Positions 1 through 64,000 of a DNA stretch of 64,000 nt are shown piece by piece (position 1 is the stretch's first letter; each line of letters opens with the position of its first letter). A model generated the notes under the pieces. That model made no database searches. It was given only the letters and a program-made list of their open reading frames with translations, and was not told where the DNA came from. A program made the position numbers and the translations under genes. The DNA is from Rosistilla oblonga (GTDB lineage: Bacteria; Planctomycetota; Planctomycetia; Pirellulales; Pirellulaceae), in the NCBI RefSeq assembly GCF_007751715.1, contig NZ_CP036292.1, positions 2,976,001-3,040,000 on the forward strand, written 5' to 3'.

Positions 1-2
1 CC

Positions 3-869
3 GAAAACCGATGCCCTCAAATCGATCGCCTCTCGCTGGAACAGACCGATGGGCTGAAGCCGGGGGACAAAATTCGGGCGACGCTGGTTGCCAGCGATCC
101 CGAATCCGACCCGCTCATAACCAAATGGATCCTGCGACACGATTCGGGAACGGTCGGCGTCGGCGGCGATTGGCAAGCCGAAGAGATTGCGCTGAGCGAT
201 GCGGTCGTGGGGGACTCTCGACAAGCGGTCCTAACGGTTCCCGATGCAGGCGGTGGCTATCGATTGTTCGCTTATGTTCGCGACAACAAAGGTGGAGCCG
301 CTGTTGCCAACATCCCGCTGCGCGTCGATGCGCCGATGATCGCGATTGCGTCGCCCAAGCCCAAGCTTCCGTTGATCGTTTACGGTGACGCGATGGAAAC
401 CGAGCCCTACGCGGCATCGGGATTCATGGGGAACACGGCGGCTGTCAAAATGACTTTGGACAGCCGCGACAATCCGCACTCGGGGCCAACATGTCTGCAA
501 GTCGAGTACACGGCGGCCGACGATTGGGGAGGTGTTTTATGGCAATCGCCGCCGGGAGATTGGACCGGATCGCAGCCCGGCGGTTTCGATTTATCCGCCG
601 CGGGAGAATTGCAGTTTTGGGTTCGCGGAGCTGCAGGGGGCGAGGTGGTGAACTTTGTCCTGGGAGCGATCGATGGGGACCAGCCCTATCGCGACACCGC
701 CAAGGTGGAACGGAAAGATGTTCGGTTGACCGGCCAGTGGCAGCAGATCCGCATTCCGTTGGAGGGGCGCGATCTGGCTCGGATCAAAACTGGATTCGGT
801 TGGTCGCTGGCGGGGCAAGGGAAACCCGTGACGTTTTATCTCGACGATATCCGCTACGTCGCTCGATGA
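3..869 (+). CDS. C-terminal part of a secreted carbohydrate-active / glycoside hydrolase-like protein (5' truncated by window edge)
   Basis: The frame is open from the first bases of the window, so only the last 288 codons are present. The first ~110 residues resemble a PKD/cadherin-like beta-sandwich, including a stretch reading GLKPGDKIRATLVASDPESD and a downstream GGGYRLFAYVRD. The last ~160 residues look like a galactose-binding, CBM11-like jelly roll: a predicted beta-rich segment with LQFWVRGAAGG, QWQQIRIPLEG and a final VTFYLDDIRYV. In planctomycetes this arrangement is common at the C-terminus of secreted glycosidases, where it would bind polysaccharide. The catalytic domain is outside the window, so the enzymatic class is inference. 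An internal ATG at 207 exists, but coding potential clearly extends upstream of it. The gene is followed within 55 bases by a perfect inverted repeat. Confidence 0.7.
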   Translation, partial: ENRCPQIDRLSLEQTDGLKPGDKIRATLVASDPESDPLITKWILRHDSGTVGVGGDWQAEEIALSDAVVGDSRQAVLTVPDAGGGYRLFAYVRDNKGGAAVANIPLRVDAPMIAIASPKPKLPLIVYGDAMETEPYAASGFMGNTAAVKMTLDSRDNPHSGPTCLQVEYTAADDWGGVLWQSPPGDWTGSQPGGFDLSAAGELQFWVRGAAGGEVVNFVLGAIDGDQPYRDTAKVERKDVRLTGQWQQIRIPLEGRDLARIKTGFGWSLAGQGKPVTFYLDDIRYVAR

Positions 870-920
870 TCATGGCGGCAGTGGCTAGTGGTTTGTCAAA
901 CTTTGATTTTAGGACTGATG

Positions 921-986
921 GTAGTGGACGAGGTCACGAGTCCCAACAATCTCTGGCGCGAGAGGACTCGTGACCTCGTCCACTAC
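921..986. repeat. Perfect 23-bp inverted repeat (dispersed tagtggacgagg family)
   Basis: Bases 921-943 and 964-986 are exact reverse complements around a 20-base loop, with the core GTGGACGAGGTCACGAG. The same core occurs four times in direct orientation at 23374-23533, so this is a dispersed repeat family. It lies between the end of the glycosidase-like gene and the converging mgtE gene, where the hairpin could act as a bidirectional terminator, although no T-tract follows. Confidence 0.85.
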
Positions 987-1018
987 CTCAAATTCAAATG
1001 TGGATGAAGCACTAGTCG

Positions 1019-2380
1019 TTATTCCGCGACGCCACTTAGCACGATGCGGGCGACGTTGATGTAGATCATGATCCCTAAAATGTCGACGATCCCCGCGACA
1101 AACGGATTGCTCATCAAAGCGGGATCGAGCTCCAAGCGTTTGAACAGCAGCGGCAGCAGGCCGCCGGCGATCGCTCCGCTGCTGATCACCAACAGCACGG
1201 TGATCGGGATCGTGATCGCGGCGTACGCGCTGGGGGCGACAAACAACGCAAAGATATATCCGATCGTTCCCAGCGAACCTCCTAACAGCACGCCCATCAT
1301 GACTTCGCGGCGCGCGACGGTCCGCCAGTCTCCAACTTTCACGTCGCCACTGGTCAGCGCCGTGATCACCAGCGTCGCCGATTGGCTGCCCGTGTTCCCA
1401 CCGCTACTGATCACCAACGGAATGAACCAGGCCAACCAGATGAATTTTTCCAGCTCGACGTCATAGTGCCTCAGCAGAAGCATCGTCAACATCGCGGCGA
1501 AAAAGAGGACGGTCAGCCAGATGCCTCGCTTCCAGGTCAGCGTGAGGATGTTCTCTCGCAGGTAACCTTCATCCAGCGGAGCGACCGCCGCGATCCTTTG
1601 AACGTCTTCGGTCAATTCGTCGCGCAACACATCGATCACGTCATCGTGGGTGATGATCCCCATCAGCACGCGGCCCTCGTCGACCACGGGAATCGCCAAC
1701 AGGTTGTAGCGTTCGACCTTTTCGGCGACCGATTCTTGATCTTCGTCGATCTGCACCGTGACGATATCGGTGTCCATCAGTTCGCCCATCGTGGTGTTGG
1801 GCTTTCCCATCGCCGCGATCAACTGACGCCCCGAAACCACCCCACGCAATTGGTGATCTTCGTCGACGACGTACAGATAATAGATCGTCTCGTGATCCGC
1901 GGCCTGACGGCTCAGGTCGTCCAACGCCTCGCGAACGGTCAGCGAGGCGGAGAGCCGAACGAAATCGGTCGTCATCAGCGCGCCGGCGGTCTCTTCGGCG
2001 TGGCTCTTCAGCCGCATGATGTCGCGGCGTTCGGCCTCGGGCAACAGCGGCAGGATCTCGTTGGCCCGCTCGTCCTCCAGTTCGTGGATCAGGTCGACCC
2101 GATCGTCCGAAGGCATCTCGGCGACCAAGTCGGCAAGCCGCTGCGGATCCTCTTGTTCAAGGATCTCTAGCTGACGCTCTTCCTCCAGATAACTGAAAAT
2201 CTCCGCTCGCAGCGCCACGTCGGCGTGCTGCAAGACCTGCCACGCCTCGTTGGCTGTCAGCCCCTCCATGAACTCAGCCGTGCGGACCGGATGGAGTGCC
2301 GTGCAGAACTCTGCAAGATCCGAATCGTTCGATTCGGCAAGCATTTCACGCAGTTCGGGTAGAAATAGAGTATTGACCAT
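1019..2380 (-). CDS. mgtE: Magnesium transporter MgtE
   Basis: The 453-residue protein has the standard length and order of MgtE. It has a cytoplasmic N domain of helical repeats (~15-125), a tandem CBS pair (~130-255, with VVDEDHQLRGVVSGRQL and VVDEGRVLMGIITHDDVID) and a five-helix membrane domain (~280-450). The membrane domain contains the family signature SGGNTGSQS at ~326-334, which helps form the Mg2+ pore. In the family the N and CBS domains sense intracellular Mg2+ and close the pore when it is replete. The gene converges with the upstream glycosidase-like gene. Its start is about 110 bases downstream of the trans-sulfuration gene on the same strand, so it may have its own promoter. 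No key residue appears missing. Confidence 0.96.
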   Translation of the reverse strand: MVNTLFLPELREMLAESNDSDLAEFCTALHPVRTAEFMEGLTANEAWQVLQHADVALRAEIFSYLEEERQLEILEQEDPQRLADLVAEMPSDDRVDLIHELEDERANEILPLLPEAERRDIMRLKSHAEETAGALMTTDFVRLSASLTVREALDDLSRQAADHETIYYLYVVDEDHQLRGVVSGRQLIAAMGKPNTTMGELMDTDIVTVQIDEDQESVAEKVERYNLLAIPVVDEGRVLMGIITHDDVIDVLRDELTEDVQRIAAVAPLDEGYLRENILTLTWKRGIWLTVLFFAAMLTMLLLRHYDVELEKFIWLAWFIPLVISSGGNTGSQSATLVITALTSGDVKVGDWRTVARREVMMGVLLGGSLGTIGYIFALFVAPSAYAAITIPITVLLVISSGAIAGGLLPLLFKRLELDPALMSNPFVAGIVDILGIMIYINVARIVLSGVAE

Positions 2381-2493
2381 GGGGCTCTAAGTGGGCGCGT
2401 CGTGGTGTGGCGGACGGTATTACATCGGCGTCAAAAAAGTGGGAGATAGCTTTGGGGGGGGGGAGCTGCGGGCTCGTTTCAGCCAGCGGAAAT

Positions 2494-3639
2494 TCAAACC
2501 GATTCGATGGCTTGTTCGATATCTTGTCGTAGATCGTCAAAATCTTCTAGACCCACCGACAGGCGGACCAGCGCGTCGGAGATGCCAGCTTTGGCGCGGT
2601 CGGCGGGATCGTAACTGGCGTGCGACATCGATGCAGGTTGTTCGATCAGCGATTCGACCGCCCCCAAACTGACGGCCAAGTGAAACAGGTGCGTCTTGCC
2701 CACCATCGCGGCGGTCGCCTTAAAGTCTCCCGCCAGTTCAAAGCCGAGCATCGCACCGTAGATGCCGTCGAATTGGCGCGCGGCCAGTTCGTGGCCGGGA
2801 TGCGATGTGAGCCCGGGATAATAGACTCGCGAGACACGAGGGTGGGCGGCGAGCCAATCGGCCAATCGCGCCGCGGTTTTACTCTGCTCGCGAATCCGAA
2901 CGTCCAGCGTCTTGAGCCCGCGGCCGATCAGAAAGCTACTGAACGGATCGAGGACCGCGCCGGTTGCGTTTTGGACAAAATAGAGTCGGTCGTAGAGTTC
3001 TTTGTCGGCGACCGAGAGGGTTCCGCCCAAGCAATCGCTGTGGCCACCGAGGTATTTGGTGGCCGAGTGCATGACGATGTCGATCCCAAATTCCAGCGGC
3101 CGCACCAAGACGGGCGTTCCGAAGGTGTTGTCGACACCGATCAGGGCGCCGCGGGAATGGGCCAGTTCCGCAAGCGCGGTGAGGTTGGGGATCGAGAACA
3201 GCGGGTTGCCGATCGTTTCCGCCCACAGCAGTTTTGTATTCGGTTGGATCGCCGCGGCGACAGCGTCCAGGTCGGTCATGTCGACAAGCGTCACCGAGAT
3301 CCCGTTGCGATCGCAGATCTTGTGCAGCAAGCGGTAGGTGCCGCCATAGATGTCTTTGCCGGCGACGACATGGTCGCCATTGCCCAACAGCATCGTCACG
3401 CAGTGCGTCGCCGCCATCCCGCTGCTGAAAGCCAATGAACCGACAGCACCCTCGAGCGAATTGAGCGTCGCTTGCAGGTTCGATCGCGTCGGATTGCCGC
3501 TGCGCGAATAATCGAACTCGCCCCACTCACCCGCCCCGGGTTGGCGAAACGTGCTGGCGAGATGGATCGGCGGCACGACGGCTCCGGTCTGCGGATCGAT
3601 CGAGTTGCCGTCGTGGATAGCGCGTGTGCGGAATTTCAT
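2494..3639 (-). CDS. Trans-sulfuration family PLP enzyme (cystathionine gamma-synthase/lyase-like)
   Basis: This 381-residue fold-type I PLP enzyme has the Cys/Met metabolism family signature. The Schiff-base lysine is K195 in HSATKYLGGHSD, the cofactor-binding aspartate lies in GVDNTFGTP, and YSRSGNPTR near residue 44 is the tetramer phosphate-binding motif. Family members make or cleave cystathionine, or release thiols from methionine or homocysteine. Residues I can see do not decide between synthase, beta-lyase and gamma-lyase; the closest overall feel is cystathionine gamma-synthase/gamma-lyase. It lies 60 bases downstream of an M16 peptidase gene on the same strand. The start ATG at 3639 gives the family's usual N-terminus (FRTRAIHDG). 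No strong Shine-Dalgarno sequence is visible. Confidence 0.9.
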   Translation of the reverse strand: MKFRTRAIHDGNSIDPQTGAVVPPIHLASTFRQPGAGEWGEFDYSRSGNPTRSNLQATLNSLEGAVGSLAFSSGMAATHCVTMLLGNGDHVVAGKDIYGGTYRLLHKICDRNGISVTLVDMTDLDAVAAAIQPNTKLLWAETIGNPLFSIPNLTALAELAHSRGALIGVDNTFGTPVLVRPLEFGIDIVMHSATKYLGGHSDCLGGTLSVADKELYDRLYFVQNATGAVLDPFSSFLIGRGLKTLDVRIREQSKTAARLADWLAAHPRVSRVYYPGLTSHPGHELAARQFDGIYGAMLGFELAGDFKATAAMVGKTHLFHLAVSLGAVESLIEQPASMSHASYDPADRAKAGISDALVRLSVGLEDFDDLRQDIEQAIESV

Positions 3640-3699
3640 AATCGTCGTGTCGGTGATGGGATGTGTGTTGTGTAAAGCTGTGATCCGCGAAGCTGTTGG

Positions 3700-4938
3700 C
3701 TACTCCGCCGGTGTCTTGGTGACGGTGCGAACCTCGGTCGTGAACCGCATCGGATATTCGGCAAGCACCCGATGCAGATCTGCTTCGCCAACGCCGCGAT
3801 ATCTCTTCAATTGATCGTCGAGCGTCTCATAAACGCCTCGCATTTGCCAGGCGTTGCCGATCGAAAACATCCGATTGCTCGGCCGCTCGCTCGACAGGAT
3901 CAGCCCGGCGCACATGCGGTTTTGGGTTTGCTGGATCTCTTCGCTGGTCGGTCCATTTTTAACGAAAACTTCAATCGCTCCATCGACGAGCGCCAGGTTC
4001 GATTCGACATCGTCCGGGGCACAACTGAGATAGGTGAACAGCAACCCCGTGTCTTGAAACTCTTGAGTCCACATCGTCGCGACGTCGGCGCGGCCGGTGT
4101 CGATCAGGTCCCAGAACAGTCGGCTGCCCCCTTCTTCTCCCATCATCGAGACGAGCATTCGCATCGCGAAGCGGTCGTCGCTGGAGATCGCAGGAGCGGC
4201 GCCAACGCGGATCACGTACGTCTGGCTGGAATCGGGTACCTCCAGTTCGACTTTCGCTTCGCCACCGACGGTTGGCGCGGCGATTCGCGGCGGGAGATCA
4301 GCCGAGGGCCAATCGCCGGCGAGCGCTTCGACCTGGCGGACGACGGCGTCGAAATCGACGCATCCCGCGACCGACAGCAGCATGTTTTGCGGATCGTAGC
4401 GCCGTTCGAAGTACTTCCGCATCGCGCTCGATGTCATCTCGCCGATCGATTCGGGAGTCCCCAGCACGCGGCCGCCCAGCGGATGACCGCCAAAATAGAG
4501 TTCCATCGAACGTTCAAACGCACCAAACGGCGGTTGGTCATCGTATTTAGCGATCTCTTCGAGGATCACCTGACGCTCGGTCTGGAAGTCGTCGTCGCGC
4601 AGCGCCGGACGCATGATGTCGCATAACAGATCGATTGCCCGGTCCTGGTACTTCGGCAATACGGTCGTGTAATAAACCGTTTGCTCTTCGCTGGTGTAAG
4701 CGTTCGCTTGGCCGCCCAGTTCATCCAGCTCACGATTCACGTCGGCAGCCGTTCGCCGCGCGGTCCCCTTGAAGACCATGTGCTCCAGGAAATGGCTCAG
4801 CCCCAATTCCTCGGGCTGTTCGTCGCGAGCACCGCTGCGAACGAAGAACCCAAATGCAGCGGTGTAGCCCGCCGGATTGATCTCCGCGATGATTTGCAGG
4901 CCGTTGGCAAGCGTGTGCTGTTTGAATTCCAAAGTCAT
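3700..4938 (-). CDS. M16 family zinc metallopeptidase (catalytic member of a pair)
   Basis: The 412-residue protein carries the inverted zinc motif HxxEH as H49-F-L-E52-H53 in GLSHFLEHMVFKGT. It is followed by the conserved AYTSEEQTVYY segment and by a downstream EEIAKYDD helix that supplies the third ligand region. The N-terminal HTLANGLQIIAE is typical of M16B peptidases related to mitochondrial processing peptidase beta and PqqL-type proteins. No signal peptide is evident, so it is probably cytoplasmic. It is 100 bases downstream of a second M16 gene whose zinc motif is lost, so the two products probably form a heterodimer in which this subunit performs catalysis. Confidence 0.95.
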   Translation of the reverse strand: MTLEFKQHTLANGLQIIAEINPAGYTAAFGFFVRSGARDEQPEELGLSHFLEHMVFKGTARRTAADVNRELDELGGQANAYTSEEQTVYYTTVLPKYQDRAIDLLCDIMRPALRDDDFQTERQVILEEIAKYDDQPPFGAFERSMELYFGGHPLGGRVLGTPESIGEMTSSAMRKYFERRYDPQNMLLSVAGCVDFDAVVRQVEALAGDWPSADLPPRIAAPTVGGEAKVELEVPDSSQTYVIRVGAAPAISSDDRFAMRMLVSMMGEEGGSRLFWDLIDTGRADVATMWTQEFQDTGLLFTYLSCAPDDVESNLALVDGAIEVFVKNGPTSEEIQQTQNRMCAGLILSSERPSNRMFSIGNAWQMRGVYETLDDQLKRYRGVGEADLHRVLAEYPMRFTTEVRTVTKTPAE

Positions 4939-5038
4939 CGTAAATGGGTCACATGCAAGTAGAGGTTGTGTTGTGGGGCAGGTCGGCGGCGGTAAGTGGT
5001 GCTGGCGACGTAGCGATTGAATCGGAGGGGCTCGCGGC

Positions 5039-6274
5039 TTAAGGAACCTTCAACGGTTCGGGGCCAACGGTCACGATCCGCAAGTCTTTTGGCGGATTGC
5101 GTTTCCAGTAATCGACGAGATCGGCGGTCGTCAGTGCGTCGATTTTCTTTTGCAATTCGTCGCGCGATTGCACGCGGCCCAACAGGTACCAATCCGAAAC
5201 GATCGCCGAGGCTCGCGACGCGCTCGATTCCTGTTCCATGATCAGGCTGCTTTGAATCCGCACCTTCAACCGCTCCAGTTCGCCCTCTTCGATTCCGTCG
5301 GCGATCCCCTGCAGTTCCTGCAGCGTGACGTCGAGCGTCTCTTGAGCGCGCTCGGCCGTCGTCCCTGCATAACAGAAGACGCCACCCCCTTCGCGGGTCG
5401 AATGACAACCGGCGGAGATCGTGTAGCACAGCCCACGCTCCTCGCGGACTCGCGTGAACAACCGACTGCTCATCCCATCGCTCAAAACGCCGACAGCCGC
5501 TCGCATCGGGTAGTATTCCGGATCGCCATAGCGAACCGCGGGGAACGCGATTCCGAGGTGCGTCTGTTGCGATGGATGTTCGATGTGTTCGTACCCCGCG
5601 CGGCCGACGATCGGTTGATCGGGGGCCGGATCGTGCGGTTGCCAATCGGCAAACAACTTTTCGACGTGGTCGCGGACGACGTCCCAATCGAAATTTCCTG
5701 CGACCGACAACATCGCCCCGCGAGGTTGGTAGTGCTGCTGATAAAAACGCCGCAGATCAGCGGCGTCGATCGCCATCAAACCGGCTTCGTCACCTAGCGA
5801 AGTCCGCCCCAGGACGTCGCCAAAATGCATCTGCTTCAGACGGTTCATCAGCGTTTGCGGCAGGTCGTCTTCGGCGGCGGCGAGTTCTTGCAAGCACATC
5901 AGCCGAGCGTCTTCGATCTGGTCGCCCGGCAGATGCGGGTGACGCACGATATCTGCGTACAGCGTCAGCGCTTCGGGAAGCGATTCGGCTGGCATCGATC
6001 CACCGAAACTGCCGTGCGCGGTGGAGATGCTGCTGGATCGGTCCAAACCCAGATTGTCTTGAACGGCGACCAGATCGCGGCTGCTGTAATTGCCCGCGCC
6101 GCGTTGGATCATCTCGTTGACGAAACCGGCAAGCCCCAAGCGGTCGTGCGGTTCATATCGGCAGCCAGCGGGCAGCATGAAGGCAAACGCCGCGGAGCGC
6201 AGCCAGGGCATTCTCTCGCCTAATAAGACAAGGCCGTTGTCGAGGGTGTGATGGAGCGTTGTTTCGTAAGGCAC
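5039..6274 (-). CDS. M16 family protein lacking the zinc-binding motif (probable non-catalytic partner)
   Basis: About 411 residues from a GTG start at 6274, chosen because the family's N-terminus (YETTLHHTLDNGLVLLGERM) begins there; the open frame upstream to 6448 reads as non-family sequence. The M16 domains are clear, including MLSVAGNFDWDVVRDHVEKLF and the glycine-rich GVLSDGMSSRLFTRVREERG in the second half. At the position where the neighbouring gene has HFLEH, this one reads GFVNE (residues 50-54), so all three zinc/catalytic residues are replaced. This is the pattern of the alpha subunit in alpha/beta M16 pairs. It is the first gene of the minus-strand run followed by the active M16 gene and the trans-sulfuration enzyme. 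Confidence 0.92.
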   Translation of the reverse strand: MPYETTLHHTLDNGLVLLGERMPWLRSAAFAFMLPAGCRYEPHDRLGLAGFVNEMIQRGAGNYSSRDLVAVQDNLGLDRSSSISTAHGSFGGSMPAESLPEALTLYADIVRHPHLPGDQIEDARLMCLQELAAAEDDLPQTLMNRLKQMHFGDVLGRTSLGDEAGLMAIDAADLRRFYQQHYQPRGAMLSVAGNFDWDVVRDHVEKLFADWQPHDPAPDQPIVGRAGYEHIEHPSQQTHLGIAFPAVRYGDPEYYPMRAAVGVLSDGMSSRLFTRVREERGLCYTISAGCHSTREGGGVFCYAGTTAERAQETLDVTLQELQGIADGIEEGELERLKVRIQSSLIMEQESSASRASAIVSDWYLLGRVQSRDELQKKIDALTTADLVDYWKRNPPKDLRIVTVGPEPLKVP

Positions 6275-6602
6275 GGATTGCCGCCAAATTGGGTGTGCAA
6301 ATGAAATACAGCTGCCGAGATTATGACCGAATTGGAGGTCGGGCAGGAGGGGGAGATGGGCGTTGCGAAAATGGCAACTTCCCCCACTTCGCAGCGAAAC
6401 GTGGCAGCAATTTGGGCTGCCGGATCGGTCGGTTGTGCGGTTTCGCATTGGTCCGCGGACCCGCCGTTTTCGTGATCGGCGGTTGGTTCTAAATCGCCCT
6501 GCTTGCGCAACGCGAAAAAACGGCGACTCAACGCGTCAATAGAGGGCTCAAAATTGGCGCAAGTGACTGCAGCGGGTCGCGACCCGAGATACAATCAGCG
6601 GG

Positions 6603-7538
6603 ATGAAAGACATCATTCTCACCGATCCGCTGCCAAAGTTCTTTTTGCCTCCCGCGCAGGTGCGATGTGAACTGCGCTATTTCGATTCGGCAACCGACGC
6701 CGACTTCGCCGCCGCTCGCGGTATCTTGGCGTACGGGCACGTCCGGATCGACGCCCCGATGATGGATCGTTGTCCCCAGTTGCGCGTGATCAGCAACCAT
6801 GGTGTTGGAGTCGATCATATCGATTTGCAGGCTGCCGCGGCGCGAGGTATTCCGGTCGGCAATACGCCCGGATGTGTCGACGCGGCGACCGCCGATCTGA
6901 CGATCGCCCTGATGTTGGCGACGGCGCGAAGGTTGGTCGTCAGCGATGCCTTTGCCCGCAGCGCGGAATTCACGCAATACAACCCAGCGATCTTGATCGG
7001 CCAAGAAGTGACCGGCAGCACGTTGGGAATCGTTGGAATGGGGCGGATCGGATGCGAAGTGGCGCGGCGAGCCAAAGCATTCCAAATGCGGCTGCTGTAT
7101 CACAACCGGTCCCGCCGTCCCGAAGCCGAAGCCGAGTTTGGCGCCGAGTACCGGTCGCTGGACGATCTGCTGCAAGAGTCCGATTTTGTTTCGCTGAACT
7201 GTCCGCTGACGGCGGAGACGACTGGTTTGATCGGCGCGGCGGAACTTGGAAAGATGAAGCCGACCGGGATCCTGTTGAATCTGGCTCGCGGTCAGGTCGT
7301 CGATACGCAGGCGTTATACGAAGCGCTCCGCGATGAAAAGATCCAAGCAGCGGGATTGGACGTCACCGATCCCGAACCGTTGCCCCGAGATCATCCGCTG
7401 TTGCAGTTGTCCAACGTGATCATCACGCCGCATCTGGGCAGCGCCACCGGCCGCACGCGTCACACGATGATGCAGCGAACGCTCGAAAACCTGTTCGCCG
7501 GCCTCGACGGTAAACCGCTGCCCAACGAAGTCAAATAG
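6603..7538 (+). CDS. D-2-hydroxyacid dehydrogenase (glyoxylate/hydroxypyruvate reductase-like)
   Basis: The 311-residue NAD(P)-dependent oxidoreductase has the nucleotide-binding GxGxxG as GMGRIG at 145-150. The catalytic triad regions are present: Arg in LNLARGQVVD, Glu in DVTDPEPLP and His in ITPHLGSATG. The substrate loop SNHGVGVDHID is typical of glyoxylate/hydroxypyruvate reductase or 2-ketogluconate reductase. An Arg or Lys after the nucleotide-binding beta strand (NRSRR) would favour NADP. It reduces 2-oxoacids to D-2-hydroxyacids in the cytoplasm. It is transcribed divergently from the M16 pair, with about 330 bases between the start codons. The exact substrate is not decidable from sequence. 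Confidence 0.92.
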   Translation: MKDIILTDPLPKFFLPPAQVRCELRYFDSATDADFAAARGILAYGHVRIDAPMMDRCPQLRVISNHGVGVDHIDLQAAAARGIPVGNTPGCVDAATADLTIALMLATARRLVVSDAFARSAEFTQYNPAILIGQEVTGSTLGIVGMGRIGCEVARRAKAFQMRLLYHNRSRRPEAEAEFGAEYRSLDDLLQESDFVSLNCPLTAETTGLIGAAELGKMKPTGILLNLARGQVVDTQALYEALRDEKIQAAGLDVTDPEPLPRDHPLLQLSNVIITPHLGSATGRTRHTMMQRTLENLFAGLDGKPLPNEVK

Positions 7539-8158
7539 CCGCTTCGGCTGCTTTGTCGATCTGGCTTTGGATACAAAGCGTCCTGGCGTTTTGATAGTTA
7601 AGGCGACGGGGAGTTATCGCGGCGATTGGCGGCGGCGCGACTTGGAATCGGTCCTCGAAGATCGCTAGCGACTGGTGCACTGCGGCAGCAAACGCATTTG
7701 CTGGCATTCTTTTCACGTCAAACAAGCTGATGCCAACGATGGCTGTCCGCGCGAGACGTGGCTCACGCAATCGTTCGTTAGCTGTCGCCGCATATGCTAG
7801 CGAATCGTATCGAGCGAAATCGCCAGTTGTCCATTTTACCTAAGAACAATGGGCCCGCGACGGCCGATATATCCAAAAGCATCGAGACGCGATCGCAGTG
7901 ACTTGCGATTCGCTAGCAACCGAGGTGGCGATTGCATCGGGCCGTGGCCCGACCGATGGCGAAGGAAGGGGATGTGGGCATTGCGCCCAACAAATGCGAA
8001 TGGCTGCCTTGCGGTATGCCAGGAACGCCCGCTCTACGCCGCGACACCACCTACGCTGCTGGTGATTGCCGATGCGGCGGCGAGCTGACGAAGCGGATCG
8101 TCCTCGTCGATATCCTTTGTGGGATCGTAACTGAGTTTGTATTGCTTCGAATTCATCA
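7539..8158. other. Intergenic stretch with no supported gene
   Basis: About 620 bases between the dehydrogenase and the DUF1207 gene. The short open frames here lack family resemblance and good ribosome sites. A small hairpin, AGCCGCTTCGGCT, lies directly after the dehydrogenase stop and could weakly terminate transcription, but the following T-tract is poor. I see no RNA gene. Confidence 0.5.
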
Positions 8159-9190
8159 ATGCAGGCAAGCTGTTTGTACCATTCAAACTTCTCAAACCGC
8201 CTAGTTGCAGTGGCTGGATCCCTTGCCTGGATCTTGGTGCTGCTGACTGCCCCGCAGTCCATTGTCACCGGCGACGATCGAATTGCCGCTGTGTCGTGGA
8301 GTGAAGTCGCTGCGCTGGCTGCCGACCCGGTTGTCACCGTCGACGAACCGGCTGTCATTTTTGATCCGGCAGCCCAGCCCATCCCGCCGCTGCCGCCAGC
8401 GATGATCACCGCGGCGGCGCCTCGAGACGCGTGGACTTGGCAGACGCTGCCCGAGGGTTTGCTGTGGCACTCATATATGGCGGGGCCTCACGAACCGCGG
8501 ATCTCGACGGTGCTCTTCAGCGAACATGATGGCGGTGCGTTTTGGGACGCGACGTTAGGTGGCCGCGTCGGCCTGCTGCGTTATGGCTCCAGCGACGCGA
8601 AGCACCCCGAGGGTTGGCAATGGGATCTGGAAGGGGCGGTGATCACGCGTTTGGATCTGTACAACTCCGAGGACGTTGAGTCGAACGATTTCCGCTTCGG
8701 CACCGAGCTGACAAAAGCTTTGGGAGCCTGGTCGCTGAAGTTTGGCTACTTCCACATCAGCTCACACGTGGGCGACGAATATATGGAGCGGAACCCGACG
8801 TTTGAACGGATTAATTACGTCACCGAATCGCTGGTTCTGGGAGCGAGCTACCAAGCCTACGAATCGCTGCGTCTGTACGGCGAAACCGCTTTTGCATTCA
8901 AGATGTCTGGCGGTGCGAGGCCTTGGCAATTTCAAACCGGTTTTGAGTTTGTGCCAGCTCCCAAGTCGCTGAAGTGGGGCGGTCCGTTTTCCGCGATGAA
9001 TCTCGACATCCGCGAAGCGGTTGGGTATTCGCCCAGTTTGACGGCCCAAATGGGCTGGCAAATTCCGGGCAGCCAATCGGGCCGGCGGCTCCGCTGGGGC
9101 GCTCAATACACCAACGGCCACAGCAGCCAATTCGAATTCTTCCAACGCAAAGAACAGACGATCGGCGGCGGCATCTGGTTCGATTACTGA
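8159..9190 (+). CDS. DUF1207 family exported protein
   Basis: A 343-residue protein with an N-terminal hydrophobic signal segment (VAVAGSLAWILVLLTAP, ~17-33). The domain begins near residue 95 with LPEGLLWHSYMAGPHEPR and continues with beta-rich, glycine-containing segments (DATLGGRVGLLRYG, FGYFHISSHVGDEY, RLYGETAF) ending in an aromatic IGGGIWFDY. This repeating amphipathic beta pattern with an aromatic C-terminus suggests an outer-membrane barrel-like protein, which fits the planctomycete DUF1207 family. Its function is not known. It stands alone between a gene-free stretch and a hairpin repeat. Confidence 0.85.
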   Translation: MQASCLYHSNFSNRLVAVAGSLAWILVLLTAPQSIVTGDDRIAAVSWSEVAALAADPVVTVDEPAVIFDPAAQPIPPLPPAMITAAAPRDAWTWQTLPEGLLWHSYMAGPHEPRISTVLFSEHDGGAFWDATLGGRVGLLRYGSSDAKHPEGWQWDLEGAVITRLDLYNSEDVESNDFRFGTELTKALGAWSLKFGYFHISSHVGDEYMERNPTFERINYVTESLVLGASYQAYESLRLYGETAFAFKMSGGARPWQFQTGFEFVPAPKSLKWGGPFSAMNLDIREAVGYSPSLTAQMGWQIPGSQSGRRLRWGAQYTNGHSSQFEFFQRKEQTIGGGIWFDY

Positions 9191-9231
9191 TGTCGACAGG
9201 GCTGATCTCTGTTTGATTTCGGGCATTTATT

Positions 9232-9290
9232 GGTAACCCGACGCGTAAGCGAGTCACCGCGTGAATTTCTCGCTTACGCGTCGGGTTACC
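9232..9290. repeat. Perfect 22-bp inverted repeat (ggtaacccgacgcgtaagcg family)
   Basis: Bases 9232-9253 and 9269-9290 are exact reverse complements around a 15-base loop, with the core ACCCGACGCGTAAGCGAG. When translated it gives VTRRVSE, a peptide string I recall as common in spurious short planctomycete gene predictions. This marks it as a dispersed intergenic hairpin rather than coding DNA. It lies 42 bases after the DUF1207 stop and may help end that transcript. Confidence 0.85.
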
Positions 9291-9452
9291 GTTTTCGGCG
9301 ACGCCTCGGTCTGAAAAAGCGATTCGCCCTTCTGATGCTGAGCAAGTCGCGGGAAGGGAACCGTGGGATCGGTTACAATGTCGGTGCCGGCCTGCTGATG
9401 CGATGGCCGCGTGCTGATTATTGTTCTCTCCCAACACCGTGATTGATCTTTC

Positions 9453-10364
9453 ATGCAAGTCTCTCGACGCCAATTTTCCGCCACCTGCGCTGCCGCCGGG
9501 GCGGCTCTTGCGCTGCCTCAGTTCGCTCGCGCTGCCAACAGCGGTTTCCAGTTCCGTTACCTGCTCGGTTCGTGCATGTATGGCTATGCACCCGTCGCGG
9601 AGATTCTGCCCGAAGTCGCGAAGACCGGTTCGGTCGCATTGGACATCTGGCCCAAGGCTCACGGCGATCAACGCGAGCAGTTAGATGCGATGGGAGAAGA
9701 GGCCTTCGCCACGCTGCTGAAACAACACAACGTTCAACTGGGCTGCATCACGCAGTACAAGCTGGGGCCGTTTGGACTGCAAGACGAGATGCGGCTTGCA
9801 CAACGCCTCGGCTGTTCCACAATCGTAACCGGCGGCAAGGGGCCCAAGGGATTACAGGGAGGTGAACTGAAGCGAGGGGTGGCGAAGTTTGTTGAGCAGA
9901 TGAAACCGCATCTGGCGGTGGCGGAAGAGACGGGTGTCACGATCGCTATCGAAAACCACGGCAACAATTTGATCGAATCCCCCGATTCGCTGCGGTGGCT
10001 GATCGATCTGTGTCCCAGCGATCATCTGGGAATCGCCTTGGCACCGTATCATTTGGACCAAGATTCGAATCTGCTGGCCGAATTGATTCTTGCCCTAGGC
10101 GATCGGTTGTCGGTCTTTTATGCCTGGCAATACGGGATGGGCTGCATGAAGAAGCTGCCCAAACGGCAGGAGTTGTTGCAGATGCCGGGTCGAGGCGAGC
10201 TCGATTTTGCCCCGCTGGTCGACGCGTTGGTCGAGACGAAGTTCAGCGGCTGGACCGAGATCTTTATGCATCCAGTGCCGCGGGGGATTCCGATTTTGGA
10301 ATCGACAGACAAGGTGACTACCGAGATCAACCGCTCGCGAGCCTATCTCGAAGACCTTATATAG
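9453..10364 (+). CDS. Tat-exported sugar phosphate isomerase/epimerase-like TIM-barrel protein
   Basis: A 303-residue protein that opens with a twin-arginine signal, SRRQFSATCAAAGAALALPQ, cleaved probably after ARA near residue 28. The rest is an AP-endonuclease-2/xylose-isomerase-like TIM barrel, with metal-site strands including ITIAIENHGNN (metal-binding Glu), LGIALAPYHLDQD (Asp/His) and GWTEIFMHPVPRG near the end. Family members isomerise or epimerise sugars or act on related polyols; the substrate here is unknown. Export in folded form via Tat fits a metal-containing periplasmic enzyme. It is followed after 12 bases by the two PH-domain genes, so all three could be co-transcribed. Confidence 0.9.
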   Translation: MQVSRRQFSATCAAAGAALALPQFARAANSGFQFRYLLGSCMYGYAPVAEILPEVAKTGSVALDIWPKAHGDQREQLDAMGEEAFATLLKQHNVQLGCITQYKLGPFGLQDEMRLAQRLGCSTIVTGGKGPKGLQGGELKRGVAKFVEQMKPHLAVAEETGVTIAIENHGNNLIESPDSLRWLIDLCPSDHLGIALAPYHLDQDSNLLAELILALGDRLSVFYAWQYGMGCMKKLPKRQELLQMPGRGELDFAPLVDALVETKFSGWTEIFMHPVPRGIPILESTDKVTTEINRSRAYLEDLI

Positions 10365-10376
10365 ACGAGGATCGAC

Positions 10377-10910
10377 GTGACCGAATCGCCCCCGCCGACG
10401 CAACCCTCCGACGCGATGTTCGACGCGTCGAAGATCACTCGCCCGGACGATTCGCTGTTGGTTTATTACGCGTTGGTCGCGGCGTGCACCGTCATCGGGT
10501 TCCCGTTCGTTTTCATTCCGCTGTGGATCCGATTCAAAACGCTCAGCTATCGCTTCGACGATACGGGCGTTTCGATGTGTTGGGGCTACTTTTTTCGGCG
10601 CGAGGTTCATCTCACGTACCGGCGGCTGCAAGACATCCATGTCACGCGGAACATTGTCGAACGCTGGATGGGGCTTTCGAAGTTGCCGCTGCAAACCGCT
10701 TCGGGAACCGCCGGGGCGACGATGCAGATCGAAGGGATTCGCGATCCCGAACCGCTACGCGATTTCCTATACGCTCAGATGCGTGGGGCGCGGAACGATT
10801 CGCTCGATCCCGAATCGGTCGATAGCGACGATCAGGTGCTGGGCGTCTTGACCGAGATCCGCGACGAACTGCGTCGGATTCGCAACGTTCCGGAGGGCGA
10901 CGACAGATGA
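10377..10910 (+). CDS. PH domain-containing membrane protein (YdbS/bPH2-like)
   Basis: A 177-residue protein starting at GTG 10377, preceded by a GACGAGG ribosome-site-like stretch. It has one membrane segment pair near residues 25-45 (LLVYYALVAACTVIGFPFVFIPLW), followed by a bacterial PH-like beta domain (LSYRFDDTGVSMCWGYFFRREVHLTYRRLQDIHVTRNIVERW). The C-terminus is a charged helix, TEIRDELRRIRNVPEGD. The stop overlaps the next start by four bases (ATGA), which implies coupled translation with a second PH-domain protein. In Firmicutes and actinobacteria such pairs are seen as YdbS/YdbT modules; their role remains unclear. Confidence 0.88.
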   Translation: MTESPPPTQPSDAMFDASKITRPDDSLLVYYALVAACTVIGFPFVFIPLWIRFKTLSYRFDDTGVSMCWGYFFRREVHLTYRRLQDIHVTRNIVERWMGLSKLPLQTASGTAGATMQIEGIRDPEPLRDFLYAQMRGARNDSLDPESVDSDDQVLGVLTEIRDELRRIRNVPEGDDR

Positions 10911-11626
10911 CAGCTCCCGCTCCTCGGTCGGCTCAGTGGCTCTATCGCGGCGTCTGGAAAATTTTGGTCGACTGCTTTCGCGTTCCCGATCATCCGCCGA
11001 CGCTGCCGGTTGTCGACGGCGGTTTCTATCGCAGCTTTCAACCCTCGCGGCGATTCTTGAGCTACCTGAAGTTCAATTTTTGGGTTATCGCCGCCGTCAT
11101 CGACCTCGTGATTGCAGTCGCCTTGGCCGCGGTTGCGATCGAAGAGGAAAAGCTCGCGATGTTGCTGGCGGTACTGGCGATTCCGCTGATCCTTGCTGGG
11201 CATCTGGTCGTTTATATCGCGCTCCATCTTCGCTACGACACGATGTGGTATGTGATCACCGACCGCAGCTTGCGAGCGCGGCGTGGGATCTGGGTGATCT
11301 ACGAACATACGATCACGTTTGAAAATGTGCAGAACGTCTATCTGCGACGCGGGCCGCTGCAGCATCTGTTTGGGATCTCGGAGCTGGTCGTCGAAACCGC
11401 GGGTTCCTCGCAGGGGGAGGCGGAGAGTCCATTCGCCAGCGGCAACAAGTTGCTGGTGCAGGGGATCGAAGACGCCGCGGAGCTCCGCGAACAGATCATG
11501 TCGCGAGTCAGCCAGTCGCGCTCGGCGGGATTGGGCGACGACCAAACCACATCGCCGACAAGCGGATTTTCGCCGCGTCACGTGGCGATGCTGTGCGAGA
11601 TCCGCGACGAGATCAAAGGCCTTTGA
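10907..11626 (+). CDS. PH domain-containing membrane protein (second of coupled pair)
   Basis: A 239-residue protein with two membrane segments (~60-110, FWVIAAVIDLVIAVALAAVA and LAVLAIPLILAGHLVVYIALHL). A bacterial PH-like domain follows, containing MWYVITDRSLRARRGIWVIYEHTITFENVQNV and a loop EAESPFASGNKLLVQGIEDA. It ends in a short helix (MLCEIRDEIKGL) that mirrors the C-terminal helix TEIRDELRRIR of the upstream partner, suggesting related tails that could interact. Its ATG lies inside the last codons of the upstream gene (four-base overlap). Function is unknown beyond being membrane-associated. Confidence 0.88.
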   Translation: MTAPAPRSAQWLYRGVWKILVDCFRVPDHPPTLPVVDGGFYRSFQPSRRFLSYLKFNFWVIAAVIDLVIAVALAAVAIEEEKLAMLLAVLAIPLILAGHLVVYIALHLRYDTMWYVITDRSLRARRGIWVIYEHTITFENVQNVYLRRGPLQHLFGISELVVETAGSSQGEAESPFASGNKLLVQGIEDAAELREQIMSRVSQSRSAGLGDDQTTSPTSGFSPRHVAMLCEIRDEIKGL

Positions 11627-11702
11627 GGTCGAAGCATCGGATGCGGCGATGACGATTCGATCGCGGTGATCCGCCCCGACGTTTAACCGATTTGCCGAGG
11701 GC

Positions 11703-13079
11703 TCATTCGCCAGCGACTTGGCGGATCGCGATCTTGTGAGTCACCGGTTGCATGGCATCGGCGATCGCATCGGCCAGCGGCTTGCGAACCGCTTCGGTTT
11801 CTTTGACGGCGGCGTCGAAGTCTTTTTTCCCCTCGGGGCCGTGGAAGATCTTCTTCACCTGCAGCGTTTCATAAGCTTGCTTTTTGGCGACCGCTGCATC
11901 GACGCGGTCGAACGATTCGCTGAACGGGTTTTTGGGAAACTCCCACGCCAAGTTGATCCCTTGGGCGAGTTGATCCGCGTTGTAGGTCTGCGTCTGGTCG
12001 CCCCAAGTGATCTCCCACTTTGTGCCATCGGCCGCGTTGACCTTCAACAGAAATCGGTTGAGATCTTCGTTGAAGGGAACCAGCGTCATCCCCGATCGGA
12101 TCGAGTTTTCGCTGTGCAGCGTGCCGGTCGCACAGAAGGGATACCGCGTGCTGGTGACCGTTGCGACGCCGTCGGCATACGAATCGATCGAGTGTCCGCC
12201 GTTGGCGGTCGCCGTGTTTTTGTCGGTATCGATTTCGATCGTTCCCAGGTCGCCGTCCAGTCCCAACGATCGCAATATCGTCCAGGCCATGATCACCTGA
12301 CCGGCCCAGCCGGGATGGATCCCATCGCTGCCGGCAACGCGGTAGGGCTTCTCTTCGGTGGCGCCGTGTTGAGCCGGTGCGAAGACTTGAGCTTGCAGCA
12401 TCGGCCAGAAGATATCGGCAAAGCGGACCTGTTCTCGCTCCGCCACGCCGATCGCGATGTCTCGCAAAGCGCACAGGTTCAAGTTGTGTTGTTCCAACGT
12501 TCCCGATCGGCTCTTAACCCAAGTCGCGATCTTGCCGGCACAGCCAGGCGACCCGACGACGACGCGGACGTCGTTCGCTTTAAATTTCTGCACGATCGCA
12601 GTGTAGTGATCCTCGTACCATTGCCCGTTGGTGACGTCGAACGGTCGGTAGCGGGAATCGTTCATGCCGTACGCCAACGTGGCGATCGTCGGCGAGAAGG
12701 TCAGGCAATCCTTTTCCATCCGCCGCAGAAAACCGTCGGTCTTCTCGCCGCTCCAACCGTACTGACGCGCCGTGATCTCCAGTTCCGGAACGCAGACCGT
12801 CAGGTAGGTCTCGATCAGCCGCGAGTACATCTTTTGTTCGGTGATCGAATCGCCACAGATCGCCAAACGATCCCCTTTCCGTAACAGAAGCTCACCCGGC
12901 TGTGGCGCCCGCCGTGGATTGAAACTCGCAAACGCAGGATCGTCCGGTTTCGTCTCGTACAGGTACGGGCCGAGTTTCGGCGGCGCGGCGGGAGAGGTCG
13001 CAGGTTGGCCCAACGCGGTGAAGGCGAACAGCGGGGAGAGGAGCGAACAGAGCGCGAGCGAACGAAACATGGAAACCAT
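11703..13079 (-). CDS. Secreted SGNH/GDSL-type hydrolase
   Basis: A 458-residue protein with a signal peptide (~1-24, MFRSLALCSLLSPLFAFTAL then GQP). The SGNH blocks are in order: block I with the nucleophile in ICGDSITEQK, block III GMND, and block V DGIHPGWAGQ carrying the Asp-x-x-His pair. Such enzymes deacylate esters, often acetyl groups on polysaccharides. The C-terminal ~190 residues form an extra beta-rich and helical region not needed for the fold (LNRFLLKVNAADGTKWEITWG). A second ATG at 13070 is also possible. The gene is on the same strand and 45 bases downstream of ilvE, so it could be on the same transcript without a functional link. Confidence 0.88.
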   Translation of the reverse strand: MVSMFRSLALCSLLSPLFAFTALGQPATSPAAPPKLGPYLYETKPDDPAFASFNPRRAPQPGELLLRKGDRLAICGDSITEQKMYSRLIETYLTVCVPELEITARQYGWSGEKTDGFLRRMEKDCLTFSPTIATLAYGMNDSRYRPFDVTNGQWYEDHYTAIVQKFKANDVRVVVGSPGCAGKIATWVKSRSGTLEQHNLNLCALRDIAIGVAEREQVRFADIFWPMLQAQVFAPAQHGATEEKPYRVAGSDGIHPGWAGQVIMAWTILRSLGLDGDLGTIEIDTDKNTATANGGHSIDSYADGVATVTSTRYPFCATGTLHSENSIRSGMTLVPFNEDLNRFLLKVNAADGTKWEITWGDQTQTYNADQLAQGINLAWEFPKNPFSESFDRVDAAVAKKQAYETLQVKKIFHGPEGKKDFDAAVKETEAVRKPLADAIADAMQPVTHKIAIRQVAGE

Positions 13080-13124
13080 CTCGGAATGCGGAATCGAATC
13101 GGAAGGTGGTGCGGCAGCGGTCGC

Positions 13125-13982
13125 CTATTGGCGGACCAGTTTATGGAACGCTTCGAGCAGACGTTTGGTGATCGGCCCCGGTTTGCCATCGCCGATTGGG
13201 CGGTTGTCCAACTGGACCACCGGAACGACTTCCGCGGCGCTGCCGGTCAGGAAGCATTCGTCGGCGACAAACAGATCGTGCCGCGTGAGCGTCATCTCGC
13301 GGGTCGGAATCCCCAGGTCAGCGGCGATCTCCAGAACGGCGTTGCGAGTGATCCCTTCCAAGATTCCCGAATCGGTCGACGGCGTCTTGAGGACTCCCCG
13401 GTCGACGATGAAGACGTTGTCGCCGGTGCATTCGGCGACGTCTCCTTTGTGGTTCAGCATCAGCGCTTCGACGCATCCGGCCTGCAGACCTTCCATCTTG
13501 GCGATGATGTTATTCAGATAGTTCAGCGACTTGACACGCGGGCTGAGCGCCGCTGGATGGTTGCGGATCGTCGACGCGGTCACCAAGTGCAAACCGTTTT
13601 CGTAATATTCGCTCGGATACAGCGAGATCTTGTCGGCGATGATGATCACTTGCGGATTGGTGCAGCGGTTGGGATCCAGGCCCAGCGAACCGGCACCGCG
13701 GGTGACGATCAAACGGATGTAGCCGTCGATGATGTTGTTGGCAGCCAACGTCGCTTTGCAGTCTTCCGCCAGCTGCTCGCGTGTGATCGGCAGCTCCAGA
13801 CAGATCGCTCGGGCGGAATCCCACAGCCGATCGAGGTGATCGTCCAGCTTAAAGATCTTGCCGGCGTAGCTCCGCATCCCCTCGAACACGCCGTCGCCGT
13901 ACAGCAACCCGTGGTCGAAAACGCTGATCTTGGCGTCTTCTTTAGGTACCAATTGTCCGTTGAGTGAAATTTGCAGCGACAT
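13125..13982 (-). CDS. ilvE: Branched-chain amino acid aminotransferase
   Basis: A 285-residue fold-type IV PLP enzyme. The catalytic lysine is K151 in SPRVKSLNYLNNI; other family motifs are FDHGLLYGDGVFEG at ~22-35, YIRLIVTRGAGSLGL, and EALMLNHKGDVAECTGDNVFIV, which provides the Glu that binds the pyridine nitrogen. It transfers the amino group between glutamate and 2-oxo acids of leucine, isoleucine and valine in the cytoplasm. Length and motifs match IlvE rather than the D-alanine or aminodeoxychorismate relatives, though separation of these is not absolute by eye. The ATG at 13982 gives the expected MSLQISLNGQ N-terminus. Confidence 0.93.
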   Translation of the reverse strand: MSLQISLNGQLVPKEDAKISVFDHGLLYGDGVFEGMRSYAGKIFKLDDHLDRLWDSARAICLELPITREQLAEDCKATLAANNIIDGYIRLIVTRGAGSLGLDPNRCTNPQVIIIADKISLYPSEYYENGLHLVTASTIRNHPAALSPRVKSLNYLNNIIAKMEGLQAGCVEALMLNHKGDVAECTGDNVFIVDRGVLKTPSTDSGILEGITRNAVLEIAADLGIPTREMTLTRHDLFVADECFLTGSAAEVVPVVQLDNRPIGDGKPGPITKRLLEAFHKLVRQ

Positions 13983-14253
13983 GAGCGACGTATCAAATGA
14001 AGTTGTTTAATTAAATAGAGTTGGCCGGCGTTGGATTCCGGCTGCTTGCCGATCGGTACCAGCGGCAGTCCGCATTTCAAATCGAGGTATCAGCCGGCAC
14101 GCGACAGCGCCCGGTTCGCCAAGGAACCGTGGGTGCATTCGCGTGCCGACTGACTTGCCTGAACGTAAAAACGAGGCCGCCGCAGCCTTTGATCGGGGCA
14201 GCGGATTGTATTGCCAAACGCTTGCCAAGTATAGGTTCTTCGCCGCTGGAACA

Positions 14254-15864
14254 CTACAACGGGAATTCGGCTTCGGCCCACAACGGCAAGTACCGGTAAT
14301 AGGTTTCCAGGACCAGAGCACACATCGCGGTGCTGTACAGCCGCCCGCCGACGTTGCCAAAGCGGTCGGTGAAGTGCCAGCTGCCGACTTCATGCCCCCG
14401 CCGCGATTGCGTTTTCACCAGGTAATCGCGGAGCTTGGCGTTCCATTCGGGGAAGCCGTAATAGCGGGCATGGTGCAGCGTCATCGTGGCGTAATAGTTG
14501 AAATAGACGTTCGTTTTCGAGGGGCCCAATTCGTACAGATAATGACAGCCCTCCATGATCGCCGCGTCCCCGGGCGGTTTGCTCAGATACATCTGCAGCA
14601 GCAGACCGACAGCTGTCGGCGTCGCTTCGGCGACCGGTTCCAGGTAGCCAAACCGCGAGCCCTGTTGGCTGCCAAGACTGGTGACAAAATCCTCCGCTCG
14701 CGAATGGACGCTTGTCGGAAAGGGGAGCCCGCCAATCTGACAGCTTTTGAGCGCCATGATCTGCCATCCGGTGATCGTCATGTCGCCCGGCTGCCCGGGG
14801 TTGTATCGCCAGCCTCCCTTTTCGTGCTGAGCCATCACGATGAACGACTGCAGATCGCGAAGCATGCCGACCAGGTCTTCGTCTTTGGTCATCGCGTAGG
14901 CTTCGGCGACTGCCAGCGTTGCGATCCCGTGGCCGTACATGCTGCCGTGCATCAATTCGCGGCCAACCGCTGCGTCGCGCAACTGGCTTCTTAGGTAGTA
15001 GAGTCCCCGCGAGACGGTTTCGGCATGTTTGCCGCTGCGGTGCGTATACCCGGCTCCCAGAAATGGCAGCAGCGCCAGTCCGGTGGCTGCCGTTTTGGGA
15101 GTCGCTTGGCCGTCGGGATTCGATCGTGGATTGCGGCACTGGCCGTTGCAGGGAGCATGGGAGAGGTCGAAGTCCCAGGAGCCGTTGTTTTGTTGGTGAG
15201 CGACCAACCAATCCAACGCCGCTTCGACAGCCTGTTCGCTGGCGTCGCTGGCTCCATATTTTTCAGCCAGTTCCTGTCGTTTGCCGGCGACGCGCCCCTC
15301 GATCCCCGCATTGCCTCGCATCCGCAGCGCGGGCGTCGACGTCGGCTGTTGCAGTCCATCGATCATCTTCCGGATCGTATCCAGCGGCTTAGTTGGCGCG
15401 GTAGCCGTGAGCGCTTCGGGCTTCTCGAACTCGACCGCCTCGACCGCCGCTTCGATCGCGTGGTCGGGCATCGCTTCGGTTTGCCGGATTTCGACGATGG
15501 GGCGATCCATCGGCGGCGTCAGCTCGATCGGCATCGGCGCCTCGCGCTCAAACCGCGCTTGGATCGTAAACAAGTTGCTTGTGGTTCCGACGACGGTCCA
15601 GAGTGCCAGGAACAGCAGCACGCCGCCGTGCAGCAGGCCGCTGACCAACCAAGCGGGAACCCTCGCGTCGCGCAAAAAAGCTTGAGTCGCAGGCAGTGGT
15701 TGCTGGTTCTCTTGCTCATCGGCTAACGAATCGAGCTGTAGCAGTGCGCTGGGGGGCGGAGTGATCGCCGGAGGAGCGGTGGGAGTCGTTTGACGCGCAG
15801 CATCCAAACCCGCCGCGGGTGGCGGAGTCGGATCGGGATGCGGCGGAGTCGGGGGAGCGGTCAT
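14254..15864 (-). CDS. Membrane-anchored prenyltransferase/squalene-oxidase-repeat protein (paralogue 1)
   Basis: About 536 residues from the ATG at 15864; a GTG at 15900 would add 12. The N-terminus is rich in proline and threonine, then one membrane helix (VSGLLHGGVLLFLALWTVVG), a long charged/proline linker and, from ~residue 205, an alpha/alpha toroid with QW-like repeats (LDWLVAHQQNNGSWDF, GMLRDLQSFIVMAQHEKGGW). The fold is shared with squalene cyclases and prenyltransferases, but I see no DXDD-type acid cluster, so a binding or structural role is more likely than cyclisation. It is 592 bases downstream of a similar gene within the ExbB/ExbD cluster. Confidence 0.85.
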   Translation of the reverse strand: MTAPPTPPHPDPTPPPAAGLDAARQTTPTAPPAITPPPSALLQLDSLADEQENQQPLPATQAFLRDARVPAWLVSGLLHGGVLLFLALWTVVGTTSNLFTIQARFEREAPMPIELTPPMDRPIVEIRQTEAMPDHAIEAAVEAVEFEKPEALTATAPTKPLDTIRKMIDGLQQPTSTPALRMRGNAGIEGRVAGKRQELAEKYGASDASEQAVEAALDWLVAHQQNNGSWDFDLSHAPCNGQCRNPRSNPDGQATPKTAATGLALLPFLGAGYTHRSGKHAETVSRGLYYLRSQLRDAAVGRELMHGSMYGHGIATLAVAEAYAMTKDEDLVGMLRDLQSFIVMAQHEKGGWRYNPGQPGDMTITGWQIMALKSCQIGGLPFPTSVHSRAEDFVTSLGSQQGSRFGYLEPVAEATPTAVGLLLQMYLSKPPGDAAIMEGCHYLYELGPSKTNVYFNYYATMTLHHARYYGFPEWNAKLRDYLVKTQSRRGHEVGSWHFTDRFGNVGGRLYSTAMCALVLETYYRYLPLWAEAEFPL

Positions 15865-16456
15865 CGGATTTGGCGCGCGGGTCGAGACGCAGAACAGCAC
15901 CTTGCATCATAGTCGCCCGTCGGCGAAGTCGGCAGTTTTGCGTCGAATCGAAGCGTCGGGGAGATCCCCAAACATGCGAAGCATAGCTCGCCCCCAGCGC
16001 GATGCGCGATCGCAAAACTCCAACCGCTACAACCGTCAAAACCGGAAGGTTTCACCCTCCCCCAAACGAAGTTTGACAGGGGAGGGTCGAACCAGCGCAG
16101 CGAAGTTCGGGGAGGGGAGGCGCGCGGCACCGGTGGTGTAAGCCACCAGCATTTAATATGGCGCCGTTCGGGCTCAGGAGACCAACACGCGGGCGGTCAT
16201 GGTCAGGACGTTGCAGGCCGGAGGCCGACACATCCCCTGCCGGTGGTGTAAGCCACCGGATTTTTAATATGGCGCCGTTCGGGCTTAGGAGACCGACACG
16301 CGGGCGGTCATGGTCAGGGCGTTTCAGGCCGGAGGCCGACACATTCCCTGCCGGTGGTGTAAGCCACCGGGACTTTGCACTACTAAGAACCCCAAGGCCG
16401 GAGGCCGGCACAATTTGCTGTCGGCCATCGCGTGATGGAGCCCAGAGCCACCGCCG
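15865..16456. repeat. Intergenic hairpin-repeat block
   Basis: No gene is supported. A segment at about 16048-16118 (caccctccc ... ggggagggtcgaacc ... ttcggggagg) recurs at 29980-30043. From 16130 to about 16375 there are three copies of a hairpin, GCCGGTGGTGTAAGCCACCG or close variants. Between these copies runs a tandem unit of about 111 bases present twice (one starts near 16156, the other near 16267). The unit contains an AGGCCGGAGGCCGACACAT box. This is the same composite family seen at 27.6, 30.3 and 43.2 kb, but with loop bases GTAAG instead of GTAAA. Confidence 0.8.
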
Positions 16457-18241
16457 CTACCGCACCAGCGGTCGCACCGCGCCGTTGGCGATCTTTTCGG
16501 GGCCTTGGTGCAGCGTCAGGTGTCGGTAGTAGACTTCCAAACACAAACAGCCCATCGCCGTCGTGTAGACTTCGCCGCCGTAGCCGCCCCAGACGCTGGT
16601 CGTCGGCCAGCTGCCGTCGCTGCGTTGGGTTGCTAACAGCCGCCGCTTCATCGCTTCGTTCCACCGCGTCCAGGCCGGCGACTGTAACTGATGCAGCGCC
16701 AGCGAGGCGTAGTACCAGTAATAAAAATTGTCCTCGCCCATCCCCGGCAGCTCTTGCAAAATGTACGCCTCCGCTTCGGCGATCTCCGCCGGCGGAACGT
16801 AATGCCCCAACAACAACCGCGACGCCAATGCTTCTGCGGTCATCGTTCGCGATGGCGGACGCTTGGGGCGATACGACGCCAGCCCGCCGCGGCCGGCGCG
16901 GACTGTCGACAGGAAGGTTCGCAACCGGTGGTCGATCTGCGGATCGAGGTTCATCCCTCCCTGCTTGCCACTCTCCATCGCCATCGCTTGCCAACCGAAT
17001 TGGCTGGTGTCGCCGGTGTCGCCCGGTTGATAACGCCAGCCGCCGGTCGACGGATGTTGGATCCGAGCGGAATAGCTGAGCGCGTCGGCTGTCGCTTGAG
17101 CCAGCCGCGGATCGCGGGTCAACGCAAACGCTTCGCCCAATGAAAGGGTGGCGATGCTGTGGCAATACATCCGCGCGTACGTGCCGGCTGGTCCCCCCAT
17201 CGATCCGTCGTTCGCTTGCCGGTTCAACAACGCTTGCAGGCCACGGGCGACGTTGTCGTTGTACGGTCCTTCGAGATGCGTGTGTCCGCTTCCCATCAGC
17301 GACAGCAGCGCCAACCCGGTCAGCCCCGTCTCGGCTCGCTTCCCCGCACCGTTGCGATTCTCACCTAGGGGCATCCGTTCCTGCCCCGCTCCGGTCGTCG
17401 TCGGATCCCAGATTCCGTCGGGGCGTTGACGCGAAGCGATGAACCGCAGTCCAGCCGCCACGGCAGCTTCGGTGCGGTCGTCGCCGCCGGTTGCGATCAA
17501 TGCACTCCGACGCGCCGGGCCGCGACGGTTGGCGAAGTCGTCGGGACGTGGTGATGCGACCGGCGTCGCGACTGTCTGAGTTGGTACGGGGACGCCCGAC
17601 GCGGCGCTGGCGGGTTGAGCGGCCAGCGGTTCGGTTGGCTGCGGCGTCGCAGCTGCTGGTTTCGGCATCGGTGGCTCGGGCGTCGGCATCGGCTCCGGTG
17701 CATCCGCCTGTGAAAGCGTCGCATCAGCCAACAGCAGATCGGTCATCATTTGATCGATCTGCGCGTGCGTCTCGTTCAACTCGATCGGCTCCGCGGCAAA
17801 CTCGGGCGGATCGGTCGACGTCTGCATCGGCAGCTCCGACGGCGCCGGAGCCGTGACGACAGCCGGCTGCGGATCGGGGGCGGGCGTCGGCAGCTCCAGC
17901 GGCGGGACGAAGGTCTCGGGTGTTTCGTCGAGCGAAGCCGATTGGTCGGGATCGAAGGTCTCGACGTCAGCGATCGTGACCATCACCGGAGCGTTGCCGT
18001 CGATTGCGCCCGGGGCGTCTCCGGTCCCTTTGCCCGGTTGGTCCTTGGTCGGTACAAACCAGAACAGCGAGCTGTGGATCAGGACCGATAGAACCGCACA
18101 CGCGATCGCGGCCTTGGGACGTCGGCGGCCCGATTGCCGTCGCCACAGAACCCACGTAGCAACAACCAGTACCATCGCCATCACGGCGAGGAACGCCAAC
18201 CAGGGCGTTTGCGCGAGCGTTGAATCGGTGATTGACTTCAT
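16457..18241 (-). CDS. Membrane-anchored prenyltransferase/squalene-oxidase-repeat protein (paralogue 2)
   Basis: 594 residues from ATG 18241 (a GTG at 18250 is possible). Two membrane segments lie at the N-terminus (LAFLAVMAMVLVVATWVLW and AIACAVLSVLIHSSLFWFV). A long Pro/Glu/Ala-rich periplasmic linker follows (~70-240), then an alpha/alpha toroid from ~260 with repeats such as GLRFIASRQRPDGIWDP, ALLNRQANDGSMGG and RIQHPSTGGWRYQPGDTG. It is clearly paralogous to the 14254-15864 gene. It starts 23 bases after the ExbD stop, so it is the likely next gene of the TPR-ExbB-ExbD operon. The topology (anchor, proline-rich spacer, globular periplasmic domain) is TonB-like; that comparison is inference. 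Confidence 0.87.
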   Translation of the reverse strand: MKSITDSTLAQTPWLAFLAVMAMVLVVATWVLWRRQSGRRRPKAAIACAVLSVLIHSSLFWFVPTKDQPGKGTGDAPGAIDGNAPVMVTIADVETFDPDQSASLDETPETFVPPLELPTPAPDPQPAVVTAPAPSELPMQTSTDPPEFAAEPIELNETHAQIDQMMTDLLLADATLSQADAPEPMPTPEPPMPKPAAATPQPTEPLAAQPASAASGVPVPTQTVATPVASPRPDDFANRRGPARRSALIATGGDDRTEAAVAAGLRFIASRQRPDGIWDPTTTGAGQERMPLGENRNGAGKRAETGLTGLALLSLMGSGHTHLEGPYNDNVARGLQALLNRQANDGSMGGPAGTYARMYCHSIATLSLGEAFALTRDPRLAQATADALSYSARIQHPSTGGWRYQPGDTGDTSQFGWQAMAMESGKQGGMNLDPQIDHRLRTFLSTVRAGRGGLASYRPKRPPSRTMTAEALASRLLLGHYVPPAEIAEAEAYILQELPGMGEDNFYYWYYASLALHQLQSPAWTRWNEAMKRRLLATQRSDGSWPTTSVWGGYGGEVYTTAMGCLCLEVYYRHLTLHQGPEKIANGAVRPLVR

Positions 18242-18264
18242 GCGATGCACGACGAGAGCTGATG

Positions 18265-18675
18265 CTATCGCTGCATTCGAACAGCGATTCCCATATCGGT
18301 GATTCCGGCCTGGCGAACGACTTGCAGGACTTCGGCAATCGCTTGGAAATTGCCTTGCCCATCGCCTCTCACTACTACACTCGTATCGGCATATTGAGCG
18401 GCCGCACTCGTTAGGGTTTGCTGCAATTGATTGATAGCAACTGGATTCTTGTCCAGCAACAACGACCCATCGGCGAGGACATCGACAACCCGTTGGTCGG
18501 GCCCCCGAGTGATCGATTGCAGATTCCCCACTCCCGGCACGTTAACCTTGATGCTCCCCTCCTGGTCGGTGAACTTCGCCCCGACCATAAAGAAGATCAC
18601 CAACAGGAAGACGACATCGATCATCGGCGTCAGATTGATCGTCGCCTCTTCGCCACTGCGTCGTTGATATGCCAT
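18265..18675 (-). CDS. ExbD/TolR family biopolymer transport protein
   Basis: A 136-residue protein with the typical ExbD layout. It has a short cytoplasmic N-terminus and a single membrane helix bearing the proton-pathway aspartate in INLTPMIDVVFLLVIFFM. A periplasmic domain follows, ending in VVRGDGQGNFQAIAEVLQVVRQAGI. It works with ExbB/TolQ as a proton-driven motor in the inner membrane. Its ATG overlaps the stop codon of the ExbB gene by one base (TAATG), so translation is probably coupled. It is followed by the toroid protein gene after 23 bases. No TonB or TolA homologue is visible nearby. Confidence 0.94.
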   Translation of the reverse strand: MAYQRRSGEEATINLTPMIDVVFLLVIFFMVGAKFTDQEGSIKVNVPGVGNLQSITRGPDQRVVDVLADGSLLLDKNPVAINQLQQTLTSAAAQYADTSVVVRGDGQGNFQAIAEVLQVVRQAGITDMGIAVRMQR

Positions 18676-19655
18676 TATGCAGCCTTTCGTCGCCGCGCCT
18701 TCGGCGCCGCTCCGCCGCTTTCGGCCGAGACCGCGTCGATGACTCCCAGTGACAAGCGTTCGATCTCAGCCAGATAGCCGTCGGCTCGCGAGCTGAAATA
18801 CATGTAGGCCAGGTAGGCGGGGATCGCCACGGACAGCCCGCCGGCGGTCGTCACAAGTGCTTGGCTGATCCCGACGGCTAGCAATTCCGGATGCCCTGCC
18901 CCGGCTTCGGACGCCATCGTTTCAAACGCGTCGATCATGCCGAGCACGGTTCCCAGCAGTCCAATCAAAGGAGCGACATTACTGACGGCGTGGAAGACAC
19001 GCAGATAGCGTCGCAATCCGTCGGCGGTCCGTTCCAACGCGTCGAAGACAGCCGCTTCGATCTCGACCATCGGACGGCCGGTTCGCTTGACCGCCGCGAT
19101 AAAGACGTCGGCGACGGCGCAGTCGAATTCGTTGCAGACCTCGTTCGCCTCTTCGATGTCCAATTGCCCATCGTCCAGCTTTTCGCGGAACCGGCGGACA
19201 AAGGGGCGTGGGATCACGCGGCCGCGGCGCAGCGAGATCAAACGCTCGCAAATCAATCCGATCACGATCAAGCTGCAGATGCCCAGCGGTATCATCAGCA
19301 ACCCGCCGGCGCTGATCTGAGACTTTAAGCTCGACGCCCATCCCGGCACCCAAGACGACGATTCTTCGCCAGTTTCCTCGGCCGGAGCTTCAGCGGTCGG
19401 CTGCGGTTGAGCGGCCGGCGGGATCGATGGGATCGCTGTCGGTTGCGGCGCGAAGCCGCCCTGTTGGCCAAAGCCCTGTTGTTGGAAAGATTGACCCGGT
19501 TGGCGGAACTGTTGCGCCGCAGCAATTCCGGGAACGCTAATCGCAAACGCTAGCATCATCGCCAGCGTGGCGATCGAGCGCGCAGCGGTCGGCCTGGCTG
19601 CGGCGGTCGTTGCGCAGCGGGGAGCTTGGTTCGGTGCGGCGTGGCTTGCTAGCAT
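18675..19655 (-). CDS. MotA/TolQ/ExbB proton channel family protein with extended N-terminus
   Basis: 326 residues from ATG 19655, chosen because an earlier start would overlap the upstream TPR gene; this one lies four bases after that gene's stop. The product has a signal-like hydrophobic segment (MLAFAISVPGIAAAQQ) and a Gln/Pro/Gly-rich periplasmic stretch. The ExbB core then has three membrane helices: ISAGGLLMIPLGICSLIVIG, the conserved VAPLIGLLGTVLGMIDAF, and LVTTAGGLSVAIPAYLAYMYF. The core contains the conserved threonine and glycine residues of the proton path. It pairs with the adjacent ExbD. The long secreted N-terminal extension is commoner in planctomycetes than in Escherichia coli. 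Confidence 0.93.
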   Translation of the reverse strand: MLASHAAPNQAPRCATTAAARPTAARSIATLAMMLAFAISVPGIAAAQQFRQPGQSFQQQGFGQQGGFAPQPTAIPSIPPAAQPQPTAEAPAEETGEESSSWVPGWASSLKSQISAGGLLMIPLGICSLIVIGLICERLISLRRGRVIPRPFVRRFREKLDDGQLDIEEANEVCNEFDCAVADVFIAAVKRTGRPMVEIEAAVFDALERTADGLRRYLRVFHAVSNVAPLIGLLGTVLGMIDAFETMASEAGAGHPELLAVGISQALVTTAGGLSVAIPAYLAYMYFSSRADGYLAEIERLSLGVIDAVSAESGGAAPKARRRKAA

Positions 19656-19659
19656 CGGT

Positions 19660-21540
19660 TTAGCGAGTCGTTTCGTTTCCGATCCAGCCGAGGCGGCGGC
19701 TGGCCAGACGAGCGTATGGTGATTTGGCATGTTTGTTCAGCAGACTTGTGTAGCAAACGGCGGCGTCGCGAAAGTTACCCATCTTTTCAAACGCCTTGCC
19801 GGCTTGCAGCAACGCCGCGGCTCCCCATCCCGATTCGGGGAACAACGTCTCGCAACGGCGGTAGGCGTCGATAGCGGCACGGTAATCTCGCTGCATGAAA
19901 TAGGTTTCGCCGATCAACCACTGGGCTCGGCCACGCAAGCGTTGATCCGCTGCGGGGGACAGCACCACGGTGTCGAGTAGTTTTCGCGAGCTATCAAAGT
20001 CGGCGCGGCGAATGGCCAACTGAGCTGCCACGATCTGGACGTATTGCCGATCGCGAGACGATTCGGCTGCGGCCGTCGCCGCGGCAATCGCCTGTGTAGC
20101 TTCATCGACCGAACCGACCTGCACCGCCAGTTCGGATCGCCGCAACAACACTACAAATGTCGGCTCGGAACCGGCCGCCAATCGCGTGAATAAATCATAA
20201 GCTGCCTTAGAACTTCCCAAACGCTGCAAACTCTCGGCGATCACAGCTCCCTGGTGTTGGTTGCTAACCAACACCTCGGCTGGCATTTTGGCTGTCGCTT
20301 CGGTGATCACCGACCAATGCTGGTGTTCAAACAACCAATCGATGATCGCTCCGGTGACGATGTGCTGCTGCGGATCGATCATCCGTTGCAGACCCGCGTC
20401 GGCAAATCGCAGCACGATCTCGTTCCCCGCCGTCTCGCTCAAGCGGTCCAACGTCTGAGCGACCAACTGCGGATCGCCCGCGTTAAAGACGACCGACGCG
20501 ACCGCTTCGAACTTTGCGTCGTCCCCCGATTTTGCCGCGTCGGCGATCGCCAAGTGCAATACGCTGCGAGCGGCGGGAGTGTCGGTGTGTTGTTGAGCCA
20601 AGTGAGCTCGTGTTTCTTGCAGCAGTTCCTCGTCGCCAGCTTTCTGAGCGATCTGGATCAGCAGCGTCAGGCCGTCGACGGTCTCGCTAGCATCGGCGTA
20701 TTGGGCGTACAAGCGTTGCAGCAACTCGATAGCTACCGGCGTCTGGTCGGCGTCGATCTGCTTCCGTGCTGCAGCTAGCAAAGCTCGCGCGGCGCCGGGC
20801 GACTTGGGATAGTTGTCGACGTATTCCAACAACGCATCGGCTGCTTCGGTCGGCGTCGTCGCCAATGCGGCTTGAGCCCAGGCGTAGCCGAGAGCGGCTT
20901 CCTGTTTGCCGCGGTCGTCTTGATCGTTTTCCATCTGCCAGCCGAAGGCTTCGCGAGCCGTCTTGGCTTCGCCCTGCTTCAGCGCGTCGGCGGCGACCTT
21001 CTTTGCTAGCGAGACGGTGACGTTGGGATCGAGTTCACCCGAGTCGGCTCCTTTCTGCAGATGCAACCAGGCTTCGCTGCATCGCTCGTCTTCGCACAGG
21101 GCGGAGATCAGCATCGGATAGGCGGCCGCTCGTTCGCTGGGCGATGTGGAGACCTGGATCGCCTGGTGCGCGTGTTCGGCGGCGGCGGAATAGCGGCCGG
21201 CGTGCAGCTGGCACTTGGCGCAACTCAAGCGAATGGGAGCTTCACGCACGCGGTTGCTTCGCCGTTTGAGTGCAGCTTCGAAGACGTCCGCTGCTTCGGC
21301 ATTGCGTCCCATCGCCGAGAGAGCTTGGCCGTTTCCGCACATCGCTTGGACCGCAGCGGGATGCTCGGGATTCTTCTTGACGAATTCAGCCAGCGTCGCC
21401 GCCGCCTTTTCGAACGAACCGGCAGCCAATTCGGCCAGACCGGCCCGAAACGAATCCTCCGCCGTCGCGGAGACGCCCAAGGTGATTAGAAACGCCGTGA
21501 AAATCGTGCGAAGATTCAGGAAAAACGCTTGTTTGCGCAT
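19660..21540 (-). CDS. Exported tetratricopeptide repeat protein
   Basis: A 626-residue protein with a signal peptide (FFLNLRTIFTAFLITLGVSATAED). Repeated helix-turn-helix TPR units run through the whole chain, for example AGLAELAAGSFEKAAATLAEF, NAEAADVFEAALKR, REAFGWQMENDQDD, IGETYFMQRDYRAAIDAYRR and AALLQAGKAFEKMGNFRDAA near the C-terminus. The C-terminal repeats resemble YbgF/CpoB, which works with the Tol system in proteobacteria. It is the first gene of the cluster and lies four bases from ExbB/TolQ. A role as periplasmic scaffold for the ExbB-ExbD motor is therefore a reasonable inference, but no partner is shown by sequence. Confidence 0.88.
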   Translation of the reverse strand: MRKQAFFLNLRTIFTAFLITLGVSATAEDSFRAGLAELAAGSFEKAAATLAEFVKKNPEHPAAVQAMCGNGQALSAMGRNAEAADVFEAALKRRSNRVREAPIRLSCAKCQLHAGRYSAAAEHAHQAIQVSTSPSERAAAYPMLISALCEDERCSEAWLHLQKGADSGELDPNVTVSLAKKVAADALKQGEAKTAREAFGWQMENDQDDRGKQEAALGYAWAQAALATTPTEAADALLEYVDNYPKSPGAARALLAAARKQIDADQTPVAIELLQRLYAQYADASETVDGLTLLIQIAQKAGDEELLQETRAHLAQQHTDTPAARSVLHLAIADAAKSGDDAKFEAVASVVFNAGDPQLVAQTLDRLSETAGNEIVLRFADAGLQRMIDPQQHIVTGAIIDWLFEHQHWSVITEATAKMPAEVLVSNQHQGAVIAESLQRLGSSKAAYDLFTRLAAGSEPTFVVLLRRSELAVQVGSVDEATQAIAAATAAAESSRDRQYVQIVAAQLAIRRADFDSSRKLLDTVVLSPAADQRLRGRAQWLIGETYFMQRDYRAAIDAYRRCETLFPESGWGAAALLQAGKAFEKMGNFRDAAVCYTSLLNKHAKSPYARLASRRLGWIGNETTR

Positions 21541-22379
21541 CTCTCCCCCAGAGAAAGGGTGGTTGTGGAGCCGAGAGATTGTGATCCGTCACAAAGGTAA
21601 ACCGGGGGGAGTGTACGCAACAAAAAGGAAGCACGACAACCCCATCAGCCGCTGGCGCGATAGCGGCTTGTCGGTTTAGTCACAACGAGCTTCCATGTAT
21701 TAGCCGATTGGGCGTTAGCCCCGGTTTAGTGGCCTGTCAGGTATACGTAAGTCATGGTGAGTTATCTCGAGCGAACGCTCGCCAGGCCAGCGAGAAGTCT
21801 TTCGTTCGTCGCAGACCGCTTCACATCGCATTCAACCGAGTCAGGGCCGCAGGCACGACCATTTGCATAGCCCAGGCCATCGGCCTGGGGTCTAGCGGCG
21901 ATGATTGACATGGTTGGGCTGTAGGCCCGGTCGATTGTCACCACCTCCCCCGGGGCGTTGCCCCTTCACCCGTTGTGAAATGAAACCGGGCGACGTCGGC
22001 TGGTACCCAGCCCTGCAGGCTGGGCTATGCAAATTGCTGGACCTTCGGCCCGCGACAGGCGTGTGAGGTATGTGCCTGTCCCTTTCGCCGATTGCTTTCG
22101 CCGTTGTCTGCGACTTGCGTATAACTGACAGTGGGCGTTAGCCTCGGCTTGCTGGCAGCGGAACCGGGGCTAACGCCCAATCGGCTGACTAAACCGGCGA
22201 GCCGCTAGCGTCCGGTTCGTTCGCCAACGACCACACCACACAACCGCGGGCAAGCGTCTTGTGGCTGATTTGCTTCCAGACTCCCTCGCTTCCAGACTCC
22301 CTCGCTCCCAGCTCCTCCACTAAACTAGCGAAACGAAACGCACCATCGCAGCTCCTGAAACGAATACGGAATCGAACAC
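21541..22379. repeat. Gene-free stretch with a long interrupted inverted repeat
   Basis: About 840 bases with no supported gene. Segments around 21653-21735 and 22155-22216 are imperfect inverted copies: CGATTGGGCGTTAGCCCCGG on the left matches its reverse complement near 22163-22184, and the AGCCGCTA / CTAAACCGG boxes also recur inverted. A similar CGGACGCTAACGCG box appears near 29080. These look like dispersed repeat halves. The divergent start regions of the TPR gene (minus) and the next plus-strand gene lie at either end. Confidence 0.6.
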
Positions 22380-23378
22380 ATGTCGTGGTTTCAACAATTG
22401 ACAGGGATCGACGAATCGTCGCCGCAGCAGGTGCGAGCGCAGTTGAGTGTCGATGGCGAGGATCTCGTCTGTCCCGATGGCACTCGCATCGCCTGCGGGC
22501 GGTTGGAAACGCCGACGCTAGTTGAACTGCGTGCGCGAGCCGCGGCGACGGACTCGCCCCGCGGACGTTTATCGCTTCGAGAGATCGTCGCCGATGTCCG
22601 CCGCTTGCATGCGGATCCGGGCAACGCCAACTCGCTCTTCCAAGTCGCGTCGCAATTTAATCTGTTGGAGATGGCTTCTCCCACGGTGACTCCCGAACGA
22701 GGTGTGGGGATCTACGAACACGACCACACACAAGGTCCCGCCTGCGCCGTCGCGTGTGGAGCGGGCACGATCTATCGCAACTACTTTGCAGCGGTGGGAG
22801 ATTGCGTCGGCCAATCGCGCGACCACCAGATCGATTGCAGCGCCGACCTCGGCCGGCTGCTGGGCAATCGCGAGCAGCAACTTTGGCGAATGCAAAACGG
22901 TTACCTCTTTCCGACCGATTCGGGGCTGCGTCAGATCAGCCGGACGTTGGAATCAGCCGCTGCCGGCGAACTCGACAGCTATCGCGACGCGTTGCGTATC
23001 GGGCTGCAATGGAACACGGCGGTGACGCTTGCGGGATCCAGCCACCGCGTCTCGCAAGCCTATTGTTCGGCGCTGCCGGTCGCTTACGGAAGCCAACCCG
23101 CGGCGGATTGGACAGCGTTTGCGAAACTGGTTCTAGAAGCTGCCTACGAAGCGACGTTGGCCGCAGCGGTCGTCAACCTCGCCGAAACCGGTTCGAACAA
23201 GCTCTACCTGACGCTGTTGGGAGGCGGAGTGTTCGGGAACCGGAACGAGTGGATCATTGCAGCCATCGAGCGCGCGGTCGCCAGCTACCGCGAAACCCCG
23301 TTGGATATCGCGATCGTCTCCTACGGCGCATCCCATCCCGCCGTAGCCGCCCTCGTCCAACAGTTTTCCAAATCGTAG
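22380..23378 (+). CDS. Uncharacterised protein, possibly macro-domain-like
   Basis: A 332-residue soluble protein. I do not firmly recognise it. The N-terminal ~75 residues hold a small beta-rich part (DGEDLVCPDGTRIACGRLE) and a helix. The middle has FNLLEMASPTVTPERGVGIY and GPACAVACGAGTIYRNYF. The end has LTLLGGGVFGNRNEWI, helices, and LDIAIVSYGASHPAVAAL. The glycine-rich loops after hydrophobic strands (CGAGTIYRN and LLGGGVFGN) resemble the two nucleotide-binding loops of macro domains, which bind ADP-ribose. That is an inference from pattern only. Its TAG stop lies inside the first copy of the downstream tagtggacgagg repeat. The neighbour, convergent, is the HIT/helicase fusion. Confidence 0.7.
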   Translation: MSWFQQLTGIDESSPQQVRAQLSVDGEDLVCPDGTRIACGRLETPTLVELRARAAATDSPRGRLSLREIVADVRRLHADPGNANSLFQVASQFNLLEMASPTVTPERGVGIYEHDHTQGPACAVACGAGTIYRNYFAAVGDCVGQSRDHQIDCSADLGRLLGNREQQLWRMQNGYLFPTDSGLRQISRTLESAAAGELDSYRDALRIGLQWNTAVTLAGSSHRVSQAYCSALPVAYGSQPAADWTAFAKLVLEAAYEATLAAAVVNLAETGSNKLYLTLLGGGVFGNRNEWIIAAIERAVASYRETPLDIAIVSYGASHPAVAALVQQFSKS

Positions 23379-23533
23379 TGGACGAGGCCACGAGTCCCCC
23401 CTCAAAACGATTCGTAGTGGACGAGGCAACGAGTCCCCTCAACAACAATGCCGCATCGCTATTCGTAGTCGACGAGGCCACGAGTCCCCTCAACACAAAA
23501 CGATTCGTAGTGGACGAGGTCACGAGTCCTCCC
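23374..23533. repeat. Four direct copies of the tagtggacgagg repeat
   Basis: Copies of CGTAGTGGACGAGGCCACGA begin near 23374, 23413, 23464 and 23506, spaced by 39-51 bases and separated by variable CCCCTCAA-type filler. The second, third and fourth copies each carry one or two substitutions (GGCAACG, TAGTCGACG and GGTCACG). The same core forms the perfect hairpin at 921-986. The first copy supplies the TAG stop of the upstream gene. Confidence 0.88.
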
Positions 23534-23646
23534 TCACCAAAACAAAGGAACCATCGGTCAACCAGTCGCACCGTTGATCTATCCGGTAGGGACCCAAACG
23601 CGTGCCGCAGCGGGAAATGATTGCTGCCGCGATCGCGTCAACGGTT

Positions 23647-26600
23647 TCAAGTTCCCTGCGCCGGATCGATGACGCAGATGAACTCGCCGATGACTCGTAG
23701 ATCCTCGGCATCTTCTGGCGTTATGTCGATTGGTTTGTAGTCGGGATTGAGTGGTTGCAGCTGGATCGTTGTGTGTTGCCAACCATCCTCGTCGACGCGC
23801 TTTGTCGAGTGGTAGCGTTTCACGGTGTATCGACCACCCTCCTCGGGATCGAGATGCGTGTTGACTTGCACCAGCAGGAGTTTACCTTCGCGCGTGCCGG
23901 GAGTGATCGGGCGGAACAAGCACCAAGCGTCGTTGGGAATGACAGGCTCCATCGAGTGGCCGATCACATGAGCGGCAAACATTCCCTTTTCCAGCCGCCG
24001 ATCGTCGACGGCGATCCAACCGATCTCTGCCGGGACACCCTCGGGGCCCCATTGCCCCGCAGCGACGGAAAGATCGTAGACCGGCGCGTGCGTGGTGAAT
24101 TTTTTGGGATCGGAAATCTCCGGCAAGATTTGCGGAATCTCCGAAGACTCCGTCGTGGCCGGTTCACTCGCATCTGTTGCTTCGACGTCGCATGGTGCTA
24201 CCGACCATCTTCCGTTCTGACTTTTGAACAGCACGCGGAAGTTGGTCCCTGGCAATCCGGCGTCGGGACCAAACCATGATTTCAATAACTCTCCCAATTG
24301 GTTCTTCGTCTCGCCTGCCGGTGCTGCAACGTTGCATGCGATCTTGACCATCTTAAATTCCCACATCGCTCCGTCGGGCAGCTGCATTGGCGTCGGGCCA
24401 ACAGGGCGGCCGGGGACCTTCGATTTGTCGGGCAGAAACAGGATGGGCCGTCCGCTGGCGTGCGAGACCTTGGCTTCGAATACGATGTGTTCTGGAGATT
24501 CGGTTGCAGTCAGACGTCGGCTCCGCGTATAGGCTGCAAGCCGCCAATCGACAAGTTCTTCCGTCATCGATTCGAGAGCAGCTCGCACGTGGACGGGACA
24601 GTCGATCGTCGTTTCAAATCGGTCGCCGGAGCGTTTGAACCAGACAGCGTTGTTTTGTGGTGCGAGCCAACGCGAGATCGGCCATTTGATCCACCACTTG
24701 GCCCACTCTTGATCGGTCGCCTTATCGTGATCGATCGCATGCTGCGTTCCCTCAAGATCGCGGCGGAGTACGTCGTGCCGCTGCATATACGAACGGCACT
24801 GTTTTGCAAAATCGAAGAGGTCGACACCCGCAAACAATTGACCGCTGTCCAGAAGGACTCTCAGCACAACCATCTTGTACGACTTGTTAAGGTTGGTCGT
24901 TTCGAGCGTCTTCAGCCAGTCGGTAAACCGCGATACGACTTCGGCTTCGTCGGGATCGAGGTCCTCTTCCGCATGAACAAATTCGAACCAGCTTCCCTCG
25001 GCGGCGCTGATCGCACGCGGCAGATAACCACGGCTGAACACCTCCATCGCCGTGGGGCGGCGTCCGAGTTCATCGCGAAGCCCCCGGTAGCCTTCGATCG
25101 CCGCGGTCCTTCCCTGAGGAAGAAACTCTTTGAGCATGTCCTTGGCATCGAGCTCAACATCCAACAGGCAACCTTCGGGCAGCTGGAGCGGTTTGCCGGC
25201 CAGCCAATCTCTGAGCGATTGCCATTGGTCACATCCCGATTGGAGCGACAATAGGTGGACGATGCGTTGAGCGAAGATGCGATGGTTGCCGACAAAATCG
25301 AGGACCAGCAGACGCGACTTCCCCTCGGCCGCGCGGAGCCCACGGCCCAGTTGTTGCAAGAAAATGATTTTTGATTCGGTGGGACGGAGCATCACGACGC
25401 GGTCGACCGCGGGAATGTCGAGTCCCTCGTTGAACATGTCGACAACACACAACGCTTGCAGCTTTCCATCACGCAGCTGGTCGAGCGATTCGCCGTAGGC
25501 ATCGCTCCCGTCGCCAGAAAAGACAGCCGCCGCCGATACTCCTTTTGTTCTCAGCCAATCACGTGCAAACAACGCGTGCCGTCGCGAGCAACAGAAGACC
25601 AGGGTCCGTTTGGCCGGATGGTTTTCCATCGCCAGCCAAAGTTTCTGCATCCGTTCGCTTTGCTCGACCTGCACCTCCAACTCTGCGACGTCGAAACGTC
25701 CGTTCCGCCACGGAATCTGACGAAAGTCGACGGTGTCTTTGATGCCGACGTAGTGGAACGGCACGAGTGCGTCTTCGGAAATCCCGTCGCCAATCGTCGC
25801 GTGATACGCCAAGTTGTCGTCGAAGATCGTCGCGACATCGACCCCGTCGGTTCGTTCCGGAGTGGCGGTCAAACCGAGCGCAAAATCGCAACGGATTTGG
25901 GCGAGAACTCGGCGATAGCTTGGGGCGTGCGCGTGGTGTACTTCGTCCATGATCAGGTAATCGAAATGCTCATCGGCCAGCCGCTGCAGTCCTTCGGGAC
26001 GCGACAGTTTCTGCACCGATGCGACAACCAGCTCTCCTGCAAGTTCGCTGCGGTCGCCGATGTACCAAGCCGTCGATCCCTCCGCGAAACGGTGGTCTAA
26101 CATTCGCGATACAACTGCTTCCGCTTGGGCCAATATGTGGGCCCGGTGGGCGACGATCAAAACTCGCGGCCGCCGCTTGATCGTCATTCCATATTGGCAG
26201 GCATCCAACGCGGCCAACCACGTCTTTCCCATTCCTGTCGCCACGGCGACGAGCGCTCGACGATGCCCGGCGGCGCGGATTTGGGCAAGCGACTTGAGCG
26301 CTTCCAGCTGCCATGGACGAGGGTTGGGAATTTCCTGTGCTTCGGGTTGGTTCGGGACAACGTGAGTTTGGTGGTACGTTTTTGCTGCCGCTGTATATTC
26401 GGTGACCGAGGCCGGCGTTAGCGGCGACGCGACATCCCACAGCGAATCGAATGCTTCCGAAAATTGGGTGTGCGACGTCGCCGGTTCCTTGGTGCTCGAC
26501 AACAGATTCCATTCGACACCAGTCAACAAGGCGGGCTTCGACAAGTTGCTGCTGCCAACGGAAATGAAGTCGCTCGCTCCTTCAACGATCCGCCAGGCCT

Positions 26601-27348
26601 TGGGATGAAACGATGCGGGCCTAGAGGAGAGCTTTGCCGTTTCGATCAGCTTGGCTTGCAGTTGGCCAGCTGGCACGCTTTCGGTCGCCAGGTCGCACCA
26701 TCCGAGCAGGGTGCGGAGTGCTCGCGGATCGGAGATGTAGAGATAATCGCTGACCAAGATCCGTACGACGGCTTGGTTTGCAATCGCCTCGAAAAGCCGT
26801 TCTTCAATGACTTCTAAACCAGACGACTGCACAAACGAGACGAGTACATCGACCGATTTGGCTGCAACGATTCGCCACGCTAGTTGGTCCCAGAGTGGCG
26901 ATTCGGGATAGCCAATGCTCAACGTGGGCCCCGAGTTCTCCTGGTCGTGGGCTTGAGAATCAGCTGGCGGTGCCAGGTAGTTCGCTTTGTCGGGAATGAC
27001 GTGTCGGACACCGCCACGGGGATCTTCGACGTCGCCCAGGTATCTTGGGATGACATGGATGTGAACGTGATCGACAGTCTGTCCCGATGCGGCTCCCGAA
27101 TTAAAACCTACGTTGTATCCATCGGGACGCGGGCGAAGCGTTTCGTCGAGCTTTTCTTTCACGACGTTGACGAGTTCCATCAGCGCGACTTGTTCTGCCG
27201 GTGTTGCATCAAACCACGTCGGCACCAGTCGACGTGTAACAACCAACGCATGCCCCGTCGCAACGGGATATCCATCGAAGATCGCAAACGCCAATGCATT
27301 GGCGGCGATCCAATCGGCTTGTGCGACTTGAAGGAACGGAGAGGTCAT
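23647..27348 (-). CDS. HIT - PLD nuclease - SF2 helicase - S24 peptidase fusion protein
   Basis: A 1233-residue multidomain protein. First a HIT domain (~10-125, triad H94-V-H96-I-H98), which in the family hydrolyses or transfers nucleotidyl groups. Second a phospholipase-D-type domain (~150-305, FHPKAW with H248 and K250, then GSSNLSKPAL), a probable nuclease or nucleic-acid-binding module. Third a superfamily 2 helicase (~340-690): Walker A ATGMGKT with K375, DEVHH at 468-472, GLTATP ~492, and motif VI QQLGRGLR ~665. Next a helical region (~700-1080) with FLPQGRTAAIEGYRGLRDEL. Last an S24/LexA-like peptidase (~1087-1230) with Ser1132 in GHSMEP and Lys1177 in YTVKRYH. All active residues are retained. 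It stands alone with no methylase or toxin nearby. A role in DNA repair or phage defence is inference. Confidence 0.92.
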   Translation of the reverse strand: MTSPFLQVAQADWIAANALAFAIFDGYPVATGHALVVTRRLVPTWFDATPAEQVALMELVNVVKEKLDETLRPRPDGYNVGFNSGAASGQTVDHVHIHVIPRYLGDVEDPRGGVRHVIPDKANYLAPPADSQAHDQENSGPTLSIGYPESPLWDQLAWRIVAAKSVDVLVSFVQSSGLEVIEERLFEAIANQAVVRILVSDYLYISDPRALRTLLGWCDLATESVPAGQLQAKLIETAKLSSRPASFHPKAWRIVEGASDFISVGSSNLSKPALLTGVEWNLLSSTKEPATSHTQFSEAFDSLWDVASPLTPASVTEYTAAAKTYHQTHVVPNQPEAQEIPNPRPWQLEALKSLAQIRAAGHRRALVAVATGMGKTWLAALDACQYGMTIKRRPRVLIVAHRAHILAQAEAVVSRMLDHRFAEGSTAWYIGDRSELAGELVVASVQKLSRPEGLQRLADEHFDYLIMDEVHHAHAPSYRRVLAQIRCDFALGLTATPERTDGVDVATIFDDNLAYHATIGDGISEDALVPFHYVGIKDTVDFRQIPWRNGRFDVAELEVQVEQSERMQKLWLAMENHPAKRTLVFCCSRRHALFARDWLRTKGVSAAAVFSGDGSDAYGESLDQLRDGKLQALCVVDMFNEGLDIPAVDRVVMLRPTESKIIFLQQLGRGLRAAEGKSRLLVLDFVGNHRIFAQRIVHLLSLQSGCDQWQSLRDWLAGKPLQLPEGCLLDVELDAKDMLKEFLPQGRTAAIEGYRGLRDELGRRPTAMEVFSRGYLPRAISAAEGSWFEFVHAEEDLDPDEAEVVSRFTDWLKTLETTNLNKSYKMVVLRVLLDSGQLFAGVDLFDFAKQCRSYMQRHDVLRRDLEGTQHAIDHDKATDQEWAKWWIKWPISRWLAPQNNAVWFKRSGDRFETTIDCPVHVRAALESMTEELVDWRLAAYTRSRRLTATESPEHIVFEAKVSHASGRPILFLPDKSKVPGRPVGPTPMQLPDGAMWEFKMVKIACNVAAPAGETKNQLGELLKSWFGPDAGLPGTNFRVLFKSQNGRWSVAPCDVEATDASEPATTESSEIPQILPEISDPKKFTTHAPVYDLSVAAGQWGPEGVPAEIGWIAVDDRRLEKGMFAAHVIGHSMEPVIPNDAWCLFRPITPGTREGKLLLVQVNTHLDPEEGGRYTVKRYHSTKRVDEDGWQHTTIQLQPLNPDYKPIDITPEDAEDLRVIGEFICVIDPAQGT

Positions 27349-28090
27349 CGTTGAATCAAAGCGGCATCCAAGAAGTGGAAGCCGAATGTGCAGGAAGGGG
27401 GCGAGCGAGAGAGAAGTGCGAGCGTGCTGAGCAGAGTAGGATCCTAACTATCGGACCCTACTCTTGTGTCATGCGATCCGCTACAGAACGTAGGCTCTGG
27501 AGACTCTGCGGTCAAGCTAGCCGACTGACAGTCGGCCATTGTGTCGACCTCCGGCCTGGGGCGGTTGGCATGTTAGTGACCGGTGGCTAATGCCACCGGC
27601 AGGTCGTGTGCCGGCCTCTGGCCTCCGCGCGGTTGGTTGTTGGTGGGGGCGGTCTTGCTTGTCGAGATGACGCGTGCTGGAATTTGGACTTGGGAATGGT
27701 TTGGCTGTGGGATGCCAGTGGCTTATGATACCGGCAGTGGGGGTGGCGGCCTTTGGGCTTGCGGGGCGAGTATCTGTTGGTCGGTGGCTTTAGGCCGGAG
27801 GCCGGTAAAGGACCTGCCGGTGGTGTAAACCACCGGAACGAATCCTCGTGCGGAAAACACAAGGCCGAAGGCCGGCACAGGTTTTTGTGTCGGCCTCCGG
27901 CCTTTAAGAAGGCAGGTTGTTTTGCGGTGACCGGTGGCTTATCCCACCGGCAGGTCGTGTGTCGGCCTTCGGCCTTTTTTACGGCGCGTTGGGAGGCGGT
28001 TCTGCCTATAGAAATGAGGCGTGCCGGGCGTCGGCCTCAGCGCTGTGGGGCGATGAGGCGGAGGGGCAGCATTGGAGCCGCGGGGGCTGT
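27349..28090. repeat. Intergenic stretch rich in hairpin-repeat units
   Basis: No gene is supported in these 740 bases. From about 27570 to 28010 there are degenerate copies of the GGTGGCTTATCCCACCGGCA / CCGGTGGTGTAAACCACCGG hairpin and of the AGGCCGGAGGCCGG box with its inverted partner GGCCTCCGGCCT. The clearest are near 27815-27836 and 27870-27905. They belong to the same family as the larger arrays at 30.3-31.5 and 43.2-44.0 kb, but are more diverged. Confidence 0.75.
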
Positions 28091-28879
28091 TTAGAAGCAG
28101 GTGTCGACGAGGCCGCCGTCGCAGCGGAGGGCGGCGCCGGTGGTCGCTGAGGCGCGTTGGCTGACGACGTAGCTGACAAGCGATGCCACTTCTTCGACGC
28201 TCGCAAAGCGTTGGATCAACGATCCGCCGCGGGAGTCGCGAAAGAAGTCACGCTTGACCTGTTCGATGTCCTGCTCGCCCGCCAAGCTCTCGACAAACTG
28301 TTCCACCCCTTCGCTCCACGTCGGCCCGGGGAGGACGCAGTTGACGGTCACGCCGGTGTCTTTGAGCGTCTTGGCCAAGCCGCGGGAGATCGACAGTTGA
28401 GCGGTTTTGGTCATTCCGTAGTGAACCATTTCGGTCGGGATGTTGATCGCCGATTCGCTGGAAATGAAAACGATCCGGCCCCAGCCCCGCTGCTGCATCG
28501 ATCCCATCACCGCGCGGCTCATCCGCACGCCACTCATCACGTTGACTTCGTAGAACCGCTGCCAATCCTCGTCGCTGATCTCCGCAAACGGCTTCGGTTC
28601 AAAGATCCCCGCGTTGTTGATCAGGATGTCGATCGGCGCGATCGCTTCAGCTGCGGCGACCAGTGCCGCGCACCCGTCAGCTGTCGAGACGTCCGCCGCG
28701 ACGCCATGCAGCGAATCGCCGCCGCCGAGCTCCTTGGTCGCCCGGGCGAGCGAAGTTTGGCTGCGGCCGTTGATCACCACCGTCGCCCCCTCGTCCAACA
28801 GCGACTTGGCGATCGCTTGGCCAATCCCCGAGGTCGATCCGGTGATCACGGCGAGCTTGTTCTTGAGTCCCAAATCCAT
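28091..28879 (-). CDS. SDR family oxidoreductase
   Basis: 262 residues from ATG 28879, the start that gives the standard SDR N-terminus (MDLGLKNKLAVITGSTSGIG); the open frame continues upstream without SDR-like sequence. The cofactor motif TGSTSGIG is at 13-20, NNAG at ~88-91, and the catalytic Ser140 (FISSES), Tyr154 and Lys158 (HYGMTK) are in place. An Arg after the second strand (INGRS) suggests NADP(H). It is close to classical 3-oxoacyl-ACP-reductase-like SDRs; the substrate cannot be told. Upstream is a gene-free stretch and downstream are hairpin repeats. Confidence 0.92.
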   Translation of the reverse strand: MDLGLKNKLAVITGSTSGIGQAIAKSLLDEGATVVINGRSQTSLARATKELGGGDSLHGVAADVSTADGCAALVAAAEAIAPIDILINNAGIFEPKPFAEISDEDWQRFYEVNVMSGVRMSRAVMGSMQQRGWGRIVFISSESAINIPTEMVHYGMTKTAQLSISRGLAKTLKDTGVTVNCVLPGPTWSEGVEQFVESLAGEQDIEQVKRDFFRDSRGGSLIQRFASVEEVASLVSYVVSQRASATTGAALRCDGGLVDTCF

Positions 28880-29133
28880 CGCGGAGGTTCCTGTGCAAGA
28901 AGGTGAATCAATTCTGGCCTGCGTCGATCCGCCGTCGCAGCCAATGTTTCCACATTCAATAGATCGGATTCCCCCGCCGCCGTCGAGTGTATGCCCGTGG
29001 GCCCGCAGCACTGCATCGCGCCTATCAGCCGCTGGTCCTTAGCCCACGGTTTGGTTGCGTCGACGCGGGACGATGGAACCGGACGCTAACGCGTGACGGC
29101 TGATCGGGCGGTTGATAACGCGTGTGCTGCCAA

Positions 29134-29793
29134 TCAGTCGGCTAGCGGTTGGACTTCGGCTTGGCGGATCGCGACGGTACTGCCCGGGTCGTGCTGTTGG
29201 AAGGCGAAGTGGCCGGGGCCGTAGGTCTTTTCAAAGTCGAGGTATTCGTACAGCTCGTTCCCGTCGACGGTGATCTTGATGCGAGTCATCTCGCGGCCGC
29301 GCCAGACGTCGTCGCGAACTTCGATCTCATAGGTGAACCAGGTTCCCGGTTTAACCAATTGTGGATAGACGTGGCAGAAACCGTAGAGCGATCCGGTGCG
29401 GATCGGGTCGGTGTGGGTGCTGTCGATTTGAGCTTCGTAGCCGTCGGAGAATCCGGGCCGCCGCGTGGTGCGGAAGTAGAGGCCCGAGTTGCCGCCGTCG
29501 TTGATCTTCACCTCGGCGCGATAGCGGAAGTTTTTGTAGGGGCCGGTTGTGTTGACCAGCATCGAAGGCGTTCCCGATCCCCAAATCGCTCCCTCTTTGA
29601 CTTCCCATTTGCTGCCGTCCGAACCGACCTTCTCCCAGCCCTCCATCGACTTGCCATCGAACAGCGAGATCCAAGCCGCTTCGTCGCCGCTCGATTTGTT
29701 CTCTTCGGCGGTCACAGCGACGGTGCTGCAGAGCGCGGCAAAAATCGAAAAAGCGGCAACGGCGGTGTTTCGTGTGAGGCGGTTCATTTGCAT
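29134..29793 (-). CDS. DUF1080 (3-keto-disaccharide hydrolase) family exported protein
   Basis: 219 residues from ATG 29793. The product has a signal peptide (NTAVAAFSIFAALCSTVAVTAEE) and a concanavalin/laminin-G-like jelly roll, starting with the family hallmark WISLFDGKSMEGWEKVGSDG. It continues through IWGSGTPSMLVNT, NDGGNSGLYFRTTRRPGF and GYEAQIDSTHTDP to FAFQQHDPGSTVAIRQAEV. These features are typical of the very numerous planctomycete DUF1080 proteins, some members of which cleave 3-keto-glycosides. It is probably periplasmic. Frame continues upstream to 30270 but that sequence overlaps repeats and is not coding. Confidence 0.93.
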   Translation of the reverse strand: MQMNRLTRNTAVAAFSIFAALCSTVAVTAEENKSSGDEAAWISLFDGKSMEGWEKVGSDGSKWEVKEGAIWGSGTPSMLVNTTGPYKNFRYRAEVKINDGGNSGLYFRTTRRPGFSDGYEAQIDSTHTDPIRTGSLYGFCHVYPQLVKPGTWFTYEIEVRDDVWRGREMTRIKITVDGNELYEYLDFEKTYGPGHFAFQQHDPGSTVAIRQAEVQPLAD

Positions 29794-29974
29794 CGTGTAG
29801 TCTCTCGATATGGAGGTTGAGTTGGTGTCTTTCATTAGGGGGATGAAGAGCCTAATCGGATCGACGATCGACTGCAAATTTTCGGCTGACAAATTTTGCA
29901 TGGGAGCGATTGGCGATTGAGATGGTAGGGGCGCGTCTTTGCGGCAGCGGTGGTTTGGAAGACCGGAATGATGC

Positions 29975-30310
29975 ACCGCTTCACCCTCCCCAAAACGCAG
30001 TTTGTAGGGGAGGGTCGAACCAGCGCAGCGAGGTTCGGGGAGGTGTGTCGCGCGGCAATTCGACGTCGTTCGATCCCATGGGATGGCCCTCCCCGAAAAA
30101 CTAGCTAAACGCCCGTTTTTCGACCCTCCCAGCTCCGCCGGGCGGGTGAAGTCGTTGGTTGCCGCCGAGGATTCTTGGGACTTGCGTCCCAGGCTGTTGC
30201 ATGGCGTGGCTACGCCACTGCAACGCACCTCAGTCGCGAAGCGACGAGATGTGTTAGCCTGGTGACGCAAGTCCCAGGTCTAAGAATGAGCGAGCCACCA
30301 CGAGTCGCGA
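29975..30310. repeat. Dispersed repeats upstream of DUF1080 gene, including a large inverted repeat
   Basis: Bases 29980-30043 hold the TCACCCTCCCC ... GGGGAGGGTCGAACCAGCG ... TTCGGGGAGG unit, also present at 16048-16118. At 30168-30290 a long interrupted inverted repeat runs from GATTCTTGGGACTTGCGTCC to its near-complement GACGCAAGTCCCAGGTCTAA. The loop contains GCGTGGCTACGCCACTGC and TCGCGAAGCGACGA palindromes. The rest of 29794-30335 shows no gene. Confidence 0.75.
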
Positions 30311-30334
30311 AGCGACGACATGGGGGCGGTCCTC

Positions 30335-31510
30335 TTTGCATCACCGGTGGTTTACACCACCGGCATTAGGTGTGCCGCCCTCCGGGCTCAGGAGGTATTT
30401 AGTCGGGTAGAAGTACCGGTGGTTTACACCACCGGCATTGGGTTTGCCGCCCGCCGGGCTCCGGATTTAGTGGGCGAGTTTCTTCATCGGTCATTGATCG
30501 GTTGTCCTCAGGCCGGAGGCCGACACATTCCCTGCCGGTGGTGTAAACCACCGGATCGAAGCACCAGCAAAAAACACCAGGCCGGAGGCCGGCAGATGTT
30601 TGTGTCGGCCTCCGGCCTTTGATGCCGCGGGGCTCTGCGGCACCGGTGGTTTACACCACCGGCATTAGGTGTGCCGCCCTCCGGGCTCCGGAGATAGTAG
30701 GCGCGAGATAATGCATTGGGAGTCCTCAGGCCGGAGGCCGACACATTCCCTGCCGGTGGTGTAAACCACCGGAATGATGCCCTAGCAAAGAACACCAGGC
30801 CGGAGGCCGGCAGATGTTTGTGTCGGCCTCCGGCCTTTGTGCAGCGCGGCTCAGCGGCACCGGTGGTTTACACCACCGGCATTGGATGTGGCGCCCTCCG
30901 GGCTCGGGAGATCTTTGGTCGGGTAGAAGTACCGGTGGTTTACACCACCGGCATTAGGTGTGCCGCCCTCCGGGCTCCGGAGATAGTAGGCGCGAGATAA
31001 TGCATTGGGAGTCCTCAGGCCGGAGGCCGACACATTCCCTGCCGGTGGTGTAAACCACCGGAATGATGCACTAGCAAAAAGCAGGAGGCTGGAGGCCGGC
31101 AGATGTTTGTGTCGGCCTCCGGCCTTTGATGTCGCGCTGCGCTGCGGTACCGGTGGTTTACACCACCGGCATTGGGTGTGCCGCCCTCCGGGCTCCGGAA
31201 ATTTTAGGCGCGAGGTAATGCATTGGGAGTTTTCAGGCCGGAGGCCGACACATTCTCTGCCGGTGGTGTAAACCACCGGAATGAAGCACCAGAAGAAACA
31301 CCAGGCCGGAGGCCGGCAGATGTTTGTGTCGGCCTCCGGCCTTTGATGTCGCGCTGCGCTGCGGCACCGGTGGTTTACACCACCGGCATTAGGTATGCCG
31401 CCCTCCGGGCTCAGGAGATCGCTGGCCGGGTTGAAGCACTCCGGTGGTTTACAGCACCGGTGTTAGATGTGGCGCCCTCCGGGCTCAGGGGTCGGAGAGC
31501 TCACATTTTG
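30335..31510. repeat. Large mosaic hairpin-repeat array
   Basis: About 1.2 kb made almost wholly of three boxes. Box A is CCGGTGGTTTACACCACCGG plus a CATTAGGTGTGCCGCCCTCC tail, at about 30344, 30416, 30643, 30860, 30932, 31150, 31367 and a degenerate 31441. Box B is the same stem with the loop inverted (GTAA), preceded by AGGCCGGAGGCCGACACATT, at about 30534, 30753, 31042 and 31260. Box C is an inverted pair of AGGCCGGAGGCCGGCA around a short loop. The order is A A B C A B C A A B C A B C A A. Open frames through it are repeat-encoded and not genes. Confidence 0.92.
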
Positions 31511-31546
31511 ATGGGCCGAGGATTCTGGCGACTCTCTCTCCCTCTT

Positions 31547-32083
31547 TTAAATCTTTTCGGCGGCGGGGAAGTCGAGTTCGGTGCCGTTGACGTGGTTGAA
31601 CAGGTTCGAGAACGTGGCTAAGCCGATGTAGCCGACGGCTTCGGCGATTTGCCCATCGCTGTAGCCGGCTGATTTGACAGCCTGCAGTTCCTCGTCGCTG
31701 ACAAATCCCTTGCTGGCGATCACGCGGCGGACGAAGGTTAGTAGCGATTCGTGCTTAGGGTCGCTCGATTGGAACTGGCGGGCGGCGCGGATCGCGTCGT
31801 CAGCTAGACCAACCCGCTTGGCCAACATCGCATGCGCCGAGACGCAGTAGTGGCAACCGTTCTGCTCGCTGACCGCCAAGTAGATGATCTCGCGATCCTC
31901 CGGCGAGAGATCGCCTTCGGCCAGCGCGGCGGACATCGACAGATAGGCTTTCAAAGCGGCGGGACTGTTTCCCATACCTTGGAAAATGTTGACGACCTTT
32001 CCCATCTGGGATGTCAAATCGTCATAGATTTCCTTCAGCGGTGGCTGAGCTTCGTTGGGGCCGATGGTTTTTAGACGTGGCAT
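31547..32083 (-). CDS. Carboxymuconolactone decarboxylase/AhpD-like peroxidase-related protein
   Basis: 178 residues from ATG 32083, preceded at good spacing by an AAAGGAAAG ribosome site, which decides against the longer frame. The all-helical CMD core contains the redox pair and histidine C77-H-Y-C80-x3-H84 in EQNGCHYCVSAHA, the AhpD-like signature. Such proteins reduce peroxides through an alkylhydroperoxidase-type dithiol or act as uncharacterised carboxymuconolactone-decarboxylase relatives. Length of about 180 and a predicted helical pair (DDAIRAARQFQ and DGQIAEAVGYIGLATFSNLF) match the peroxidase-related subfamily. It ends just beside the hairpin array. Confidence 0.92.
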   Translation of the reverse strand: MPRLKTIGPNEAQPPLKEIYDDLTSQMGKVVNIFQGMGNSPAALKAYLSMSAALAEGDLSPEDREIIYLAVSEQNGCHYCVSAHAMLAKRVGLADDAIRAARQFQSSDPKHESLLTFVRRVIASKGFVSDEELQAVKSAGYSDGQIAEAVGYIGLATFSNLFNHVNGTELDFPAAEKI

Positions 32084-32413
32084 AGTCGATCTTTCCTTTG
32101 CTTGAAAAACAGGGGTGAACGAACTGGGGGAGGGCTGCCGGTCGATTTGCGGTTTGTCTTGCGGCAAACCGGGGTGAGCGCAATCGCGAGCCGTCAGCTG
32201 GAGAACCGGAGGCCATCGCGCGGTGGATGGCATCGTTGGTGGGAAACCAGGATCGGAGCTAAATCGCCTTTGAGGAAAACTGCAGCGTCGCCCTTGTGTT
32301 CAAGAGATAGACGCGTAACCACCGTCATTCTTACAGGGAAAATTTTCCCGCCAAAACGCGGGCTGCGGCGGGGGAAGCTCTCGGCCGCAGCTAACCTGTT
32401 GTCTCTACTGCTT

Positions 32414-33271
32414 TTAACGCTTTGAAGCGAGATCCTTGCGGATGAACTTTAGCATCAGTGGGTACGCGGGATCGTCCATCCCGCCGTGGTCGTAGCCGTC
32501 GAGTTCGAGCAGTTCGGTGTTCGGATGCCCGACGACCTGCATCATCCGCCACAGGTAAGCGTTCTCTTCGTAGCGGCCGAGCATTTCCAATTCGCGATCG
32601 CCGGTGATCAGCAACAGCGGCGGAGCGTCTTTGCGAACGTGATACAGCGGGGCGAGGTCGTCGACGACCGGTTGCTTGCCGCCGATTCCACGCTCCTTGC
32701 GGATCGTGAAGTGCGTGATCGTATGGCCGCTGAACGGAATCAAGCCAGCGATCTCGTTGGCGTCGATGTCGTGGGCTGCTAGCCAGCGGCGATCGAGGCC
32801 GACCATACTGGTCAGATAACCGCCAGCCGAATGCCCGCTGACATAGATCCGATCGCGCGACCCGCCGTAATCGGCGATGTGGTTAAACGTCCAAGCGACC
32901 GCTGCGGCGGCGTCTTCGATGTAAGCTGGCGACTTCACCGCCGGCCCCAAGCGATAGTTGACAGCGACAACGGCGATCCCTCGATTCTTCAGGCCTTGCG
33001 GAATCGATTTGTTCCCCGCGGTCAGCCCGCCGCCGTGGAACCAGACGACGGTGGCAAAGTCTTTGCGATCGACAGGGTAATAAACGTCCAACCGGCAACG
33101 CTGCATGCTCTCGGGCAGATCGTCGCCGCTGCGATAGGGAACGTCTGCGTCGATCTTGTACTCTTGGCTTTGCTTCTCTTTTTGCTGAGCCGAGGCGAGG
33201 CTGGGGAATGCGGCGAGCGGCAAGAGGAACAGGATCGCTAGACGTATTGCGGGAGCGAGAGTGCGCTTCAT
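32414..33271 (-). CDS. Exported alpha/beta hydrolase (esterase/lipase type)
   Basis: 285 residues from ATG 33271. The product has a signal peptide (RLAILFLLPLAAFPSLASAQ) and the hormone-sensitive-lipase/carboxylesterase core. The oxyanion motif HGGG is at ~79-82 and the nucleophile elbow GHSAGG has Ser148. The acid is likely in LLLITGDRELEML and the His in LDGYDHGGMDD. It probably cleaves ester bonds in the periplasm. It lies 67 bases downstream of the HEAT/TPR gene on the same strand, so it may be the last gene of that run. Confidence 0.92.
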   Translation of the reverse strand: MKRTLAPAIRLAILFLLPLAAFPSLASAQQKEKQSQEYKIDADVPYRSGDDLPESMQRCRLDVYYPVDRKDFATVVWFHGGGLTAGNKSIPQGLKNRGIAVVAVNYRLGPAVKSPAYIEDAAAAVAWTFNHIADYGGSRDRIYVSGHSAGGYLTSMVGLDRRWLAAHDIDANEIAGLIPFSGHTITHFTIRKERGIGGKQPVVDDLAPLYHVRKDAPPLLLITGDRELEMLGRYEENAYLWRMMQVVGHPNTELLELDGYDHGGMDDPAYPLMLKFIRKDLASKR

Positions 33272-33338
33272 GGTGGTGTGAGTTCTTGGAGTTGTGGTGG
33301 CGGGAAGCGTCGCAGGAGGCGGCGCTGTGAACGTGGGG

Positions 33339-35297
33339 TTAATCCTTGCGAACGGCGGCGTTCTGTTTTTCGCGATGCTCTTGTTGCTTCTCGATGAAGA
33401 AATCGAGTTGCCGACGGATCGGCGGCGAGTGAGGTTCCAAGGCGACAGCTTCGCGCTGCGTGCGGACGGCGGCATCGTAGTCGCCCAGAGCGTAATAACA
33501 ATGCGACAGCGTATCGGTCAGCGACGCTCGCTTGGGCATCAATTCCAACGAACGGCGACTGTAGGCCAACGCCCGTTTGAGGTCGCCGTTCGTGTTCGCC
33601 GCCAGCCAGGCGTATTGGTTGCAGTAATGGGAGATGCCGCGGTTGAGTTGTTGTTGGTTCAGCCCGGCGGCTTGGCGTTCTCCCTCGCGGATCATCCGTT
33701 CGAATTCGGTCAGCGCCTCGCGGATCGCTCGCTGGGTCTCCTGTTTCCATTTTTCATCGCCGGGGAAACGATACATCGCGATCAAGATGTCGCCATCCAA
33801 CGGTGCGGCGGCGAGCGCCGATTTCAGCGACGCGGCGGCTTGTTCATTTTCGCCGGCCTGTTGGTGTCCCAAGGCGGCGTTGTAATGCATCCGGGACTCG
33901 AAGTCTTCAAACGAATAGATCAGTTCACGCTGCACGATGCGGCGGAAGTCGCGATCCATCATCATCCGCTGGACGCTTGGCTCGAGCAATTCTGCGGCCG
34001 GTTGATAGTCCTCGAATTCGCTGAGGATCATCGCCAGTTTCCACCGCGAGTCGGCCGAGCTGGAGGTGTCGATCGGGCTGCGATCGATAACGTATTGGTA
34101 TTCGCGTTTTGCCCAATCGAAACGCCCGCGGCTAACCAATTCCATCGCGACCAGCATGTGCCGCTGGGTTGCTTGTTGCCGCGCGTCGGCGGTCATCGGG
34201 CTGCTGCCGTCTTCGTTCAGCGGCGCCAGCGGGGCTAGCTCTAACGCTTGCGATACCCATCGCTCGCCCTCCGCCGCGTCGCCGGTTTCGGTCAACGCTT
34301 CGGCGACCGCATACGACAGCCAGGCGTCGTTTTTAAAGTCGCTTGCATCGCGCTGGAGCAGCTTCAGCACAATCGTCCACATCTGGTGATCCAACGCCCA
34401 TTCGACGGCGTTGCGGAGCGGTTGTTTGCGGGCTTCGACAAGTTCCAGACTCTCGGTCGCCAGCGCGAGCGATTCGGCTTGCAGCCCATGTTCCATCGCG
34501 CGAACGGCGCAGATGCGGTAGAGTTTAAGAACGGCCAGGTCGTCGCTCGAGCGTGTCGTCTGGCTGGCGACTCGGCTCCGTTCGCTCTCGATCAACGCTC
34601 GCCACGCGGAGACATTAAATTCGTCGTTGGCTAGATCGCGAGCGTACAGCGTCAACCACTTCGACGCTTCCCGCGAATTCGCGCCCAACGATTCGGCGAT
34701 CACCGCGCTGTTGCGGCGACGAAGCTCGATCGAATCGGATGTCGGTTGCTGCATGATCAGCAACGCCGCAGCACGACTCAGCCGCAGCTTGGTCTCGAAG
34801 CGGACCAATCGGCAGAGCGCGGCAAGCCCTTCGCGTTGAGGCAGCCCCGCCAAGCGATCCATCCGACTCTTGCGTTCGACTTCCGTCTGGGCGCCGTATT
34901 CGGAAAGGATCTGGCGGACGTCGGTCGAATCGTCTTCGGTCGACCAACTGACTTGCAAGCTTTCGACGAGATAACGAGCCGCCATCGCGATCTCGCTGTC
35001 GTCGTTTAATTGAGCAGCGTGCAACGCGTCGAAGGCCATCAGTCCCATTCGCTGCAGTTCGCCGCGAGCGCGGATCCGTTTGGCGTAGCTTGGATCGCCC
35101 AGTTGTTCGATCAGCCGATCGACTTGCGCACGAAGTTCGACGTCGCTTGGTGGAGCGAGCGGAGCGTCGGCAGCGGCCAGCGGCGAACAGCTAAGCCAGA
35201 CCGACAGCATCGCGATTGCGAGCCCAGCAGTCGTCGTTCGGGCGGAGAGGATTGGCGTTGGCATTGAAAGGACCATCTTTGGACGCATCGTGGGCAA
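33339..35297 (-). CDS. Exported HEAT/TPR-repeat protein
   Basis: A 652-residue protein with a signal peptide (about 20-45, LAIAMLSVWLSCSPLAAADA). Several in-frame ATGs lie ahead of it (35297, 35288, 35276, 35264), so the start is uncertain by up to 11 codons. Residues ~50-200 look like HEAT/ARM helices (QLGDPSYAKRIRARGELQRM). TPR-like pairs follow from ~250 to the end, for example MHYNAALGHQQAGENEQAAASLKSAL split over ~25 residues, and YALGDYDAAVRTQREAV. It is 16 bases downstream of the PP2C gene and so probably shares its transcript with that phosphatase and the kinase. Direct function is unknown. Confidence 0.88.
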   Translation of the reverse strand: MPTMRPKMVLSMPTPILSARTTTAGLAIAMLSVWLSCSPLAAADAPLAPPSDVELRAQVDRLIEQLGDPSYAKRIRARGELQRMGLMAFDALHAAQLNDDSEIAMAARYLVESLQVSWSTEDDSTDVRQILSEYGAQTEVERKSRMDRLAGLPQREGLAALCRLVRFETKLRLSRAAALLIMQQPTSDSIELRRRNSAVIAESLGANSREASKWLTLYARDLANDEFNVSAWRALIESERSRVASQTTRSSDDLAVLKLYRICAVRAMEHGLQAESLALATESLELVEARKQPLRNAVEWALDHQMWTIVLKLLQRDASDFKNDAWLSYAVAEALTETGDAAEGERWVSQALELAPLAPLNEDGSSPMTADARQQATQRHMLVAMELVSRGRFDWAKREYQYVIDRSPIDTSSSADSRWKLAMILSEFEDYQPAAELLEPSVQRMMMDRDFRRIVQRELIYSFEDFESRMHYNAALGHQQAGENEQAAASLKSALAAAPLDGDILIAMYRFPGDEKWKQETQRAIREALTEFERMIREGERQAAGLNQQQLNRGISHYCNQYAWLAANTNGDLKRALAYSRRSLELMPKRASLTDTLSHCYYALGDYDAAVRTQREAVALEPHSPPIRRQLDFFIEKQQEHREKQNAAVRKD

Positions 35298-35313
35298 AAG
35301 CAGAGTTTACAGT

Positions 35314-36144
35314 TTAACCGGATTGGCGGCGGAATAGCAAAACCGTCAGGTCGTCCGGTTTGCTGGGCCGGCCTTCGCCGGGGTTCCACATCCGCTGGGT
35401 CGCCAGTTCGGTGAGTTCGTTGGCACAGTCGCAGATTTTTCCTTTGCGGATCCGCCGAATCGCCTCTTGAGTCGTGACGTTGTCGGTAAGTCCGTCGCTG
35501 GCCAGCATCACGGTATCGCGAGCTGCCAGGCGGATCGCCGATCCGATCTCGATCCGCATCGATGGCGAACCGACGGCGTTCAGGATCACGTGCCGCTCGG
35601 CATGGTCCATCGCTTCGCTGGAATCGAGCAGTCCGGCGGCGAGCCCAAAACCGACGGGCGAGTGGGATGTCGTTTCGAGTTTGATCTTGCCTCGCGAGCC
35701 GACGACCAACACGACCGAATCGCCCGCGTGGTAGGGACGGACTTCGTTTTGCGAGATTTCGACGACGGCGAGCGTCGTCCCCGAACCGGTTCCCATCGCC
35801 TGGACCGCGTCGTTGGCGCGTTCGAATCCGTTGATGATTCCGATTCGCAGCATCTGTTTTTGCTGCAACGCTTCGTTGACCGCTCGGATCATTTCGCGAA
35901 CCGCCGTCAGCGAAGCGACTTCGCCTGCGGAATGTCCTCCCATCCCATCGGCGACGATCAGCACGCAGGAGTTTTCATCGCAGGGGACGATTGCGGCGAC
36001 GTCTTCGTTGGGAGTTTCCTTGCAGGGGCTGCGCGACGAAAAGACCGCCGACTCGCCGCCGCCAATGGCATGCGCGACCGACGCGGTCATCCGCCGGTTG
36101 CAGTAGATCACCGCGGGGCCTGGATTGCCTGAATTGAGCTCCAA
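35314..36144 (-). CDS. PP2C-family serine/threonine phosphatase
   Basis: 276 residues from a TTG start at 36144, supported by an AAAAGGA ribosome site seven bases upstream; ATG 36090 is an alternative. The PP2C metal-site motifs are in order: KETPNEDVAAI (Asp), LIVADGMGGHSAGEVAS (DGMGGH), GSGTTLAVVEI, VMLASDGLTDNVT (Asp) and the terminal KPDDLTVLLFRR (Asp). It removes phosphate from Ser/Thr using two Mn2+/Mg2+ ions. It begins 24 bases after the stop of a Ser/Thr kinase gene, making it that kinase's most likely antagonist. Confidence 0.94.
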   Translation of the reverse strand: MELNSGNPGPAVIYCNRRMTASVAHAIGGGESAVFSSRSPCKETPNEDVAAIVPCDENSCVLIVADGMGGHSAGEVASLTAVREMIRAVNEALQQKQMLRIGIINGFERANDAVQAMGTGSGTTLAVVEISQNEVRPYHAGDSVVLVVGSRGKIKLETTSHSPVGFGLAAGLLDSSEAMDHAERHVILNAVGSPSMRIEIGSAIRLAARDTVMLASDGLTDNVTTQEAIRRIRKGKICDCANELTELATQRMWNPGEGRPSKPDDLTVLLFRRQSG

Positions 36145-36168
36145 CTGAACGTCCTTTTCCGATCGGGT

Positions 36169-37458
36169 TTAGATGTCCGTGGCGCACCAAGGGCAACAGC
36201 TCCAGAATTCGCGACTCACGCCCCAACCACACGATCGGCATTTGTCCTTCGATCCGGTCAAGTTCCACGTCCGCTGGACCCGAGTGTCGCACCAGGGGCA
36301 AAATCGCATGAAGGGCATCAAGCGGCCGCCACACTCCTCGTTGTCGCACGAGGTCGTATATCGTTTGTCGGTGAACGAGCGGGTCGATCCGAGTTCGAAC
36401 TCGGGCCCCTCGCACCACGGGCAGAAGGACCAATCGAGTTTCATGCCCCCTTCGCATCGCGGGCAGACTTGCGGGAACCGCGTTTCGCGGACATGCATCT
36501 GTCGGTCGGAACTGCACCACGGGCAGGCGATCATCGATTCGGCGACCGGCCCTTTGCACTTCTTGCACGATCCGTTGACGTCGATCACCTTGCCGTAATT
36601 GCGGAGGAATTGTTGGTACCGCAGCGTCCGCCAATCGCGGCCGGTCTTCTTCTTTTTTCCGGCGTTAGCCGTCGCTTCGTTGTTCAGGATCGCGCGAGCT
36701 TTCAGTCGGCGAAAGGCCGACAGCATCTGCGTCGCGTTGCGATAGCGGCGCTGTGGTTCCATCTGCAGCGACCGCCGCAGCATCTCGACAAACTCGGGAC
36801 TCACCCGATCGCAGAGGGCTCGATAATTGGGCGGTGGCCAGGCGAAAGGCCATTCGGGCAACTTGCCGCTGAAGACCCGGTAGAGCACCAAACCCAAGGA
36901 GAAGACGTCGCTGCGAAACGACGGTCGCCCCATCGCTTGTTCGGGGGCGATGTAGCCGACGGTGCCGGAGCCGGAGGCGCGAAGCGTTCGCATCGCGATC
37001 TTTGCGATCCCAAAGTCGGTCAGCCGCAGGTCGCCGTTGGCAAACAGGACCATGTTTTCAGGCTTCAGATCGCAGTGGATGATCCGCCGCTGGTGAGCGT
37101 ATGAAACCGCTTCGAGCATCTGTTCGGTGTAGCTGATCCCCTGGGCCATCGACATCCGCTTGGTGATCCGATCGCCCAGCGTCTGTTCGGCCAGAGGGAA
37201 CGCTAGCACAAAATGCCCCTCGATGAATTCAGCATTTTTCAGCGAAAGGATGTGCGGATGGTCCAAGGAGGCCATCATCCGCACCTCTTTCAGGCATTCC
37301 TCCAACGTATCGGAGCTGAGCGATTGGGAATACGGGATCTTCAGCGCAACGCGGACTCCTTCGATCGTGTCGAGCGCACGGTAAACACCAGCGAAGCCGC
37401 CTTCGCCGAGCTTCTTTTCGATCTGGTATTTTCCGAGCTTCTGTCGTGACTTGATCAT
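36169..37458 (-). CDS. Ser/Thr protein kinase with C-terminal zinc-ribbon repeats
   Basis: 429 residues from ATG 37458 (a start at 37509 would add 17 that do not match the family). The kinase domain (~10-265) has the glycine loop LGEGGFAGVY, K40 in VALK, HCDLKPEN with D130, DFG at ~148-150 and APEQ. Instead of the membrane helix and sensor common in bacterial kinases, the tail (~300-429) has about seven Cys-x2-Cys-type knuckles: CKKCKG, ACPWCSS, VCPRCEG, FCPWCEG, FCPWCDT, CRSCGWG, CCPWCAT. These suggest several zinc ribbons. A basic linker (AGKKKKTGRDWR) separates the parts. The PP2C gene follows at 24 bases. No membrane segment is seen, so it is probably cytoplasmic. Confidence 0.93.
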   Translation of the reverse strand: MIKSRQKLGKYQIEKKLGEGGFAGVYRALDTIEGVRVALKIPYSQSLSSDTLEECLKEVRMMASLDHPHILSLKNAEFIEGHFVLAFPLAEQTLGDRITKRMSMAQGISYTEQMLEAVSYAHQRRIIHCDLKPENMVLFANGDLRLTDFGIAKIAMRTLRASGSGTVGYIAPEQAMGRPSFRSDVFSLGLVLYRVFSGKLPEWPFAWPPPNYRALCDRVSPEFVEMLRRSLQMEPQRRYRNATQMLSAFRRLKARAILNNEATANAGKKKKTGRDWRTLRYQQFLRNYGKVIDVNGSCKKCKGPVAESMIACPWCSSDRQMHVRETRFPQVCPRCEGGMKLDWSFCPWCEGPEFELGSTRSFTDKRYTTSCDNEECGGRLMPFMRFCPWCDTRVQRTWNLTGSKDKCRSCGWGVSREFWSCCPWCATDI

Positions 37459-37734
37459 CCAGGTGCAGCAATCAAAGATCCAGGTCGCCGTCGGGCGATT
37501 TGAAACCAAGCAAACTCAACATTCGTATGATACTTCATGCCTAGCATATCCAATCGATCGCTTCGCGAAAGCGTGTCGTAATGTTTCTGGCTGCGTGAAT
37601 CCATAATTCAAATCGAGCTTCCGGCGGCAGCGGGCACCGTGGCGGAGGCACAATCGAGCCGATTGGATGCCGCCGAACGACCCCGGCGGCAGCTACGTCA
37701 ACTGGCTGATTGTGATTCTTTAGCTGGGCGGGCG

Positions 37735-40700
37735 TTAGCGATTGCCGAACAGTTTCTGTAGGCCGCGGGAGAGTTCTTTCTGCAACGCATTTTTTGCAGT
37801 CTCTTCCAACGCCTTGGTTCCCAGCCGGGTCAGCGATTCGGTCACGCCTCGCGAATCGAGGCTGGGGCGGCTGAACGTGCCGTCGATCGGGATCTGGAAG
37901 GTCTGCCCGACCATCCCCGCTTTCCGCATGTCGTTGCCGGCCCAAGCGTCTTCGATCGGGATCTGGGCGTTGATTTCCAGCCGTCCGTCCAACGACGCGC
38001 TGCCGCTGGAAACGACTCGCACATCGTCCAACTGCATCATCAGTCGCTGATGCGTGACGACACCGTTTTCCATGACAAAGTCGACCGATTGGGCGGGCAG
38101 TTCGATCCATTGGTTGCCGGCGGTCAGCGGCTTGCTTCCTCCCAGCGACGCAAATTGGCCGATCACGCCGACGACGCTGTTAGCGATCGGGCCGGGGCCG
38201 ACTTGCGCGTGGTCGATCCCCAGTCGTCCGCTGATTTTGTTTCGCGCCGGTGCCATCGGGAAGATCATCGCCTGGTCGATCTCCAGCTTGAAGGTGCCGT
38301 TGACGTCGGTCGCGTCGGCCAGCAATGGAGCCACGTATTTCAGCCACGTCCGCGTCATTTCGGTTTCCAGTTGAACCCCTTCGGCGATCAAGCCAGGCGT
38401 CGGTTGGATCCAGATCGGATCGTCGCTGTAGCTGGCTTTGCCGGCCAGATTCAAACGCCCCTTAGCCAATTGGATCGTCGTCGGGGCGATTTCAATTTGC
38501 CCCGCGGCGGTTTTCACGGGGATCGACGCCGGGCCGATCTCCACGCCGGCGATATTGGCTTGATCCCAAGCCAGAGTTCCCGAAGCGGTGATGTCAGCCG
38601 GTTCGTCGCCTTGCATCCGCACCTGCAATTCGATCGGGCCCTCGCTGGTTCCGGACATCTGGATCGGTTGACCGATTAGATCTTGCAACCGGCGAGCGAT
38701 CTCGTCGCTGCGAATCCGTGCCGGCCCCGACATCGCCACCTGCGTCGTCGTCTCGTCGCCACGGTACTTGCCGGTCAGCGTGGCATCGAGCCACTGGGTG
38801 CTGATCTTCAGATCCTTGCCGTCGATGTCTCCATTGGCTTCGTTGTATTGGATCAATCCAACCAGCTTCAGATTCGGTTCTTTCCAGAGCGATTCATGAT
38901 TCACCTGCAGCGGCATCGGGGGAACATGGTTCGCGAGGTCGACGTGTCCCGAGACGCCAACGTTCTGCAACAGTTCAAGATTCGCCGCGTCGGCGTCGAC
39001 GTTGGCTTTCCAGATCCCGCCGCTGCCGAGCAATGTCGCCCGGCCTTCGATCGTCCCTTTGATCTGGTAGTTGCTCGCTTCGACTTCCGGTTGCGGAGCG
39101 AAGCTTGTCAATTGAATCGGTTGGAACTGCGCAGCGATCGCATCGGTCGACTGACGCAGTCGCTCGACGTCGGCTCGCCAAGCCAGCTCCAGCTCGCTGT
39201 TGCCTTCGTATCGATAGTCGCCTTGGGCACTAAGCGCCGCGGCGTTTCCGATCGCTGTCAACGAACGGATCGAAATCGTATCCATCGCCATCGGCAGCTT
39301 GCCGTCGAAGTTGACTTTTAATGTGCTTTGGCTGTACCGCGAACCCGACCAAGCGACAGCCGGCTGCTGCATCGAAATCGTGGCACCTCGCAATACGCCG
39401 TCACCCATCGCGACGTCGGCGTGTAGCGTGGCGTCGAACTCGCCCTCGGTCGCTCCCATCGCGGTGGGCAACCAGGGACGGATCAGGCCGACGACTGCGG
39501 CGATGCGTCCCTTGCCGACCGCTTTGACCGGCAGCAGAGTTTTCGAGGTCGGTTGATCGATCGGTTGTTCCAGTTCGATGTCCCACATCTGCGAAGCGTT
39601 ACGCAGCGTGATCGCGGCTTGGTTCAGCCGAGCCAGATGGTCGCCACCCCAGATTCCGATCGCGCCAATTTTGAAGTCGACGGCTGGTTCGCGAATCGTT
39701 TCGCCGCCGGAGAGTCCGATCGCCAGCATCGCTGCCGTTGCTTGACCATCCAGCCGCCACAGCCCGTCGCGCTCGGCGGTCCAGCGGATGCTGCCCGACG
39801 TGCTGCCGCCGAGTTCGGTATCGGAGAGGTCGATCAGCGGCGAGACCATCGCGGTCAAACGGCCTAGGTCGATGTTAAATTCGGCTTGCCCATTCCGCAG
39901 GTCGCCGCTGGCCGTTGCGTTGGCGAACATGCTGCGGATCTGCAGCCGTTCGGCCATGATCCAGGCTCCCGAGGGACGCGCCGACAATTGGATCGTCATC
40001 GGTTCGATCTGCAGCGGCCGGCCAAACGAGGTGGCGCGAATCGGATCGGATTCTAGATCGATGTTCGTTAGGAAACCGTCGGCGTCTTGGATGCCGGAGA
40101 GGCTGCCGCGGAGGATCGCCGATTCGATCGAAGCATTTTCGCGTAGCGGCAGTAGGCCGGGGGCGGCTTTGCTGAGCCGAGCCAGATCGATTTCAAGACC
40201 GGCGGTTCCCGAGAGGGCTTCGAGCCAGGCAAACGGATTTTCGGCGAGGTCTGCGGAGACGTCGGCGCTGGCGATCCGGAAGGTGCCGTTCAGATCAGCG
40301 ACGCCAAAATCGCTGCTCAAGTGCAGCCCCATTCCCTGCAGATGTGTGGCGGTATAGAGGAATGAACCCTCGACGCGGGCGGCTTGGATCGCCCACAGGT
40401 TTTCGGACAATCGCGGATCGCCGATCTGCACGTCGCGCAGATTCAGGCTGCGGAAATCGCCGCGGAGTGCACCGCTGGCGTCCAGCGTTAATCGCAGGTC
40501 TCCTTCTGCGACACCGCCGACGTGTTGGGGAGCCATGCCGTCATCGGTTGGGAATCGAGTTGCCAGAAGTTTTGCGATCGACAGTGGCAGCGAGGCCAAG
40601 GTCGCATCGACTTGCAGCGCGCTTGCGCCACTCTGCTCCGACGCAGCCAGTCGCAGTTCCAACTTGCCCGGTTGTCCCTGTGGATCGACGACGGTCAGCG

Positions 40701-41346
40701 AGAGGTCTCCACGCGGCAGATCGCTTTCGACTGCGATGTCGGCGGCGATCTCCGCCAGCTTCCAAACTTCTCCGGTCGTCGCATTGGTCACGACCACTTC
40801 GGCATCGCGGAGGACGATCTTGACCGATGTCGAAGTGTCTAGCGACGAAGAGTCGTCGTCCGATTCATCCGTTGTGGAATCGGGTTCGCTTTCAAAAGCC
40901 GCGAGGTCTTGTTCAAGGCTGCTGGTCCCGGCGTCGACCGCCAGTTCGCTGCGAAGTCCCGTCGCCTGGACGGTCCCAAAATCGGAGCGTCCGGAGATCA
41001 GATCGATCAGCGTGACTTCGGTCTCGATCCGGCCTGCGGTCAGCCGCGTTTGTCCGCTGGGGCCGATCAGTTCCAAGTCGTCCAGACGCAGCGGCGTCAT
41101 CCAACCGAGACGAATTCCGTAGGCCTTGGCTTGCCAGCCATATTTTTCCGCGTTGCTGCCTAACAACGAATCGGCGATCGGCGAATTGCAGACGATCGAA
41201 GGACCCATTGCGATCGACAACAGGATCGTCAAGGCGAACGACCCCATCGCGATCCGATAGCGAGTGCGACGGCGCTGACGCATCTGATCGGTCCGCCGAC
41301 GCGATGTCTCGATTGCTTCGTCCATGTCGTTATCGATGCGTTGCAT
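37735..41346 (-). CDS. AsmA/TamB-like giant membrane-anchored protein
   Basis: 1203 residues from ATG 41346 (the frame extends to 41394). A cytoplasmic basic N-terminus (RRRTDQMRQRRRTRYRIAM) is followed by one membrane helix (GSFALTILLSIAMGPSIVC). The long periplasmic part has repeating beta strands with AsmA/DUF748-like motifs. Early examples are LRLDDLELIGPSGQTRLTAG, ATGLRSELAVDAG and VKIVLRDAEVVVTNATTGEV. The C-terminal ~150 residues carry GTFKLEIDQAMIFPMAP, VVSSGSASLDGRLEINAQIP and IPIDGTFSRPSLD, the typical AsmA C-terminal block. In the family such proteins bridge inner and outer membranes and move phospholipids. It is 276 bases upstream of the kinase gene on the same strand. Confidence 0.88.
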   Translation of the reverse strand: MQRIDNDMDEAIETSRRRTDQMRQRRRTRYRIAMGSFALTILLSIAMGPSIVCNSPIADSLLGSNAEKYGWQAKAYGIRLGWMTPLRLDDLELIGPSGQTRLTAGRIETEVTLIDLISGRSDFGTVQATGLRSELAVDAGTSSLEQDLAAFESEPDSTTDESDDDSSSLDTSTSVKIVLRDAEVVVTNATTGEVWKLAEIAADIAVESDLPRGDLSLTVVDPQGQPGKLELRLAASEQSGASALQVDATLASLPLSIAKLLATRFPTDDGMAPQHVGGVAEGDLRLTLDASGALRGDFRSLNLRDVQIGDPRLSENLWAIQAARVEGSFLYTATHLQGMGLHLSSDFGVADLNGTFRIASADVSADLAENPFAWLEALSGTAGLEIDLARLSKAAPGLLPLRENASIESAILRGSLSGIQDADGFLTNIDLESDPIRATSFGRPLQIEPMTIQLSARPSGAWIMAERLQIRSMFANATASGDLRNGQAEFNIDLGRLTAMVSPLIDLSDTELGGSTSGSIRWTAERDGLWRLDGQATAAMLAIGLSGGETIREPAVDFKIGAIGIWGGDHLARLNQAAITLRNASQMWDIELEQPIDQPTSKTLLPVKAVGKGRIAAVVGLIRPWLPTAMGATEGEFDATLHADVAMGDGVLRGATISMQQPAVAWSGSRYSQSTLKVNFDGKLPMAMDTISIRSLTAIGNAAALSAQGDYRYEGNSELELAWRADVERLRQSTDAIAAQFQPIQLTSFAPQPEVEASNYQIKGTIEGRATLLGSGGIWKANVDADAANLELLQNVGVSGHVDLANHVPPMPLQVNHESLWKEPNLKLVGLIQYNEANGDIDGKDLKISTQWLDATLTGKYRGDETTTQVAMSGPARIRSDEIARRLQDLIGQPIQMSGTSEGPIELQVRMQGDEPADITASGTLAWDQANIAGVEIGPASIPVKTAAGQIEIAPTTIQLAKGRLNLAGKASYSDDPIWIQPTPGLIAEGVQLETEMTRTWLKYVAPLLADATDVNGTFKLEIDQAMIFPMAPARNKISGRLGIDHAQVGPGPIANSVVGVIGQFASLGGSKPLTAGNQWIELPAQSVDFVMENGVVTHQRLMMQLDDVRVVSSGSASLDGRLEINAQIPIEDAWAGNDMRKAGMVGQTFQIPIDGTFSRPSLDSRGVTESLTRLGTKALEETAKNALQKELSRGLQKLFGNR

Positions 41347-41516
41347 CACGAGCCTCCTGCTCAATCGGGAATCCGCTGCGTCAAACCCACCCACGGCACA
41401 TCTGCCCAGGCCGTGCGTTTGGTGTTTGCGCAGGAGCTACCTATCATTATGAAAAGCCCGTCGATTCTAAACAGAATCGATCGCCCAGCCCAACATCATT
41501 CTTGGAGTTGATATCA

Positions 41517-41843
41517 TTGGACGGATTCCTGCTAATTACAACTACCACGCCGACGGAGGACGAGGCGCGGCGGATCGCTTCGCGGCTGATCGAGCTGCGT
41601 TATGCCGCGTGCGTCCAGGTCGAGGGACCGATCTCGAGCCATTATCGCTGGGAGGGGAGCGTTCACTGCGATCCCGAGTTTCGCTTGAGCATCAAAACCG
41701 TCGGCTCGCGGTACGACGTGGTCGAGCGGCTGATCGCGGAGATGCACTCGTATCAACAGCCGCAGATCATCGCGACGCCGATCGTCGCCGGAGCGGAAGG
41801 CTATCTGAACTGGTTGACCGAACAGACCCAAACCGAATGCTAG
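41517..41843 (+). CDS. cutA: Divalent cation tolerance protein CutA
   Basis: 108 residues from a TTG at 41517; a GGAG ribosome site nine bases ahead supports it, and no ATG lies near the family N-terminus. CutA is a small trimeric ferredoxin-like protein. The motifs ITTTTPTEDEARRIASRLIE, YAACVQVEGPISSHYRWEGS, DPEFRLSIKTV and YQQPQIIATPIVAGAEGYLNW split over the C-terminal half match the family. It is linked to copper tolerance in E. coli and has roles elsewhere that are not settled. Another TTG at 41508 is possible. It is followed by a GIY-YIG gene on the same strand after about 115 bases. Confidence 0.9.
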   Translation: MDGFLLITTTTPTEDEARRIASRLIELRYAACVQVEGPISSHYRWEGSVHCDPEFRLSIKTVGSRYDVVERLIAEMHSYQQPQIIATPIVAGAEGYLNWLTEQTQTEC

Positions 41844-41959
41844 CGGCGTGAGCGGAGGGTTGGACGCGGCGCCGGGTTTGCTAAAATTTGTTGGGGCATT
41901 CAACCGTCGACCATCGCGGTTCATCACCAAGGATAGCGAGCTGCCACGCTCGCCAATAA

Positions 41960-43168
41960 ATGGATTTGCATCAACCCACCGGACTATTTGAAGGCTTTGG
42001 CCCCAACCCGTTGGACCCGCTCGGGCCGCGGACGACACATCGCGTCGCGGCGACGTCGACTGCCGAATTGCGGACGCTGGTCCGTCAGCAATGTCCTAAG
42101 TCTCCGGGCATCTACGGGATGTTGGATCGCAGCGGGCAATTGATCTACGTCGGTAAATCGAAGCGGTTGCGGATCCGTTTGCTGTCGTATTTCAGTCCAC
42201 GCAATGCGGAGGAGAAAGCTGGCCGGATCATCCAAGCGGCGCAGACCGTCCTCTGGGAAACGCAGCCCAGCGAATTTGCGGCGCTTTTGCGCGAACAGCA
42301 ATTGATTCGCCGCTGGACGCCGCGTTGGAACGTTCAAGAGATCCCCAAACGCCAGCGGCCAGTCTATCTGTGTCTTGGCGGCGCGCCAGCTCCGTACTTC
42401 TTTTTAGACGCGATGCCGCCAGCGGATGTGGTCGCCAGCGAGGGACCGTTTCGGGGTGCAGGCAAGATGCAGCGAGCTGTCGATGCGCTTAACAACTTCT
42501 ATCGGCTGCGCGATTGCAGCAGCAAACAGGAACTCTATTTCGCCGATCAATTGCAGTTGTTTGAGCTTGAGCAGCGGCCGGGATGCTTGCGATATGAGAT
42601 CGGTCGCTGCAGCGGTCCCTGCGTCGGGCAGTGCACGCGTCGACAATACTATCAACAGGTGGCGGAGGCGGAGAGTTTTCTCGACGGCTTCCATGCGGCG
42701 CCGCTCGAAACCATTCGCGAAACGATCCACCGCGCCGCCGAGATGCGACAGTACGAGTTGGCGGGGCGGATGAGTCGCGATCTGGTTTCGTTGGAATACC
42801 TGCATCGCAAACTGATGTTCCTGGCCGCGGCGCGTCGCAAGTACACGTTTGTCTATTCGGTCCCCGGGCACGAAAGCGAACCCGATGCCCAGCAGAACCA
42901 TCGTGGTGTCTGGTATCTGATCCGTCGCGGGGAGGTTTGTGAATCGATCGTTGCCCCGCGGTGTCCCGAAGAGTTTCAGCGGGCCCGACGCCGGGTGACG
43001 CATTGGAAACGGGTGCTCGCCGATCCAGAGAACCATCGCGCGGCCAGCCCGTTTCCATTTACGCTCTCGTTGGTCGCTCAATGGTTGCGCAAACAACCAC
43101 AGGAACTCGAGCGGACCTTCCATCCCTCGGAGGCCGGTCGGCGGTATCGCGCCCTGGCGCGATCGTAA
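41960..43168 (+). CDS. UvrC-like GIY-YIG endonuclease without the C-terminal UvrC half
   Basis: 402 residues. A GIY-YIG nuclease domain (~45-130) has GIYGMLDRSGQLIYVGKSKR and the catalytic-type Arg in LRIRLLSYF. A UvrC-like region follows with the Cys cluster RCSGPCVGQC. A UVR-type helical pair, IRETIHRAAEMRQYELAGRM, follows near residue 255. Full UvrC is about 600 residues and has an RNase H-like second nuclease and HhH motifs; these are absent. This makes the protein comparable to Cho or to the short UvrC homologues of planctomycetes, and it probably makes a single incision. cutA lies just upstream. Confidence 0.88.
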   Translation: MDLHQPTGLFEGFGPNPLDPLGPRTTHRVAATSTAELRTLVRQQCPKSPGIYGMLDRSGQLIYVGKSKRLRIRLLSYFSPRNAEEKAGRIIQAAQTVLWETQPSEFAALLREQQLIRRWTPRWNVQEIPKRQRPVYLCLGGAPAPYFFLDAMPPADVVASEGPFRGAGKMQRAVDALNNFYRLRDCSSKQELYFADQLQLFELEQRPGCLRYEIGRCSGPCVGQCTRRQYYQQVAEAESFLDGFHAAPLETIRETIHRAAEMRQYELAGRMSRDLVSLEYLHRKLMFLAAARRKYTFVYSVPGHESEPDAQQNHRGVWYLIRRGEVCESIVAPRCPEEFQRARRRVTHWKRVLADPENHRAASPFPFTLSLVAQWLRKQPQELERTFHPSEAGRRYRALARS

Positions 43169-44077
43169 CCGATTGTGTCGGCCTCCGGCCTTTGATGCCG
43201 CGCGGCTCTGCGGCACCGGTGGTTTACACCACCGGCATTAGATGTGGCGCCCTCCGGGCTCGGGAAGCAGCAGGTGGGAGGTGGGAGGTGGGAGGTGGGA
43301 GGTGGGAGGTGGGAGGTGGGAGGTGGGAGGTGGGAGGTGGGAGGTGGGAGGTGGTGGGATGAAAGTTTTCAGGCCGGAGGCCGGCACATTCTCTGCCGGT
43401 GGTGTAAACCACCGGAATGATGCGCCAGCAAAAAACACGAGGCCGGAGGCCGGCACAGGTTTGTGTCGGCCTCCGGCCTTTGATGCCGCGCGGCTCTGCG
43501 GCACCGGTGGTTTACACCACCGGCATTAGATGTGGCGCCCTCCGGGCTCGGGAAGCAGCAGGTGGGAGGTGGTGGAATGAAAGTTTTCAGGCCGGAGGCC
43601 GGCACATTCTCTGCCGGTGGTGTAAACCACCGGAATGATGCGCCAGCAAAAAACACCAGGCCGGAGGCCGGCACAGGTTTGTGTCGGCCTCCGGCCTTTG
43701 ATGCCGCGCGGCTCTGCGGCACCGGTGGTTTACACCACCGGCATTAGATGTGGCGCCCTCCGGGCTCAGGAGTTTAAAAGTGCGGAATCACTCTGGTGGT
43801 TTACACAACCGGCATTAGATATGCCGCCCTCCGAGCTCGGGAATCAGCAGGTGGGAGGTGGTGGAATGAAAGTTTTCAGGCCGGAGGCCGGCACATTCTC
43901 TGCCGGTGGTGTAAACCACCGGAATCATGCACCAGCAAAAAACACCAGGCCGGAGGCCGGCACAGGTTCCCGGCGGTGCAGTTATAGGGGTTGGCAGCAT
44001 GCAGCGACTTGGTTAGATCCTGTTTTTTTTGAAAACCGCGCGCAATGCACCGCTCCTCGGCGGGCTCTGTCAATTCC
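43169..44077. repeat. Second mosaic hairpin-repeat array between UvrC-like and membrane protein genes
   Basis: Contains boxes of the 30.3-kb family. A boxes are at about 43216, 43504, 43722 and a degenerate 43791. B boxes (loop-inverted, with CACATTCTCTGCCGGTGGTG) are at about 43396, 43614 and 43903. C boxes (inverted AGGCCGGAGGCCGGCA pairs) are near 43440-43480 and 43660-43700. A unit starting GAAAGTTTTCAGGCCGGAGG repeats at about 43361, 43580 and 43868. The end of the UvrC-like gene is directly followed by a C-type half box. No gene is supported until 44078. Confidence 0.9.
43272..43350. repeat. G-rich heptamer minisatellite (AGGTGGG)n
   Basis: About 11 tandem copies of AGGTGGG run from 43272 to 43350, inside the hairpin array. 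One or two units of the same heptamer occur in the equivalent position at 43560-43570 and 43851-43860, so the expansion happened in one copy of the array unit. The plus strand is G-rich with runs of three Gs and could form G-quadruplex DNA. Confidence 0.93.
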
Positions 44078-44803
44078 ATGACGCATTCGATTTGGCTTTC
44101 TCCCACCGCGATCTATCTTCTGCTGATTGGGCTCAGCGGACTGCTGGGTGCGTTGGTGCCGGAGTTCTATCAGTGGACTGGATCGGATCAGAGTCGGATG
44201 TCGCCGATTGTCGGTTGGGTTGCCGCTGGGATGGCGATCGTCGCGGCGGCGATCTGGAGCGGGTTGCCGTTTGTCACGCTTCGCACCGAAGCGTCGGCAT
44301 CGGGGCTGATCCGGCCGATCCGTTTCCAGCTGAGAACCTTGTTCCTGTGGACGACAGCGTTGGCGATCGGGTTTGCCGGGCTGATCCGGTTTCCGATGCC
44401 GGTCAGCGTTTTTGTTTGTGTTGCCGCCTACCTTCACCTCGCTTGGTTTATCGCCCGGCAGCAACAACATCGCTGGGCCGCGGCGGCATTGATCGGTTGC
44501 ATGACTCTGCCGTACGTCTGGATCGCTGCGCCCGACGGCACCAACGGGATAGACGTCGGGTGGATCCTGTTATGGATGGCCGGTGGAATGCCAATGCTGT
44601 TTCCCGCTGGCTTCGCTGCCAGTTGGCTCGGTCAGAGTCTGAACGATGTCGGTTGGCTGGCGATTGTTATGACCGCGGCACAGCTGGTTCTTGGAACTTG
44701 GATCATCCGGTTGGGACCAAAGCGGACGATCGCCTATCTAATCGGTTGTCTGTTGGTATCGACGTTTGGATCGTTCTGTTTGCACGCGATGGTCTTGGCA
44801 TAA
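44078..44803 (+). CDS. Uncharacterised multi-pass membrane protein
   Basis: 241 residues from ATG 44078 (an upstream ATG at 44045 is possible but lies close to repeats). It has about seven hydrophobic helices, such as SPTAIYLLLIGLSGLLGALV, VGWVAAGMAIVAAAIW, LFLWTTALAIGFAGLIRF, VFVCVAAYLHLAWFI, AAAALIGCMTLPYVWI, IVMTAAQLVLGTWII and AYLIGCLLVSTFGSFCL. I do not recognise a family. The short RPIRFQLRTLFLWTT segment resembles a membrane-embedding motif seen in many planctomycete hypothetical proteins (FQLRTLL-type). No catalytic or transport signature is visible. Confidence 0.78.
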   Translation: MTHSIWLSPTAIYLLLIGLSGLLGALVPEFYQWTGSDQSRMSPIVGWVAAGMAIVAAAIWSGLPFVTLRTEASASGLIRPIRFQLRTLFLWTTALAIGFAGLIRFPMPVSVFVCVAAYLHLAWFIARQQQHRWAAAALIGCMTLPYVWIAAPDGTNGIDVGWILLWMAGGMPMLFPAGFAASWLGQSLNDVGWLAIVMTAAQLVLGTWIIRLGPKRTIAYLIGCLLVSTFGSFCLHAMVLA

Positions 44804-44855
44804 CGGATCTCGCGTCAGGCCATTGACTGCCTCAAGGCCTTTGTTCGCCGCGGCG

Positions 44856-45506
44856 CTACGTGTCGACGCTGACATACAACACGCGGCCGTTTGCTTTTAG
44901 TTTATCCAACACCGACATCAGTTCTTCGTAGTCTTCGTCGACCTCCGGATGTCGGCTGTCGCGGAGCGTGGCTTCGGCAGCTTCAAACTGTTCAGCCAAC
45001 GCGACAACTTCCGCTGGCGAGTGCATGCTGTGCATCGGTTGCCAGGCGTCCCAGTTGAGCCGACCGGAGTGCCAGTACCGAAACGGCCGCGCGCCAAAGT
45101 GCGTGATCTCTTTTTCGGTGAGTTGATTTTTGGGTTGGTCGTGGTGCGCTATGGCTTCGCTGACGATGTTCCAGTAGACGCCATCGCTCTCGCATTCAAA
45201 GCCAAACGGATTGAGTTCGTCGTCATTACAGAGGTCGACGAACGCCCGCTCCCAAATGTTTTTTCCAATCTCGGAGAGGTCGGCATACCAATCCTTCCGT
45301 TGCAAGCGATCGATCAGAATAGGGAGCAGCGATTCGGTATCGCTCGGCCAATCGGCGGCTTCGTCATCGTCCTCAAGCTGCTCGTCGTAGCTGTCCAACA
45401 GCTCCGAAACGTTCTCCGCCATCGCGGCCGCTAGATCTTCGCTGGGCGATTCGAGGAACGAATTGAGACTCGGCCAATCGAGCGAATAAAGAAAATAGCC
45501 TGCCAT
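44856..45506 (-). CDS. Uncharacterised acidic protein (DUF7691-like at best)
   Basis: 216 residues from ATG 45506, preceded by an AGGAAG ribosome site, so the longer frame to 45818 is not used. The sequence is acidic and helical: GYFLYSLDWPSLNSFLESP at the start, an Asp/Glu-rich stretch (DEQLEDDDEAADWPSD), and THFGARPFRYWHSGRLNWD towards the C-terminal half. The overall order loosely recalls the DUF7691 family, but I cannot confirm that. It is divergent from the ankyrin-repeat gene with 88 bases between the start codons, so the two may share a control region. No membrane segment or signal is seen. Confidence 0.78.
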   Translation of the reverse strand: MAGYFLYSLDWPSLNSFLESPSEDLAAAMAENVSELLDSYDEQLEDDDEAADWPSDTESLLPILIDRLQRKDWYADLSEIGKNIWERAFVDLCNDDELNPFGFECESDGVYWNIVSEAIAHHDQPKNQLTEKEITHFGARPFRYWHSGRLNWDAWQPMHSMHSPAEVVALAEQFEAAEATLRDSRHPEVDEDYEELMSVLDKLKANGRVLYVSVDT

Positions 45507-45594
45507 CGATTGCTTCCTATCTTGGGGTGAGCGAACATATCGATCCGGTGGGGTGGAGTATAACAGCGCGTCTTTGTGGATGTTGGAGGTGGCG

Positions 45595-48162
45595 ATGAGT
45601 CGACTGATGGAACCTATCGAACACGTTTTTGTACGCCACTGCCTGCCAGCGAAGCACGGCGATTTCGAGCGGGTCAAGCCGTTGTTGCGGTCCGGTTTCG
45701 ATGACTCGGGTTCGATGTCGACGGCGGGCCTGCCAGCACTGGAAGCCTGCGAAGCCAACGGTCGATGGACGATCGCGTGGGAGCAAGCGGGGAGCGCGTG
45801 GGTGCTGTTGGACAGCAACGCGGCGGCGGCCGAGACGCTCTACCGCGACAACTGCAAGAGTCGGCGGAGCGAAGTCGTTTGGGTGCGAAGGGCTGGCGAT
45901 CAATTCGATTTCCATTGGACTGCGGCTCGCAAATGTGTCGTCGATTTTCGCGACTATCCCGGCCAACCGCCCATTGTCAAACACGACGCGGCAAACGAAG
46001 CGATCGCCAAATGTTTGCAGGCTGGCAGCGGGCAGGAGATCTTTGCGGCGCTGTGTAAGGTCGCGGAGTTGTTGGTGCCGGCGGAGTCGATCTCGGTGGC
46101 GACGCAGCGGTTTCGGATCGTTCCGCCACGCGGCCGCCGGGCCCGCAAATCGCTTCGTGATTTCGTGATCTTCTCGGCTCCTGGGCTGGCGCCGGGCGAA
46201 AACGAAGCGGCCGACCGGTTGGCCGAAGCGATCGATGCTGGCGATGTGTCGGCGTTGCGGCAGTCGATCGCTGACGGGGCGTCCTTGGATCAATTGCCCG
46301 ACCGATCGCTCTCGCCATTGTTGCTGGCGCTCTATCGCTGGGGGACGACGAAGTCCTGGCGGCAGTGCGCTCAAGCATTGATCGACGCCGGTTGTCGCAT
46401 CGACCCGGCGGATGGTGAGCCGTTGGTGATCGAGGCCTGCAGCCATCTGTTATCCGAGCAGGCGTCGGTGGAGATCCTGCAGTTATTGATCGAAAACGGA
46501 GCGGATCTAAACGCGCGGGACCGACGTGGCATGACCGCGCTCGATCTGTCCGCCTCACGCCGCCGCAACCAGGTCGTCGCTTTCCTGATCGAACATGGTG
46601 CCGATCCAACGATCGAGACGCGACAGGATCAAACGATCGTCGATGAGATTCGCAACCGCGTCGATCAGGCGGCGCAATACGGCAAGCGGTCGGAATACGC
46701 TGAGACGCTCGAACTGTTGACGGGAGTGCCGTATCAAGTTCCCGATTCGCTGCAGCTATCCGATGCCGTCCGCAGCGAAGCGGAGCGGTTTTTGAGCATC
46801 GTCGAAGCGCGTCATCTGAGGAAGCTGCTGCCAAAAACTGTAGAGATCCAGCCGATCAAGGCGTCGCGGCTGAACAACTTCGAAACCTTCAAGCCGTGGT
46901 GTCGCGAATTGAAGCAGTTGGGTTTTGTCGAAGCCTGCCACGTGATAACTTGTGTTGCATTGCAGGTGCCGCAGACGATTCTGACCGATCCTCAGCGGAG
47001 GTTTGATGCGATCTTAGGTGACGACGGACCGCTGGCTCCCGGCGGGCTGCGGCTGGAAATCGTTGCATCAGCCGCTGATGGGCGAATCATTTCGGTCGCC
47101 AACAAAGCGCTGCAGGACGATCCGAGATGGCGGCCGACCTTTCTGCAGTCGCATGTCTTGGAGGGGCGGCCGGTGAGCGAATTGGTCGATCGAATGGTCG
47201 AACTGACCAAGGGTATACAACTGAACGAAATCGCCGTCGATCAGGCGGGCGACCGCTATCGCGGCGGAGTCGAGCGGTTGATCGATGGGATGCGGCAACG
47301 GACGCGCGAGGTGGAACGATCGCGGATCGTCGACGCCGATGGGAACGTGCCCCGGTTCGAGCGGATTGGCGTCTACTTGCAGCCGCGGCTGGGATCCCAA
47401 CCCGATGACCTCACCTCGTTCAGTGTCGCTCAATCGGCAGAGCGTTCGTTTGCCGACGATTCCGGCGAATCCAAACGCTCCGACCCCGGGCGGGATCTGT
47501 GTGAAACGGTTCGCGATGCGGCGGTGTTGGCCGCTCTGGACCATCTGCAGATGGCTGGCGCGTTGCATGATGAGAGTAAGATTGCGGCGGGAATCGACGC
47601 GGGGATGGCGTTCTTCCAGGCCTTTCAAGATCCGTCGAGCGAGGCTCGCGACCGTTGGTTGGCTGAACCGCTCTGCCTGATCTTGGCACTTGCCAGTTCG
47701 CGCGGTCAGTGGGATGCGGTGCAGGCGATTGCTGGCGGATTGAGTGCCGAATTTCTCGACGCTTCAGCTCGCTTCCCCGACGATCCGCCCGTCGCGATGG
47801 CGGAGGTGTTGGCGTTGGTCGCCAATCGATTCGGCAATCAAACGTCTTGGGACGACAGTCAGTTGTTTGCGAGTATCGCTGCCTCGCGGAGCAAACACGC
47901 CCAGTTGTTGGCCGCTGTGATATCGGCGATCGACACCGCCGACGCCCCAGGTTTTGAACGCGCATTCACTGAATCGCTTCGCCACGCGAGCAAGCGAAAG
48001 CCGCGAGCCGATTGGAGTTTCGACCTCGACCGCGCCGTTGCTTGGTGCGAAACGATCCTGTGGCATCTGGCCGCGCACCGCGAATTGCCGTTGCCCAAGT
48101 TGAGCGAAAAACAAAGCGACTGGTTGCTGTGCTGCGAAGCCCCAGCGCGCGGCAGCGATTGA
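45595..48162 (+). CDS. Large ankyrin-repeat-containing protein
   Basis: 855 residues from ATG 45595, with a TTGGAGG ribosome site just upstream, preferred over the earlier ATG at 45553. The N-terminal ~200 residues are unassigned (EHVFVRHCLPAKHGDFERVK). Ankyrin-type repeats lie at ~210-350: RLAEAIDAGDVSALRQSIAD, ILQLLIENGADLNARDRRGM, and VVAFLIEHGADPTIET. The C-terminal ~500 residues are a mixed helical region with no domain I recognise. No signal peptide or membrane helix is seen. The divergent neighbour is the acidic protein at 44856-45506. The function is unknown; ankyrin repeats suggest protein binding. Confidence 0.82.
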   Translation: MSRLMEPIEHVFVRHCLPAKHGDFERVKPLLRSGFDDSGSMSTAGLPALEACEANGRWTIAWEQAGSAWVLLDSNAAAAETLYRDNCKSRRSEVVWVRRAGDQFDFHWTAARKCVVDFRDYPGQPPIVKHDAANEAIAKCLQAGSGQEIFAALCKVAELLVPAESISVATQRFRIVPPRGRRARKSLRDFVIFSAPGLAPGENEAADRLAEAIDAGDVSALRQSIADGASLDQLPDRSLSPLLLALYRWGTTKSWRQCAQALIDAGCRIDPADGEPLVIEACSHLLSEQASVEILQLLIENGADLNARDRRGMTALDLSASRRRNQVVAFLIEHGADPTIETRQDQTIVDEIRNRVDQAAQYGKRSEYAETLELLTGVPYQVPDSLQLSDAVRSEAERFLSIVEARHLRKLLPKTVEIQPIKASRLNNFETFKPWCRELKQLGFVEACHVITCVALQVPQTILTDPQRRFDAILGDDGPLAPGGLRLEIVASAADGRIISVANKALQDDPRWRPTFLQSHVLEGRPVSELVDRMVELTKGIQLNEIAVDQAGDRYRGGVERLIDGMRQRTREVERSRIVDADGNVPRFERIGVYLQPRLGSQPDDLTSFSVAQSAERSFADDSGESKRSDPGRDLCETVRDAAVLAALDHLQMAGALHDESKIAAGIDAGMAFFQAFQDPSSEARDRWLAEPLCLILALASSRGQWDAVQAIAGGLSAEFLDASARFPDDPPVAMAEVLALVANRFGNQTSWDDSQLFASIAASRSKHAQLLAAVISAIDTADAPGFERAFTESLRHASKRKPRADWSFDLDRAVAWCETILWHLAAHRELPLPKLSEKQSDWLLCCEAPARGSD

Positions 48163-48345
48163 TGCAAGGAATGGCTGCCGCAGAAATCGATTCGCCGATC
48201 GACTAAGCACTTGTTTCGGTAACCGCGGTGCAGCAGAATTGATTGGGTGCGAGGTAAGCAAGTCCCGCAATCAGCGCGGCGTCGGCGGCGATGGGGCGCG
48301 ATCGCCCTCCCCTACTCGAATCAGATCATTAAGCGGTCCATTAAC

Positions 48346-49992
48346 ATGAAGTTTAGCGACACCAGAGTTGTTGGTTGTAAAGCGTTTCGGCAAGTCGTCT
48401 GCATCGCCATTGTGGCTTGGGGACTTGTCCTGGGGGCGTCACCGCTGGCGTGGAGTCAGAGTTCTCGTGAACACGCTGCGACGACGAAGAGCGATGCGAC
48501 CGGGAAACCGAACCTCGTCGTGATCATCGCCGACGACATGAACTGGAACGACTGTGGAGCCTACGGGCATCCGGCGATTCGGACGCCCAACATCGATCGC
48601 CTGGCGAGCGAGGGGCTGCTGTTCCAGCACGCCTACCTGACGACCAATTCGTGTAGTCCCTCGCGGGCGAGCATCCTGACCGGCAGATATCCTCACAACA
48701 CCGCAGCGGAACAACTGCATTGGCCGCTTCCGGCGGGGACGGCTACGCTGGCGGAACAGCTGCGGCGGCGCGGATACTACACCGCAGCGGCTGGGAAATG
48801 GCATTTGGGTGATGCTGTGCGGGGCGACTTTGACAAGATCTATGAGGCGTCGACGGCTGGTTTTGTATTGCCGTCGGGGAAGGATGGCGAGCCGCCGAAA
48901 ATGATCGCAGCGCAGCCGAGCGGTTGCGAAGATTGGGAGCGATCGCTGGACGATCGGCCTTGCGATCGCCCCTTTTTCCTGTGGCTTGCGGCACTCGATC
49001 CGCATCGCGAATATACCGCCGGGGCGCTCGATCCGCCGCACCGCAGCGAAGATGTGATCGTCCCGGAGCATCTGCCCGACACGCCTGAGGTCCGCGAAGA
49101 CTTGCGTCTTTATTACGACGAGATCGGTCGGTTGGACGGATACGTCGGCAAGGTGCTGGCAAAGCTGAAGCAGCAGGGAGTCGATGAGAACACGTTGGTC
49201 TTGTTCATCAGCGACAACGGCCGCCCTTTCCCTCGCGACAAGACGACGTTGTACGACGGTGGCATCCGCACGCCTTGGATTGTCCGATGGCCGGCCAGGA
49301 TCGCCGCCGGAGAAACAACCGACGCGTTGGTCAGCGCTGTCGATATCGCACCGACCTTCCTGCAGTTGGCTGATCGTGCGACGCCCGCCGCTGGAGATTC
49401 AACGCAGCAGACGACCAGAATGTCGCAGAACGAAGGTTCCCAAACGGCAGGCGTAGACGTATGGCAACCCGAAGGCAAAAGCTTTTTGGCGACGCTGTTG
49501 GATCCTCGCAAGCGGCACCGCGAGTTCGCTTTTGCCGAAGACCACTGGCACGATTACGAGGACCATGCCCGTTGCGTCGTCGATCGCCGTTTCAAACTGA
49601 TCCGCAACGACTACCCCGATCTTCCCGCCACGCCATCGGCTGATGCGGGGCGTGGGCTGACCTTGCAAGCGATGCTGAAGCTTCAGCAGCGTGGCGAACT
49701 GACAGCCGCACAGCAGAGCTGTTTCCGCTCGCCACGGCCGCGATGGGAGCTGTTCGATCTGCAACGCGATCCCAGCGAATTGGTCAACCGCTTCGACGAT
49801 CCCGCCTACGCTTCGGTGCGCGATTCGATGCAGCAGGCGTTGCTGCGATGGAGCCAGGAGACGGGCGATTATCTGCCCAATCGGCGGACGCCCGATGAGT
49901 TCGACCGCGTCAGCGGAGCGCCCGACCATAGCGTGCGGGTGCGTCCGCGGCCTTCGAAACAAGAGATGTTCGGCACCAACGGGAAGTACTGA
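48346..49992 (+). CDS. Exported formylglycine-type sulfatase
   Basis: 548 residues from ATG 48346. The product has a signal peptide (VVCIAIVAWGLVLGASPLAWS) and the alkaline-phosphatase-fold sulfatase domain: metal site NLVVIIADDMNWNDCGAYGH and the maturation motif with C103 in SCSPSRASILTGRYP. This cysteine is converted to formylglycine in the active enzyme. It continues with AAAGKWHLGD (Lys/His), LVLFISDNGRPF and a C-terminal FDLQRDPSELVNRFDDP, all normal for the family. It probably removes sulfate esters from marine polysaccharide. Its last ~50 codons are duplicated 369 bases downstream. Confidence 0.95.
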   Translation: MKFSDTRVVGCKAFRQVVCIAIVAWGLVLGASPLAWSQSSREHAATTKSDATGKPNLVVIIADDMNWNDCGAYGHPAIRTPNIDRLASEGLLFQHAYLTTNSCSPSRASILTGRYPHNTAAEQLHWPLPAGTATLAEQLRRRGYYTAAAGKWHLGDAVRGDFDKIYEASTAGFVLPSGKDGEPPKMIAAQPSGCEDWERSLDDRPCDRPFFLWLAALDPHREYTAGALDPPHRSEDVIVPEHLPDTPEVREDLRLYYDEIGRLDGYVGKVLAKLKQQGVDENTLVLFISDNGRPFPRDKTTLYDGGIRTPWIVRWPARIAAGETTDALVSAVDIAPTFLQLADRATPAAGDSTQQTTRMSQNEGSQTAGVDVWQPEGKSFLATLLDPRKRHREFAFAEDHWHDYEDHARCVVDRRFKLIRNDYPDLPATPSADAGRGLTLQAMLKLQQRGELTAAQQSCFRSPRPRWELFDLQRDPSELVNRFDDPAYASVRDSMQQALLRWSQETGDYLPNRRTPDEFDRVSGAPDHSVRVRPRPSKQEMFGTNGKY

Positions 49993-50800
49993 GATCGTTT
50001 CGCCAGCAGACGCCGAGGTGATTTGATATCGCGCTGCGGCGTAGCTCTCCGCAAGCGGGAAATACTAGCACGAAGCGCAAGCGAGTGATCGATCGCGATT
50101 AGGGAAACACTTGCTTGCGCTTCGTGTTGGTAAATGCAGGGAAATCACTCGCTTGCGCTTCGTGCTAGTAAATGCGGGAAATCACTTGCTTGCGCTTCGT
50201 GCTGGTAGATGCTGCGATGGAGCCAGGAGACGGGCGATTATCTGCCCAGTCGGCGGACGCCCGATGAGTTCGACCGCGTCAGTGGAGAGCCCGACCATAG
50301 CGTGCGGGTGCGTCCGCGGCCTTCGAAACAAGAGATGTTCGGCGCAAACGGGAAGTACTGAGATCGTTTCGCCAGCAGACGCCGAGGTGATTTGATATCG
50401 CGCTGCGGCGTAGCCCTCCGCAAGCGGGAAATACTAGCACGAAGCGCAAGCGAGTGATCGATCGCGATTAGGGAAACACTTGCTTGCGCTTCGTGTTGGT
50501 AAATGCAGGGAAATCACTCGCTTGCGCTTCGTGCTGGTAAATGCTGCGGCGTAGCCCTCCGCAAGCGGGAAATACTAGCACGAAGCGCCAGCGAGTGATC
50601 GATCGCGATTAGGGAATCACTTGCTTGCGCTTCGTGCGCGTTGGTGCGGGAAATCACTCGCTTGCGCTTCGTGCTAGTAAATGCGGGGAATTACTTGATT
50701 GCGCTTCGTGCTGGTAGATGCGGGGAATCACTTGCTTGCGCTTCGTGTTGGTAAATGCGGGGAAACACTTGCTTGCGCTTCGTGCTGGTATTTTTGCGGA
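49993..50800. repeat. Cluster of GCACGAAGCGCAAGCGAGTG repeats plus a duplicated segment
   Basis: About nine copies of a ~38-base unit built on CTCGCTTGCGCTTCGTGCTA lie between about 50067 and 50790, in both orientations. Most are followed by GTAAATGCGGG. The same unit also surrounds the IS element near 62310-62365 and 63887-63970. The cluster includes the duplicated segment described separately. The remaining bases up to 50988 show no other gene than the outer-membrane protein that follows. Confidence 0.85.
50211..50361 (+). pseudogene. Duplicated 3' fragment of the sulfatase gene
   Basis: From 50211 the sequence repeats 49842 onward at a constant offset of 369 bases with only scattered substitutions. 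The first ~150 bases are the sulfatase's last ~50 codons up to the stop (TACTGA at about 50356-50361), and the copy then continues through the downstream repeats to about 50535. The fragment has no start and its translation would lack the catalytic domain, so it is a non-functional remnant. Confidence 0.9.
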
Positions 50801-50988
50801 GGTAGTGGGCTTGTTTGGTAGTTGGGGTGGTGTACGTCGACTGTTCCGTCTTTGTGCACCATAGTGGTGGTGCGGGGTGTAGTTAGTCGATGCATGGTAA
50901 CGGTTGGGGAAAACTGTTGCATCATCGAAGGTTTGCCTCTCACGCGATCGTGACGGGGGCGCCGCTATCACTACAAGGAACTGGCGAT

Positions 50989-52158
50989 ATGGGGACTCGG
51001 AATCTACTTTCTGGAATGCTGTTGGCGTGGGGATTTTGCCTGACCGGCGGCGGCGCTGTAACGGTTGCTCAGGAAACGTTCGATCACGTCTACAGGGTGG
51101 CGGATCTCGATCGCGACCAGGGTTTGGTGGCTGCGTGGTCCGCTGGCGATTCGTCCGACGTGCAAATACTCTCCCCCGGGATCGACGCATGTGCTGAGTG
51201 TACGCAATGCGATTCGCAGGGCTGCGATGGATGTTGTGCAACGCAGGAGTGTCGGTCGCCTTGGTGGGCCCATCGATCGGGATTGTTTGGCGAGTTTTTG
51301 TATCTCCGTCCCGGCGATAGCGACATCGTCTATTCGATCGAACAGAACGACACCACGGTAAACGCCTTCCCGACGGGGCCGCTGGGAATCGCGGCGATCG
51401 ACGCCTCGCCCGGTTACCGGGTTGGATTTTCGCTGGCTAGTTCGCAGACCAGCAGTTTGGTAGCCAGCTATACGCACTGGGACGGCAACACGCAGGATCG
51501 ATTGGTCCGCAATAACGCTAACGTCTTGAACTCACAAATCATTCACCCAAGCACATTCACGACTGGCGGAAACAGCTTGCAATCATCGGCGGCGACGTCG
51601 ATTGAATTCGATTTGATCGATGCCGTCTATCGCCACAAATTGATATGCACCGACACCACGATCTTCAATTGGTCGGGAGGCTTCCGCTACGGAACGATCG
51701 AACAATCCCTGCTGGCTCAACAAGAAATTTCAGTCGCCACGGGGTTGGTCACCGTCGACACCGACGTCGATTTCAACGGGTTTGGGATCTTGTTGGGCTG
51801 CGACGCTGAACGCCGCAGTTGCCAGTCGGGGATGTTGTGTTACAGCAAAGGGGCTGCGTCGTTTCTGGGAGGTGAATGGACTGGCGATTATCGCCAATCG
51901 AATCAGTTCACCGGCGGGATCGTCGCAAATCAATACGAAGATTTTCGCATCAGCCCCGTCTTGGAAACCGAGCTGGGGATTGGATGGCAGAGCGAATCGG
52001 GTTGCGTCCGCGCCACCGCCGGCTACATGGCCTCCTGGTGGTGCAACGCGGTTTCGACCCGCGAATATGTCGACGGCGTGCGTCGCGGCAACTATCTCGA
52101 AATCGACGACACAATCGCCTTCATCGGACTGACAACTCGGTTGGAAGTCCGCTACTAA
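50989..52158 (+). CDS. BBP7/Lpg1974-type outer-membrane beta-barrel protein
   Basis: 389 residues from ATG 50989, supported by an AAGGA ribosome site. A signal peptide (LLSGMLLAWGFCLTGGGAVTVAQ) is followed by a Cys-rich stretch (CAECTQCDSQGCDGCC) at about 60-75. Then come alternating amphipathic strands from RSGLFGEFLYLRPGDSDI to FIGLTTRLEVRY. The aromatic C-terminus and pattern fit the planctomycete BBP7 / Legionella Lpg1974 major outer-membrane protein group. It may be a porin or structural barrel. The Cys-rich region between signal and barrel could form disulfides. Confidence 0.85.
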   Translation: MGTRNLLSGMLLAWGFCLTGGGAVTVAQETFDHVYRVADLDRDQGLVAAWSAGDSSDVQILSPGIDACAECTQCDSQGCDGCCATQECRSPWWAHRSGLFGEFLYLRPGDSDIVYSIEQNDTTVNAFPTGPLGIAAIDASPGYRVGFSLASSQTSSLVASYTHWDGNTQDRLVRNNANVLNSQIIHPSTFTTGGNSLQSSAATSIEFDLIDAVYRHKLICTDTTIFNWSGGFRYGTIEQSLLAQQEISVATGLVTVDTDVDFNGFGILLGCDAERRSCQSGMLCYSKGAASFLGGEWTGDYRQSNQFTGGIVANQYEDFRISPVLETELGIGWQSESGCVRATAGYMASWWCNAVSTREYVDGVRRGNYLEIDDTIAFIGLTTRLEVRY

Positions 52159-52406
52159 GCTAGTTGTTCAACGAGCAACCGAAGGCTCTACAGGTGCACC
52201 ACGTCACCGCGAGTGGATGTTTGCTGCAAACGCTTCAGCGGCAAACATCGCAGCGGTTAAGAACGAATGGCCGGCGGTCGTCTGCACCGGCGACCGCCGG
52301 CTCGCTCATCTTGCTGGCCTCGGTCCCGCCGCGTTCTTCTCGCGGGTGGATCGCGTCAAACGTTCAAGTTGGCTTTGCCGAAACGATTTGCGACTTGGTT
52401 TATGGT

Positions 52407-52434
52407 CAAAAAAAAACGCAGCCGAAGCTGCGTT
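52407..52434 (-). terminator. Intrinsic terminator downstream of the DUF1559/lipoprotein genes
   Basis: On the minus strand a nine-pair stem AAACGCAGC / GCTGCGTTT (52413-52434) closes a TTCG tetraloop and is followed directly by six more Ts (52407-52412). The stop codon of the small lipoprotein gene is 33 bases upstream. The TTCG loop and long T-tract are a textbook intrinsic terminator. Confidence 0.92.
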
Positions 52435-52467
52435 TGTCGTGATCAACGTTTCTGTATTGACGAGGGA

Positions 52468-52632
52468 TTAGTGGCCCGAATTAGCCGCTTTCTCAGCCGC
52501 TTCATCGATTGGTTCCAGATCCGTCGTCAGCGCCGGGTCGTTTGCATCTCCCGCTTGTCCCGACGGTGCGCCACCGCAACCGCAGACGGCGAACATGCTA
52601 AGAAGAAGGAACCAGCTTGCAATTTTCATCAT
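52468..52632 (-). CDS. Small lipoprotein following the DUF1559 gene
   Basis: 54 residues: an N-terminal hydrophobic segment MMKIASWFLLLSMFAVCGCG with a lipobox-like AVCGC, then a short polar tail (DANDPALTTDLEPIDEAAEK) ending ANSGH. The cysteine at position 17 or 19 is the likely lipidation site. The gene lies 59 bases after the DUF1559 stop on the same strand and is followed by an intrinsic terminator, which supports that it is a real last gene of that operon. Tiny lipoproteins of this type next to DUF1559 genes are common in planctomycetes. Its partner is presumably the DUF1559 protein, which is inference. Confidence 0.85.
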   Translation of the reverse strand: MMKIASWFLLLSMFAVCGCGGAPSGQAGDANDPALTTDLEPIDEAAEKAANSGH

Positions 52633-52691
52633 CAATACCTGTCAAATATCAGTCTTAAGAAACAAGTTGTTAAACAAATCGAACTAGTCGA

Positions 52692-53768
52692 TTAGAGAGT
52701 CTCGCCGTACGCTCGGCTGCCCAATGCGATCCAGGTCGCTTGGTCGGTCGTCTCGCCAGCGAAGTTCACCGAAGCGTCGGCACGTAGTGTCATGCAACCG
52801 CCTGGGTGATTGGAGCTAGCTTCTTTCATCGAGATATCGGTAACCGATGCATCGTTATCACAGCTTGGACCAGCGTTCGGTCCACGCAGCGTTGTGACGT
52901 AAGGGCCACGGAATGCACCGCCCCAAGCCCACCAACGATTTTGTTCATCGCTTTGCCCGTCCCAGCCGCTTCCCGAGTCGTACATGCCAAGGCAGGTATC
53001 GAGATAGGTGTTGATTTCGGTGATGAACGCTGGCGTGTTGCGGAAGGTGGTGTTCGTGCCCGAGATCGATTGACGCAGAGCGGTTCCAACGACCACACGG
53101 TAACTCTCATCGCGGTTTGGATTCGAGGAATCCCATTGGCCTTGGTTGCGGCCAATCTTCGATTCGGCCATCGCCAAAGTGTTCGACGTGCCATCGGTGA
53201 TATCGCGGAATCGGCAGAAATACGCCTTGTCGAATACGCCCGGCTCACTTCCGTTGCCTACGTCCCACGAAGTACATGGACCGTGCGAGAATGAATAGCT
53301 CGACGGCGCCATATCGGAGGTGTACGAGACGTCCGACCCAGGATCGCTGGGGCAGAGGAAGGCGTCTAGAAGAGTTCGGCGTACCACGGAGCTGTGTTCG
53401 GCAACCCCGGCAATGTTTGCAGCGAAGTTGTAGCGGAAGTCGATTTGATCATAAAGCGGCCCCTGCTCGATGAAGGGGAGGATGCTGGCCAAACCGCTCC
53501 ACGAATTCCAGCCGTCGTATTGGCCAGAGGCGTTTGTCGACAACGTTACGCCAGCACTCGCTGGGAAACTTTGATACGTGTCGTGGTAGTTGTGGAGTGC
53601 CAGGCCCAACTGCTTCATATTGTTTGAGCAAGACATACGACGGGCCGCTTCACGAGCAGCTTGGACGGCGGGCAACAACAATCCCACCAAAATACCGATG
53701 ATGGCAATCACCACCAACAATTCAACTAAGGTGAAGCCTTTGGCGCTTCTCTTTTGAAAACGAACCAT
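52692..53768 (-). CDS. DUF1559 domain protein with type IV prepilin-like N-terminus
   Basis: 358 residues from ATG 53768, seven bases after a GGAGG ribosome site. The N-terminal prepilin motif KGFTLVELLVVIAIIGILVG is typical for processing by a prepilin peptidase after Gly. The DUF1559 region starts with LLPAVQAAREAARRMSCSNN and QLGLALHNYHDTYQSFPASA. It continues with DGTSNTLAMAESKIG and ends with the HPGGCMTLRADASVNF segment typical of the family's C-terminus. Planctomycetes have tens to hundreds of such proteins, likely in pseudopilus- or surface-type structures. Confidence 0.96.
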   Translation of the reverse strand: MVRFQKRSAKGFTLVELLVVIAIIGILVGLLLPAVQAAREAARRMSCSNNMKQLGLALHNYHDTYQSFPASAGVTLSTNASGQYDGWNSWSGLASILPFIEQGPLYDQIDFRYNFAANIAGVAEHSSVVRRTLLDAFLCPSDPGSDVSYTSDMAPSSYSFSHGPCTSWDVGNGSEPGVFDKAYFCRFRDITDGTSNTLAMAESKIGRNQGQWDSSNPNRDESYRVVVGTALRQSISGTNTTFRNTPAFITEINTYLDTCLGMYDSGSGWDGQSDEQNRWWAWGGAFRGPYVTTLRGPNAGPSCDNDASVTDISMKEASSNHPGGCMTLRADASVNFAGETTDQATWIALGSRAYGETL

Positions 53769-54359
53769 ATCCAATCCTCCAAGACACAGACAAGAAAAGT
53801 AAATCCACAAAACACAAATGAAGTGTGAACGGGTATTAATCGCGACTGGAACGTCGCGGGTTTTGGATCATTGAGAACTCTGAGCCTACACTCTCGAGGA
53901 TTTAAGGTGGATTGTCAAGTTTTAAACTGCCTCTAAAACCCGATAAGTGCGCATAAGATTCCCGAGGAAGCATTTGGCGTTGGTTTTTCGGTGAATCGAG
54001 GGGGGGAGGGCAGTTTGCGTAATGTCTTTTTGGGTGTATGCCTGTGCTCTAGTTATCGCTGCACCAGAATATCCAGCTGTTCAACCCGCCCCAGAAACGA
54101 AGGAACAAGCGGCTTGGGAGATGGCAATTGTGATTAATGGACACCTTGGGAAATCCGCACACCCTGCGAGCGGTTTCGAGAATGCGGGGCGAACGCAGTT
54201 GGGGTGCGAGGATGCGTAGGCTGGGAGGTGTGCGGGGGATTTCCTGTTTTGCTGAGCTTGTGACGGGAGATCGAATTCTGGACCGCTATCGCCTGGTTCC
54301 TGCCTGGAGCAGTTGGCTGCGGTCTGGAGGCGGCGCCTCGCTGGTGCGCCCGGTGGAGG
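53769..54359. other. Intergenic stretch upstream of the DUF1559 gene
   Basis: About 590 bases. The minus strand has TTGACA at 53918-53913 as a possible -35 box for the DUF1559 gene, although no well-spaced -10 follows. Local sequence around 53880-53960 is more AT-rich than the neighbours. Two short open frames (54022-54219 and 54137-54394) have no family resemblance and I do not call them genes. Confidence 0.4.
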
Positions 54360-56663
54360 CTAGTTGGCGATCTGGCTGCAAAATGCGGAGATAAGATCGC
54401 GTTGCGGCGGAGATGGGGTGCTGTTCAAACTGCGAGTGAAGTCCTGCAGAGCACCGCGGAAATCGCCTGTCTCCAGCCGCAGTAAGCCTCTGTAGAACAA
54501 GAGTTCCGCCAGACCGTCGGACCTACCGCTGTCGTGGTCCGAGTCGGCGGACTGCAGTGCTGCGAGGATCGATTCAGGCGGACTCATCGACAGCGTTGCG
54601 GCTGTCGTGAGCAGCAGGGAGGTGTTGTTGTTGCCCAGTTTTGCCGTCGTCTGCCTCGCCGCGCCGAAGTCTCCACGCATCAGTTGCTCTCGCGCCGTTT
54701 CCTCCAGGCTCTGCAACGCCGGATCGTTTTCGGCAGGGACGTCAACGATCAGCGAACTGCTCTGCCGCACATCCTGCAACGCATCGATAGCTCGCTGCAG
54801 TTGATTCCGTTGTTGATTCGTAAGATCGCGGCGACCGAGAAGCCGTTCGCTGTGCGCCAACGCTCGGGATTGATCGATCAACGATGGCGTGCCGGTGAAA
54901 CGGAGTGTGCGGTGAGCGCTTTCCAGCAGCGCCATCGTGCGCGAGAATTCGGTCGACAGGTGGTTGTCGTTGGGGAGCACGCGTAGCGCAGCATACGGAA
55001 ATCGAAGGGCTGACAAGACCAAGGCGATCCGCCGCGCATCGGTGGGACCACCAAAGGCGATCGCGCGTTCGAAGTCGACGTTGGGGGCTGGCCGGGGAAT
55101 TTCTAGGATCGAGAGCAGTTGAGCCGATTCACGCAGCGGGCCGCTCGCGTCGCGATCATCGATCTGCGCAAAGATCACCCGCCGACTATCGATCCCCAAT
55201 GTCTTCCATGGCGAATCGAGCGAATGTTGGCGGATCGTCGCTAGATCGGCTGCCTCGATGACTACCAACTTTGGATTCCACTGATCGAACCACTCGCCAA
55301 ATCCGCCCCACTGCCCATCGCTGCGTACGTAGCGATGTTCGCGCCAGCTGCTCCAATCGTTCACGATCATTGCGTATTGCGGGTAGAAGTCGCCGTAGGC
55401 GTCCCAGCGGTCGCTGACCACCAATGGATGGACACCGCGATCGTCTTGCAGTTGCCAGTTGGCCGCTCGATCTAGGTTTTGCAACACTGCCGGCCCCGCG
55501 AGATTCCACTGCTGCGGATCGATTTGCCGCCGCGACGACAACGCGCTCAAAACGTCGTAGCGTTGCAAGCCGACTTGGGCGATCAGAACCAGCAATGCAA
55601 CTAGACATGCGGCGCGTCGCCAACGTCTGGCTACCGTTGGCGAAGGAGGCTTGGACGCCGCAAAGTTCTGCGACGACGCGATACAGGCGATCGCCACAGT
55701 CGCCAGCCAACTGTAGCGAGCCGAGCCGATCGCCAACGCGGTAAAAACTGCCAGCATCGCGCCATCGGCCATCCGCGGCGATCGAGCGACAACCCACCGC
55801 CACCAGCAAGCGAGGATGAATAGCAGCGCCAGCCCATGTGCCCAGCCGAAGTCGGGTGCCTGCCAGGAGACCGAAAGCGAAGGGAGCAGCGTCGCCGGTG
55901 GGCGATTCAAAATCGCGGTGATTGGTCGCAATAACGCTGCGAGCAAACCGTGTTGCCAGGCGATCAGGCCAGCTGCGACTAAGCCCAAGACCGCGGCAAG
56001 CGTTGCGACCAACGCGGTTTGGCGACGCTCTCGGATCGACTGGAGAATCAACGTGCCGACGACAACAGCCAAGACAAGCAGTGGTATCGTCGCTTCCAGG
56101 CTGCTCGCCAACGCAGCCGCACTGAGCGCGCCAACGATCGCAAAAAACATCGCGTGGGAAAGTGGTGGTTCGGCCAGCATGCGATCTCGCAATCGAACGG
56201 CAGCATAAACAATCCAGCCCGCCAACAGCCCGTCGTATGGATCGATCAGGCAGAGCCCGGCAACCATCGCGATCGCCGCGACGCCCTCCCCTCGCTGAAC
56301 CATCCGCTGCCCCAACGCCGCGATCAACAACGCTGCGATCACGCTAGCCAACCAAGTCGGCCAGATGAAAAGCGAGCGGAGCGAATCGAACGTGGAGAGC
56401 CACGGATTCCAAGCGTCGGCCCCCGCCATGACACTATTGTCGGGCAGCGGGATCACGGCGATCGGATCGAAGATCTGCGTTGGGTTTGCTGCGATGAACA
56501 GCATGCAACAAGCCAACCACCAAACGGCGAACGCGCGGACGTCTAGCGGGATTTGCGAGAAGAACGATCCCCGAGCGGGGACCGACTCGGCGGACGTTGG
56601 GGCTGCGTTAACGTTCGGTTTGCGAGACGCGTTGCGGCGCTGCCCAGGCGTTTGCTTGCTCAC
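54360..56663 (-). CDS. Multi-pass membrane protein with C-terminal TPR-like region
   Basis: 767 residues from a GTG at 56663 that overlaps the upstream cytochrome stop (GTGA) and is preceded by GAGGAG; an earlier frame to 56783 overlaps that gene. It has about nine or ten hydrophobic helices between ~40 and ~380 (for example IWPTWLASVIAALLIAALGQ, AMFFAIVGALSAAALASSLE, LLVLAVVVGTLIL, ALLFILACWWRWVV). A soluble region with VSDRWDAYGDFYPQYAMIVN follows, then a TPR-like end (ELLFYRGLLRLETGDFRGAL). The layout recalls membrane glycosyltransferase-like proteins, but I see no clear motif. Coupling to a multihaem cytochrome gene suggests co-expression. Confidence 0.83.
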   Translation of the reverse strand: MSKQTPGQRRNASRKPNVNAAPTSAESVPARGSFFSQIPLDVRAFAVWWLACCMLFIAANPTQIFDPIAVIPLPDNSVMAGADAWNPWLSTFDSLRSLFIWPTWLASVIAALLIAALGQRMVQRGEGVAAIAMVAGLCLIDPYDGLLAGWIVYAAVRLRDRMLAEPPLSHAMFFAIVGALSAAALASSLEATIPLLVLAVVVGTLILQSIRERRQTALVATLAAVLGLVAAGLIAWQHGLLAALLRPITAILNRPPATLLPSLSVSWQAPDFGWAHGLALLFILACWWRWVVARSPRMADGAMLAVFTALAIGSARYSWLATVAIACIASSQNFAASKPPSPTVARRWRRAACLVALLVLIAQVGLQRYDVLSALSSRRQIDPQQWNLAGPAVLQNLDRAANWQLQDDRGVHPLVVSDRWDAYGDFYPQYAMIVNDWSSWREHRYVRSDGQWGGFGEWFDQWNPKLVVIEAADLATIRQHSLDSPWKTLGIDSRRVIFAQIDDRDASGPLRESAQLLSILEIPRPAPNVDFERAIAFGGPTDARRIALVLSALRFPYAALRVLPNDNHLSTEFSRTMALLESAHRTLRFTGTPSLIDQSRALAHSERLLGRRDLTNQQRNQLQRAIDALQDVRQSSSLIVDVPAENDPALQSLEETAREQLMRGDFGAARQTTAKLGNNNTSLLLTTAATLSMSPPESILAALQSADSDHDSGRSDGLAELLFYRGLLRLETGDFRGALQDFTRSLNSTPSPPQRDLISAFCSQIAN

Positions 56664-57781
56664 TTGGACTCCTCGATGTCGTCTCGCACACGGATCCAGT
56701 GATCGGTGAAGCGGATGTTCGGATTGGTCGCGACTTTGGGCATGTGGCAACGCAAGCAATCGTCTCGGTTGTCGGCCGCACAAAGCGTGTGTGTCGGTGA
56801 ATCAGGGTTGTGACACTGCACGCATTGCCAGATCCCTCGCGAATCCTGCGCTGCCAATGATTTGTGTGGGTCGTGGCACGTGGTGCAGCTCATCTCCGAT
56901 TTGATAAAGCAAGGTGACTGCAGCAGGCCGACCGGTTGAAAGCGAACGATGCCAGGGTTGTCGGTGCGGATCTCACCCGGTGGCTGTTCGTCGGCGTTGC
57001 GATGACATTGTCCGCACCGCCGCACGGCGTCGAGGCGATCGGTAGCCATCCAGTCCGAATCGATCACTTCGCCACCCGAAGCGACGTGGGCTTGTTGCGG
57101 TCCGTGACAGCGTTGGCAATTGATGCCCGCGACCATCCCGTGGAAATCGATCGATCCGTTTTCCGCGGGCAGATAGCTGGTGTGGCAGGAGAAACAACCG
57201 ACAGCTTTGGCGCCGTCGAAGAACAGCCCAAATGCGCCGTAGTGCGAATCGCCCGCCTGTTCGGGCTGACCCGGCGTTAGGGCGAAGCTGTTGGTCTGGT
57301 GGAACCACGTCCAACGGAACTCCAATTCGTCGGTGTTCCCCAACAGGTCGCCGACGGTCGACGTCCAGGTGTGTGCGTGAGCTCCCGAACCAAAACACCA
57401 ATCGAGCCGGATCCGACGCGAGATTTCCTGGTCCTGCTGAACCGCAAAGACTCCCGACTCCGGATCGATATCGATCTGCAAACCGTCATCCGCCGCCGAG
57501 GCATCGGAATTGACGGAGCTTAGGATCTCGATCGACCTTGGATCGGTTGCCGGTCGCAGCGTCTGAGCGTGCCCGGTCTCGGGATAGCTATCGGCTTCGA
57601 AATGACACTCGCGGCAGGATGTTTCATCCGCCCAGCCGTTCAACGTTAGAACCGCGTCGCCGGGGACGGGATCGCGCGACGACGTCAAGCTGGCCGCTGC
57701 GACCAGCAGGGCAATCGCCACTACTGCAATCCGAGCCGCCAGCGGCGTGCGTTTATCGGTCGATTTGTTTGTCTCGCTCAT
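56660..57781 (-). CDS. Membrane-anchored multihaem c-type cytochrome (seven CxxCH)
   Basis: 373 residues. An N-terminal uncleaved signal or anchor (RIAVVAIALLVAAASLTSS) is followed by seven haem c sites: CRECH, CFSCH, CQRCH, CGQCH, CTTCH, CVQCH and CLRCH. His residues before and after the motifs could be distal ligands. The cluster CTTCHDPH / CVQCHNPD / CLRCHMPK at the C-terminal end resembles NrfB- or DmsE-type and cytochrome c554-like electron carriers. It would accept or pass electrons in the periplasm. Its stop overlaps the start of the membrane protein gene that follows. Confidence 0.93.
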   Translation of the reverse strand: MSETNKSTDKRTPLAARIAVVAIALLVAAASLTSSRDPVPGDAVLTLNGWADETSCRECHFEADSYPETGHAQTLRPATDPRSIEILSSVNSDASAADDGLQIDIDPESGVFAVQQDQEISRRIRLDWCFGSGAHAHTWTSTVGDLLGNTDELEFRWTWFHQTNSFALTPGQPEQAGDSHYGAFGLFFDGAKAVGCFSCHTSYLPAENGSIDFHGMVAGINCQRCHGPQQAHVASGGEVIDSDWMATDRLDAVRRCGQCHRNADEQPPGEIRTDNPGIVRFQPVGLLQSPCFIKSEMSCTTCHDPHKSLAAQDSRGIWQCVQCHNPDSPTHTLCAADNRDDCLRCHMPKVATNPNIRFTDHWIRVRDDIEESK

Positions 57782-57889
57782 TCAAAGCCCGTCCTGTCGT
57801 CTGCGCCCTTTGGGGAGCAATCGTAACACAACGGCCGACGAGTTGGCGATCGTGGCGAACGGGATTTGAAGCGAGTCTTCGTTTCCGGA

Positions 57890-60145
57890 TCAGCTTTCGT
57901 GCTTCAGGACGACGATTCCCAGTGGCGGAAGATCGATCTTGATCGAATCGGTTCGGCCGTGGTGCGGAATGCCCAACGACTGAGTCATACCTGGATTGAC
58001 GATGTTGCTACCGCCGTAGATCTCGGCGTCGGAGTTGAAGATCTCCGTCCAACGACCGCTCTGCGTCACGCCGACGTGGTAGCCCTTGCGGACGACGGGT
58101 GTGAAGTTGGCACACACCATCAACGCCGGGCCAAACCCATCGGCTTTGCGGACGTAAGCCAACACGCTGTCCTGGGCGTTCATGCAGTCGACCCATTCGA
58201 AGCCGGCGGCGGTGAAATCGTCGTGATGCAACGCAGGGTTTTCGACGACCAATTGGTTCAGGTCGCGGACCAAGTTCTGGATCCCGCGGTGCGTGTCGAA
58301 ATCCAACAGTTCCCACTGGATCGGATCGTCTTCGTTCCACTCGTTCCACTGGCCGAATTCACCCCCCATGAACAACAGCTTCTTGCCGGGGTGGGTCCAC
58401 ATGTACGAATACAGCAGTCGCAAGTTGGCGAACTTCTGCCAAAGGTCGCCCGGCATCTGCGCCAACAACGCCCCTTTACCGTGGACGACTTCGTCGTGCG
58501 ACAGCGGCAGGGTGAAGTTTTCGGTGAACGCATAGATCAGGCTGAACGTCAGCGCGTCGTGGTGATGGCTGCGGTGAATCGGATCGTTGTGGAAGTAGTC
58601 GAGGGTATCGTTCATCCACCCCATGTTCCACTTAAACGTGAACCCGAGGCCACCTTCATAAGTCGGCCGCGAAACGCCTCCCCACGCCGTCGATTCCTCG
58701 GCGATCGTGACCGCGCCGGGGTACTTCTCGTGGACGACAACATTAAACTCACGCAGGAAGTCGATCGCTGCGATGTTCTCGCGTCCGCCGTGCTCGTTGG
58801 GAATCCACTCGCCATCCTCGCGGCTGTAATCGAGGTACAGCATCGATGCGACCGCGTCGACGCGGAGCCCGTCGATGTGATATTTATCGAGCCAGAAGAG
58901 CGCGTTGGAGATCAGGAAATTGCGGACCTCGTTGCGTCCATAATTAAAGATCTTGGTGCCCCAGTCGGGATGTTCACCCTGCCGCGGATCGGCGTGTTCG
59001 TAAAGCGCCGAGCCATCGAAGTTGGCCAGCCCGTGTCCATCTTTGGGATAGTGAGCGGGAACCCAATCCAAGATCACACCGATCCCGTTTTGGTGGCAAT
59101 AGTCGACGAAGTACATAAAATCTTCGGGAGTGCCGTATCGGCTGGTCGCGGCAAAGTAGCCGACCGTTTGATAACCCCAGCTGCCCGTATACGGATGCTC
59201 GCTGATCGGCATCAGTTCCAGGTGAGTGAAGTTCATCTCTTGGCAATACGCGACAAGCCGATGGGCGAGTTCGCGGTAGTTCAACCAACCGTGCTCTTGC
59301 TCGCCACCCTGCTGCCAGCTGCCCAGGTGCACCTCGTAGATGTTAAACGGCTTTTCCAGCTGGTTCGATTCCCGCCGCGTCTCCATCCAAGCGTCGTCTT
59401 GCCAGGTGTGGGTGTCCAGTTCGGTCACGACCGAAGCGGTACGCGGTGGCAATTCAGCGGCAAAGCCCAACGGATCGCTCTTGTCGTTCCAGTGGCCGTC
59501 CTGCTGCAGGATGCGGTACTTATAGATGTCGCCCGCTTTGACGCCGGGAATAAACAATTCCCAGACGCCCAGGTTGGGGTGGACCTTCATCGCGTGTTGC
59601 GCGCCGTCCCACTCGTTGAAATCGCCGACCACTTGGACCGTCTTGGCGTTGGGGGCCCAAACGCTGAAGTTGACGCCGCTGGTATCGCCAACGGTGCGGA
59701 TCTGAGCGCCCAATCGCTTGTACAGTTCGTAGTGTCGACCTTCGCCCAAGAGGTAACGGTCGAGTTCTTGCAACAACGGTTCAACGGCGTAGGGATCGGG
59801 CATGATGGTGACTTCGCCCGAGTTGCGGGCGACTTTCAAGCGGTAGTTCGAGGAAAGAGCTTCGTTGTCGACGGGGCAAATCGCTTCGTAAAAACCGGCC
59901 GGATGCAGGCGACGCATCGGCCGCGGGGCGTCTTCGGGCTGATCGACCAGCCAGACCTGGGTGCTGTCGGGGACAAACGCACGAACGGCGATCGCTTTGC
60001 GCCCCTGGTATTCTACCGGATGGGGGCCGAGCAGTTCAGCGGGATTCTCGTGGCGTCCTGCGACCAGGCGTCCGATTCCATCGAGCGGGACCTGAGTGTG
60101 CATCGAAGATGACTCGCGTTGTACGAAGGGGGTAAAGGTTTCCAT
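57890..60145 (-). CDS. glgB: 1,4-alpha-glucan branching enzyme GlgB
   Basis: 751 residues from ATG 60145 (a TTG at 60169 adds eight). It has an N-terminal branching-enzyme module (~20-125) and a CBM48 region (~150-250, GVNFSVWAPNAKTVQVVGDF). The GH13 barrel then has the nucleophile D430 in GLRVDAVASMLYLDY, the acid/base E483 in TIAEESTAWG and the third carboxylate in LSHDEVVHGKG. An all-beta C-terminal domain ends with LPPLGIVVLKHE. It makes alpha-1,6 branch points in glycogen by moving oligoglucan segments. Length and domain order match type-1 GlgB. No other glg gene is in this window. Confidence 0.97.
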   Translation of the reverse strand: METFTPFVQRESSSMHTQVPLDGIGRLVAGRHENPAELLGPHPVEYQGRKAIAVRAFVPDSTQVWLVDQPEDAPRPMRRLHPAGFYEAICPVDNEALSSNYRLKVARNSGEVTIMPDPYAVEPLLQELDRYLLGEGRHYELYKRLGAQIRTVGDTSGVNFSVWAPNAKTVQVVGDFNEWDGAQHAMKVHPNLGVWELFIPGVKAGDIYKYRILQQDGHWNDKSDPLGFAAELPPRTASVVTELDTHTWQDDAWMETRRESNQLEKPFNIYEVHLGSWQQGGEQEHGWLNYRELAHRLVAYCQEMNFTHLELMPISEHPYTGSWGYQTVGYFAATSRYGTPEDFMYFVDYCHQNGIGVILDWVPAHYPKDGHGLANFDGSALYEHADPRQGEHPDWGTKIFNYGRNEVRNFLISNALFWLDKYHIDGLRVDAVASMLYLDYSREDGEWIPNEHGGRENIAAIDFLREFNVVVHEKYPGAVTIAEESTAWGGVSRPTYEGGLGFTFKWNMGWMNDTLDYFHNDPIHRSHHHDALTFSLIYAFTENFTLPLSHDEVVHGKGALLAQMPGDLWQKFANLRLLYSYMWTHPGKKLLFMGGEFGQWNEWNEDDPIQWELLDFDTHRGIQNLVRDLNQLVVENPALHHDDFTAAGFEWVDCMNAQDSVLAYVRKADGFGPALMVCANFTPVVRKGYHVGVTQSGRWTEIFNSDAEIYGGSNIVNPGMTQSLGIPHHGRTDSIKIDLPPLGIVVLKHES

Positions 60146-60385
60146 TGCTATTCGACGCGTTGACGTCAAATATACAAGGGGTGAGTTCGGCTGCGGCGGA
60201 GAAACTGCGGGTTAAGCACCCTTGGCTTCGGCATCCCACCAGACAAAAGCTAGCGGGGAATCGTTAGTTTTCCGTTGCAAATACAATAAATTCAAAGTTC
60301 TCTTTTTTTTCGACGGTACCGTCTCGGAGTGCGGCGAGCGACCGCCGCACTCCAAGTCTCAATGGCTGCTAACGCGGCGTTAGGA

Positions 60386-60898
60386 TTATGCGACGGCAAA
60401 CGTTGGTGTATCGGCGACCGCTTGTCCGGCGAGCCACTTGCGGATGCGATCCAACGGTGCGGGGCGCGATTCGGGCAGCTGGGCGGCGTTGCGTCCCTGC
60501 GACAAAAACGCAGCGCTCAACCAACAGGTGCTCACCTGGTGAATGTCCAAAGCGCGGTCGACTCGTCGCCATAGGTCGGCGTTGGGAATCGTTACCATCC
60601 GGCCAAAATGATCCCAGCTGAAACGGGTCTCCCGCCAACTGTTGAGTCCGTTGCGGAGTCCATGGATCACGTAGCGGTTGCTGCACATCATCGTCACGCA
60701 ACTGGGCCCGTCCAAAGCCTCCAGCCCACGGACGACCGACCACAGCGCCAGCCGATTTAAATCGCACGGTTCATGATCACTCGCTTCAACGACACTCTGT
60801 CCCAAAATCGTTTCCAAACTGAATCGCCAGTGATGGCGATCCTCTTCATCCAAACGCGTCTCGCACACCAACAGATATTCCGGTAATGCAGCGACCAT
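60386..60898 (-). CDS. RNase H-fold protein with degenerate catalytic residues
   Basis: 170 residues from ATG 60898, after a TAGGAGAG ribosome site. The order of elements follows RNase HI: a first strand with YLLVCETRLDEED, a helix DLNRLALWSVVRGLEAL that matches the classical NRMELMAAIVALEAL pattern, a strand-turn CVTMMCSNRYVIHGLRNGL that matches TDSQYVxxGI, and NADLWRRVDRALDIHQV that matches NxDLWxRLDxAxxxHxV. In that by-eye alignment the Glu of the helix (MEL) is Ala (LAL) and the Asp of TDS is Ser (CSN), so two catalytic acids are lost. It is probably a non-catalytic RNase H-like, nucleic-acid-binding protein. It is divergent from radC. Confidence 0.8.
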   Translation of the reverse strand: MVAALPEYLLVCETRLDEEDRHHWRFSLETILGQSVVEASDHEPCDLNRLALWSVVRGLEALDGPSCVTMMCSNRYVIHGLRNGLNSWRETRFSWDHFGRMVTIPNADLWRRVDRALDIHQVSTCWLSAAFLSQGRNAAQLPESRPAPLDRIRKWLAGQAVADTPTFAVA

Positions 60899-61271
60899 AC
60901 CTTCTCTCCTATTTGGAGTTTGCTTCACAGTTGATACAGGGCTCAACTGCGATGAAATCGAATCCTTTCGCTGCCTAAGTCCGTCGTGGGTGACCGTCAC
61001 GTCGCTGCTGGCCAAACCGGGAACGCTGGCATTGCAGACCGATCGGGTCGCCCAAGGATCTGATCGGCCAGCTCTCGCTCCGATATACAACCGTTTTGTT
61101 TGGAAAGCCTTGCCAAATCGCAAAACACAACCTAACAAGCGCACATTCCGCAAAACCGTCATTCCCCCATGGCCGCGTTCGCGAGCATGCCGCTGTTGCG
61201 AGCGGCATCCGCCCCCCTGCCGAAGCTGAAAGTGGTTGCACACCGCGGGGGATCCGTCACAATCGATTGTT
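60899..61271. other. Divergent control region between the RNase H-like gene and radC
   Basis: About 370 bases. The minus side has the TAGGAGAG ribosome site of the RNase H-like gene. I see no clear sigma-70-like boxes, hairpin or gene. Apart from an uninterpretable set of short open frames, the stretch is unremarkable. Confidence 0.4.
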
Positions 61272-62246
61272 ATGACAGCTGCCAAACAGCCAACCGATTC
61301 CGCGACGCGGCGTTACCAACGCTATCTGCCGGTGATCGAATCGGTCTCGGCTCGGGATGGATTTCCGATCGATGTAGTGCACCGCGCTTGCGATCCCGAA
61401 AAACGCGGTTTCGTCACCCGCGTTGTCAACGAACTCGTCGGTCAGGGGTGGTTGCTGCGCGAATCGGAAACCGCCGATCAAACGCTCTATCGCTGGAACA
61501 CCGGGCTGGGAGAGTTTTCACCGACCCGGTGGCTTGACGAAAAATTGTTTGGCAACCAAGTCAAATTGGCGCCGCAAGAGGATCGGCCGCGGGAGCGTTT
61601 GTTGGCTTGGGGAGCGGAGAGTTTGCGGACGGCGGAGTTGTTGGCGATCCTGGTCCGCAGCGGCCGACCGGGGGAATCGGCGATGATGGCTGGCGAGCAT
61701 TTGGCGAACGAGTTCGCTGGCAAACTGGACCGCTTGCCGACCGCCGGCCGCGGCGAGCTGAAGTCGATTAGTCCAGCCGTCGAGAAGACCGCTTATTGTC
61801 AGATTATGGCGGGGATCGAATTAGGGCGGCGGATCGCTGCGCTCGCCGGTCCGCCGAAAACCTCCAAGATTTGCAGCACTGCCGAAGCCGCGGAATTCTG
61901 TCGCCGGCATTTCGCTCGTTTGGTCAGCGATCAACGCCGCGAGGAGTTTCATATTGTCACGCTCGATACGAAGAACCAAGTCATCGACACGCATTGCATC
62001 ACCGTTGGCACGTTGGATGCCAGCTTGGTCCATCCGCGCGAAGTCTTCCGAGCCGCGATCAAAGACGCGGCGCAGTCGATCGTGTTGGTCCACAATCATC
62101 CCTCGGGCGATCCGACTCCCAGTCCCGAGGATTTTGCCGTCACGCGGCGTTTGGAATCGGCCGGCGATACGATCGGGATCGGCGTCCTCGACCACATCGT
62201 CTTGGGCCGCCAAGGCCACGTAAGCATCCGCCAAGCCGAAAACTGA
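61272..62246 (+). CDS. radC: RadC family JAB-domain protein with N-terminal extension
   Basis: 324 residues from ATG 61272. The first ~95 residues look like a winged-helix-type region (FPIDVVHRACDPEKRGFVTR and VVNELVGQGWLL). A helix-hairpin-like region (~105-185, RERLLAWGAESLRTAELLAI) follows, then the JAB/MPN metalloprotease-like core with the zinc motif HNHPSGDPTPSPED (H274, H276, D287 region) and the upstream Glu in EEFHIVTLDTKNQ. Standard RadC is ~220-230 residues, so this protein has about 90 extra at its N-terminus. The molecular role of RadC is unsettled despite the DNA-repair name. Confidence 0.9.
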   Translation: MTAAKQPTDSATRRYQRYLPVIESVSARDGFPIDVVHRACDPEKRGFVTRVVNELVGQGWLLRESETADQTLYRWNTGLGEFSPTRWLDEKLFGNQVKLAPQEDRPRERLLAWGAESLRTAELLAILVRSGRPGESAMMAGEHLANEFAGKLDRLPTAGRGELKSISPAVEKTAYCQIMAGIELGRRIAALAGPPKTSKICSTAEAAEFCRRHFARLVSDQRREEFHIVTLDTKNQVIDTHCITVGTLDASLVHPREVFRAAIKDAAQSIVLVHNHPSGDPTPSPEDFAVTRRLESAGDTIGIGVLDHIVLGRQGHVSIRQAEN

Positions 62247-62365
62247 AGCCCCATGGTCGCCTTTCGCTCCGCGAAAGTGCGCAGTACGACACCAATCCCC
62301 ATACCAGCACGAAGCGCAAGCGAGTGAATGAACCGGTGTGATCGGGGGAAAACACTCGCTTGCGC

Positions 62366-63886
62366 GTTTTGATGTTGCGCCGATGGATGCTTTGATCAGG
62401 CGACGCACCGGTATTCCTGGGATAAAAGCTCAGTGTAGCGTTTCCTCAGTGTGCGGAGGCCGTGGTTGGTTTTTAGCCGTCGCAGATGCCACTGGTGCTC
62501 GCGATAGCGAATGCCTACCAACAACGCCTCGCGGACCGTGTAACTGCGAGCGTGCTTCCAGCATTTGCGCTGCCGATCGTCGATTCGGCGATCGGCCAGC
62601 TTGCGGCGACGAGTCCATTCCAGATAGCAGAACGTGATCAACACGATCCCCATCCAGCTCTCGACCGCCTCGAAATCTTTGAAGCTGTACTGGTTCATTC
62701 CCAGCGTGCTCTTGAGTTCTTTGAAGAACAACTCGATCTGCCAACGTAGACTGTACAGCTCACACACCTGCCGAGCCGACAAGTGCTTTGCATTGGTCAT
62801 CAACAACTTCGTCCCTTCACGTTTAATCTTTTTGCCAATCGGCTTACTCGAGGAAAAGACGAGCATGACCATGCCCACATTGTGGACCTCGCTTCTCTCG
62901 CTGTGGACGTGATACGTCCGAGTTGACTTCGTCCCGTCGCGGCGGCGTGCCGTTCGATGGCAGGAGGCTCGTCGCTGAGCAGCGCAAGGCCCCGCACCGA
63001 TCGAAAGACGAATGGTTTGGAAACGTGATGCAGGAAGTTGTTCGATTCGCAAACTCACACGAGGCCGCTTGCCGTGCTTCTTTGCAGCGAAGACGCGATT
63101 GGTGTTGACCGGAACGATCCAGAAATAGCCTCGCTCCCGGCAAGCCGCACGCACGCATTTGGCGTCAAATGCGGTGTCTCCGAGCACAATCAGTTCGATG
63201 CCAGCGGGTACTTGTGCGTCGCAAATCAACTGCGCCGCAAGCTGCGCCTGCGTCCGATGTTTGATCTTGTGTGCCTTCGCATAAGGCTTGGTGTAGTACG
63301 GCAGCCACATCGGTACTCGCAATCCGTCAGGAGTCAGCAGCAATGCGAACACGAAACAGTGGCAACTCTTTCGTTGATACTTGTACTTGGTGTAGCGGCG
63401 ATTCTTGGCTGGTCGTCGTTTGGAGTTACCGGTGCTGAAGGTGTTTTCGATGGTCTGGCCGGCAGTGGCGACGAGCGTTGAATCGAGCAGCAGGAGATAG
63501 CGGCCGTTCCAATCCTGATCACGAAGCATCTTCAGTGTGATCGCCGCGAGCAAATCGGCGATCGCCTGCCGGTACCGTTTAAGGAAGCGTCCGGGTTGTG
63601 CCCGATGTCGCGGTTTTCCCTCGATGGCGGAGGCAGCAGACATGCACGAGTTTCGACCGTGCCGCGTAAGAATAGCGATCAAGAATCGCAGCAGCATGCT
63701 TCGAAAGTGAGCAGAAACCTGCGTGTTCGGCAGAAACGACTTGATTGCGGGGAGGGAATCTTCCATGATTGCCATCGGTGAGCTCCTGGGCTTTGTTTGT
63801 GTGGTAACTCACAAACTCAGGATGTCTCACCTCTTTCTGCAATACCAATTCTCGCTAGCAACCCCATCAACGCGCAACATCAAAAC
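62366..63886. mobile_element. Complete IS4-type insertion sequence (1521 bp)
   Basis: The ends are inverted repeats: GTTTTGATGTTGCGC at 62366-62380 and its exact complement at 63872-63886, with weaker similarity further in. They are flanked by a direct 6-base duplication TTGCGC at 62360-62365 and 63887-63892, which is the target site. A single transposase gene on the minus strand fills almost the whole element. The retained target duplication and intact gene suggest a fairly recent insertion. Confidence 0.92.
62396..63775 (-). CDS. IS4-family DDE transposase
   Basis: 459 residues, the usual size for IS4 transposases. The catalytic acids appear as Asp in YLLLLDSTLVATAG and Asp in IELIVLGDTAFDAK. 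The C-terminal IS4 signature is seen as YSLRWQIELFFKELKS (Y-x2-R-x3-E-x6-K spacing), giving the final Glu. The reading frame is intact from ATG to stop. A basic, RNA/DNA-binding-like C-terminus follows (RRKLADRRIDDRQRK). It should move the element by a cut-and-paste mechanism. Confidence 0.95.
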   Translation of the reverse strand: MAIMEDSLPAIKSFLPNTQVSAHFRSMLLRFLIAILTRHGRNSCMSAASAIEGKPRHRAQPGRFLKRYRQAIADLLAAITLKMLRDQDWNGRYLLLLDSTLVATAGQTIENTFSTGNSKRRPAKNRRYTKYKYQRKSCHCFVFALLLTPDGLRVPMWLPYYTKPYAKAHKIKHRTQAQLAAQLICDAQVPAGIELIVLGDTAFDAKCVRAACRERGYFWIVPVNTNRVFAAKKHGKRPRVSLRIEQLPASRFQTIRLSIGAGPCAAQRRASCHRTARRRDGTKSTRTYHVHSERSEVHNVGMVMLVFSSSKPIGKKIKREGTKLLMTNAKHLSARQVCELYSLRWQIELFFKELKSTLGMNQYSFKDFEAVESWMGIVLITFCYLEWTRRRKLADRRIDDRQRKCWKHARSYTVREALLVGIRYREHQWHLRRLKTNHGLRTLRKRYTELLSQEYRCVA

Positions 63887-64000
63887 TTGCGCGTCGTGCT
63901 AGTATGGCCGCGCTTGAGCGCACTTTCGCGGAGCGAAAGGCGACACTTGCAAGAAGCGCAAGCCAGTGATCGAACGGGGGGATCGTGGGAAAAACACTCG

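Follow-up and report, generated by a model that had tools for sequence, protein, structure and literature searches.

Immune enzymes that cut DNA are a danger to the cell that carries them, and switching them off at times of DNA damage is known mainly for the type I enzymes of E. coli. A gene of Rosistilla oblonga raises the question of whether such a switch can be built into the enzyme itself. The gene lies in a 64,000-nucleotide stretch of DNA (the window) from a genome that forms a single contig of 7.25 Mb. An initial annotation, made from the letters of the window, had read its product as a fusion of a HIT domain, a PLD-type nuclease, an SF2 helicase and a C-terminal LexA/S24 peptidase.

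Results

Domain architecture of the protein

The gene is one open reading frame with an ATG start, and the four-part fusion was confirmed (Table 1). The HIT domain exceeded its curated Pfam cut-off, as did both halves of the SF2 helicase, ResIII (residues 342-499, E 5e-31) and Helicase_C (568-673, 1e-11), and Peptidase_S24 (1089-1223, 4.6e-9). The PLDc_2 match (E 7e-4, 19.8 bits) was under its Pfam cut-off of 27, yet the nuclease assignment was upheld by a type IV restriction match (PADLOC mREase_IV, residues 156-740, E 4e-91) and by a sequence match to SauUSI (PDB 7clg; residues 170-697, E 2e-68), the best PDB relative. Two relatives passed the PLDc_2 cut-off (L077, 33.8 bits; L142, 37.4 bits), and the two others scanned missed it (L009, 25.6 bits; L075, 18.0 bits).

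Table 1. Features of the gene; positions are those of the window, residues those of the protein
Feature	Position	Strand	Basis or remark
Whole gene: HIT - PLD nuclease - SF2 motor - coupler - B3-like domain - LexA/S24 module	23647..27348	-	1233 aa
HIT domain, residues 10-103	27040..27321	-	Pfam HIT E 1.3e-18
HIT motif HVHIH, residues 94-98	27055..27069	-	three His in 20/20 same-architecture proteins
PLD-type nuclease domain, residues 164-304	26437..26859	-	PLDc_2 under cut-off; SauUSI family match from residue 156
HPK (HxK) nuclease motif, residues 248-250	26599..26607	-	20/20 same-architecture proteins
SF2 ATPase/translocase, residues 342-673	25330..26325	-	ResIII + Helicase_C; RadD/SauUSI folds
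Helical coupler, residues 701-930 (approximate limits)	24559..25248	-	SauUSI-like position; model helical; no Pfam family
Probable B3-like DNA-binding (target recognition) domain, residues ~953-1056	24181..24492	-	
Hypervariable linker, residues 1062-1086	24091..24165	-	conservation analysis
LexA-like S24 module, residues 1087-1229	23662..24090	-	
Predicted scissile bond A1097-G1098	24055..24060	-	conserved in 36 distinct modules
Predicted nucleophile S1132	23953..23955	-	36/36 distinct modules
Predicted general base K1177	23818..23820	-	36/36 distinct modules

The key residues named for the four parts were found at the positions given, including GKT at 374-376 and DEVH from 468. H94, H96, H98, H248, K250, G374, K375, D468, E469, H471, S1132 and K1177 were invariant in all 20 aligned proteins that share this architecture, which argues that they are not there by chance. 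The HIT histidines were also kept in 7/7 more distant HIT-bearing proteins. Conservation was similar in the S24 and PLD parts (mean entropy 1.09 and 1.14 bits, respectively).

The annotation was right about its four parts, and its idea of a self-cleaving, damage-controlled switch is supported in part, but it had missed two features. One is the probable B3-like domain between the coupler and the S24 module. The other is A1097-G1098, a LexA-like site 35 residues N-terminal of S1132; A1097 was present in 20/20 same-architecture proteins and G1098 in 18/20, with Ser in the other two. The linker is hypervariable, with a mean entropy of 2.25 bits and none of 27 positions (1062-1088) invariant. The S24 peptidase might instead cut another protein, for example a regulator. 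This is most improbable, because the Ala-Gly site lies in the same chain at the LexA spacing and is conserved along with the catalytic pair.

Relation to SauUSI-like restriction enzymes

SauUSI has a PLD nuclease with HxK, an SF2 motor and a helical coupler in an order identical to that of the window protein, and it was the top match both by sequence and by Foldseek. The Foldseek rmsd was 21.9 Å because domain placement differs; the pTM of the long model was 0.54, and relative domain placement was not interpreted. SauUSI was absent from the 50 listed VIA-align rows for this model, which were filled by motor domains, and its assignment therefore rests on sequence and Foldseek. As described in PMC7913695, the HxK equivalent of SauUSI is His119/Lys121 and the enzyme acts as a dimer.

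Compared with SauUSI, the window protein has a HIT domain added in front, and a probable B3-like domain and an S24 domain behind. The SRA/DUF3427 recognition domain of SauUSI was not detected in it: DUF3427 was not among the Pfam matches up to E 1, and the recognition part of a paralogue (L002) gave no blastp match at 1e-4. Judged by its sequence, the window protein is a variant of the SauUSI-like restriction enzymes and no strict SauUSI member, because it lacks the SRA domain. A strict SauUSI enzyme also restricts its cutting to methylated or hydroxymethylated DNA. The same genome encodes, 88 kb away, a more ordinary SauUSI-like protein (1051 aa, with DUF3427). NgoAVII and CglI consist of two subunits, whereas the window protein is one chain with HIT and S24.

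Architectures and neighbourhoods of related genes

Pieces of the window protein were matched to the ORFs of fetched loci, and five architectures were defined. Type A (HIT-PLD-SF2-coupler-B3-like-S24) comprises the window protein and its Pirellulales relatives. To this, type B (L032, L033, L035) adds a divergent S24 and a further C-terminal part. In type C (L037/L077), an S24 below cut-off is followed by DUF3427 after the same HIT-to-B3-like order, and type D (L095 and L094, the latter the same gene as L142) has that order too, followed by DUF3427 without S24. Type E is the ordinary PLD-SF2-DUF3427. The divergent S24 domains of types B and C kept Ser and Lys, with Ala-Gly or Cys-Gly 36-40 residues before the Ser. 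In a quick tree of the motor, type A formed a single clade (24 rows, support 100) and type E stood apart.

Reading by rows, type A was present in 14/297 genomes of the class; in one of these the gene has an internal stop, in one a contig end truncates it and in two the match is split. Four further genomes had fragments only. An alternative is that the protein serves DNA repair and not restriction, as a RadD-like helicase-nuclease whose HIT domain cleans ends in the manner of aprataxin. The motor fold is common to the window protein and the repair helicase RadD, but RadD has no PLD, HIT or S24, all three of which are present here. The NCBIfam RadD model gave 85.1 bits against a cut-off of 720 bits, and type IV models scored far higher over PLD and motor. 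The patchy presence and the several decayed copies are also unlike a repair gene, and we consider this explanation very unlikely.

The neighbours of the window gene itself are ordinary (a short-chain dehydrogenase). In 4/20 A-type loci (L009, L016, L023, L145) an ordinary SauUSI-like gene was found within 6 kb, and one also adjoins a B-type gene (L075). In the class sample such a gene was found in at least 3 of the 14 A-type genomes (G000, G379, G420) and in at least 16 of the remaining 283, counting rows that extend into the PLD part; these are lower bounds because two candidates per genome were scored. Conserved neighbours were few, and a fixed operon was rejected because the nearby SauUSI-like paralogue occurs in different orientations.

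Clustering with defence genes had been put forward as a check. Of the 107 ORFs that lie closest to 20 loci (within 5 kb), 90 were run against PADLOC at 1e-20, as were 90 of 172 control ORFs from 19 stretches of a single genome, that of the window. The loci exceeded the control (75 against 13 families matched), but 75 counts families, not ORFs, and is inflated, since many of the models stand for a single kind (PD-T4-6 kinases, three members). The solid matches were mREase_IV (three members) and HmaA, PDC-S41 and DrmD (one each).

The HIT domain ends in DPRGGVR, an ending common to free-standing HIT proteins that adjoin an HNH endonuclease gene. The HIT-HNH pair was present in 4/6 plasmid loci examined, three of them annotated; in the fourth, from Persicobacter, the HNH was recognised by 67% identity to a Hymenobacter HNH protein. 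In Hymenobacter the pair is followed by a transposase and then by a MutT-type gene and a PLD-helicase. The pair was also found at two planctomycete loci (L072 and L074). These results suggest a nuclease-linked HIT subfamily.

The S24 module on other restriction and defence enzymes

A profile built from 22 modules was used to survey 294 planctomycete genomes at E 1e-20, and it matched 20 places in 16 of them. Sixteen places were restriction or defence enzymes, two were proteins of no recognised kind (L067, L137) and two were contig-end fragments. The carriers were three SauUSI-like enzymes (the window protein; G209 and G214 by blastp), eight type I HsdR (L061, L065 and L068 by Pfam; L070, L135 and L136; L062 and L063 by similarity to L061), one type IIG enzyme (L066), one type III enzyme with an adjoining methylase (L069, PADLOC E 4e-229) and three Druantia-DruE-like proteins (L064, PADLOC E 2e-114; L071 and L080, with helicase and MZB domains). 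HsdS genes adjoin L068, L136 and L135. The module is N-terminal in the L061-L063 HsdR, with S24 at residues 75-222 of 927-940.

Outside this sample, the module was found at the end of a Schlafen group 3 helicase (L148), at the end of an HsdR on a viral contig (L133, the one match among viral contigs), and on a Halomonas plasmid (L112), where it sits next to a similar ORF in a shifted frame. A mobile origin was also considered. With the window S24 as query, two plasmid records were matched, from Halomonas (41.8%) and Streptococcus agalactiae (29.1%), and the S24 of another carrier matched one; phages gave no match to the S24 of L068, the only query used there. The wider scan of genome contigs used the whole window protein as query. 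In a short quick tree of S24, the five C-terminal HsdR copies needed four changes, and strongly supported branches forced two of these; transfer of the module between enzymes would give such a pattern. By these comparisons the S24 subfamily is a portable module across unrelated restriction and defence enzymes.

We aligned 36 distinct modules, picked by similarity to the window module, with partial ones left out. The P1 Ala, the Ser and the Lys were present in 36/36, P1' was Gly in 33/36 and Ser in 3/36, and P2 was Ala in 34/36. By a simple motif script, the P1-to-Ser distance was 35 residues in 24/36 modules, 36-40 in eight, 48 in one and 65 in one, with two unparsed. It is quite unlikely that the module does not cleave and that its S24 fold instead assembles the enzyme, by dimerising or by docking on RecA or ssDNA. 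In favour of this reading, the C-terminal domains of LexA dimerise, SauUSI works as a dimer, and self-cleavage is so far a prediction. However, Ser, Lys and P1 Ala are among only 12 of 138 positions invariant in the 36 modules, and pure docking would not need them.

A predicted damage-triggered off-switch

The module has the LexA fold. It has this fold, the Ser-Lys pair, the Ala-Gly site and the 35-residue spacing in common with LexA, UmuD and CI, in which S24 sits on a repressor or polymerase factor, whereas here it sits on a nuclease; the window S24 forms its own subfamily. LexA-like proteins cut themselves on RecA filaments, and ClpXP degrons adjoin the cut (PMC5742171, citing Neher et al. 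2003). RecA, ClpX and LexA are all encoded in the genome; apart from the window protein, only LexA gave a Peptidase_S24 match there.

We propose, with a rough probability of 0.4, that the window protein is an ATP-driven restriction enzyme on the SauUSI plan with a LexA-type self-cleaving, RecA-triggered off-switch; cleavage, RecA as its trigger, degradation and the off direction are steps that we infer. The B3-like domain would probably pick the DNA target, the SF2 motor would translocate and dimerised PLD domains would cut the DNA, with the N-terminal HIT domain as a putative nucleotide-acting accessory enzyme of a nuclease-associated subfamily. When the host chromosome is broken, for example by the enzyme itself, a RecA filament would form and the module would cut its own A1097-G1098 bond. 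The HIT-PLD-SF2-B3 part would come free in one piece, and its new C-terminus would end in VAA, which resembles the C-degron exposed by LexA for ClpXP; the nuclease would then be cleared. The enzyme would in effect carry its own restriction alleviation.

In E. coli, type I enzymes are known to undergo damage-induced restriction alleviation, in which ClpXP removes HsdR (PMC4231737; alleviation also in PMC11109961). EcoKI alleviation is likewise a temporary shut-down of a DNA-translocating nuclease that protects the host. As presented in PMC4231737, ClpXP acts there on translocating HsdR, recognition is translocation-dependent, and a general SOS response is argued against. EcoKI HsdR has no reported S24 module. 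The off direction is favoured because ClpXP degrons adjoin LexA-like cuts, the new end here is VAA and type I alleviation runs through ClpXP.

An on-switch would have identical anatomy: S24 would keep the nuclease inactive, and RecA-triggered self-cleavage would release it, with damage or phage attack arming DNA degradation in abortive infection. The flexible hypervariable linker before the cleavage site agrees with this, and so does the finding of S24 at the N-terminus of some enzymes and the C-terminus of others, which would suit an inhibitory cap. However, a SauUSI-type enzyme is already controlled by its recognition domain, an enzyme armed by host damage would destroy its own host's chromosome, the VAA end is degron-like, and related enzymes without S24 are otherwise complete. 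An on-switch is unlikely.

Several observations also count against the off-switch. Cleavage of the N-terminal module of L061-L063 would not place a degron on the nuclease; therefore cleavage would have another consequence there, or the module acts without a degron. Ala-Ser replaces Ala-Gly in 3/36 modules, EcoKI alleviation manages without S24, and HIT-bearing related enzymes without S24 exist (L094, L095). In a sequence search at E 0.01 the module profile matched none of the PDB chains. As to SOS control of transcription, the palindromes of the genome's lexA upstream region were not seen upstream of the window gene in a crude look that carries little weight.

Discussion

The surprising part of this study is a portable LexA-like module on many restriction and defence enzymes. 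In the openly licensed full texts searched, no description of S24-restriction/defence fusions was found, which does not prove that none exists; PMC12839542 and PMC7159879 gave no occurrence of S24 or HIT domain. More broadly, and tentatively, with the odds somewhat against it, bacteria may have a portable RecA-responsive, self-cleaving fuse descended from LexA. It would have been fitted repeatedly to unrelated immune nucleases, namely type I, IIG, III and SauUSI-like restriction enzymes and Druantia-like and Schlafen-like helicases, and would couple immunity to host DNA damage generally. The module would also offer a sequence handle for finding defence proteins, and two carriers found here are still without a recognised kind. 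Its presence on unrelated kinds of restriction and defence enzymes suggests a shared switch by which DNA damage controls them. If this is true, a LexA-like module fused to many kinds of enzyme would be a simple and general answer to the problem of switching them off.

Gene Surroundings and Intergenic Repeats

The convergent neighbour of the HIT-PLD-SF2-S24 gene (window 22380-23378) showed no Pfam match at 1e-3, and a relative of this neighbour was found near the HIT-PLD-SF2-S24 gene in the comparison locus L009 (6971-7981). An imperfect inverted repeat (window 27434-27463) lies approximately 90 nt 5' of the start codon and is possibly an operator. The intergenic direct repeats of the window include a 41 nt unit in four copies and a 49 nt unit in three copies, and longer copies of 134-289 nt reach an identity of up to 93%.

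Locations of repeats and gene arrangements (L-numbers, comparison loci)
Feature	Location	Orientation
Intergenic direct repeats	window 23371-23543	
Intergenic direct repeats	window 27576-27975	
Intergenic direct repeats	window 30342-31499	
Sigma-54 activator/S24-HsdR gene pair	L061 3-4737	same strand
Sigma-54 activator/S24-HsdR gene pair	L063 616-4936	same strand
HIT/HNH gene pair	L110 6984-8369	
HIT/HNH gene pair	L162 6974-8441	
HIT/HNH gene pair	L163 7004-8376	
HIT/HNH gene pair	L165 5975-7363	
HIT/HNH gene pair	L072	
HIT/HNH gene pair	L074	

Damaged and Split Copies

Split or fragmented copies of the HIT-PLD-SF2-S24 gene were found in L020, L021, L025, L026/L098, L027/L097, and L107. Part of these may be assembly errors; such splitting is common among restriction genes. 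In L023 (6537-11100), a SauUSI-like gene and an S24-bearing gene stand head-to-head, and each lacks its 5' half, as after a deletion.

HIT/HNH Pairs and S24 Carriers

A HIT protein with a DPRGGVR ending and an HNH endonuclease are encoded by paired genes in Bacteroidota, Betaproteobacteria, and planctomycetes, and the pair looks like a small defence unit.

In L061 and L063, the start of the S24-HsdR gene coincides with the end of a same-strand sigma-54 activator gene. Two S24 carriers, a Schlafen group 3 helicase and a HIT-PLD-SF2-S24 gene, are separated by 1.1 kb in L148 (3461-10885). The S24 module is the sole Pfam domain in proteins of L067 (596 aa; 1519-3306), where an ORF with Helicase_C precedes the S24-bearing gene, and L137 (529 aa; 6470-8056). 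Both are candidates for new defence genes.
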